The notes beneath the pieces were generated by a model. The model worked only from the letters and a program-made list of their open reading frames with translations. It made no database searches and was not told where the DNA came from. The translations under genes and the position numbers were made by a program. Positions 1-36,643 of a DNA stretch of 36,643 bases are shown in pieces; position 1 is the first letter of the stretch, and the number at the start of each line of letters is the position of its first letter. Source of the stretch: Sorangiineae bacterium NIC37A_2 (GTDB lineage: Bacteria > Myxococcota_A > Polyangia > Polyangiales > Polyangiaceae); NCBI GenBank assembly GCA_002085155.1, contig NASX01000007.1, positions 95,925-132,567 of the forward strand. Reading direction: 5' to 3'.

Positions 1-1719
1 ACCATGCACGTGCGGTACGAGGGAGTGATCCCACGCATGGTGCGCGGGCTGGCGGAGACGAAGAGCGAGAACGCGCGGAGGTATTACGCGGCGTTCATGG
101 GCAGCGCGCCGTGCCGAGCTTGTGGAGGCTCGCGCCTACGCAAAGAGAGCGCGTTTGTGAAGATCCAGGGCGCGTCGATCGTTGACGTTTCGCGGCTCAC
201 GGTGCGGGACGCCTGGACCTTCTTTCGGGAGCTCAAGCTCACCGGAAGCCACAAGGTGATCGCGACCGAGGTCCTCAAGGAGGTCGAAGCGCGACTCGGG
301 TTCCTCGATCGCGTGGGGCTTGGGTATCTTTCTCTGGACCGGGCAGGGCCGTCCCTCTCCGGCGGCGAAGCGCAGCGAATTCGCCTGGCGAGTCAGGTGG
401 GCTCGGAGCTCACCGGCGTCACCTATGTCCTCGATGAGCCGAGCATCGGTCTCCACCAGCGCGACAACGAGCGCTTGATCGAGACGCTGACGCGTATGCG
501 CGATATCGGCAACACCGTCGTCGTCGTTGAGCATGACGAAGACACGATCCGCGCCGCCGATCATGTGATCGATTTTGGTCCGGGCGCGGGGCGTCATGGC
601 GGTCAGGTCGTCTTCTCTGGGCCGCCCTCGAAGCTCGTTCAGGCGAAAAAGAGCCTCACGGCGGACTTTCTCTCGGGGCGGCGCAAGGTCCACGTCCCGA
701 AGGAGCGGCGAAAGGCCAAGGGAAAAATTGTCCTTCGCGGCGCGCGGGAGAACAACCTGAAGGATGTGACCGTTGAGATCCCGCTCGGCGTGATGACAGC
801 CGTGACGGGAGTCTCGGGCGCGGGCAAGAGCACCCTCATCAACGACATCCTCTATCCTTCCCTCGCGCGGCACCTTCACGGCAGCGACGTGCGGGTGGGC
901 GCGCACGATGGCATCGAAGGGCTCGAGGCGATCAACAAGGTGATCGACATCGATCAACAGCCGATCGGCCGCACGCCGCGCTCCAATCCCGCTACCTACA
1001 TCAAGGTCTTTGACGAGATCCGCAAGCTGTTCGCGGAGCACCCTGACGCGAGGGCTCGCGGCTACTCTCCGGGACGTTTCTCCTTCAATGTCGCTGGCGG
1101 ACGCTGCGAAGCCTGCGAGGGCGATGGCGTCAAGAAGGTCGAAATGCACTTCCTCGCGGACGTGTATGTCACCTGCGACGACTGCCAGGGTAAGCGCTTC
1201 AACGCGGCGACCCTCGAGGTGCGTTATCGCGACAAGAGCATCGCGGACGTCTTAGATCTTACGATCAGTGAAGCGCGGGAGCTCTTCGCTCCTCATCCGT
1301 CGATCGCCGAGCCGCTTCGGCTGCTCGAGGAAGTTGGTGTTGGTTATCTGCAGCTTGGACAACCTTCGCCGACGCTCTCGGGCGGCGAAGCCCAGCGCAT
1401 CAAGCTCGCGCGCGAGCTCTCGAAGCGAGCCACCGGCGACACTCTCTACATTCTCGACGAACCCACCACAGGGCTTCACTTCGCGGACGTCGAGAAATTG
1501 CTCGACGTGCTCCAGCGCCTCGTGAATGCGGGCAACACCATCGTCGTCATCGAGCACAATCTCGACGTCATCAAGACCGCAGACTGGATCATCGATCTTG
1601 GTCCCGAGGGCGGACCGGGAGGCGGCCAGATCATCGGCGCGGGCACACCGGAACAGGTCGCGAAAATCGCGAAGTCCGCGACCGGGCGCTATTTGAAGCG
1701 GGTGCTCTCGGCCTCTTGA
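1..1719 (+). CDS. uvrA: UvrABC excinuclease subunit A, 3' part (5' end outside window)
   Basis: UvrA is the ATP-dependent DNA-damage recognition subunit of nucleotide excision repair; it works as a dimer with UvrB in the cytoplasm. The reading frame is open from base 1, and about 571 residues of a usual ~940 are present, so the first Walker A lies outside. Visible in order: the end of ATPase domain I with its ABC signature [13 protein letters not shown] (about residue 118) and Walker [14 protein letters not shown]; the domain II Walker [10 protein letters not shown] (about 269); a CxxC...CxxC zinc module (CEAC near 367, CDDC near 390); and the domain II signature [13 protein letters not shown] (about 458) with [12 protein letters not shown]. 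The Met at base 4 is internal, not a start. The permease gene follows after 31 bp and may be co-transcribed. Confidence 0.97.
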
Positions 1720-1750
1720 GGGGCAGGACGGCGACGGAGGGGGACCTTTC

Positions 1751-3019
1751 ATGAAACGCTCCTTGCGTCTCTTTGATGTCCTGTGTCTCGGGCTGAACGC
1801 GATTGTCGGGTCGGGAATTTTCCTTTTGCCTGACGATCTGTTTCGCGAGATGGGGCCGCTGTCACCCCTCGCGTTTATGTTCGCGGGGCTCGGGCTGGTG
1901 CCTGTGGCTTGGTGTTATTCGGTCGCCGCGAGGAATCACGATCAGACGGGAGGGCCCTACCTGTACACGCGAGAGGCGTTCGGAAGTGCTCCGGCCTTTG
2001 TCGTCGGATTTATGGCCTTTGCGACGGGGGTGCTCTCTTTCGCAGCGGTGTCCGCGGCGGCGGCTGCCTCTTTGGTGCGCCTCTTTCCCGGAGCGGCGAG
2101 CCCCGGGCTCTTGATGGGAGCGGCGACAGCGGGCATCGTCTTTTTCTCCGGCTTGAACTACCTCGGCGCTCGCCCGGGCGCGTTCACTGTGAACTCATTT
2201 ACGGTCGTGAAGTTTGCGATCTTGGCCTTGGTTCTTCTTGTTCTGGGCGGCGCGGCTGGTCCCGAAGAGAGCGTCTTGGCGTCACCTCCGCCGCTCGGAG
2301 GAACCTCAGCGGCTGTCTTCATGGCGGTGTTTGCTGTGCAGGGGTTTGAGGTGGTCGGCGTGCCAGCGGGAGAAAGTCAGAAGCCCGAGCGCGACGTGCC
2401 CATCGGGGTCCTCGGCTCCTTGCTCGCCGCCACGGTGCTCTACATGCTCGTGCAGTTTGTGCTGGTGCGCGGCTACGGGGGGCTCTCTGCCGTCACGGAT
2501 ACGCCGCTTGCGGACGCCGTCGCCGCGCAGAGTCCGAGATGGGGTTTCTGGGTAGCCCTCGGAGGCGTCATCTCGACCTGGGGTTTCGTGGCGGGTACGG
2601 CCCTTGGGACCCCTCGCTATCTCTACGCTCTCTCTCGAGGAGGCCACCTCCCGGCGGGGCTCGCCGCGCTCCATCCTCGCTACCACTCACCGAGCCGCGC
2701 CATTTTACTTACGGCCGGGCTCGCGCTCCTCTTCGTTTCCGCCTTCGACTATCGCGCGCTGATCGGCATGTCGAACGTGACGATTGCGGTCCAATACTTA
2801 GCGACTTGTTTGGCCGTGGCGCATCTCCAGAGGGCCCCCGGTGGGGAAAAGTACCGGCCGCCCGGGGGGCTCCTCTTGCCGGGGCTCGGTGTCTTGATGA
2901 GCCTCTGGATCTTGACCGAGGCCTCCGCGGAAGAGTTCACCTGGGTCGCGGTGAGCCTGGGCGCGGGAGGGCTCCTGTCCTGGTTTTTGCGGCGAACGGC
3001 GACGAAAACCGCTGCGTGA
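1751..3019 (+). CDS. APC-family amino acid permease
   Basis: A 422-residue, very hydrophobic protein with about 12 predicted membrane segments, in the amino acid-polyamine-organocation (APC) superfamily. The N-terminal helix carries the family's GLNAIVGSGIF motif (about residues 14-24), the unwound substrate-binding part of TM1. Family members import amino acids or exchange them by cation symport or antiport; the substrate cannot be read from sequence. A purine-rich Shine-Dalgarno (GGAGGGGGA) precedes the ATG by about 8 nt, which supports this start. It lies 31 bp after uvrA with no visible terminator between, so read-through is likely, although a functional link to repair is not implied. Confidence 0.9.
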   Translation: MKRSLRLFDVLCLGLNAIVGSGIFLLPDDLFREMGPLSPLAFMFAGLGLVPVAWCYSVAARNHDQTGGPYLYTREAFGSAPAFVVGFMAFATGVLSFAAVSAAAAASLVRLFPGAASPGLLMGAATAGIVFFSGLNYLGARPGAFTVNSFTVVKFAILALVLLVLGGAAGPEESVLASPPPLGGTSAAVFMAVFAVQGFEVVGVPAGESQKPERDVPIGVLGSLLAATVLYMLVQFVLVRGYGGLSAVTDTPLADAVAAQSPRWGFWVALGGVISTWGFVAGTALGTPRYLYALSRGGHLPAGLAALHPRYHSPSRAILLTAGLALLFVSAFDYRALIGMSNVTIAVQYLATCLAVAHLQRAPGGEKYRPPGGLLLPGLGVLMSLWILTEASAEEFTWVAVSLGAGGLLSWFLRRTATKTAA

Positions 3020-3141
3020 AGAGGGCTCGAACACGACCGGTCTAGGCCGCGCGCCCCTCCGGGTGGTCAACCCTTGGCAGCGAGCACGGGCTTGCGTAGG
3101 AGTTCCGCCTCGACGAGAGCTGCCTCGGCCGTTCCCGCGAG

Positions 3142-5724
3142 ATGCGAAAAGGCCCTATGACCTCTCCTCCTAGCCTCCCTCGAGAGGATGTTCCTTCCCG
3201 CCCGCGCGGGCCTCTCGAGCTCGACTTCGACTCTATCTCCCCGAGTGAGGTCACCTCGGAGTGGCTTCTGGAGAAGCTGCTCGGCTACGTCGCGAGCATC
3301 GGTCTCGAACTCTACCCAGCCCAGGAGGAAGCTATCCTGGCGGTCTGTGAGGGCAAGAACGTCGTCTTGAACACCCCGACCGGCTCCGGGAAGAGCCTGG
3401 TCGGTGCGGCCGCCTGTTTCGCCTCTTTGGCGCGGGATGAGCGCGCCTATTACACGGCGCCGATCAAGGCGCTGGTGACGGAAAAGTTCTTCGACCTGTG
3501 TCGCCTGTTCGGGCCCCAGAACGTCGGACTCATGACCGGCGACGCCACGGTGAATCGCGATGCGCTGGTCATCTGTTGCACAGCGGAGATCTTGTCGAAC
3601 TTGGCCCTCCGGGAAGGCGAAGACGCCGACGTCGAGTGGGTCGTGATGGACGAGTTCCATTACTACGCCGATCGGGAGCGCGGGGTGGCTTGGCAGGTTC
3701 CTTTGCTCACCCTACCCCAGGCGCGTTTCCTCCTGATGAGCGCGACCATCGGCGATCCGGAGCCCTTCGCTCGGGCTGCCACCCGTATCACCGGGCGGGA
3801 GACCGCGACGGTGATCGGTCACGAGCGCCCCGTGCCGCTCGAGTTTCGTTACGTCGAGACTCCGCTCCAGGATACGGTCCAAGATCTCGTCAAGGAAGGC
3901 CGCGCGCCCATCTATATCGTCCACTTCTCCCAGCGCGCGGCCATCGAACAGGCTCAGAGCCTGACGAGTTTGGATCTCCTCACCAAAGATCAGAAAAAGG
4001 AGCTCAAGGAAGAGATCGCTTATGAGCGCTTCGAGAGTCCCTTTGGCAAGGTGCTCGCTCGCTTCATTCCCCACGGCATCGGGGTTCACCACGCGGGCCT
4101 CTTGCCTCGTTACCGAAGGCTCATCGAACGCTTAGCGCAAAAGGGACTGCTCAAGGTCGTCGTCGGCACCGACACCCTCGGCGTGGGCGTCAACATCCCC
4201 CTGCGCACGGTCCTTTTCACCCAGCTCTGCAAATACGATGGTGACAAGACGAAGCTCTTGTCCGTCCGGGACTTCCTCCAGATCGCGGGACGGGCCGGGC
4301 GGCGCGGCTTCGACGACCGGGGCACGGTGGTCGTCCAGGCGCCCGAGCACGTGATCGAAAACCTTGCGCTCAAGCGCAAAGCCGCGGGAGATCCCAAAAA
4401 ACAGCGCAAGCTGCACCTGAAGAAACCTCCGGAGCGAGGTTACGTCCCCTGGGATGAAAAGACCTTGGAGACGCTCAAGTCCGCGCCCTGCGAGCCTTTG
4501 ACGTCAAGCTTCGACGTGAGTGTTGGCATGATGCTCGCGGTGCTCGGCCGGCCCCAAGGAGGCTGCCGAGCGATGAAAGCGCTGCTCGCCGACAGCCACG
4601 AGCCACCGGCGAAGAAGCGCGTCCTCAGGAAGAAGGCGCTCTCTCTGTTCCGTGCGCTCGGGCGCTCGGGGGTCCTTGAAATGAAGGACAAGCAGCTCCG
4701 CGTCGCCCGCGACTTTGGCGCAGAGTTCTCGCTCCACCAGGCGCTCTCGCTCTATGTGCTCGAGGTCGTAGAGACGCTGGAGAAGACCGAGCGAGAGTAC
4801 CCGCTGCTCGTGGTGAGCTTGATCGAGGCGACTACCGAGAATCCAGGGCTCGTCTTGCTCCGGCAGATGGACGTGCTCAAGGCTCGGCGCCTGGCCGAGC
4901 TCAAACAGGCGGGGGTCGAGTACGAGGAGCGCATGGAGGAGCTTGAAAAGGTGACGCACCTCATGCCTCCGGAGCTCGATTTCCTTGAGGGCACTTTTGA
5001 GGCCTTCTCCAGGCAACACCCCTGGGCCCTCAGCTACGAAATTTCTCCGAAGTCGGTGGTGCGGGACATGTATGAGCAGGGGCTCGCCTTCAACGGCTAC
5101 GTGAAAGAGTACGGCTTGGACCGCGCAGAAGGGGTTCTGCTTCGGTACTTGTCGGAGGTCTACCGAGCCCTCGAGCGGAGCTTGCCCGAGTCGGCCAAGA
5201 CGGAGGAGCTCGTGGACTTGATCGAGTGGCTCGGGGCAGAGGTACGCTCCGTCGACGCGAGCCTACTCGAGGAGTGGACGCGGCTTCAGGATCCTCTGGC
5301 GGTGCTGGTCCGGCCCGAAGAGCCGGAGCCGACGGAGTTCGACGTCACGCGGGATCGGAGAGCCTTCACCGCTCTCGTTCGGAACGAGGTTTGGCGCTTT
5401 GTGCAAAGGATCGCGCGTCGCGATTACTCAGGAGCGCTTCAGTTTTTGCATCCTTCGCCCCACGAGCCCCCTTGGGATGAAGCTGGGCTCGAAGCGGCCT
5501 TTGCGCCCTACTTCGAGGAGTACGGGAACATTGTCGTCGATCCTGCGGCGCGCAGCCCTCGTTATCTCACGATCGAAGAGACGAAGGACTCCTGGCGCCT
5601 CACGCAGATCATCGTCGACCCAGAGGAAGAGCTCGGCACTCAGCTCGTCTTCTCCCTTGAGCTCGAGGCCTGCCGAAGTGCTGGGCGCGCTCTCGTTTCT
5701 CTCCTGTCCGTCGAGAGGAACTGA
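3142..5724 (+). CDS. Ski2-like DEAD/DEAH-box helicase with DUF3516-type C-terminal region
   Basis: An 860-residue superfamily 2 helicase. RecA-like domain 1 has Walker A TPTGSGKS (residues 78-85), motif II DEFH (about 169-173, a DExH box) and motif III SAT (about 200). Domain 2 has VGTDTLGVGVN (about 340) and motif VI QIAGRAGRRGFD (about 380), the arrangement of Ski2/Mtr4-like RNA helicases. The ~410-residue C-terminal part matches, from memory, the DUF3516 region that accompanies this helicase in actinobacteria and myxobacteria. It probably unwinds RNA, or structured nucleic acid, in an ATP-dependent way; the bacterial role is not well defined. The start is ambiguous: an in-frame ATG at 3157 has AAAAGG just upstream. 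It stands alone, 122 bp after the permease. Confidence 0.9.
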   Translation: MRKGPMTSPPSLPREDVPSRPRGPLELDFDSISPSEVTSEWLLEKLLGYVASIGLELYPAQEEAILAVCEGKNVVLNTPTGSGKSLVGAAACFASLARDERAYYTAPIKALVTEKFFDLCRLFGPQNVGLMTGDATVNRDALVICCTAEILSNLALREGEDADVEWVVMDEFHYYADRERGVAWQVPLLTLPQARFLLMSATIGDPEPFARAATRITGRETATVIGHERPVPLEFRYVETPLQDTVQDLVKEGRAPIYIVHFSQRAAIEQAQSLTSLDLLTKDQKKELKEEIAYERFESPFGKVLARFIPHGIGVHHAGLLPRYRRLIERLAQKGLLKVVVGTDTLGVGVNIPLRTVLFTQLCKYDGDKTKLLSVRDFLQIAGRAGRRGFDDRGTVVVQAPEHVIENLALKRKAAGDPKKQRKLHLKKPPERGYVPWDEKTLETLKSAPCEPLTSSFDVSVGMMLAVLGRPQGGCRAMKALLADSHEPPAKKRVLRKKALSLFRALGRSGVLEMKDKQLRVARDFGAEFSLHQALSLYVLEVVETLEKTEREYPLLVVSLIEATTENPGLVLLRQMDVLKARRLAELKQAGVEYEERMEELEKVTHLMPPELDFLEGTFEAFSRQHPWALSYEISPKSVVRDMYEQGLAFNGYVKEYGLDRAEGVLLRYLSEVYRALERSLPESAKTEELVDLIEWLGAEVRSVDASLLEEWTRLQDPLAVLVRPEEPEPTEFDVTRDRRAFTALVRNEVWRFVQRIARRDYSGALQFLHPSPHEPPWDEAGLEAAFAPYFEEYGNIVVDPAARSPRYLTIEETKDSWRLTQIIVDPEEELGTQLVFSLELEACRSAGRALVSLLSVERN

Positions 5725-5890
5725 GGCCGGCCGAAAGTTCGCAGCCGATTTCAGGGACCTTGTGAGGTTCCCATGATAAAAATGTGAACGTTCACAAAGG
5801 CGGCTTTGGAAAAGGAGGGCTGAGAGTCGCTCCGCCCGAGGTCGATAGAACCCGCGTGATGTCGGGGGCTCTGACGGGCGGAGACGACTC

Positions 5891-5919
5891 CGAGGGGAGG
5901 GCCCTTGGCCGTCCCCTCG
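5891..5919 (-). terminator. Hairpin downstream of the mini-protein gene
   Basis: Arms CGAGGGGA (5891-5898) and TCCCCTCG (5912-5919) pair perfectly, and inner GGCC/GGCC arms (5900-5903, 5907-5910) extend the stem across one G-G mismatch, leaving a 3-nt loop. It starts about 20 bp after the mini-protein stop. There is no U-tract on either side, so it may be an RNA-stabilising or factor-assisted terminator rather than an intrinsic one. Confidence 0.5.
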
Positions 5920-5940
5920 AGCCTCGTCAGGCTTTGCGCG

Positions 5941-6042
5941 TCAGGCCTTCGCAGCCTTCTTCTCGCGCTTTTTGTCCTGCTTCTCCTTGATGCTCAATTT
6001 CGGGCGATTGTTATTGCCCTTCTTCTCCTGACCTTTTGCCAT
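5941..6042 (-). CDS. 33-residue Lys-rich mini-protein (MAKGQ-type)
   Basis: A short minus-strand ORF of 33 codons plus stop. The protein begins MAKGQEKKGNNN, continues RPKLSIKEKQDKK and ends KKAAKA; more than a third of the residues are Lys and there is no hydrophobic segment. The leader on the coding strand is purine-rich (AAAGGGGG about 6 nt before ATG), and a 9-bp inverted repeat sits 27-47 bp upstream. From memory, tiny basic proteins starting M(A/S)KGQ occur in many proteobacteria with no assigned function; their charge suggests binding to RNA, DNA or the ribosome, but that is inference. It lies between a convergent helicase gene and the 3' end of esterase 1, with its own leader and a trailing hairpin, so it looks like an independent unit. 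A search with so short a query would be weak; conservation of the start and stop in related genomes would settle it. Confidence 0.6.
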   Translation of the reverse strand: MAKGQEKKGNNNRPKLSIKEKQDKKREKKAAKA

Positions 6043-6068
6043 CCTGCACCCCCTTTCGGTTGAGAGAC

Positions 6069-6089
6069 AACTCGAGTGTAACTCAAGTT
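6069..6089 (-). promoter_or_regulatory. Inverted repeat upstream of the mini-protein gene
   Basis: AACTCGAGT (6069-6077) and ACTCAAGTT (6081-6089) are inverted copies with one mismatch and a 3-bp spacer. The site is 27-47 bp upstream of the mini-protein ATG, where an operator or promoter element would be expected. No regulator is identified. Confidence 0.4.
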
Positions 6090-6281
6090 CTTCCTGGTGG
6101 GGGAAACTTCTTTCAAAGTGAGCCCCCCGGCAGGAGCGGGTGCGCGCCGCCCGTTCGCGACGCGCCCGCTCGAATGCCCTTCCGCGGGGGCCTTTGCGAG
6201 GCGGTGGACCAGCTCGAAGGCTCGCCCGAGCTCAGGCCGATGTGAGGGTCCGGGGTGACTTTGCGGCGGGGGAGAAGAAGC

Positions 6282-7472
6282 TCAGAAGCTGCTGAAAAAT
6301 GACCAAATATTGCCGGCGACTTCGTCAGGAATGTAGTGGTCGTAATTGCCAGTGCACCAGGCGACGGGCTTCTCCTCGGCGCAGCCGTCATAGAACGAGC
6401 AGTTGTTCAGCGACTTCGTCGAGCTGGAACTGCAACCGTTCTTGCCAACCCAGAAGTCGCGGCTGCTCTCGCCGCTTGAGATCGCGACGATATTATCCTG
6501 CGTGCCGTGCTGGAGCATGATCGCGCTCTTGACGGAGTTGTTCGCGCAGCCATTCGGACCGCCACCGGCGACCGGAGCAAAGGCCCGGAACCAGTCACTT
6601 CGGTCGCAGGCGATCTGGTTTGTGAAGAAGCCGCCCATACTGAAGCCGGCGATGAAGATGCGCGTACGGTCGATGCAGTACTTGTCGCCAAGTTCGTTGA
6701 TGATGGTCTCGAGGAACTCGTAGTTCTTCGCGTTCGCCGACCAAGTCGACAACAGCACGTTGTCGCCCCAATGGGAGGTGTTGCCCGGATGGGGCCCTTC
6801 GCCCTGGGGCCAGACAGTGATGGCCTTGCCGCCCGAGCGCTGCGTGAAGTTGAAGCGATCGACGACGGCGATGTTGTTCATGTCGTAGCCGTGCAGACCA
6901 AAAATCAGCATGAGGGGCGTCTTGTTGTCCGCTCCCTGGGGCACGTCGAGGAGGTAGTAACGAGTGTCCCCTTGGATCTGGAGCTCTTGCTGTTGGTTCT
7001 TCGGGGGAGGCGTCGGGAAGGCCTTGCCACAGCCAGGGGTCGTGGGCTCCTGGGTCTGACCGCCCGAACCATCCACGCCGCCACTGCCGTCCGCTCCGCC
7101 GGACGCTGTTCCACCATCGCCGACGCTTCCTCCGGCAGCGTCGGCGCCACCGCTCGAGGCTCCCGCGCTCGCCCCTCCTGAACTCTCACTTCCTCCCGCG
7201 GCTCCGGATGTTCCACCGGTGAGAGCGCCGCCGGCTGCGGGCGACCCACCCACGTCACTTTGGCCGCCGCTGGGCGCGCCCCCGGCACCCGGGTTCGCCG
7301 CGCCCCCAGCGCTCGGATTGGCTTCTCCTCCTGTTCCGCCAGGCAAAGACCCACCGTCACTTGAACAGGCGGCAACAAGTCCAAGCGCAACACAGAGCGA
7401 AGCCGGCGTGACCCTGCGGACGGCGGGCCGGAACAGATCGCGATGTGTGACAGGTAAGCTTGCGGCCGACAT
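6282..7472 (-). CDS. Secreted lipoprotein esterase, CE1 / PHB-depolymerase-like (esterase 1)
   Basis: A 396-residue alpha/beta hydrolase, probably cleaving ester side groups of polysaccharides (acetyl or feruloyl) or short polyesters outside the cell. The start at 7472 gives a signal peptide (RR at 19-20, hydrophobic core) ending in a lipobox-like VAAC with the acylated Cys at 36; the ORF extends 20 codons further upstream but that part is not signal-like. A Gly/Ala/Ser-rich stalk of about 90 residues follows, then the catalytic domain with nucleophile motif GFSMGG, probable Asp in HGTQD and probable His in NYDHY. Many Cys in the domain suggest disulfides. It is homologous to esterase 2 (11650-12861). 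The leader holds a GGGGA-N8-TCCCC palindrome and a second hairpin directly before the ATG. Exact substrate is unknown. Confidence 0.85.
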   Translation of the reverse strand: MSAASLPVTHRDLFRPAVRRVTPASLCVALGLVAACSSDGGSLPGGTGGEANPSAGGAANPGAGGAPSGGQSDVGGSPAAGGALTGGTSGAAGGSESSGGASAGASSGGADAAGGSVGDGGTASGGADGSGGVDGSGGQTQEPTTPGCGKAFPTPPPKNQQQELQIQGDTRYYLLDVPQGADNKTPLMLIFGLHGYDMNNIAVVDRFNFTQRSGGKAITVWPQGEGPHPGNTSHWGDNVLLSTWSANAKNYEFLETIINELGDKYCIDRTRIFIAGFSMGGFFTNQIACDRSDWFRAFAPVAGGGPNGCANNSVKSAIMLQHGTQDNIVAISSGESSRDFWVGKNGCSSSSTKSLNNCSFYDGCAEEKPVAWCTGNYDHYIPDEVAGNIWSFFSSF

Positions 7473-7474
7473 AG

Positions 7475-7495
7475 CCCCCGTACCGTAACCGGGGG
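7475..7495 (-). promoter_or_regulatory. Hairpin abutting the esterase 1 start codon
   Basis: On the coding strand CCCCCG and CGGGGG pair around a 9-nt loop that contains GGTTAC, and the 3' arm ends 2 nt before ATG 7472. The only G-rich candidate ribosome-binding stretch is inside that 3' arm, so the fold would hide it. The box GGTTAC is also found, at the same distance from the palindrome, in the esterase 2 leader, so the element may instead be part of the promoter. Confidence 0.4.
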
Positions 7496-7506
7496 AATTC
7501 CGGCCA

Positions 7507-7530
7507 GCAGGGGAACTTTTTCTCCCCTGC
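7507..7530 (-). promoter_or_regulatory. GGGGA-N8-TCCCC palindrome upstream of esterase 1
   Basis: The 8-bp arms GCAGGGGA and TCCCCTGC are perfect inverted copies, separated by an 8-nt A/T-rich core. It lies 34 nt upstream of the start codon. The same inner arms with the same spacer occur before esterase 2 and the GH10 xylanase, which suggests a shared operator or RNA element. Confidence 0.6.
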
Positions 7531-7707
7531 AACTGGGAACCGGTGCCATGGCTTCAGGGGAGCCGGGGGGCGAAGGCTGTGTGAGCGCTATGGAAGCGGT
7601 ACCCATCAATCGCTCACTGCCCGAGCGAACGATGTGATCGGTTCTGCGCGAGGGACTGGACGAATGGCCGGTCCACCCACGCGCAATGTTTACACCGAAG
7701 GTCCGTT

Positions 7708-9420
7708 TCAGCGGGCGCTCGTGAAGAGGGGGCTCTGAATCAGTTCGAGGGTGAGCTCTTTGAGGGAGGCACTGTCCTCGTGGCTGGTGGCGATTGTGCC
7801 GTCGAGCCCCGAGCGATCGGCGCTGTCCAGATCACGAGCGAGTACGAACTCGGCGAGGTGCGCGCTGAAACAAGCGTGAGCTCGCTGATCCTCTGCGAGC
7901 AAGGTGGCGAGCTCGGCGGCTCCTGAGAATGTCTTCTCTTCTCCCGAGAAGCGATAACTTCCGCTCGTATCGACAGGAGAGCCGTTGTCTGTCGTGCGCA
8001 GGCGGCCGAGCGCGTCGTAATTCTCAAATGCGAAGCCGAGGGGATGGATGTGTTCGGCGTGGCATTCGGCGCAGGGCGCATCCGCCGTGGCCTCTGTCAG
8101 CCAATCGCGCATCGTCTGCCCGGGCATTCGCATCTCGGGGATCGTCGGAATCCCACTGGCTGGCACTTCGAGCACGCGGCACAAGAGTGAGCCCACGATG
8201 AAGCTGCCTCGATGGACGGGGCTGGGCTCGGTCGGTAGGGAGCGGGCGGTCAAAAATCCGAGGCGCGTCAGGATGCCGGGGCGTTCGGGGAGCTCGACCG
8301 GAACGAAGCCCTGACTCGGGGGATCGACGCCGTAAAGGGGCGCCGTGATGGGGTCGACGATCGCGAGGGGCGTCGTCAGGAGGTCACGAAGTCCGCCCTG
8401 CTGCTCGACCAGGTGAGCGAACAAGAGCTCGTCAGCAGTGAGGAGGCTTTGTTTGAATTCCTCTGCGGAGCCGGGGAAAAGAGGACTCTCGAGGTTCGGA
8501 TAACGGCGGAGCTCAAAGAGCTCGGAGTAAAAGCGCGCGAGCGTCTCGCTCGCTCTCGACTGTTCGAGGAGCTCCGCGGCGGCCTCGAGCAGACCCTCGT
8601 TCGTGTCGAGCCCCCCGCTCGCAGCTTTCTCAAGCAAGGCATCACTCGGTGTTGTGTCGATGAGAAGAAGGGAGAGCCGTGTGGCGAGCTCGAGTCCGCT
8701 GAGCCGTTCGCCCTCGGGGGTCAGCTCGATGCGATAGAGGAAGTGGGGCGAAGTGAGCAGGGCTTCGATGAAAATGCGGGCACCATCCGCGGCGTCGCTT
8801 CCGAGACTTGTCTGGTCAGCGATCTCGATTCCTTCCGCCCAGAGGGCCGAGAAACGCGCGACCTCTGGTTCGGTCAGCTCCCGGCGGAAGGCGCGCTTGC
8901 CGACTTTGCGGATGAACTGTACCGGATCTTCCACACCTCCGAGTCGTTCGAGCGCTAATGCGTCCATGGCGACCCGCTCTGCGATCACGGAGGCGGCGGC
9001 GAGGTGCTCCGTCCAAGCTCGCTCGTCCACCAGAAGAGACTTCTCGTTGTTCGTGAATGTGCTGACGGGGACGTCGTAGGAGAAGGGAGGTAAATCAGAG
9101 GGAAGTGAGGGCAGCTCGAAGATGGCCTGGATGCTGTTTTGCCATTGCAGATGCGTGAGTCGGACGAACCCGGTGAAGAGGGGCGTTCCGGTGATTTGGA
9201 TGTCTTCGGGATCAATAGTCCCCGCACCGCCCGAGCCCGATGTCTCTCCACCCTTGCCGCCGGAGCCTTTCGACTCGTCCGTGTCACCGGAGTCGCCCGC
9301 GGATCCGCCAACACCACTGTCCTCTCTATCACGATCGGTGAGGCCGCAGCCGAGGCCGAAGAGCGAGAGACCCAGACAGAGTAGGCATTGAATACACTTG
9401 GTGCCGGTTATCGCGCGCAT
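7708..9420 (-). CDS. DUF1592-family lipoprotein with one c-type haem motif
   Basis: A 570-residue exported protein. The start at 9420 follows an AGGAGG about 12 nt upstream and gives a hydrophobic signal ending GLGC, an atypical lipobox with Cys 25; a Gly/Ser/Asp-rich stalk follows. The rest matches the modular DUF1587-DUF1595-DUF1592-DUF1588-DUF1585 architecture known from Planctomycetes, Verrucomicrobia and myxobacteria: a KRAFRREL segment (DUF1595-like), TSPHFLYRIEL (DUF1592), then CAECH (coded at 8059-8073) followed by PLGFAFENYDALGR (DUF1588) and a C-terminal DUF1585. CAECH is a CxxCH haem c site, so an extracytoplasmic redox role is likely; the reaction is unknown. It is transcribed divergently from the DUF1552 gene, its usual partner, across a 391-bp region. 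Confidence 0.88.
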   Translation of the reverse strand: MRAITGTKCIQCLLCLGLSLFGLGCGLTDRDREDSGVGGSAGDSGDTDESKGSGGKGGETSGSGGAGTIDPEDIQITGTPLFTGFVRLTHLQWQNSIQAIFELPSLPSDLPPFSYDVPVSTFTNNEKSLLVDERAWTEHLAAASVIAERVAMDALALERLGGVEDPVQFIRKVGKRAFRRELTEPEVARFSALWAEGIEIADQTSLGSDAADGARIFIEALLTSPHFLYRIELTPEGERLSGLELATRLSLLLIDTTPSDALLEKAASGGLDTNEGLLEAAAELLEQSRASETLARFYSELFELRRYPNLESPLFPGSAEEFKQSLLTADELLFAHLVEQQGGLRDLLTTPLAIVDPITAPLYGVDPPSQGFVPVELPERPGILTRLGFLTARSLPTEPSPVHRGSFIVGSLLCRVLEVPASGIPTIPEMRMPGQTMRDWLTEATADAPCAECHAEHIHPLGFAFENYDALGRLRTTDNGSPVDTSGSYRFSGEEKTFSGAAELATLLAEDQRAHACFSAHLAEFVLARDLDSADRSGLDGTIATSHEDSASLKELTLELIQSPLFTSAR

Positions 9421-9811
9421 GCTCTTGTCTGCCTCCTGCTTCAGCCCCCTCGAGACCCGAACAAAGCCGAGCATAGCTATTTCTTTTCGAGAAAGCTCCT
9501 TCGGGGGAAAGGAAAAATGCGACACGCTCCGTGTCGCGTCAGGCTAAGTGTCGCCCTTTCGCGGGGCAGCCTCCGCCTCGCTGGGATGCAAGAATCGTGT
9601 GGTAAAGGAAATTTGTTGTGAGCCCTTCATGGGGAGCGCGTCCGAGCGGCGGAACCCCATCCAGATCATACAGATAGGACGTTGGGCCCATGAGCTCCCT
9701 CGCAAAGACCTCATTGGCGCCAAGGGGCGCTCGTGATACCCCTAGGCTAGGTCCGTCGGGACAGGCGCCCGTCTCGAGCGCATGTATTGTCCGGGAGGGA
9801 GCGGTGGTCTC
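9421..9811. other. Shared divergent control region of the DUF1592/DUF1552 pair
   Basis: No gene is supported here. The region must hold both promoters. It contains a GCGACAC/GTGTCGC inverted repeat with a third GTGTCGC copy (9519-9554), ATGGGG...CCCCAT arms 20 bp apart (9629-9660), and AAGGGG/CCCCT arms near 9722-9743 with 11 bp between G4 and C4, a near miss to the GGGGA-N8-TCCCC motif of the neighbouring enzymes. Confidence 0.5.
9519..9554. promoter_or_regulatory. GCGACAC/GTGTCGC repeat cluster
   Basis: GCGACAC (9519-9525) and GTGTCGC (9531-9537) form a perfect 7-bp inverted repeat with a 5-bp spacer. A third copy, GTGTCGC, lies at 9548-9554, 17 bp on. Three related heptamers between two divergent genes suggest a transcription-factor site; the protein is not known. 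Confidence 0.45.
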
Positions 9812-11188
9812 ATGAAAACAGTGCCCAAGAAGAAGGTATCTCGACGCGCTCTCCTGCGTGGGGCCGGAACGACAGGCCTCCTCTTGCCATTCTTGGAGAG
9901 TGTCCCTGAGCGCTCCGCGTTTGCTCAGAACGAGGATCCTCGCTTTGCGTTTTTTATCTGTGGGGCGAACGGTGTCGTTCAGAAGTACGGAGACGAGCCC
10001 GAGCGGTTCTGGCCCACGGAGCCGGGGCCGCTGACGAAAGAGAAGATGCTCGCGGACAGTGCTGAGCGCTGCACGGGGCTGCTCGCTGACTATGCTGATC
10101 AACTCCTCATTGTTAGTGGCATGAGGTACCCCGACGCTGCGAGAGGAGATACGCACGCTGAAGGGCACACGATGTGCCTAACAGGCCTCCCTTGTGAGGG
10201 AACTTCGATCAAAGCTACGAGCAAGGGACCATCCGTCGACTGGGTCATCGCTGAGCACGCGGGCGGAGTTCCGTTGAACACGTACGCAGGCATGAAGAGT
10301 GGCTACGTCGATGACAAGCTCTCCTTCCGCAGCGCCGGAGAGCTCGTCATAGCCGAGCCCGATCCGAAGAAAGTCTACCTCGAGCTGGCGGGGCTCTTAG
10401 ACGGCACTGGAGCGGAGAGCGCCATGGCCCTTGAGCTTGCGCGCCGAAGGAAGAGCGTCAACGATCTCGTGAGGGAAGACCTACAGGGCCTACTCAGCGA
10501 TCCGCGGCTGAGCTCTGCGGACCGACAGCGCCTCGAGCTCCACTTGAGCGTCATTCGGGACATCGAAGTCTCGACGGAGCGGATGGGCTGTAGTGAAAAG
10601 AATCTCTCGCTGGATGAGATCCTCACCATTGGGCCGAAGGGGTACATCGAGGACGTGGTCCGCCTCCAGATGCAGCTCGTGGGGGTGGCTTTTTCCTGCA
10701 ACATGACGCGCGCCGCCACGCTGCAGTGGGGGGACGGGGGCGGCGACGGTACCTTCTACATTATCGATGGTGAGAAGCTGGAGCGGTTCCATTTCATCAG
10801 TCATCGGGTTCGCTCGGACGGCTTTAGCGGCGAGCCCATCGTGGGCGCCGCAGAGATGCACGCGAAGATCGATCGCGTCCGGATGGGGACGTTCAAGACT
10901 CTCTTGGATCACTGGCGGCTGCTCTCGACCCCCCAAGGGAATCTGCTGGACAGCGCCTTTGCGATGTGGACGACGGACGTGGCTGTGGGACCGACCGGCA
11001 GCTTCCAGAATCTCCCTGTCATCATCGCCGGTAGCGCTGGCGGGAGGCTCCGGCAGGGCGAGTATCTGAAGCTCCCAGCCTTCAACAACACTCGGCTCCT
11101 CAAGAGTTTCCTCGAGGTGTGCGGAGTGGACTCGAGCGGTTTTGCGGCTTCAGAGAACGTCGAGCCTTTGAGCGAAGTTCTCGCGTAG
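9812..11188 (+). CDS. DUF1552-family protein, Tat-exported
   Basis: A 458-residue exported protein. Start 9812 is chosen over the upstream in-frame ATG at 9782 because GGGAGGGAG lies about 10 nt before it and it places a twin-arginine signal at the N-terminus: KKKVSRRALLRGAG, a hydrophobic stretch and a probable cleavage after SAFA. Tat export implies folding, possibly with a cofactor, before secretion. The remainder matches DUF1552, with HAEGHTMCLTG near residue 120, and shows no recognised catalytic residues. DUF1552 genes commonly sit next to DUF1592 genes, as here in divergent orientation, so the two products probably act together outside the cytoplasmic membrane. Its place among hydrolase genes suggests polysaccharide or aromatic metabolism, which is inference only. 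Confidence 0.88.
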   Translation: MKTVPKKKVSRRALLRGAGTTGLLLPFLESVPERSAFAQNEDPRFAFFICGANGVVQKYGDEPERFWPTEPGPLTKEKMLADSAERCTGLLADYADQLLIVSGMRYPDAARGDTHAEGHTMCLTGLPCEGTSIKATSKGPSVDWVIAEHAGGVPLNTYAGMKSGYVDDKLSFRSAGELVIAEPDPKKVYLELAGLLDGTGAESAMALELARRRKSVNDLVREDLQGLLSDPRLSSADRQRLELHLSVIRDIEVSTERMGCSEKNLSLDEILTIGPKGYIEDVVRLQMQLVGVAFSCNMTRAATLQWGDGGGDGTFYIIDGEKLERFHFISHRVRSDGFSGEPIVGAAEMHAKIDRVRMGTFKTLLDHWRLLSTPQGNLLDSAFAMWTTDVAVGPTGSFQNLPVIIAGSAGGRLRQGEYLKLPAFNNTRLLKSFLEVCGVDSSGFAASENVEPLSEVLA

Positions 11189-11469
11189 AGAGCTCTCAGG
11201 GAGAAGCGACTCGGCTGCGTCGAGCCCGCCTGACTCGAGGAAACGAAACGAGTCGCCGGACGCGCGGTCATGCCGACGGGCGGCCTGTCGAACGCGGGGC
11301 CCTTGTCGAACGCCAGGGGGGCGTCGATCGGCGCGGGCCGGCCCGCGCGGAAGTTCGTAAGCGGCGCGCGGAAAATTGGTAAGGAGAGAGTGAACCTCCC
11401 CGCTCTGGAAAGTTCTATTCAAGGCAGCATTGGTAGCGCTGTCCGCGGCAGATTTTGAGAAGAAGTCTG

Positions 11470-11495
11470 AAGGGGGGACAAAAATGTCCCCCTTT
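11470..11495 (+). promoter_or_regulatory. GGGGA-N8-TCCCC palindrome upstream of esterase 2
   Basis: GGGGGA (11473-11478) and TCCCCC (11487-11492) flank an 8-nt core CAAAAATG; flanking A/T pairs lengthen the arms. It is about 157 nt upstream of the esterase 2 start. GGTTAC begins at 11511, exactly 19 nt after the TCCCC, as it does in the esterase 1 leader. Confidence 0.6.
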
Positions 11496-11508
11496 GTGAG
11501 CGCTTACA
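11495..11508 (+). promoter_or_regulatory. LacI-type operator-like palindrome
   Basis: TGTGAGC followed directly by GCTTACA is a 14-bp palindrome with one mismatch and a central CG, the form of LacI/GalR-family operators. The left ten bases TGTGAGCGCT also occur in the esterase 1 leader (7580-7589), where the right half is poor. Confidence 0.4.
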
Positions 11509-11550
11509 GGGGTTACCGGCTCGGTGCCGGGTCGCTCGAGCGTCTCCGCT

Positions 11551-11586
11551 TCCCGCCGAAGAAAACGCCGTTTTTCACCGGCGGGA
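11551..11586 (+). promoter_or_regulatory. Two-part hairpin in the esterase 2 leader
   Basis: Outer arms TCCCGCCG (11551-11558) and CGGCGGGA (11579-11586) enclose inner arms AAAACG (11562-11567) and CGTTTT (11569-11574). It lies 64 nt before the start codon. It could be a transcript-stabilising or attenuator structure; there is no U-tract directly after it. Confidence 0.4.
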
Positions 11587-11649
11587 GGGCTGGCTGTTCG
11601 GGGTCGATCGCGACGCGGGTCACGAACTTGTGAGGAAGGTGAAGAAGGA

Positions 11650-12861
11650 ATGGCGATGTTTCAGAGGGAAGCGAATAGTCTCCGCAGCTACCGCAATGCG
11701 GTGAAGATTCTCGTGGTCTTGGGTGCGCTCAGCGCGTGCAGCTCCGAGGGCGCTGATGGTCTCGGAGACGCGGGCACGGGCGGGACGTCCGATGGCGTCC
11801 CGACAGGCGGCGCGGTGGGCGCAGGAGGTCAGGCGGCGGGGGGCGCACCCGTCGGAGCCGGCGGAGCGCCCGTCGGAGCAGGGGGCGCTCCGGTCGGAGT
11901 GGGGGGCGCAGCCGCAGGTGGTGCGCTTTCCAGCGGCGGGGCTCTGGCCACCGGTGGATCGAGCTCCGGGGGAGCGGTCGGCGCCGGCGGAGGTGACCTT
12001 GGAGTCGGCGGAGGCGGCACGGGCGGTGATGAGGGAACGGGTGGCACTGGTACCGGCGGCGGCGGACCCGACGAAGCAAGGAGCGCGGGCTGCGGCAAGA
12101 TGCGTACCCTCATGAACGGTCGTCATAACATCATGAGCGGCGGGCAGAACCGCGAGTACATCCTGCGCGTTCCGGACAACTACGATAACAATAAGCCCTA
12201 TCGTCTCATCATGGCCTATCACTGGCGGGACGGGAACGCTACGCAGGTCGCAGAAGGAGGCAACGACGGTTCGACGGAAGACCCCTTCTACGGGCTCTGG
12301 GACCTTGCTCAGGGAAGTACGATCTTCGTCGCTCCAGAGGGTGTGGGCAACGGCTGGCCGAACCCCAATGGCCGCGACGTGCAGTTCACGGATGCGATGC
12401 TTGAGCTGTTCCAGAACGATCTCTGCATCGACACCAAACGCATCTTCGCGACCGGCTTCAGCTTCGGCGGAGGTATGTCCTTCGCGCTCGCTTGCGCACG
12501 CCCCGACGTTTTCCGGGGAGTGGCACTTTATGCGGGAGCGCAGCTCAGCGGGTGTGAAGGAGGGAACAAACCTGTTGCTTATTTCCATGCGCACGGCGTC
12601 CGAGACTCCGTCCTGCCCATCTCCTCGGGCCGTCAGCTCCGAGACAAGTTTGTCGGGCTGAATGGGTGCATGTCCCAGAATCCCCCGGAGCCCGCGCAGA
12701 ACAGCGGAACCCATATCTGTACGTCCTACCAAGGATGTAAAGAGGGGTACCCGGTCCGGTGGTGCGCACACGGTGGCGATCACAACCCGACTGAGAAGGA
12801 CAGCGGCCAGAGCAAGAGCTGGGTACCCGGAGAGGCCTGGCAGTTCATCTCGCAGTTCTGA
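11650..12861 (+). CDS. Secreted lipoprotein esterase, CE1 / feruloyl- or acetylxylan-esterase-like (esterase 2)
   Basis: A 403-residue paralogue of esterase 1. The start is 11650 or 11656; AAGAAGGA sits 5-7 nt before the second. The signal peptide ends LSAC (Cys about 30), so the product is a lipoprotein. A Gly/Ala-rich stalk of about 120 residues contains tandem GAGGAPV units (roughly 11841-11905), then the alpha/beta-hydrolase domain with nucleophile motif GFSFGG, probable Asp in HGVRD and probable His in GGDHN. This form resembles CE1 feruloyl/acetylxylan esterases, which remove ester decorations from xylan and so help the GH10 xylanase encoded nearby. Conserved Cys residues are shared with esterase 1. 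The preceding leader carries a palindrome shared with two other enzyme genes. A hairpin follows the stop codon closely. Confidence 0.85.
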   Translation: MAMFQREANSLRSYRNAVKILVVLGALSACSSEGADGLGDAGTGGTSDGVPTGGAVGAGGQAAGGAPVGAGGAPVGAGGAPVGVGGAAAGGALSSGGALATGGSSSGGAVGAGGGDLGVGGGGTGGDEGTGGTGTGGGGPDEARSAGCGKMRTLMNGRHNIMSGGQNREYILRVPDNYDNNKPYRLIMAYHWRDGNATQVAEGGNDGSTEDPFYGLWDLAQGSTIFVAPEGVGNGWPNPNGRDVQFTDAMLELFQNDLCIDTKRIFATGFSFGGGMSFALACARPDVFRGVALYAGAQLSGCEGGNKPVAYFHAHGVRDSVLPISSGRQLRDKFVGLNGCMSQNPPEPAQNSGTHICTSYQGCKEGYPVRWCAHGGDHNPTEKDSGQSKSWVPGEAWQFISQF

Positions 12862-12868
12862 GGAGAAC

Positions 12869-12897
12869 GCGCGGAGGATCCTACGGTCCTACCGCGC
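12869..12897 (+). terminator. Hairpin after esterase 2
   Basis: GCGCGG and CCGCGC form the outer stem and AGGA/TCCT the inner one, beginning 8 bp after the stop codon. No U-run follows, so intrinsic termination is uncertain. Confidence 0.45.
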
Positions 12898-12933
12898 AGA
12901 CTGTCACACACTGCGTCAGTTTTGTACGAAAGA

Positions 12934-12957
12934 GCGCGGCCCCATTCGGGGCCGCGC
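12934..12957. terminator. Strong GC hairpin between esterase 2 and sodC
   Basis: GCGCGGCCCC and GGGGCCGCGC are perfect 10-bp arms around the loop ATTC. It is 73 bp after esterase 2 and about 130 bp before the SOD start. GGCGTTTG follows on the plus strand, a weak U-tract. It most likely insulates the two genes. Confidence 0.55.
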
Positions 12958-13085
12958 GGCGTTTGTAGGCCTTCTCTCGCGCACGGAGCGAGTGGCTCGA
13001 TGGTTGCTTCTCTCGGTGCGTCGCACGGACAGGCTTGAGTTTGGCTCTCTCCGGCGGCGTTTCACTCATGGAGGGAACTATCAAA

Positions 13086-13712
13086 ATGACGACAGCACGT
13101 GCGAAATACCTGCCAGCGCTCGTTTGCGCTTTGTCCATCACGAGTCTGGCTTGTGAGAAGAACAAGCCTGAGCCCGTGGACGGTTCGGCCGTATCGGCGC
13201 CGGGAGCGGGCGACGGGGTTCGAGAAGGCGAACCTGACACAGACAAAGAGCGAGACGAAATCCGGAAGGCAGAGGTCGACATCGACGCCGCCAAGGGCAA
13301 AGAGATCGACGGAGAAGCGAAGCTCACCGCGACCGCCACTGGTGTTCGGATCGTGGTCGAGGTGGAAGACGCGCCCCCTGGATCGAAAGGGATTCACATC
13401 CACGAGAAAGGGGACTGCTCCGACATCGCTGGCAAGAGCATGGGCGACCATTTTGCGCCTGACGGGCACAACCACGCGCTGCCTGATCAGGGCCAGCGCC
13501 ACCTCGGAGATCTCGGTAACATCGAGGTAGGAGAAAACGGGAAAGGGCGCCTCGCTATTACAGTGGAAGGCGCGAATCTCAAGAAGGATGACCCGAAGTC
13601 CTTCCTTGGAAAAGCATTAGTGATACACGAGTCCACCGACAAAGGCTCAGCCGAGCAGCCGTCGGGCGATTCGGGGACGCCCATGGGCTGCGGGGTCGTC
13701 AAAGAGAGTTGA
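13086..13712 (+). CDS. sodC: Cu/Zn superoxide dismutase-like lipoprotein
   Basis: A 208-residue exported member of the Cu/Zn-SOD family, which converts superoxide to peroxide and oxygen outside the cytoplasm. Start 13086 has GGAGGG about 9 nt upstream. The signal ends SLAC, so a lipoprotein is expected. Metal-site motifs are present: HIHEKGDC (two Cu His and the disulfide Cys), GDHFAPDGHNH (bridging and Zn His), RHLGDLGN (Zn His and Asp), VIHE (fourth Cu His) and the second Cys in GCGVV. Where most family members have Arg three residues before that Cys (RxxC, the superoxide-guiding Arg), this protein has Pro (PMGC, coded CCC ATG GGC TGC). Metal binding looks intact but activity may be lowered or altered. 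A strong terminator follows. Confidence 0.88.
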   Translation: MTTARAKYLPALVCALSITSLACEKNKPEPVDGSAVSAPGAGDGVREGEPDTDKERDEIRKAEVDIDAAKGKEIDGEAKLTATATGVRIVVEVEDAPPGSKGIHIHEKGDCSDIAGKSMGDHFAPDGHNHALPDQGQRHLGDLGNIEVGENGKGRLAITVEGANLKKDDPKSFLGKALVIHESTDKGSAEQPSGDSGTPMGCGVVKES

Positions 13713-13742
13713 CCGAGCACAGGTGCGTGCTCCCATAAAAGC

Positions 13743-13782
13743 AAAGTCGCGCACCGGTGAGGTGCGCGACTTTCCGTTTTTT
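13743..13782 (+). terminator. Rho-independent terminator of sodC
   Basis: A perfect 13-bp stem (13743-13755 with 13761-13773) has a 5-nt loop and is followed by CCG and six T. It ends the sodC transcript; the AAA at the left base also makes it usable from the opposite strand. Confidence 0.9.
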
Positions 13783-13795
13783 CTCTCTGGTGAGC

Positions 13796-13820
13796 GCCGG
13801 CTCGCTCGACGCGAGCCGGC
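13796..13820 (-). terminator. Hairpin after the Cys-rich remnant
   Basis: GCCGGCTCGC and GCGAGCCGGC are perfect 10-bp arms with a TCGAC loop. It starts 10 bp after the TAG (13830-13832) that ends the remnant's C-terminal frame, which supports that frame as the original 3' end of a gene. Confidence 0.55.
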
Positions 13821-13829
13821 AGCTAGGGG

Positions 13830-14428
13830 CTACAGTTTCTCCACCTCCGTAGCCTTCACTTGGTAGACGTTCCCGGTCTCGGGCTCGGTGACCGGGCGCA
13901 CGAAGCCGAACACGTCTTGTGCCGATTCCGCGGTCATGGTCCAGCTGCCCGAGAGGTATTGGAGACGAAGGCGAAAGGATCGCGGTCTACGGAGCAAACT
14001 TCGCATTCGTTGCGCAGGTTTGCGGTTCCGTCGGGATAGCAGACGCCGTCGATGGCGCAGCCGTCACAAGTCAGCCCACATACGTCGGCGATCGGATCGC
14101 AAAGCTCGCCGCTGCCGCAGGTGGGGACTCCGGCGCCACAAGAATTGGCTTGTTCGTCGCAGGTCTCGGCGCCGGTACAGCTGACGCCGTCGTCGCAGGG
14201 ATCTTTGGCCCCTGCCTGGCACTTTCCTGCCTGGCAGGTATCGCCGCTCGTGCAGAACCTACCGTCCTCACAGCTCGCGCCGCTCGGACGATCCGTCCAC
14301 GCCTGGTCATCGAGGTTCGCCCGGCACACTTGGCAGGAGTTCTCTGGGTTCTCGCTGCCTTCAGGGAAACAGCGGGCGCCGATTTGGCACCCCTTACAGG
14401 TCCCCGAGGCGCTGCCTCCGGTAGAGAG
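13830..14428 (-). pseudogene. Decayed Cys-rich secreted protein (5' deleted, frameshifted)
   Basis: The minus strand codes for an obviously Cys-rich protein with no acceptable start: the frame begins right after an in-frame TAA (14429-14431). It has two related units, [17 protein letters not shown] and [17 protein letters not shown], each followed by a short (C)xVC-type segment, with CxxGxxC-like modules between them. Near 13960-13975 the Cys-rich frame runs out (stop 13934-13936), but another frame continues with protein-like sequence through SGSWTMTAESAQDVFGF and ends VKATEVEKL at TAG 13830, followed by a terminator-like hairpin. The simplest reading is a large secreted protein that lost its 5' end and took an indel. 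Alternatively, the last 35 codons start at ATG 13937, overlapping the stop as ATGA, and form a small gene. The function of the original protein is unknown. Confidence 0.65.
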
Positions 14429-15078
14429 TTAATGATATGTGAGAGAAGGTTGAAGAGATTTATTGCTGGGGAATCCAAGGGGAACGTCAGCCGTTTGGCG
14501 GCCGTTAGGTGCATACGTTATACGCATGTGAGCGACGGTCGCCGAATCCGGTCTCCAAGCGTGGGGTTAGGAGAGAAGCGGAGTCGGCCTCGAAAGTGCC
14601 GTCGACGGGACTCGGCCGCGCGCCAGCCAGCTCCCCCCTCATTCGCCTGGAAATGGCTGTGAGGGCATGCGCGAAGGGGAGACTTTGCCGAGGGGCGGGC
14701 AGAGTGGCCGTTTCGCCCGCTGGAGCGGGAGAGCGGGCCGCTCCGTCTCAGGGCGAGAATCGGGAGCTCGCCCGTGAGTCGTCGCCACGCCGCTCTGAGC
14801 CGAAGGAGAGCGCTCGGGGCGCCGTCGAGCGGAGTGCCTGCTGCTCGCCCCCATCGGTCATTACGGGAGCGCACGAAAATTGTCTTCCAGGTGAAGTTGT
14901 GCGCGCACGGCCTTCTTGGGGGACACTTGGTCGCCAAAGTCGGAACGCGGAAAAGGGGCGGATGTCATCGCGCCACCATGGGAGGGGAAGTTTTCCTCCC
15001 CTGGCGAAGCTGGTATACGCCCGGTCCACGATCCTCTCATTTTCGGTCGGCCTCGCCGGTCTCTTTCTGGAGCCAACA
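14429..15078. other. Region before the xylanase gene, no gene supported
   Basis: About 650 bp. The first 60 bp are distinctly A/T-richer than the surroundings and mark the broken 5' edge of the Cys-rich remnant, so they may be a deletion junction. The rest is GC-rich with frames open in several directions but no credible start, ribosome site or domain. The GGGGA-N8-TCCCC palindrome is near the right end, 76 nt before the xylanase ATG, followed by GGTATAC, a possible -10-like element. Confidence 0.5.
14983..15002 (+). promoter_or_regulatory. GGGGA-N8-TCCCC palindrome upstream of the GH10 xylanase
   Basis: AGGGGA (14983-14988) and TCCCCT (14997-15002) flank an 8-nt core AGTTTTCC. Arms and spacer match those in the two esterase leaders. 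GGTATAC follows 10 nt later. Confidence 0.6.
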
Positions 15079-16974
15079 ATGAACCCTCGTCTGCCCAAGT
15101 CGTTTCTTCCCTATGTCCTTCGTCTCTTACCTATCGCGGCGTGCACTGTGGCGACGCCCGCCTCCGCCCAGAACCTGATCTCGAACGGGACTTTCGAAGG
15201 AGAAGAGATTGGACCTTGGTGGGGACACGCGGATGAAGGAGCGGAGGCAGTGCAAACCCTCGAGGTCGTCGAGGGGCGTATGTGTTCAACGGTCGCTGAG
15301 GGCGAGGCAGGCACGGACCCCTGGCACGTGATCATCGGTTTGAGCGAGGTGCCCCTGGTCGCGAACCAACACTACAGGTTCAGCGTTTCGGCCTCCGCGA
15401 CGACGGCGCGCGAGATCCGCGTCAAGACGGGCCTCGGCGACGCTCCGTACACCGACTACATCCTTCAGCGGCTGAATGTCACGACAGAGCCCCAGACCTT
15501 TACGTTCACGTATCTGAACATTCGCGAGGACGCCGAGGCTCAGCTCCAGTTCCAGGTCGGCGGTCACGTCGGGCAGCTCTGTCTCGATGACATCGTGTTC
15601 GAGCCGGTCGATCCCCCGGAGGTCCCCGCTTACGTCACGCCTTCGATGACCGGTCATCCTCTCAAGGCCTACACGTCGGTCGTGAAGATGGGCACGGCGG
15701 TGGACACGCCGATCTTTCTGACGAACCCCCAGCACAACGCCATCGTCGCCGGCGAGTTCAGCATGATCACTCCCGCGAACTCGATGAAGATGGCCAACAT
15801 CCAGCCGGCGAAGGGTGTTTACGACTTCACCGACACGCAAGCGCTCAAGGCCTGGGCGGATGAGCACAACATCGAGTTCCACGGGCACCCGTTCATCTGG
15901 CACACCCAGGCCCCGAACTGGCTCGTCGACGACACGGAGCTCGACCGGGAGGCCATGCTCGAGATCATGTACGACCACATCGACAAGGTCTCGGCCGCTT
16001 TCCCGGGCCTCCCCTACTGGGACGTGGTGAACGAGGCGATCGATCAGGTGCCGAGTGACCCCGCTGATCCGAGCAGCCCGAAGGTCTGGGGCTACCGCCC
16101 GACGATCTGGCACGACCGCATCGGACCGGATTTCATCGACCTCGCCTTCCAGCGGGCCCGGATGGCCAATCCGACGTCGAAACTCCTCTACAACGACTAC
16201 AACATCGAGCAGAAGGGGAACGCCAAGGCGGACCGCGTCTACGAGCTCATCGCCGACATGAAGACCCGCGGCATCCCCGTCGACGCGGTCGGCTTCCAGA
16301 GCCATTACTACGTGACGGCGGAGGGAGGGACGAGCGGCGTCCCGAACATGCAGGCCATCAAGGACAACATGGCTCGCTACGCGGAGCTCGGCGTGGAAGT
16401 TCACATCACCGAGTGCGACTTCCGTATTGGCAAGCCTCTCGACGACGCCAAGGCGCAGATGCAGGCGAAGTTCTACGCGGAGCTGCTGCAGGTCTGCATC
16501 GACGCTCCGAACTGCTCACACTTCACCGTGTGGGGGCTCAGCGATCTCGATTCTTGGGTTCCGAGCACCTTCCCGGAGTACGACTTCGCGCACCTCTTCG
16601 ACTCCGAGCTGAAGCCGAAGTCTGCTTACCACGCTATGACGCAGGTCTTCTCCGCGTACCCCGCGGACAGTGGTCCTGTGGGCGGAACCGGTGGAGCGGA
16701 CGGAGCTGGAGCCGCGTCGGGCGCTGGGGGTGGTGACGTCGTCGGTGCAGGTGGTCTTGGCGCTGGCGCGGAGACCGGCGCCGGCGGTGGTGACGTTGGC
16801 GCAGGTGTTGGTGGCGCTGATGCGGGCGTGGGCGGTGGTGCTGCCCCGAGCGGCGGTGGCGGCGGTGGCGGCTGCAGCGTCGGTCCGAAGACCGGATTCC
16901 GCGCCGTGGGTCCCTTCGCGCTCGGCCTGGCCTTTGCGGGGTTGGTCTGGGCTCGTCGTCGCGCCCGGGCGTAA
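15079..16974 (+). CDS. Endo-beta-1,4-xylanase, GH10, with N-terminal CBM and MYXO-CTERM sorting signal
   Basis: A 631-residue secreted enzyme that cuts internal beta-1,4 bonds of xylan. Start 15079 has GGAG about 7 nt upstream and gives a signal peptide cleaved after ASA (about residue 29-30). Residues ~31-180 begin NLISNGTFEG and end LCLDDIVFE, typical of a CBM4/9-like carbohydrate-binding module. The GH10 barrel spans ~190-530, with acid/base Glu 319 in WDVVNEAI, nucleophile Glu 445 in VHITECD, and GHPFIWHTQAPNW and QSHYYV on the substrate face. A Gly-rich stalk (~540-595) leads to GCSVG, a hydrophobic helix and RRRARA: a MYXO-CTERM signal, processed by a myxosortase so that the enzyme is held at the cell surface. 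It converges with the pectate lyase gene. Confidence 0.95.
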   Translation: MNPRLPKSFLPYVLRLLPIAACTVATPASAQNLISNGTFEGEEIGPWWGHADEGAEAVQTLEVVEGRMCSTVAEGEAGTDPWHVIIGLSEVPLVANQHYRFSVSASATTAREIRVKTGLGDAPYTDYILQRLNVTTEPQTFTFTYLNIREDAEAQLQFQVGGHVGQLCLDDIVFEPVDPPEVPAYVTPSMTGHPLKAYTSVVKMGTAVDTPIFLTNPQHNAIVAGEFSMITPANSMKMANIQPAKGVYDFTDTQALKAWADEHNIEFHGHPFIWHTQAPNWLVDDTELDREAMLEIMYDHIDKVSAAFPGLPYWDVVNEAIDQVPSDPADPSSPKVWGYRPTIWHDRIGPDFIDLAFQRARMANPTSKLLYNDYNIEQKGNAKADRVYELIADMKTRGIPVDAVGFQSHYYVTAEGGTSGVPNMQAIKDNMARYAELGVEVHITECDFRIGKPLDDAKAQMQAKFYAELLQVCIDAPNCSHFTVWGLSDLDSWVPSTFPEYDFAHLFDSELKPKSAYHAMTQVFSAYPADSGPVGGTGGADGAGAASGAGGGDVVGAGGLGAGAETGAGGGDVGAGVGGADAGVGGGAAPSGGGGGGGCSVGPKTGFRAVGPFALGLAFAGLVWARRRARA

Positions 16975-16996
16975 CACCCTCCGTTCTGTCACGCAG

Positions 16997-17031
16997 GAAT
17001 GGCCCTCGCAGCGCTTCTGCGGGGGCCATTC
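16997..17031. terminator. Bidirectional terminator between xylanase and pectate lyase genes
   Basis: Fifteen-base arms (16997-17011 and 17017-17031) pair with one G-T wobble around a 5-nt loop, followed by GTCTTTG on the plus strand. It lies 22 bp after the xylanase stop and serves two convergent genes. Confidence 0.8.
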
Positions 17032-17080
17032 GTCTTTGTGAGCTCCTTCTTGAAAGCCAGGCGGCTGCCCGAGGCAGGTC

Positions 17081-18670
17081 TTAGGGTTCGAGCCGAGCGG
17101 CGAGCTCGTTGATGTACTCCTCGATGGCGGTGTAGCCCGAGTCAAGGACCACTCGGGAGTCGTCTTCTTCGGGATTCAGGCCGTGCTCCTCTTCCCAAGC
17201 GTCCGGCATCCCGTCGTCGTCGGAGTCCTTCGGCGGAGCCGTGGGGGAGAGGCCGGCCATGAGGTCATTCGGCTCCCGGGCGCCCCAGGAGCCCTGGCCG
17301 GTTTGGGCCTCCAAAATGGTCCGCTTCGAGACCACATCGTGGGGATAGGCCCCCGCTCGCTCCAACACCTCGTCCCAGGCGCTGGAGCTCGAGATCGGCA
17401 GGGGTGCGCGGTAGAGGTCGCTTTCGCTCTCGAAATCGAAAGGGGTCTCGCTCCGGTGGGATTCATTGACGTACGAGTAGGTCTCGCACTGGGCCCAGGG
17501 GTTATCGATGACTCCTTCCTCACAGGCCGTCCGTTTTCCGATCACCCGGTTGTCGGAGAAATAATAGCGGAGGTTCGGATCGGAGCCTCCGTTTTCATCG
17601 TCGAAGAAGAAGGGAAGGAGCTCACTCGAGGGGCCCGCTTTGAAGACGTTCCCGACGAAGTGAAAGCTTCCGGCCGCCGGGTTGTGATGCACGAAGCCGT
17701 GGCGACAGTTGTAGACGAGGTTATTGACGACCTCGGCCGGACCTGTGGCGAGCGCCGGATTGCGGTTCTTGTTGTGGGCGAAGACCGTCTTCAGGATGGA
17801 AACCCGCTTGCCGTCGGGGCCGTTGATGAGGCCGTAGTTGTGCTCCCCTTCGGGGTGGCCTTCGGTTGTGGAGCTCTCGATGACGCTCCACTGCACGGTG
17901 ACGTCTTGGGCTGAGTAGAGGTCAACTGTCTCGTCCACACCAAAGCTGGCCGAAACATGGTCGATCATGACGCGCCGGTTCTTGCTGAAGCGCAGGGTGT
18001 CGAACTGATCGCCTGCGCTGCCCTCGTAGGAGGGGCGAATCCGCAGATGACGGATGATGATGTTCTCGACGCTTGCGTCATATTCGGCCCACAGGCGCCC
18101 CTTGAGCGTGATTCCGGCTCCGGGCGCGGTTTGGCCAGCAATGGTGACGTCGCCATAGGGGATCTCGATGAGGTCAGCTTCGATCACCCCGCTCACCTCG
18201 AAGACGATGATGCGCGGCCCCGACTGACCCAGCGCTGCGGCGAGAGTTCCGGGACCCGAGGCGGCGAGACTGGTGACCTTGATCACCTTGCCGCCACGCC
18301 CACCGCTGATGCGCGCAGCGAATCCTTCCGCGCCCGGGAAGGCTCGCACCTCGCCGTCGCTCGGAACTTCGATGGACCCACCAGCGCCGCCTGTGCGTCC
18401 GCCTGCGCCTGTGCGTCCGCCTGCGCCTGTGCGTCCGCCTGCGCCCGCGCGTCCGCCTGAGCTTGAACCCGAAGAACCGGAGTCTCCGGCGAGCCCCTGT
18501 CCGCCGCCGCCATTCCGACCGCCGCTGCCACTTTGAGCGCCGGAGCCTCGTCCGCCCGTTTCACCTTCGTCAGCTGGCGTCGCCTGATTCGAACACGCCG
18601 CCGCGAGACTCATCTCGAGCGGGAGCGCGAGCCATAGCCATTTGCCCCCAGGGAAAGTCCTCCTCCTCAT
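17081..18670 (-). CDS. Pectate lyase-like lipoprotein (PL1 type)
   Basis: A 529-residue secreted right-handed beta-helix protein that probably cleaves polygalacturonate by beta-elimination. The only in-frame start near the signal is 18670; the signal ends LAAAC with Cys 26, so it is a lipoprotein. A Gly/Arg stalk with tandem GAGGRT units follows. The PL1 core starts FPGAEGFAARISGGRGGKV, continues with FEVSGVIE and TIAGQTAPG, and carries the calcium and substrate-side segment RRVMIDHVSASFGVDETVD followed by VTVQWSVIESS; this form is known mainly in environmental and Bacteroidetes PL1 enzymes. Near the C-terminus DSDDDGMPDAWEEEHGLNP is a calcium-binding thrombospondin-type-3-like motif, then GYTAIEEYINEL. 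It converges with the xylanase gene, and both act on plant cell walls. Confidence 0.88.
   Translation of the reverse strand: MRRRTFPGGKWLWLALPLEMSLAAACSNQATPADEGETGGRGSGAQSGSGGRNGGGGQGLAGDSGSSGSSSGGRAGAGGRTGAGGRTGAGGRTGGAGGSIEVPSDGEVRAFPGAEGFAARISGGRGGKVIKVTSLAASGPGTLAAALGQSGPRIIVFEVSGVIEADLIEIPYGDVTIAGQTAPGAGITLKGRLWAEYDASVENIIIRHLRIRPSYEGSAGDQFDTLRFSKNRRVMIDHVSASFGVDETVDLYSAQDVTVQWSVIESSTTEGHPEGEHNYGLINGPDGKRVSILKTVFAHNKNRNPALATGPAEVVNNLVYNCRHGFVHHNPAAGSFHFVGNVFKAGPSSELLPFFFDDENGGSDPNLRYYFSDNRVIGKRTACEEGVIDNPWAQCETYSYVNESHRSETPFDFESESDLYRAPLPISSSSAWDEVLERAGAYPHDVVSKRTILEAQTGQGSWGAREPNDLMAGLSPTAPPKDSDDDGMPDAWEEEHGLNPEEDDSRVVLDSGYTAIEEYINELAARLEP
18388..18460 (-). repeat. 18-bp tandem repeat in the pectate lyase stalk
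   Basis: About four copies of an 18-bp unit containing TGCGTCCGCC (plus-strand reading), the last diverged. Each codes for six residues of the GAGGRT stalk. Copy changes would stay in frame and only alter stalk length. Confidence 0.75.
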
Positions 18671-18781
18671 CTCTCCATTTTAGCGGTGCTTCGGGTGCGA
18701 TAGCCACAAGGGATCGACCCGCGAACATCGACTTTGGAGTGAAATGTGAGTGGGCATCCGCGCCGCTTGGGGCGCGGGCCT

Positions 18782-19927
18782 CTAGGACCTTTGAGGTGTG
18801 ACCTGGGGATCTGGATCGGTAGGAGCACGCTGGGCCCCCTCGTCCAAGGCGCTGGGAGGCTGTTCCGCGCCGTCATTCGCTGCAAAATCGCGCTTGTAGA
18901 TGCGCACGAGCGCGAGCAAGAACGTGACGATCAGCGGACCGAGTAGGAGGCCGACGGCGCCGAACGCGGTCATCCCGCCGAACAAGGCGAAGAACACGAT
19001 GCCTCCGTGCATGTGGAGATCACGCTTCACGAGCAGCGGTTTCACCCAGTTGTCGACCAAGGCCACGACGATGAGGCCCCAGCCGGCCAAGAACAGAGCG
19101 GTCCAGGTCTTGCCGAGGGCGAGCAGCAAGAGGGCAGCCGTGACGCAGACGCTGCCCGCTCCGATGGCCGGGACAAACGCCATGAAGAAGGTCACGAGCG
19201 CGAAGAAGAAGGGCTGAGGCACTCCGGCGATCGCGTAACCGATCAAGGCCGCGAGGGCCTGGACACCGGAGGTCACCACGGAAGAAACGAGGACCGCGGT
19301 CGAGACCTTGCGAAACTCGGACAGAAGTTCTCCGACCTGCCCCCGCATCAAGGGTGAATTGTCCTCGATCCAAGCGACAAATTGCTTGCCGTCGACCAGC
19401 AAGAAGAAGAGCGCGATCAGGGTCATCGTTCCTTGGAGAATGGCCTTTCCGGTCGCTGCCAGCGCGTCGCTGAAAAAGCGCGCGACCTTCGGCCCGTGTT
19501 CTCCCGCCTGGCGCTTGAGCTCGTCATTCAGATCGTTCGGATCCGTTGCGAAGGTGCTCAGGCCGCGGCGCGCGAGTTTTTCGAGCCAATCTGGGAGGCG
19601 CTCGAGCAGCGCGCTCACTCCTTCTCCTTGGAGGGTCTCGGTGACGAATTTCACCGCCCTGATGCCCTCGGTGATGATGAAGGCAGCGAGTCCGCCGAGG
19701 GGCAACAGCAGGAGCAAGAGCACGCCGACGCAGAGCAACGAGGCGCTCAAGTTGGGGCGGTTGCCGAACCTTGATGTGAGTTTCCTATGAACAGGAGCTA
19801 GCGCCCCCGCGATCACCGTCGCGAAGACGAAGGCGGCCCCGAAAGGTGAGATCACCGTGGCGACGAGGGCGAGCGCTATGAGGATCAGGGCGATGAAGAT
19901 GCGCCGCGCGCTGGTACGGGAACCCAT
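18782..19927 (-). CDS. AI-2E family transporter (PerM/TqsA-like membrane protein)
   Basis: A 381-residue integral membrane protein of the AI-2E family exporter group (PF01594, formerly UPF0118). Two N-terminal helices (residues ~8-45) are followed by a long soluble segment rich in amphipathic sequence (~70-150), then about five to six helices including PAIGAGSVCVTAALLLL and FFALFGGMTAFGAVGLLLGP, the conserved family core. The charged C-terminal tail ends in the cytoplasm. Members have been linked to quorum-signal export, ion antiport and stress tolerance, so the substrate here is not assigned. The start gives RR before the first helix; no strong Shine-Dalgarno is visible. It is a single gene, facing away from the amidohydrolase gene across 208 bp. 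Confidence 0.88.
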   Translation of the reverse strand: MGSRTSARRIFIALILIALALVATVISPFGAAFVFATVIAGALAPVHRKLTSRFGNRPNLSASLLCVGVLLLLLLPLGGLAAFIITEGIRAVKFVTETLQGEGVSALLERLPDWLEKLARRGLSTFATDPNDLNDELKRQAGEHGPKVARFFSDALAATGKAILQGTMTLIALFFLLVDGKQFVAWIEDNSPLMRGQVGELLSEFRKVSTAVLVSSVVTSGVQALAALIGYAIAGVPQPFFFALVTFFMAFVPAIGAGSVCVTAALLLLALGKTWTALFLAGWGLIVVALVDNWVKPLLVKRDLHMHGGIVFFALFGGMTAFGAVGLLLGPLIVTFLLALVRIYKRDFAANDGAEQPPSALDEGAQRAPTDPDPQVTPQRS

Positions 19928-20135
19928 TTTGGCTGAATGACAACTCTAGTCCGCGAACCGTGACGAGACGATGGGGATTTCGTCGAAGCCCGCGCGGGGA
20001 CGGCGGCGCTCGGAATGACGAAAGAGCGGCCCGTTTGAGGGCGGGGCGCTGACAAAGCGCAGGCGAGGCGGAGAACTCCCCAGAAGTTCTGTGGGCTTAT
20101 CGTGACTCGGCGCGCGCGGTAAAAGATCCCGCAAG

Positions 20136-20900
<765 letters not shown>

Positions 20901-20945
20901 CGCCTGGCCGCCTGTCGCGGAGCTCCCTCGAGCCTCGGGGTGCTC

Positions 20946-22061
20946 TCAACCTTGGGGAGGAGCGTCCGAGGCCTCGGGCCGTGGCGCTCGCTGGACCTCA
21001 AGGAACGGCCCCCGCACGAATTCGCGAATGAGCTGGGTGGCGTAACTGCCGGAGGGCAACTCAAACTCGAGCACGAGCTGACGGGGAGCTTTCTCGGAGA
21101 TCTTGAGATCCGAGAGCCGTGCGATCAAGTCGCGGCGGGTGCCGGGAGCTTCTCGGAACAGGCGCGCGAGAGCTGCCTCATCGCCGTCGAAGAGCTCAGA
21201 GACGATCTGTTCTTCGAGTTCGAGGGGCTCACCCTGGGGCCTCAGGGTTTTCGGTCCGAAAATGGGCCCGGTGGGGTGGAGATCTCCCGCTTCCCAGCGA
21301 GGAAGTTCGGCGGTGAGATCTTCGACGACAAAGCAGCGCGAAGAGTGGCTCAGGCGGACCACTTCTCCGACGAGCAGAGGAGCGGGCAGGGCCCGGCGCG
21401 CCATCAAGTAGCGATTGAAGATCTCAGCCTGGACCACGCTCGCGTGGAACTTCAGGTCGAAATGGGCATTTTTCCCGCGGCCTCGAGGGCTCCGCTCGCC
21501 CCGCAGCTGACTGAGAGCTTGAGCGAGGTTTCGCCCCCCGTAACCGAAGCGCTGTCCGCCGAAGTAGTTGGCGAGCCCTTCGGTCTTGAGACGCGCGCCG
21601 AGGGCCTCAGCCGCCCCCATATCTTGGACTCCGTGGAGCGTGATGATGAAGCGATTACCCCGGAGATGTCCGGTGCGAAGCTTGTTGTCGTGGCGCGCGA
21701 CCTCGATGATGCGCACTCCGGGGCCCAGATCGAGTCCTTCGCCTGTCGACTTGGAGATGGCCGAGAACCACTGACGCGTGATGGCATGTCGGTCTTTCAT
21801 GCCCGCGTAGCCGACGTCCCTCGGCGCAATGCCGAGGGCGCGGGCGAGGCGCTTCTCGACTTCGGGGGTCGTCAGGCCTCGCTTTTCGATCCGGAGAAAG
21901 AGGTGCTCACCTGTCCCCGAGAGGGGATAGGCGGGCACCTCGTCCACGACAAAATCCTCAGGATCGGGCCCAATGTGCCCGAGGGTCGGCGGAAGATCGC
22001 CGGTCTGCAGCGGTGGCTCTATCGGGAGCAGAGTCGCCTCAGAGCGCTCGGAGGAGGGCAA
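20946..22061 (-). CDS. truD: tRNA pseudouridine(13) synthase TruD
   Basis: A 371-residue pseudouridine synthase that modifies U13 of certain tRNAs. The catalytic Asp 90 lies in the family signature [16 protein letters not shown]. Other typical parts are [12 protein letters not shown] at the N-terminus, [11 protein letters not shown], the insertion-domain motif NYFGGQRFG, and a C-terminal [18 protein letters not shown]. The start overlaps the 3' end of leuB by 23 bp on the same strand, so the two are translationally close and in one operon with the DUF1523-like gene. This partner choice is unusual and probably reflects transcription only. Confidence 0.95.
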
Positions 22062-23097
22062 CTTCCATCTCCTGGGTCGTCGCCGTGCCGCCGAGATCGC
22101 GGGTCAGGTGACCCTCCTCGAGGACCTTGTCGGCGGCCGCTTCGATGGCAGCTGCCTCCGCCTCGAGGTTGAGGCTGTGTCGGAGCAACATGGCTGCGCT
22201 CAGCACGGTGCCGAGGGGGTTGGCGATGCCCTGGCCGGCGATGTCGGGAGCCGAGCCATGGATCGGCTCATAGAGGCCCATCGTGCCGGTGCCGAGGGAG
22301 GCGCTCGGGAGCATACCGAGCGAGCCCGTCAGAACAGCGGCCTCGTCGGAGAGAATGTCACCGAACATGTTTTCGGTGACGATGACGTCGAAGCTCTTCG
22401 GGTTCGTCACGAGGCGCATCGCGCAGGAGTCGACGAGCTGATGCTCGAACTCGATGCCGGGGTTCTCGGCGATGATTTCGGTGGCGATCTTGCGCCAGAG
22501 GCGCGAGCTCGCGAGCACGTTGGCCTTGTCGACGCTGGTGACCTTCTTGCGGCGTCCGGCGGCGAGCTTCACGCCGAGCTCGAGCACGCGGCGGATCTCC
22601 TGACCGGTGTAGATCATCGTGTCGTAGGCGCTGGCGTCGGGGCCGCTGCCGGTCGCCTCTTCGCGCTTTCCAAAGTAGAGGCCACCGGTGAGCTCACGGA
22701 CGACGAGCAGGTCGACGCCTTCGACGACTTCGCGCTTGAGCGGCGAAGCGCCGAGCAATTTGGAGGAGCCGCGCACTGGGCGGAGGTTCGCGTAGAGACC
22801 CAGGCCCTTGCGGATCGCGAGCAGTCCTTGTTCCGGGCGCACCTTGGCGGCCGGGTCGTCCCACTTCGGCCCGCCGACCGCGCCGAGCAGGACGGCGCTT
22901 GCGTCTTTGCACGCAGCGAGGGTCGCGTCAGGCAGAGCGGAGCCGGTCTTGTCGATGGCGATGCCGCCGATGAGCTGCTCGTCGAAATGGAAGGTGTGGC
23001 CGAACTTGTGGGCGACGGCGCGGAGCAGGCTCACGGCCACGTTCGTGATTTCAGGTCCGATTCCATCTCCACCGAGGACGACGATTTTTGCTTCCAT
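22039..23097 (-). CDS. leuB: 3-isopropylmalate dehydrogenase
   Basis: A 352-residue NAD-dependent decarboxylating dehydrogenase that turns 3-isopropylmalate into the 2-oxoisocaproate precursor of leucine. The start at 23097 ([16 protein letters not shown]) matches the family N-terminus; the frame stays open upstream but overlaps the preceding gene. Signature elements are GGDGIGPE, the substrate-binding segment [10 protein letters not shown]-like [13 protein letters not shown], the [17 protein letters not shown] motif with metal-binding Asp, and [19 protein letters not shown] for NAD. It follows the DUF1523-like gene by 17 bp and overlaps truD by 23 bp. Other leucine genes are not in the window. 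Confidence 0.97.
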
Positions 23098-23114
23098 GGG
23101 GGGCCCCCATATCC

Positions 23115-23666
23115 CTACTCGGGGAGCGGGTCCAGCGCTTCCCCGACCGCCTCGATGAGATCGTCGCGGACCCCGTCGCCCCCCTTCAAAATCCCTTTCT
23201 CCAAGAGGACCCGGAGCGCCGCGTCGGCCACCCGCTCCGCCCGCTTTCGGGCCCGGTCCCGCTTGGACTCCAGGAAGGTCACGTCGATCACGTTCGGGAA
23301 GACGCTGAACCACTCCATCCGGAACCCCCAGATCTGGGTCTTCACGAGGTCTCCGGTCTGGGCGAAGCGATGCAGATCCGCGTGGACGTCGGCGGAGTTC
23401 AGCTTGAAGTAGGGGAACTTCATGTCGTGGTTGCTGGCCACCAGGACCTCACCACCCGGGTCCCGGAGCTCGACCCGGTACTCCCCTTCTTTCTCGTAGA
23501 CCCGCTGGACGACGCCCGTGAACGTTCGGGTCCCGGCAAAGCGGTAGCCCAAGATGAGCGCGAGGGCGAGCAAGGGGCCGATGATCGCGAGCCGCTTGAG
23601 CTTCTTTCCGACCTCACGGGACGGCGGCGGGGTAGGGGCGGCTTCCGGCTGGGCCGTCTCATTCAT
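23115..23666 (-). CDS. DUF1523-like membrane-anchored protein
   Basis: A 183-residue protein of unknown function. Start 23666 follows GGGAGAGG by about 8 nt. A Pro/Ala-rich N-terminus of ~25 residues precedes one membrane segment ([19 protein letters not shown]), then a predicted extracytoplasmic domain with [36 protein letters not shown] and [16 protein letters not shown]. The last parts resemble, from memory, the DUF1523 family found as single small membrane proteins in proteobacteria; I am only moderately sure. A charged C-terminal tail rich in Arg and Ala follows. It is the first gene of a likely operon with leuB (17 bp gap) and truD. Confidence 0.75.
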
Positions 23667-23797
23667 GGCTGACCTCTCCCATCTTCTCCTCGAACCATCC
23701 TTCTCTTTGTACGCCATCGCGTCTGAGCTGTCGTGATCCCTCGCGGCTGGGCCTGCCTTGGCCCGCGGGCCGGCTCCGGGCTGTGGTAGAAGAGGCT

Positions 23798-24148
23798 ATG
23801 GTCTCGATTCTGCTCGCCTGGCTGGCGATCGCTCTCGCCCTCCTCCTTGCCGATCGCCTATTCGAAGGGGTGCAGCTGCGAGGGGACCTCTCGGTCGCGC
23901 TCATGGTGGCGCTCGGCTTCAGTGTTCTGAATTTCTTCTTCCACTGGGTCTTTTTCATCCTGCTCGGGTTCGCGACGCTCGGGATTGGGTTCATCTTCTA
24001 TTTCGCGACCCAGCTCGTCAGCACCGCGCTCGTGCTCAAGCTCACGAGCGCTCTGAGCCGTCGCTTCGTGGTGCGCGGCTTCGGAGCCGCTCTTGGCACC
24101 GCGGTGCTCGTGACACTGGCTGGCGCGTTGGTCGAACAGGTCTTCTAA
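23798..24148 (+). CDS. Small four-helix membrane protein, phage holin superfamily IV type
   Basis: A 116-residue protein made of four membrane segments, with VLNFFFHWVFFILLGFATLGIGF in the centre. It resembles the PF04020 family (YvlD-like, 'superfamily IV phage holin' by name only). Members occur as single chromosomal genes in many bacteria and are not linked to lysis; function is unknown. No phage genes are near. A GTG five codons upstream (23783) is an alternative start. It is 146 bp before pgl on the same strand. Confidence 0.78.
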   Translation: MVSILLAWLAIALALLLADRLFEGVQLRGDLSVALMVALGFSVLNFFFHWVFFILLGFATLGIGFIFYFATQLVSTALVLKLTSALSRRFVVRGFGAALGTAVLVTLAGALVEQVF

Positions 24149-24252
24149 CGAAGCGCTTTGAGCGGTCGTGCGCTTTTCGGTGCGGGAGGCGCGCGGCCGA
24201 TGCACAAGCGCTCACGAGCGGTCGACGGATTGTCTCCTCTGCGATAAAGTCG

Positions 24253-24284
24253 CTCTCGTCTCTCGCCTCTCGCCTCTCGCCTCT
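24253..24284 (+). repeat. 7-bp tandem repeat just upstream of pgl
   Basis: Four copies of CTCTCG(T/C) (24253-24280) and a partial fifth lie 11-42 nt before the pgl start. The unit is not a multiple of three and sits where a ribosome-binding site would be; none is visible, so copy-number change could alter expression. Confidence 0.7.
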
Positions 24285-24294
24285 GAGTTCTTCT

Positions 24295-25089
24295 ATGCGT
24301 TCCGTCGCCGTACTTCCTGATCGAACCTCGCTGACGCGAGCGGTAGCTGACCGAATTGTGGCTGTCGCCGAGGAGGCGATCCGAGAGCGCGGACGTTTCA
24401 CTTGGGCCCTTTCGGGAGGGCGCACTCCGAGCGAGCTCTACATGCTCCTAGCGAGCCCCGAGTGGTCGAAGCGGATCGACTGGAGCCGGGTACACTTCTT
24501 CTGGGGAGACGAGCGCTGCGTTCCTCCGGACCACCGGGACAGTAATTACCGCATGGCCAGCGACACCTTGCTGAGCGCTGTGCATGCGCCTCCGGAGAAC
24601 GTGCACCGCATGCGCGGCGAGCTCGAGCCGGGCGAAGCGGCTTCTCGCTACGATCGCGAGCTTCGGCAGACGCTCGAGGGCGAGCTTCGCAACACGTTCC
24701 CGCGCCTCGATCTCGTCCTGCTCGGCATGGGCGCGGACGGCCACACGGCGTCTCTCTTCCCGGGCAGCCTCGCGCTCACCGAGCGCGAGCGAGCAGTGGT
24801 CGCGACGACGGTGCTCGTGGGGGGCGAGATGGGCGCGCCGGCGAGCGGTGTCCTCGCTCGCCCGGGCGCGGGCGCGAACCAGCGTCTGACCCTGACCCTG
24901 CCGATGATCAGCGCCGCCCGCACGGTTGTCTTCTTGGTCGCGGGAGCAGATAAGGCCTCTCGCTTGTTGGACGTCCTGAGCGGTCAGCATCCCGGTCCCC
25001 CGTACCCCGCGGAGCTCGTGCGTCCCGAGGGCGGAGCACAGTGGTTCGTGGACCGGGCCGCTCACGCGAAGGTCGACTCGGGTCGGTGA
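24295..25089 (+). CDS. pgl: 6-phosphogluconolactonase
   Basis: A 264-residue cytosolic enzyme of the DevB/SOL family that hydrolyses 6-phosphoglucono-lactone in the oxidative pentose phosphate pathway. Family motifs are WALSGGRTPSELY (about residues 38-50), HFFWGDERCVPPDHRDSNY (about 72-90) and LLGMGADGHTASLFPG (about 141-156), which bind the sugar phosphate and hold the active site. The ATG at 24295 is the first sensible start, because upstream in-frame sequence overlaps the preceding gene. No Shine-Dalgarno is visible; the leader is a 7-bp tandem repeat. zwf follows after 85 bp, so the first two steps of the pathway are encoded together. Confidence 0.93.
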   Translation: MRSVAVLPDRTSLTRAVADRIVAVAEEAIRERGRFTWALSGGRTPSELYMLLASPEWSKRIDWSRVHFFWGDERCVPPDHRDSNYRMASDTLLSAVHAPPENVHRMRGELEPGEAASRYDRELRQTLEGELRNTFPRLDLVLLGMGADGHTASLFPGSLALTERERAVVATTVLVGGEMGAPASGVLARPGAGANQRLTLTLPMISAARTVVFLVAGADKASRLLDVLSGQHPGPPYPAELVRPEGGAQWFVDRAAHAKVDSGR

Positions 25090-25174
25090 TCGAGAGCCCG
25101 CGGGAGCGGGCGCCCTGGGGATGCCGGGGTCAAGTCGAGTCTGGGTCGGCATCAGAAGATGAAGTGAGAAAACG

Positions 25175-26545
25175 ATGAGGAACCGCACCCGCTCTGATTC
25201 TCTGGTGTTTTTTGGCGCCTCTGGCGACCTCGCGTACAAGAAGATCTTCCCCGCGCTCTTGGCGATGGCGCGCCGAGGAAAGCTCGACTTCCCGGTGATT
25301 GGCATGGGGCGGTCGGGCTGGACCCGAGATCAGCTCGTGGAGCGGGCTCGGGCGAGCGTGACCGAGTACGGCGGGTTCGACGCGAAGGCCTTCGCGACCT
25401 TGGAGTCGCGCCTCAAATACCTCGATGGTGACTACAATGACGTGCAGACCTTCGAGCAGCTCCGCGCCATCCTCGCCCAATGTGACTCGACGCGCCCGGC
25501 TCACTACCTCGCGATTCCGCCGAGCGTTTTTCCGGGGGTCATCGAGAAGCTCCACGTCGCGAGCTGCACTCGGGAGGGCGCCCGCGTCATTGTCGAGAAG
25601 CCCTTCGGGCGTGACCTCGAGTCAGCCCGCTCCCTGAACGACACGCTCCACCGAGCCTTCCCTGAAGATCACATTTTTCGCATCGACCACTATCTCGGCA
25701 AAGAGGCGGTCCAGAACATGCTCTATTTCCGGTTCGCCAACGCGTTCCTCGAGCCGATCTGGAATCGCCACTACGTGAGCAAGGTCGTCATCACCATGGC
25801 CGAGAACTTCGGCGTGAAGGGGCGCGGCAAGTTCTACGAAGAGGCGGGCGTCGTGCGCGACGTGATCCAGAACCACCTTCTTCAGATCGTGAGTTATCTC
25901 GCGATGGAAGCGCCGGCTGGAACTTACGCGGACGCCATTCGCGACGAACAGATCAAAGTCCTTCGCAACATTCGCCCGATCAAACCCGAGGACCTCGTGC
26001 TCGGTCAGTTCAGCGGCTATCGAAAGGAGCCAGGTGTCGATCCCGCCTCCCGCGTTCCGACCTTCGCCGCGCTGCGACTCTTCGTCGACTCGTGGCGCTG
26101 GGAAGGAGTGCCGTTCATCGTGCGCGCCGGGAAGGCCCTCGAAGCGACCCAAACGGAGGTCGTCGTTGAGCTCCGTCATGCGCCGCCCGTCGTCTTCTCC
26201 GAAGACACTCCCGAGCGCAGCAACTACATCCGCTTCCGCTTAGCGCCGAACGTGGCGATCGGGATCGGAGCCCGCGCCAAGCGGGGGGGCGACGAGATGG
26301 TCGGGGCGCCGATCGAGCTCAGCGTCGTCGAAGAGGGCGTCCAGGGCGCCGAAGGGCGGCTCGGGGACTATGAGCGTCTGCTCGGCGACGCGATGGAGGG
26401 AGACGCGACGCTCTTCGCTCGCCAGGACATCGTCGAGACCGCCTGGTCCATCGTCGAACCGATCCTCGGGAGCGATAACCCCGTGCACGAATACGAACCC
26501 GGCAGCGTCGGGCCCACGGAAGCGGATCGCATCACGGCGGGTTAG
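25175..26545 (+). CDS. zwf: Glucose-6-phosphate 1-dehydrogenase
   Basis: A 456-residue enzyme that oxidises glucose-6-phosphate to the lactone with NAD(P)+, feeding Pgl. The nucleotide-binding segment FFGASGDLAYKKIFPAL is at residues ~12-28. VEKPFGRDL and the active-site signature FRIDHYLGKEAVQN (His and Asp, about 168-181) are intact, with the family's NHLLQ and a C-terminal LLGDAMEGDATLFARQDIVETAW. The length is slightly short of the usual ~490. It follows pgl by 85 bp and is closed by a terminator shared with tex. Confidence 0.97.
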   Translation: MRNRTRSDSLVFFGASGDLAYKKIFPALLAMARRGKLDFPVIGMGRSGWTRDQLVERARASVTEYGGFDAKAFATLESRLKYLDGDYNDVQTFEQLRAILAQCDSTRPAHYLAIPPSVFPGVIEKLHVASCTREGARVIVEKPFGRDLESARSLNDTLHRAFPEDHIFRIDHYLGKEAVQNMLYFRFANAFLEPIWNRHYVSKVVITMAENFGVKGRGKFYEEAGVVRDVIQNHLLQIVSYLAMEAPAGTYADAIRDEQIKVLRNIRPIKPEDLVLGQFSGYRKEPGVDPASRVPTFAALRLFVDSWRWEGVPFIVRAGKALEATQTEVVVELRHAPPVVFSEDTPERSNYIRFRLAPNVAIGIGARAKRGGDEMVGAPIELSVVEEGVQGAEGRLGDYERLLGDAMEGDATLFARQDIVETAWSIVEPILGSDNPVHEYEPGSVGPTEADRITAG

Positions 26546-26851
26546 CGCTCGACACGACCTCACGTCGCTCGCTGATGATCGAGATTCCGAGCCCGCGGCC
26601 AAGTATCTTTCCGCTGAAGCGCTGGGAGTGAAGCAGCGAAGCGGGCGGCGTCGAGCCCAGGTGAAGGCTCGGCTGGGCTCAGTCGCAAGTGATGGACCGG
26701 GGCCAAAAAAGCACGATGGGCGGAGCTGCACTATGGCTGAGCTCCGCCCGGATCGTTTTGTGAGCGAGGCCGGGGTGAGGGGAGGCGATGGCTTCGCGTT
26801 CGGCCGAGTTCTGTGTCGACCGAGTTTCGCGTCCGCCTTGGGTTCTCGCTC
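26546..26851. other. Convergent gap between zwf and tex
   Basis: About 306 bp without a supported gene. It contains the bidirectional terminator at 26705-26760; I see nothing else convincing. Confidence 0.6.
26705..26760. terminator. Bidirectional terminator of zwf and tex
   Basis: GGGCGGAGCT (26718-26727) pairs with AGCTCCGCCC (26740-26749), extended by ACGAT (26713-26717) with ATCGT (26752-26756). TTTTG follows on the plus strand, and a run of six T follows on the minus strand (AAAAAA at 26705-26710), so it serves both genes. Confidence 0.85.
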
Positions 26852-29269
26852 TTAGGAGCGCTTCATGAGATCGGCGAAGGGGTTGTGGGTGAGCTTCTGG
26901 CCGCCGGGGCCGGTCTGAGCGCGGGGCTCCTTTGGGCCGCCCTGATGGCCTCCGGGGCGCCCGCCGCCGCCGAAGCCGCGGCTCTGATTGCCACCGAAGG
27001 GGCGCTTCCCAGGCTGGTGTCCGGGCAGGCCCGTTTCGGCCGGTTTCCCGCTCGCGCCCTGGGCCGGGCCGTCGCCTTTGCGCGCGGAGAGGGAGATGCG
27101 CCCGCGTTCGAGATCGACCTCGATGACCGTCACGGTGATCCGGTCGCCGACTTTGACGACCTCGGCCGGATCTTTCACGAACTTATCGGACAGGCGCGAG
27201 ATGTGGACGAGGCCGTCTTGGTGCACGCCGATGTCGACGAAGGCGCCGAAGGCCGTGACATTGGTGACAGCGCCTTCGAGGACCATGCCGACCTTGAGAT
27301 CGGCGAGGGTGCTCACGTCGTCGCGGAACTTGGCGCGCTCGAAGCTCTTGCGCGGATCGCGGCCGGGCTTGAGCAGCTCGGCGAAGATGTCGTCGAGGGT
27401 GAAGCTGCCGACGTCGCCCACTTGGTAACGGGCGCGATCGATGCGCGCGAGCAGGTCCCGGTTGCCGATCATCTGCGCCACGGGCACGCCAAGGTCTTGG
27501 GCGATTTTTTCGACGAGCGCGTAGCGCTCCGGGTGGACGGCGCTGCCGTCGAGGGGATTTTCCGCGCCATTGATGCGCAAAAAGCCCGCCGCTTGCTCGA
27601 AGGCGCGCGGGCCGAGGCCGGGTACGCTGAGGAGCTCCTTGCGGCTCTTGAAGGCGCCGTGGGTGTTTCGGTGCATCACGATGCGGCGGGCGAGGGACTC
27701 GCCCAGTCCTGAGACCCGGGCGAGCAGCGGGGCGCTCGCCGTGTTCAGCTCGACGCCCACTTCGTGCACGCAGCTCTCGACCACCTCATCGAGCTTCTTC
27801 GACAGGTGTCCCTGGAAGACGTCGTGCTGGTATTGGCCGACGCCGATGCTCTTCGGATCGACCTTCACGAGCTCAGCGAGCGGATCTTGGAGCCTTCGGG
27901 CGATGCTGATCGCGCCTCGGATCGTGAGGTCAAGGTCGGGGAACTCTTCGCGGGCGATGTCGCTCGCCGAGTACACACTCGCTCCCGATTCGCTCACACT
28001 GACGCAGAAGGCCTCGTAGCCGCTCAGGTTCTTCAGAATGCCTTTGACGAAGGCCTCGGTCTCGCGACCGTGGGTCCCGTTGCCGACCGCGACCGCGTTC
28101 ACCGGGTACTTCTGGAGCAAGGAAATAATGGTCTGCTCGGCGCGCTTCAGCTGCTCGGGGCTGCCGACGAGGTAAATGGTCTCGTGGGCGAGGAGTTTTC
28201 CGGTCGTGTCCACCACGGCGCACTTGCAGCCCGTGCGCTGACCGGGGTCGATGCCGAGCACCGCCTTGGGCCCGAAGGGCGGCGCCATGAGCAGCTCTCG
28301 CAGGTTCGTGGCGAAGACCTCGATGGCCTGACGATCGGCGCGCATCTTGAGCTCGACGCGGACGTCGACTTGGGCGCCGGTGAGCAGGATGCGCGTGGCG
28401 GCGTCTTTGATGGCGAGCTCGAGCTCGCCGGCAAAAGGGGAGTCCTTCTTGAGGGGGCTCTTCTTCGTGACCTGCTCGATGTACGCTCCTTCGTCGACGG
28501 TCAGGCGGCTGCGCAAAACGCCTTCGGCTTCCCCGCGGCGGACCGCGAGGAAACGGTGAGAGGCGATGTTCTTCACGGGCTCGGAGAAGTTCGCGTAGTT
28601 ATCGAACTTCGTGACAGCCTCCGCGTGGGCGGCGGTCTTTTCGACGACAAGCACGCCGGTCTCGAGGTAGAGCTCGCGGGCCGCCTTGCGCAGATCCGCG
28701 TCGTCCCCGAGGCGCTCGGCGATGATGTCCCGGGCGCCCGCCAGAGCGGCTTTGACCGACTCGACTTCCTTGTCGGGTTTGACGAAGGGAGCCGCGGCGG
28801 TCTCCGGGTTCCCTTCGGAGCCCTGGGCCCAGATCAGCTCCGCCAGGGGCTCGAGGCCGCGCTCGATCGCGATCATGGCGCGGGTGCGGCGCTTGGGCTT
28901 GTAGGGGAGGTAGAGATCTTCGAGCTCGGCCTTGGTGGCGGCGGCTTGGATCTTCTTCTTCAGCGGCTCGGTGAGCTTTCCCTGCTTCTGGATCTCGGCC
29001 AGGATCGAGGCCCGGCGCGTCTCGAGCTCGATCAAGTAAGCCCGGCGATCCCCGATGGCCCGGATCTGGACCTCATCGAGGCCTCCGGTGGCCTCCTTTC
29101 GGTAGCGGGCGATGAACGGCACCGTCGCGCCCTCGGCGAGCAGCTGAATGACACTGCGGATCCCGCGCTCGGGGAGGGAGAGCTCCGCACAAAGCTGCGG
29201 CACGGGGTCGAAGCTCGAGGTCTCTTGGGTTTCGGGGGGCAGGCTGTCCACGGGAAGTTCGGCCGACAT
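26852..29269 (-). CDS. tex: Tex-family transcription accessory / RNA-binding S1 protein
   Basis: An 805-residue nucleic-acid-binding protein. The start is set at 29269 (MSAELPVDS), where homology to the family begins; the frame is open upstream but not protein-like. Domains in order: the N-terminal helical Tex domain (IRSVIQLLAEGATVPFIARYRKEATGGLDEVQI), a YqgF/RNase H-like domain with VLGIDPGQRTGCKCAVVD, tandem helix-hairpin-helix (LLSVPGLGPRAFEQAAGFLRI), and an S1 domain (VTNVTAFGAFVDIGVHQDGLVHISRLSD). A Gly-rich tail ends NPFADLMKR. Tex is needed for full virulence or toxin gene expression in some bacteria; a general role in transcription or RNA surveillance is assumed. It is monocistronic with a terminator. 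Confidence 0.96.
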   Translation of the reverse strand: MSAELPVDSLPPETQETSSFDPVPQLCAELSLPERGIRSVIQLLAEGATVPFIARYRKEATGGLDEVQIRAIGDRRAYLIELETRRASILAEIQKQGKLTEPLKKKIQAAATKAELEDLYLPYKPKRRTRAMIAIERGLEPLAELIWAQGSEGNPETAAAPFVKPDKEVESVKAALAGARDIIAERLGDDADLRKAARELYLETGVLVVEKTAAHAEAVTKFDNYANFSEPVKNIASHRFLAVRRGEAEGVLRSRLTVDEGAYIEQVTKKSPLKKDSPFAGELELAIKDAATRILLTGAQVDVRVELKMRADRQAIEVFATNLRELLMAPPFGPKAVLGIDPGQRTGCKCAVVDTTGKLLAHETIYLVGSPEQLKRAEQTIISLLQKYPVNAVAVGNGTHGRETEAFVKGILKNLSGYEAFCVSVSESGASVYSASDIAREEFPDLDLTIRGAISIARRLQDPLAELVKVDPKSIGVGQYQHDVFQGHLSKKLDEVVESCVHEVGVELNTASAPLLARVSGLGESLARRIVMHRNTHGAFKSRKELLSVPGLGPRAFEQAAGFLRINGAENPLDGSAVHPERYALVEKIAQDLGVPVAQMIGNRDLLARIDRARYQVGDVGSFTLDDIFAELLKPGRDPRKSFERAKFRDDVSTLADLKVGMVLEGAVTNVTAFGAFVDIGVHQDGLVHISRLSDKFVKDPAEVVKVGDRITVTVIEVDLERGRISLSARKGDGPAQGASGKPAETGLPGHQPGKRPFGGNQSRGFGGGGRPGGHQGGPKEPRAQTGPGGQKLTHNPFADLMKRS

Positions 29270-29373
29270 GGGTCCCGCATGGAAGGGAAAATCTGTACGT
29301 CTGTCCAGGCCCCAGGGCCTCCCCAGGAACTCGCTGCGGGCCTCGTGACGCGGGAAGGGACCCCGCCCGTTTT

Positions 29374-30468
29374 TTATTCGGGTCCGCGGTTCACATTGAA
29401 GCGGCGTGCCACGTAGATACGGCTCCATTCCGTCGAGGCGAAGCCGAGGGGCTCAGGCGCCTTTTCGTACTCGGGTTTCGCTCCGCTCAGACAGGTGAGC
29501 GCGACGAAGGGATCGAGGCGCCGGGCGCGGGTGAGCTGGTTCGATTTGGGGCGGAAGCCCGCCGGGTCGAGGCAGCTCTCATGAATTCTCTCCGCGAACT
29601 CGGCAGCAGCGGGAGAGTCACTCTGGTCGGCGCCGAGGTGACGCTCGTCCATCGCGCTCCGCATGTTCTTCTGAACGATGAGCTCGAGGTGGAGATGCGG
29701 TTGGATTTCAGCGCCGCGAGCGTTGCCGGTCTTGCCGATGGTGCCGACGCGCTGACCGCGCTCCACCTCAATCCACTTGCCCTTCGGCAAGTCCGTTTGC
29801 TGGAGGTGAGCGTAGAAGAAAGAGACCCAAGGCTCAGGTCCGCGCCCGGCCCAGAGGCCTTCGGGGACAGGACAAATCACCTGGACAGCGTTGCCGAAGC
29901 TCCGGCTCACACTGGCGAGGGCCTTGCCCGTGCAGGCGGCGAAGGTCGGCGTCCCGATCGGCGCGAGCAGGTCGATACCATTGTGCTCACCGTGGAAACG
30001 GGGGGCGCGGAAGGACCCGTCGCCGCTCTTGTCCCGGCGGAAGCCGTGATCGACAGGGAGCACGTAACTCCAAGGAGTTTCTCGCGACCACTTGCCCGGC
30101 GCCTTCTTGGCGAGCTCGGGAGAGGGGGGCATGAGCACCGGCACCATCCCCGGATCGCTGTCTCCTTTGGAGATCATGCCGCAGGCGATGGTGGCACCGG
30201 CGATGAGCACGGAGGGGAGAAAGCGGCCGGCGCTCCGGATCAGCTTTTTTTGCGCAGCTCCGGCGATGGGTTCCAGAGACGAGGGCGCGTCGGCGGTCAG
30301 AAGTGCTCGCTCGAGGCGAAACTTCGCAAGTCGCGCGTGGCCCCAGAGGGCACGCAGCACAAGCGTAGGGTTCGACGGAGCGGCGAGGAGGACACTCCCC
30401 GGACGACCTCTGACCCCCAGCTCCGGGCCGAGGGTAGCGCGCGCGGGGCGCTCAGGACGGCGGACCAT
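29374..30468 (-). CDS. Membrane-anchored M23 (LytM-type) peptidase domain protein
   Basis: A 364-residue protein with a C-terminal M23 zinc peptidase domain, expected to cut cell-wall peptide cross-bridges or regulate amidases. The start 30468 has AAAAGGA about 6 nt upstream. An Arg-rich N-terminus of ~80 residues precedes one membrane segment (FLPSVLIAGATIACGMI), so the domain faces the periplasm. Zinc and catalytic residues are seen in HGEHNGIDLL (His and Asp) and in PHLHLEL (HxH, about residue 255). The ~100 residues after the domain are unassigned, with two Cys (ESCLDP and LTCLSG). It is transcribed divergently from the MFS gene. Confidence 0.85.
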   Translation of the reverse strand: MVRRPERPARATLGPELGVRGRPGSVLLAAPSNPTLVLRALWGHARLAKFRLERALLTADAPSSLEPIAGAAQKKLIRSAGRFLPSVLIAGATIACGMISKGDSDPGMVPVLMPPSPELAKKAPGKWSRETPWSYVLPVDHGFRRDKSGDGSFRAPRFHGEHNGIDLLAPIGTPTFAACTGKALASVSRSFGNAVQVICPVPEGLWAGRGPEPWVSFFYAHLQQTDLPKGKWIEVERGQRVGTIGKTGNARGAEIQPHLHLELIVQKNMRSAMDERHLGADQSDSPAAAEFAERIHESCLDPAGFRPKSNQLTRARRLDPFVALTCLSGAKPEYEKAPEPLGFASTEWSRIYVARRFNVNRGPE

Positions 30469-30803
30469 GAAAATCCTTTTCCACAGCGCCGCCCGTTCGG
30501 GAAAGTTTTTGCCAGTCTCTTTGACGGAGCCCTTCGAGTCTGATAGCTGAAGGGGAGTTCGATGATCGCTTCTCTCATCAAGTGGAACGCCGTAGCCGCC
30601 CGTCACAACGGTGCGCGCTCGGGGGCCATCTGCTGAAAGAAGTCGAATATTTTCGCAGAAACCCCGCCGGACCGAAGAGGGCGGGGTGGTCGAAAAGAAA
30701 GAGACGATCCCGCTCACGAGGCCCGGAAAACTCCGGCCATTCCTCCTTTCGTGAGGTGACTCACGTGAGATAAGGCGCAGCCGGTCAGCTGAGTCCCCGA
30801 GCC
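30469..30803. other. Divergent control region between the M23 and MFS genes
   Basis: 335 bp without a supported gene. It contains ACCCCGCC/GGCGGGGT arms (30660-30687) and a cluster of four CTCACG/CGTGAG half-sites in 57 bp (30713-30769), likely operators for one or both genes. Confidence 0.5.
30713..30769. promoter_or_regulatory. Cluster of CTCACG half-sites upstream of the MFS gene
   Basis: CTCACG at 30713-30718, CGTGAG at 30750-30755, CTCACG at 30760-30765 and CGTGAG at 30764-30769. The last two overlap as the perfect 10-bp palindrome CTCACGTGAG, and the middle two form an inverted repeat with a 4-bp spacer. It ends 34 bp before the MFS start. Confidence 0.55.
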
Positions 30804-32024
30804 ATGACCTCTACGAGCCCTTCTCCTCCCCCTGACGCCCCAGGCGACCCATCGCCCGATCGACTTTTCTCACCGTCCTTCGTGCGGCTTCTGTTCGTAC
30901 AGATGCTGTTTGGCCTGTCCTACTCGACGTTCCTGCTCCTGCCCAAGTACCTCCGGCTCGAGCTCGGCGCGACGGCGACGGAGATCGGACGTGTCTCCGG
31001 CGCCGCGACCATCGCCGCGGCGATCGTCGCCCCTTTCGTCGGCTCCCTCTCGCTTCGGTTCTCGCGGCGCAAGGTGCTCGTGGTCGCGCTCGGTTTTGAG
31101 GCCCTCGGCGCCTTCGGCTTCTGCATCGCGAGCGAAGTCGGGCCCTTCGTCTATCTGCTCCGGGCTCTGCAGGGCATCGCCTGGGTCATGGTGTTCAACG
31201 TGACGGCGACCATGGCAGCGGACGTCGTTCCCCAGTCGCGCATGGCGCAGGCGATTGGCTACCTCGGCACCGCCATGCTCGCGACGAACGCGCTCGCGCC
31301 CGCTGTCGCTGAGCCCGCATCGGCGCGCGTCGGCTATGTCCCGGTGTTTCTCGTCGCCGGCTGTTTGGTGGCGGCGTCCCTCGTCAACCTGATCCCGCTC
31401 CGCGTCGAAGGCCCGAAGGGCCCGGACGTCTCGCACACGCGAGAAGAACGCCAAGCGCTCTGGAGTCTTCCGACGCTCTCGATCCACTACGGATCGCTCC
31501 TGCTCGGCGCGGGCATCGGCGCCATGTTTACCTACGTCCAGCCCTACGCGATTGAGCGAGGCGCGACCGTGGTCGGTCCCTTCTTCTTTGGGTACGTGGG
31601 CGCTGCTGTTTTCGTGCGCGTCGGCTTCGCGCGGCTCGCCGACTCCGTGGGCCCGGCGCGCGTCCTGCTCTTTGCGCAGATGATCTACGCGCTCACGGTC
31701 GGCGCGGCGGCGTTCCTCGAGCCGAGCTGGCTCCTCTTCCTCGGCATCGGGCTGGGCGTGAGCCACGGCTTCGCCTACCCGGCCCTCACCGCGGCAGGGT
31801 TCGCTGGAGTGCCGCGCACGCTCCGGGGGCACTTCATGAGCGGCTACACCTTCGCCTTCAACTTCGGCTACGCGCTCACGGTCATGACCCTCGGGCCCGT
31901 CGTCGATCGCTTCGGCTACGCGTCGCTGTTTTTGACCACGTCGCTGCTCATCGCCAGCGGCGTTCCCATCACCTACTTCACTCACTGCGCCCCGCGCCAG
32001 CGCCCGACCCTGCGCCCCTCCTGA
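30804..32024 (+). CDS. MFS transporter
   Basis: A 406-residue major facilitator with about 12 membrane segments. The N-terminal half has SPSFVRLLFVQMLFGLSYSTFLLLPKYL as the first helix, then FVGSLSLRFSRRKVLVV as the cytoplasmic loop 2-3 signature. A charged central loop (EGPKGPDVSHTREERQ) separates the halves. The substrate is unknown; the form fits multidrug or metabolite efflux. Repeated CTCACG half-sites end 34 bp before the ATG, which suggests control by a DNA-binding repressor, but no regulator gene is adjacent. It converges with pyk. Confidence 0.88.
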   Translation: MTSTSPSPPPDAPGDPSPDRLFSPSFVRLLFVQMLFGLSYSTFLLLPKYLRLELGATATEIGRVSGAATIAAAIVAPFVGSLSLRFSRRKVLVVALGFEALGAFGFCIASEVGPFVYLLRALQGIAWVMVFNVTATMAADVVPQSRMAQAIGYLGTAMLATNALAPAVAEPASARVGYVPVFLVAGCLVAASLVNLIPLRVEGPKGPDVSHTREERQALWSLPTLSIHYGSLLLGAGIGAMFTYVQPYAIERGATVVGPFFFGYVGAAVFVRVGFARLADSVGPARVLLFAQMIYALTVGAAAFLEPSWLLFLGIGLGVSHGFAYPALTAAGFAGVPRTLRGHFMSGYTFAFNFGYALTVMTLGPVVDRFGYASLFLTTSLLIASGVPITYFTHCAPRQRPTLRPS

Positions 32025-32351
32025 TCGTGAGTGTCCGGACAGGGGCGCTCTGTGCGCTCGCATTCGGGGTGGAAGGGGGCGCCCCGTGCGCTCGTGATGC
32101 GTTCGGTGAGAGGAGCGAGTCGCGACCCATCCCCGGGGCCGAAAAAAGGCTCCTGGTGAGGGCCCCGGTCCATCACATCCACCGCGCCCGACCGAGCCTT
32201 TGTCTGAGCCCGCCTCCGCCAGCTGCACAAAACAAGCGCGGCGCGCTTTCGCGCGCCGCGCCGCCGTATTCCTCAAACCTGCGCCGCTCACACTCCGTAA
32301 GCCGCCGCGCTGCCGCGCTTCGCGCAGCAGCTCGAGGGAATCCCTGGCCCG
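32025..32351. other. Convergent gap between the MFS gene and pyk
   Basis: About 327 bp without a supported gene. It contains CCGGGGCC/GGCCCCGG arms (32133-32140, 32161-32168) with a 20-nt loop, and the strong hairpin at 32230-32262. Confidence 0.5.
32230..32262 (-). terminator. Terminator of pyk
   Basis: GCGCGGCGCGC (32236-32246) pairs perfectly with GCGCGCCGCGC (32251-32261) around the loop TTTC. On the minus strand it is followed by TTGTTTTG. It lies about 90 bp after the pyk stop and may also stop plus-strand transcription. Confidence 0.75.
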
Positions 32352-33791
32352 TTAGTTGGCTGCGAAAGTCCTCACCTGGATGGCCTCAATGCGCTCGGGG
32401 CCCGCCTGGATATCGCTCACCACGACCACGTGGTCGCCGGGGAGCAAGCGGTTGCGCCTGCGGAGCTCGGTCATCGCGCTGGCGACGGTGAGCTCAGGGT
32501 GCTCTTCGTTGAACTGGATGACGATCGGAACAACCGAACGCACCGCCCACAGGCGGCGACGTGCGCTCTCGTCATCGGTGCAGGCGTAGATGATCGCGGT
32601 GCGCGGACGGAAAGAGGAAACGATCTCGGCCAGGCGACCCGAGCGACTCGTCACGACGATGGCCCGGGAGTTCAGCGAGTCCGCCAAGCTACAGGCAGCG
32701 CGTGCCAAGTGGTCACGCACCTCGGTCACCTTGCGCTCGAGGTGGAAGCCGATCGACGGCTCCTTCTCCATCCGGCGCGCGATGCTGTCCATGATCTGGA
32801 CACACTTGACTGGGTACTTTCCTGCGCCCGTCTCTCCACTCAGCATGATGCAGTCGGCGCCCTCGAACACAGCGTTGGCGACGTCGCTCACCTCGGCGCG
32901 GGTCGGCGTCGGGCTCGTGATCATCGACTCGAGCAGGTGCGTCGCGACGATGACCGGCTTGCCCGCCAGCGAGCAGGCCTGAACCATGCGGCGCTGACGG
33001 ATCGGAAGATCGCGAATCTGGATTTCGACGCCGAGATCGCCACGGGCGACCATGATGCCGTCGGCCTCAGCCAAGATCTCGTCGAAGTTATCGACGCCCT
33101 CTTGGTTCTCGATCTTGGCGAAGATACGCGTCTTCTTGCCAGCGGCTTCGACGATGCGGCGACACTCGCGGATGTCGTCGGCGCTGCGCACAAACGAGAG
33201 CGCGATGATGTCGACATCGTTCTTCAGACCGAACTCGATGTCCCTGTAGTCCTTCTCTGTGATGCTCGGGAGGTTCACGCGGATGCCCGGGAGGTTCACG
33301 TGACGGCGCGAGCCAACCTTGCCTCCGTCGATCACCTTGCAGCGCAGACGTGCGCCCGTGATCTCCAGGACGTCGACGTTGATGATGCCATTGTCGATCG
33401 TGATGCGGTCGCCGGCCTTGAGGTCGGTCACCAGATCTTTGTAAGCGACGTAGACGTATTGCTCGTCAGCCGCGTCGTCGGGCGAGACGGAGAGTGTCAC
33501 CTCCATGCCCGGCTCGAGCACGAGCGGGTTCTGGCGCTCGCCCGTCCGGATCTCGGGACCTTGGGTATCGAGCAACTTCGCGATGGGGTGATTCAGCTCT
33601 TTGTTCAGAGCGTCAATCATCGAAAACGCCTTACCGTGCGATTCGTGATTGCCGTGGCTGAAGTTGAACCGGGCGATGTTCATCCCGGCGGCCGCCATCT
33701 CTCGAAGAATCTCCGGCGTGCTGCTCGCGGGGCCCAGGGTGCAGATGATTTTAGTGTGCCGGAAGTCGCGGCGCTGAGCTTGGGTTGTCAT
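32352..33791 (-). CDS. pyk: Pyruvate kinase
   Basis: A 479-residue glycolytic enzyme that makes pyruvate and ATP from phosphoenolpyruvate and ADP. Recognisable parts are RHTKIICTLGPASS at the N-terminus, NFSHGNHESH (K+ and ATP site), LLDTQGPEIRTG at the start of the B domain, IFAKIENQEGVDNFDEI (catalytic Lys and metal Glu), MVARGDLGVEI, and VIVATHLLESM with PTRAEVSDVANAVFEGADCIMLSGETGAGKYP. The Glu in GPEIR corresponds, as I recall, to the residue that marks potassium-dependent pyruvate kinases. A weak ribosome site precedes the ATG. It is divergent from prfC, sharing a 118-bp region. Confidence 0.97.
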   Translation of the reverse strand: MTTQAQRRDFRHTKIICTLGPASSTPEILREMAAAGMNIARFNFSHGNHESHGKAFSMIDALNKELNHPIAKLLDTQGPEIRTGERQNPLVLEPGMEVTLSVSPDDAADEQYVYVAYKDLVTDLKAGDRITIDNGIINVDVLEITGARLRCKVIDGGKVGSRRHVNLPGIRVNLPSITEKDYRDIEFGLKNDVDIIALSFVRSADDIRECRRIVEAAGKKTRIFAKIENQEGVDNFDEILAEADGIMVARGDLGVEIQIRDLPIRQRRMVQACSLAGKPVIVATHLLESMITSPTPTRAEVSDVANAVFEGADCIMLSGETGAGKYPVKCVQIMDSIARRMEKEPSIGFHLERKVTEVRDHLARAACSLADSLNSRAIVVTSRSGRLAEIVSSFRPRTAIIYACTDDESARRRLWAVRSVVPIVIQFNEEHPELTVASAMTELRRRNRLLPGDHVVVVSDIQAGPERIEAIQVRTFAAN

Positions 33792-33909
33792 GAGTTCTCA
33801 AATGGGAGGGTAAGGGCGGCCTTTAGCATCGGGGGTGGCCTAGAAAAATGCCCCAATTGCATCAGGCTGTTTCTTCCTCGCCTCCCGGGTCATAGTCCGC
33901 GCCCCCCGG

Positions 33910-35502
33910 ATGTCAGCCCTCTCTCTCGAAGACCAAGTCCTTTCTCGGCGTACCTTTGCGATCATTTCGCATCCTGACGCTGGTAAGACCACATTGACCG
34001 AGAAACTCCTCCTGACCGGCGGAGCGATCCAGCTCGCGGGCGCCGTAAAAGCGCGAGGAGATGCCCGTCGCGCCCGCAGTGACTGGATGAAAGTGGAGCA
34101 GGAACGCGGCATTTCCGTGACGACGTCCGCGATGACCTTCGAGTACAACGGACATGTCTGTAACCTCGTCGACACGCCCGGCCACCAGGATTTCTCCGAG
34201 GATACCTATCGGACACTCACCGCCGTCGACTCGGCCATCATGGTCATCGACGCCGCCAAAGGCATCGAGGAACAGACTCGGAAACTTTTTGAAGTCTGCC
34301 GGCTCCGGGACATTCCCATCCTCACCTTTATCAACAAGCTGGACCGCGAGGGGCGCGACCCCTTCGAGTTGATGAGCGAAATCGAGGAAACATTGGCGCT
34401 CGACGTGACGCCGCTCTCCTGGCCGATCGGTATGGGACGAGACTTCCTCGGCTGTTACGACCTCCGGCGCGACCGCCTTTTGCTCATGGAAAAGAGCAAA
34501 GACAGGCTGGTCGACCACGCCGAGGAGTGTAAAGGGCTCGACGATCCGAAGCTCGATGAGCTCCTGCCCGAAAGCCGGGTCGAGGCCCTCCGCGAGGAGG
34601 CCGAGATGGCCCGGGGCCTCTGCCCCGCCTTCAATCACCAGAGTTTCCTCGAGGGTCACATGACCCCGGTCTTTTTTGGCAGCGCGTTGAATACCTTCGG
34701 GGTCGGTGAGCTCTTGAATGGAGTGATCGAGCTCGCTCCGCCCCCCCGGCCCCAAAAAGCGCGCGAGCGGGTGGTCGAGGCCACGGAGAAGAAGGTCACC
34801 GCCTTCGTTTTCAAGATCCAGGCGAACATGGATCCGAAACACCGGGACCGCATCGCCTTCATTCGCCTCTGCTCCGGTCACTTCAAGCGGGGCGCCAAGC
34901 TTGTGCACGTCCCGACGGGCAGCACCATGAACGTGCACAACCCGGTGCAGTTCCTCGCTCAAGATCGCGATCTCGCCGAAGACGCCTTCGCCGGCGACAT
35001 CCTCGGCATCCCCAATCACGGAAAGCTCAGGATCGGCGACACACTGACCGAAGGCGAAGAACTCCACTTCACCGGCATTCCCAGCTTCGCTCCCGAATTG
35101 CTCCAAAGGGTTCGTCCTCTCGATCCGCTCCGCGCCAAACACCTCGGACGAGCCCTCGAGCAGATCGCAGAGGAAGGCGGCGCTCGCGTCTTCAAGCCCA
35201 CCTCCGGCTCCAACTGGATCGTCGGCGTCGTCGGCGCTCTGCAGTTCGACGTGCTCGCCGATCGCATCCGGACTGAATACGACGTCCCGGTCGCCTTCGA
35301 AGGAGCGGGCCTCTACACGGCGCGCTGGCTCGCCTATGACGATCATAAGGAGTTCGAGAAGTTCCAGTCCCAAAACGGCGGTTATCTCGCGACTGACCAT
35401 ACGGGGACGCCGGTGTTTTTGGCTCGGAACTCCTGGCACCTCGAAACAACCCAGAAGGAGTGGCCGCAGATCCGCTTCCTGAAGACCTTCGAACAAGGCT
35501 GA
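33910..35502 (+). CDS. prfC: Peptide chain release factor 3
   Basis: A 530-residue translational GTPase that removes RF1/RF2 from the ribosome after termination. GTPase motifs: G1 SHPDAGKTTLTEK (residues ~17-29), switch I RGISVTTSAM, G3 DTPGHQDFSEDTYRTL, G4 NKLDREGRDP. The insertion and domain II segments VTAFVFKIQANMDPKHRDRIAFIR and FKRGAKL are typical of RF3 and separate it from EF-G, which is longer. The C-terminal part WPQIRFLKTFEQ is the RF3 end. The start has no strong Shine-Dalgarno; it is the first ATG consistent with the family N-terminus. Confidence 0.96.
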   Translation: MSALSLEDQVLSRRTFAIISHPDAGKTTLTEKLLLTGGAIQLAGAVKARGDARRARSDWMKVEQERGISVTTSAMTFEYNGHVCNLVDTPGHQDFSEDTYRTLTAVDSAIMVIDAAKGIEEQTRKLFEVCRLRDIPILTFINKLDREGRDPFELMSEIEETLALDVTPLSWPIGMGRDFLGCYDLRRDRLLLMEKSKDRLVDHAEECKGLDDPKLDELLPESRVEALREEAEMARGLCPAFNHQSFLEGHMTPVFFGSALNTFGVGELLNGVIELAPPPRPQKARERVVEATEKKVTAFVFKIQANMDPKHRDRIAFIRLCSGHFKRGAKLVHVPTGSTMNVHNPVQFLAQDRDLAEDAFAGDILGIPNHGKLRIGDTLTEGEELHFTGIPSFAPELLQRVRPLDPLRAKHLGRALEQIAEEGGARVFKPTSGSNWIVGVVGALQFDVLADRIRTEYDVPVAFEGAGLYTARWLAYDDHKEFEKFQSQNGGYLATDHTGTPVFLARNSWHLETTQKEWPQIRFLKTFEQG

Positions 35503-35613
35503 GCTTACGGCCAAGCTCTCCGTTTCGCTCGATTGCAGCCGATTCGGGCTCCCACGGCGCGGCATTTTCTGCGCGGGGGGCGCCCCTTGTGCTGAGGCGG
35601 GAATTCGAAAACA

Positions 35614-36513
35614 ATGATGGACCCGGCGAGGGTCCTTCCGACGTGCCAGAGTTTGACTCCGATGAGCGGCCAGAACGATTCCGATTCCGGACAACGACGT
35701 GACACACACCGCGGGTTGGGTGAGGTCGAGGCTGGATTCATCCCCTCCGACTCGAGTGAGCTGCGCCCGTCCTTTCCTCCGGAGCAGACGGAGGCAGGCT
35801 CGCCCTACGACGTGAAGCTCCCTTCGTCTCCGAAGGTGCCCCAGATTGACGATCTCACGACAGCGCCTGAAATCGAGATCCCCGAACACCGAGCTCTCTT
35901 CGACACCTCGGTCGGCGGTGGCTCGAACCGCGTCTCAGGTGGACGCGAGACCGCCCGCGCCTACGTCGCCCCGCGCACCCCGCGCCCGGTCCTCTTTCAT
36001 TCTCAGGACACGATGAGCATCGAGGTAGCTGAGCGGAACAACGAGTTCGACACGATTCCGAGCCTGTCCCGCCGCAAGGTCGCGCGCCTGCTCGAAGACG
36101 CGATCCCCGGTCTCGATACTTCCCCCGCCGAGCGCGGCGTGAACCTCTGGTTCGTCATGGGCCTCGCGCTCTTCGGCGGCATCTTCCTCATCTTCTTAGC
36201 GAATCGTGAGAACCCGGGGGATGACGTCGTTTCAGGTGAAGTGGCCGCTGAGCCCGTCGGTCACCTCACGCCCCCCGCGGCGAGCCTGCCCCCGAGCTCG
36301 CCTCCCAAGGGCCCTGCCCCCGTCCAAGAAGAGCCGAAGAAGGCCGCCGCCTCTCGGGCCGAGCCCGAAGAACAGGAAGCGCCCGCCGCGAAGACCACCG
36401 TGAGCGCGCCCACCGAGCCTCGTCCCGCCAAGAAACCCGCCCAGGTTTCGAAGCCCAAGGCCTCCGAGCAGAAGTCGACCCCCGCCAAGAACCACGACCT
36501 CTGGCTCGAATAG
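35614..36513 (+). CDS. Single-pass membrane protein with Pro/Lys-rich periplasmic tail, unknown function
   Basis: A 299-residue protein that I do not recognise. The N-terminal ~170 residues are polar, Ser/Pro-rich and probably disordered apart from a charged stretch (EVAERNNEFDTIPSLSRRKVARLLEDAIPGL). One membrane segment follows (LWFVMGLALFGGIFLIFLA, about 178-196), then a ~100-residue Pro/Ala/Lys/Glu-rich tail like the spacer of TonB or cell-wall-spanning proteins, ending NHDLWLE. The layout (cytoplasmic N-terminus, one helix, extended tail) would suit an envelope-spanning or scaffold protein, but no domain supports that. ATG 35614 has GAGGCGGG about 12 nt upstream; ATG 35662 (MSGQND) is an alternative. 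It follows prfC by 111 bp. Confidence 0.7.
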   Translation: MMDPARVLPTCQSLTPMSGQNDSDSGQRRDTHRGLGEVEAGFIPSDSSELRPSFPPEQTEAGSPYDVKLPSSPKVPQIDDLTTAPEIEIPEHRALFDTSVGGGSNRVSGGRETARAYVAPRTPRPVLFHSQDTMSIEVAERNNEFDTIPSLSRRKVARLLEDAIPGLDTSPAERGVNLWFVMGLALFGGIFLIFLANRENPGDDVVSGEVAAEPVGHLTPPAASLPPSSPPKGPAPVQEEPKKAAASRAEPEEQEAPAAKTTVSAPTEPRPAKKPAQVSKPKASEQKSTPAKNHDLWLE

Positions 36514-36560
36514 AGCTCCTTCGTCGCAACGTCCCCTGCTCCCGTCCGAAGCGGGGAGGC

Positions 36561-36643
36561 GTGCCGAGCCAACTCCACGAGGCCATCCTCGATCTCTTCC
36601 GGGCGCAGCCGAAGCTCGCTCCCGATCTGCTCACGAAGGGCCT
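36561..36643 (+). CDS. Start of a gene cut by the window end (MPSQLHE-type hypothetical)
   Basis: From GTG 36561 the frame is open to the window end. With GTG read as Met, it starts MPSQLHEAILDLFRAQPKLA and continues with PDLLTKG. From memory, many myxobacterial proteins of unknown function begin MPSQLHE(A/V)L...LFR, a family that may relate to Rpn/PD-(D/E)XK-type proteins; this is recollection only. A GGGGAGG lies directly before the start, closer than usual. Confidence 0.5.
   Translation, partial: MPSQLHEAILDLFRAQPKLAPDLLTKG

Follow-up and report, generated by a model that had tools for sequence, protein, structure and literature searches.

A recurrent palindrome upstream of xylan-degradation genes and a candidate winged-helix regulator in a Sorangiineae bacterium

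A palindrome, GGGGA-N8-TCCCC with an A/T-rich middle, precedes, in nearly identical copies, two feruloyl esterase genes and a xylanase gene of the uncultured myxobacterium Sorangiineae bacterium NIC37A_2, and it recurs before xylan enzymes and before a putative regulator gene in related genomes. This recurrence indicates that a regulon is very probably switched through the palindrome. Its identification as the operator of a previously undescribed regulon for xylan and plant hemicellulose is well supported by the sequence comparisons described below. The palindrome is probably a DNA operator for xylan and ferulate degradation, most likely bound by a dimer of an uncharacterised protein designated clade X.

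Palindromes in the window and in this genome

The window, which is the whole 36,643-nt stretch of DNA that was analysed, contained exactly three matches to GGGGA-N8-TCCCC, starting at 7510, 11474, and 14984. Copy 1 (GCAGGGGAACTTTTTCTCCCCTGC, 7507 to 7530, with the core palindrome GGGGAACTTTTTCTCCCC at 7510-7527) is located 37 nt upstream of the start codon of feruloyl esterase 1. Copy 2 (GGGGACAAAAATGTCCCC, 11474-11491) and copy 3 (GGGGAAGTTTTCCTCCCC, 14984-15001) are located 158 nt upstream of the start codon of feruloyl esterase 2 and 77 nt upstream of that of the GH10 xylanase, respectively. All three have an A/T tract at the centre (TTTTT, AAAAA, and TTTT). These positions agree with the sequence-only reading of this DNA, which had also reported no further copies in the window; the pattern scan likewise returned these three matches only. 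No GGGGA-Nx-TCCCC match was detected in the window at any other spacing from 0 to 12. Shuffled versions of the window contained 0.10 matches on average, and three matches were reached in 0 of 100 shuffles. When 2000 Markov shuffles were used, three matches to the N8 pattern were reached once without the A/T-core demand, and the A/T-core pattern gave a mean of 0.0005 with a maximum of 1. A sigma-70 promoter scan detected no promoter-like site close to the three palindromes.

Other repeats were observed in the window. A GGGGA-N13-TCCCC sequence at 5894-5916 is a long, G+C-rich, intergenic inverted repeat, probably a terminator unrelated to the operator. The sequence TGTGAGCGCT was common to the surroundings of copies 1 and 2 (7580-7589 and 11495-11508), and near copy 2 it forms part of TGTGAGCGCTTACA, a longer near-palindrome similar to LacI-type operators. 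TGTGAGCGCTTACA was rejected as a LacI-like second motif near copies 1 and 2, as it was missing at copy 3.

The genes behind the palindromes encode exported enzymes. Esterase 1 (6282 to 7472, minus strand, start codon assigned to the ATG at 7472) is a feruloyl-esterase-type lipoprotein with a Gly/Ser-rich stalk, Pfam alpha/beta hydrolase matches, and similarity to PDB 8jh8 (E 1.1e-25). Esterase 2 (11650 to 12861, plus strand, ATG at 11650) is a feruloyl esterase lipoprotein with a Gly-rich stalk (8jh8 feruloyl esterase, E 1.1e-70). Both had previously been described simply as esterases, and their best PDB relative refines this description to feruloyl esterases. The third gene (15079 to 16974, plus strand, ATG at 15079) encodes a secreted GH10 endo-xylanase (PF00331, E 1.9e-89) with a CBM4_9 module (PF02018, E 1.7e-14) and a Gly-rich, MYXO-CTERM-like C-terminus, recognised from the translation.

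A DUF1588/1592-type gene (7708-9420, minus strand) and a DUF1552 gene (9812-11188, plus strand) lie between the two esterases. Relatives of the former were observed near a clade-X regulator (L166) and behind the near-palindrome GGGGAAGATCTTCTCCTC in another genome (G001, L075); these DUF1588/1592 and DUF1552 genes may belong to the same biology as the palindrome. Between the SOD gene and the GH10 gene, a Cys-rich, repeat-like stretch at about 13840-14430 (minus strand) contains no evident intact gene and is apparently a gene remnant.

We scanned the whole genome (5.0 Mb, 150 contigs) for the palindrome. GGGGA-N8-TCCCC gave 12 matches, compared with 4 for a reversed control pattern. The nine matches outside the window were mostly within ORFs and had G+C-rich cores; one (L007) was clearly intergenic. 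When four A/T nucleotides were required in the middle (GGGGANNWWWWNNTCCCC), only the three window sites remained in the 5.0-Mb genome, so that the same palindrome precedes functionally related genes and is rare elsewhere. The sequence-only reading had named, as the observation that would count against it, matches being as common inside genes or before unrelated genes as base composition predicts; the confinement of the A/T-core palindrome to three promoters in this genome leaves that reading standing. An additional feruloyl esterase gene (L019; PDB 8jh8, E 5.6e-60) is preceded, at a distance of about 80 nt, by a one-mismatch site (GGGGGCAAAATTGTCCCC), and a weaker site (AGGGGCTCCAAACTTCCCCT) was located upstream of one of the three other GH10 genes (L073). 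The strict site was missing at three of the four GH10 genes of this genome.

Recurrence of the palindrome in related genomes

The strict A/T-core pattern was then used to scan 184 genomes of the order, in which most named relatives are metagenome assemblies. Fifteen sites were found, comprising the three in the window and 12 elsewhere. Four of these 12 sit in the promoters of xylan enzymes, namely a GH10 gene (G057), a GH43 gene (G010), a feruloyl-type esterase gene (G121), and a GH43-CBM6 gene (G127); most of the other eight fell within ORFs. Across the order, about 15-16 matches were obtained with the reversed control pattern. The palindrome was therefore not in excess by number, and only its placement argues for it. 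Seven of the 15 palindrome sites were placed in xylan-enzyme promoters compared with 0 of 15 reversed-control sites, using an enzyme panel that was partly drawn from palindrome matches, although Pfam had initially identified these enzymes without reference to the palindrome. In other genomes, too, genes of this type are thus preceded by the palindrome more often than by the control pattern, and extending the test to the order did not overturn the proposed regulon. Elsewhere in the phylum, the matches other than one in G397 fell within ORFs or next to genes that matched nothing in the xylan or regulator panel.

The proposal of a regulon for surface-attached cell-wall degradation holds with respect to the operator and the regulon, but its scope is narrower, as the genes encode enzymes acting on xylan and ferulate (feruloyl esterases, GH10 and GH43 enzymes, and the GH30 enzyme beside the candidate regulator). 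Gly-rich stalks and MYXO-CTERM sequences are not the trait that unites it.

Sites of the same type were also found in regulator promoters. In both G147 and G152, AGGTGAGGAAATCCTCACCT precedes the regulator gene by slightly more than 100 nt. One G121 copy of the gene is preceded by AGGTGAGGATTCCCTCACCC and another by GGGGGAGGTCTGATTCCCCC, and AGGGGAAGTTATTCTCCCCT and GGGGCACTTTTTCTCCCC occur in the regulator promoters of G010 and G127, respectively. In NIC37A_2, the candidate regulator gene on contig C123 also has an upstream site, though a degenerate one (GAGGCAAAATTGCACCCC), and the promoter of a regulator paralogue on contig C109 contains GAGGACAAAATCGTCCTC with the same spacing. A trinucleotide outside the search pattern, TGC after TCMCC, was common to copy 1, G010, G147, and G152 (extended half-site TCMCCTGC). 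The pattern GGTGANNWWWWNNTCACC gave eight matches and no control matches in 18 genomes; two of the eight were regulator promoters, and most of the others were within ORFs.

Of the 15 clade-X promoters, 7 carried an N8-spaced site, as did 7 of the 47 promoters of paralogues, compared with about two at other spacings. General palindromes were not clearly enriched in the paralogue promoters (34 of 59 with 6-7 pairs, 26.7 expected from shuffles), and the N8 GGGGA-type class was the only one enriched. Outside the order, in the same phylum, G397 carries a strict site (GGGGGACGTTTTTGTCCCCT) about 90 nt directly upstream of a distant regulator homologue. No recognisable site was found in 8 of 15 clade-X promoters; a clear site is also missing from three of the four GH10 promoters here, which points either to incomplete membership of the regulon or to drift of the motif.

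The candidate regulator and alternative explanations

Clade X is a protein of about 330 residues, and a GH30 glucuronoarabinoxylanase gene usually comes next after its gene. The palindrome separates a GH gene from a divergent clade-X gene in G010 (GH43) and G057 (GH10), and there the gene after clade X is related to a GH30 glucuronoarabinoxylanase (PDB 9ywn, E 4e-44). NIC37A_2 has one clade-X protein (C123:6740-7723), encoded on a different contig from the window palindromes and followed by a GH30-type gene, also a relative of 9ywn. The clade is monophyletic (support 100/100), and about 13 of the genomes in the order have it. A clade-X gene is present in each of the five genomes with xylan-promoter sites, including this one, and five genomes with sites in genes or elsewhere have no relative at E 1e-20. 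By our own count, this co-occurrence (5 of 5, compared with 13 of 184) has P of about 8e-7; restricted to GH10-bearing genomes (about 11 of 35 with clade X), P is about 0.006, weaker because both features track xylan degraders.

The clade-X protein had no match to a named regulator family above the Pfam cut-offs and no NCBIfam match; weak matches to Penicillinase_R and TrmB stayed under the Pfam cut-offs. Its structure model contains two winged-helix domains at mediocre confidence (pLDDT 72, pTM 0.48). When taken singly, the winged-helix domains could be superposed on MarR-type domains (Z about 10 and rmsd 2.6 over 66 residues for residues 157-222), a likeness of fold limited to these single domains; no MarR Pfam match was detected. 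The sole Foldseek match of the whole model to PDB under E 0.001 was AlkX/YcaQ, which superposed poorly and was not accepted as a homologue.

These observations make clade X a likely, if unproven, regulator of the palindrome. The palindrome would be an operator of 18-20 bp, and the winged-helix regulator would bind it as a dimer, controlling its own gene as well as those for xylan and ferulate enzymes. The half-site would be RGGKGA, which appears as GGGGA here and as GGTGA in some relatives, and the fixed 8-bp A/T-rich middle would set the spacing of the two DNA-reading heads. Autoregulation is suggested by the palindrome about 100 nt upstream of the clade-X gene in several relatives. As for the sign of control, we slightly favour a repressor relieved by a xylan-derived signal over an activator.

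The palindromes could instead be genuine operators of a xylan regulon bound by another transcription factor, with clade X a mere neighbour, for example, a target beside GH30. The location of clade X outside the window, the degenerate site in its promoter in this genome, and the control of xylan genes elsewhere by ROK or LacI proteins are in line with such a factor. However, N8 sites also precede paralogues and the very distant G397 homologue, which are not known to adjoin xylan genes, and this fits autoregulation rather than a shared xylan target. We consider another factor unlikely.

Much less probable is an RNA hairpin on the transcripts (a 5'-UTR attenuator, a riboswitch, or an RNA-protein site), the alternative raised in the sequence-only reading. 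Perfect arms of 5-6 bp with an 8-nt loop would fold, and one copy lies 37 nt upstream of a start codon. However, the core is unpaired (the four inner positions pair in 4, 4, 1, and 2 of 8 sites), the A-tract is on either strand relative to the gene with no U-run after it, and sites occur in divergent intergenic regions up to about 240-300 nt upstream. No Rfam match was found in the window, and none of the three palindromes is at a site resembling an intrinsic terminator (G+C stem and T run). A chance or composition artefact of a G+C-rich genome, the least probable reading, agrees with the order-wide count being equal to that of the control pattern but conflicts with the controls for placement and spacing: it is contradicted by three A/T-core sites in 7.5 kb with none elsewhere in 5 Mb, by the positions before xylan enzymes, and by the spacing-specific enrichment in regulator promoters.

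Relation to known systems and significance

The proposed clade-X regulon resembles the xylan regulons of Caldicellulosiruptor and Thermotoga, which are controlled by the LacI-family XynR and the ROK-family XylR, in that a pathway-specific regulator would act through one operator common to scattered xylanase, esterase, and xylan-oligosaccharide genes (PMC8579813, PMC3750489). It differs from them in that the clade-X candidate has no LacI or ROK match in Pfam and NCBIfam, the proposed operator reads GGGGA-N8-TCCCC around an A/T middle, and the targets recognised in the regions examined are exported enzymes and secreted lipoproteins.

MarR/BlaI-type winged-helix regulators typically have palindromic operators and regulate their own genes. 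Clade X is similar to these proteins in the single winged-helix domains of its model but has two of them in tandem, together with helical N- and C-terminal regions. The link between a dedicated regulator and glycan enzymes that are surface lipoproteins is also reminiscent of the polysaccharide utilisation loci of Bacteroidota. Unlike those loci, the regulated genes here are dispersed single genes, and neither a SusC/D pair nor a hybrid two-component system is among the annotated window genes.

Typically, the gene after a regulator paralogue encodes a lipoprotein with the N-terminal part S(Q/E)(T/S)(N/H)xL...C...C.CG.C, and this two-gene unit recurs at L131, L132, L144, L145, L152, L154, L156, L245, L249, and L251. 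We tentatively raise the possibility that clade X belongs, as a single branch, to a large family of regulators with double winged helices that is undescribed and has expanded in Polyangiales (at least 12 at E < 1e-60 in one genome). Each member might typically have a partner gene for a Cys-rich S(Q/E)T(N/H)xL lipoprotein and use its own version of the RGGNGA-N8-TCNCCY operator. Together they might do in myxobacteria, in a glycan-specific way, what the regulators of polysaccharide utilisation loci do in Bacteroidota.

Although myxobacteria rank among the major degraders in soil, we found no description of a myxobacterial xylan regulon or of xylan-enzyme control in the open-access literature. 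The putative operator, together with a candidate regulator family that has no Pfam or NCBIfam assignment, is testable by one binding assay. The two together would also be a handle for locating hemicellulose genes in uncultured genomes, and they hint at the way in which DNA is read by a large family of regulators that lack annotation.
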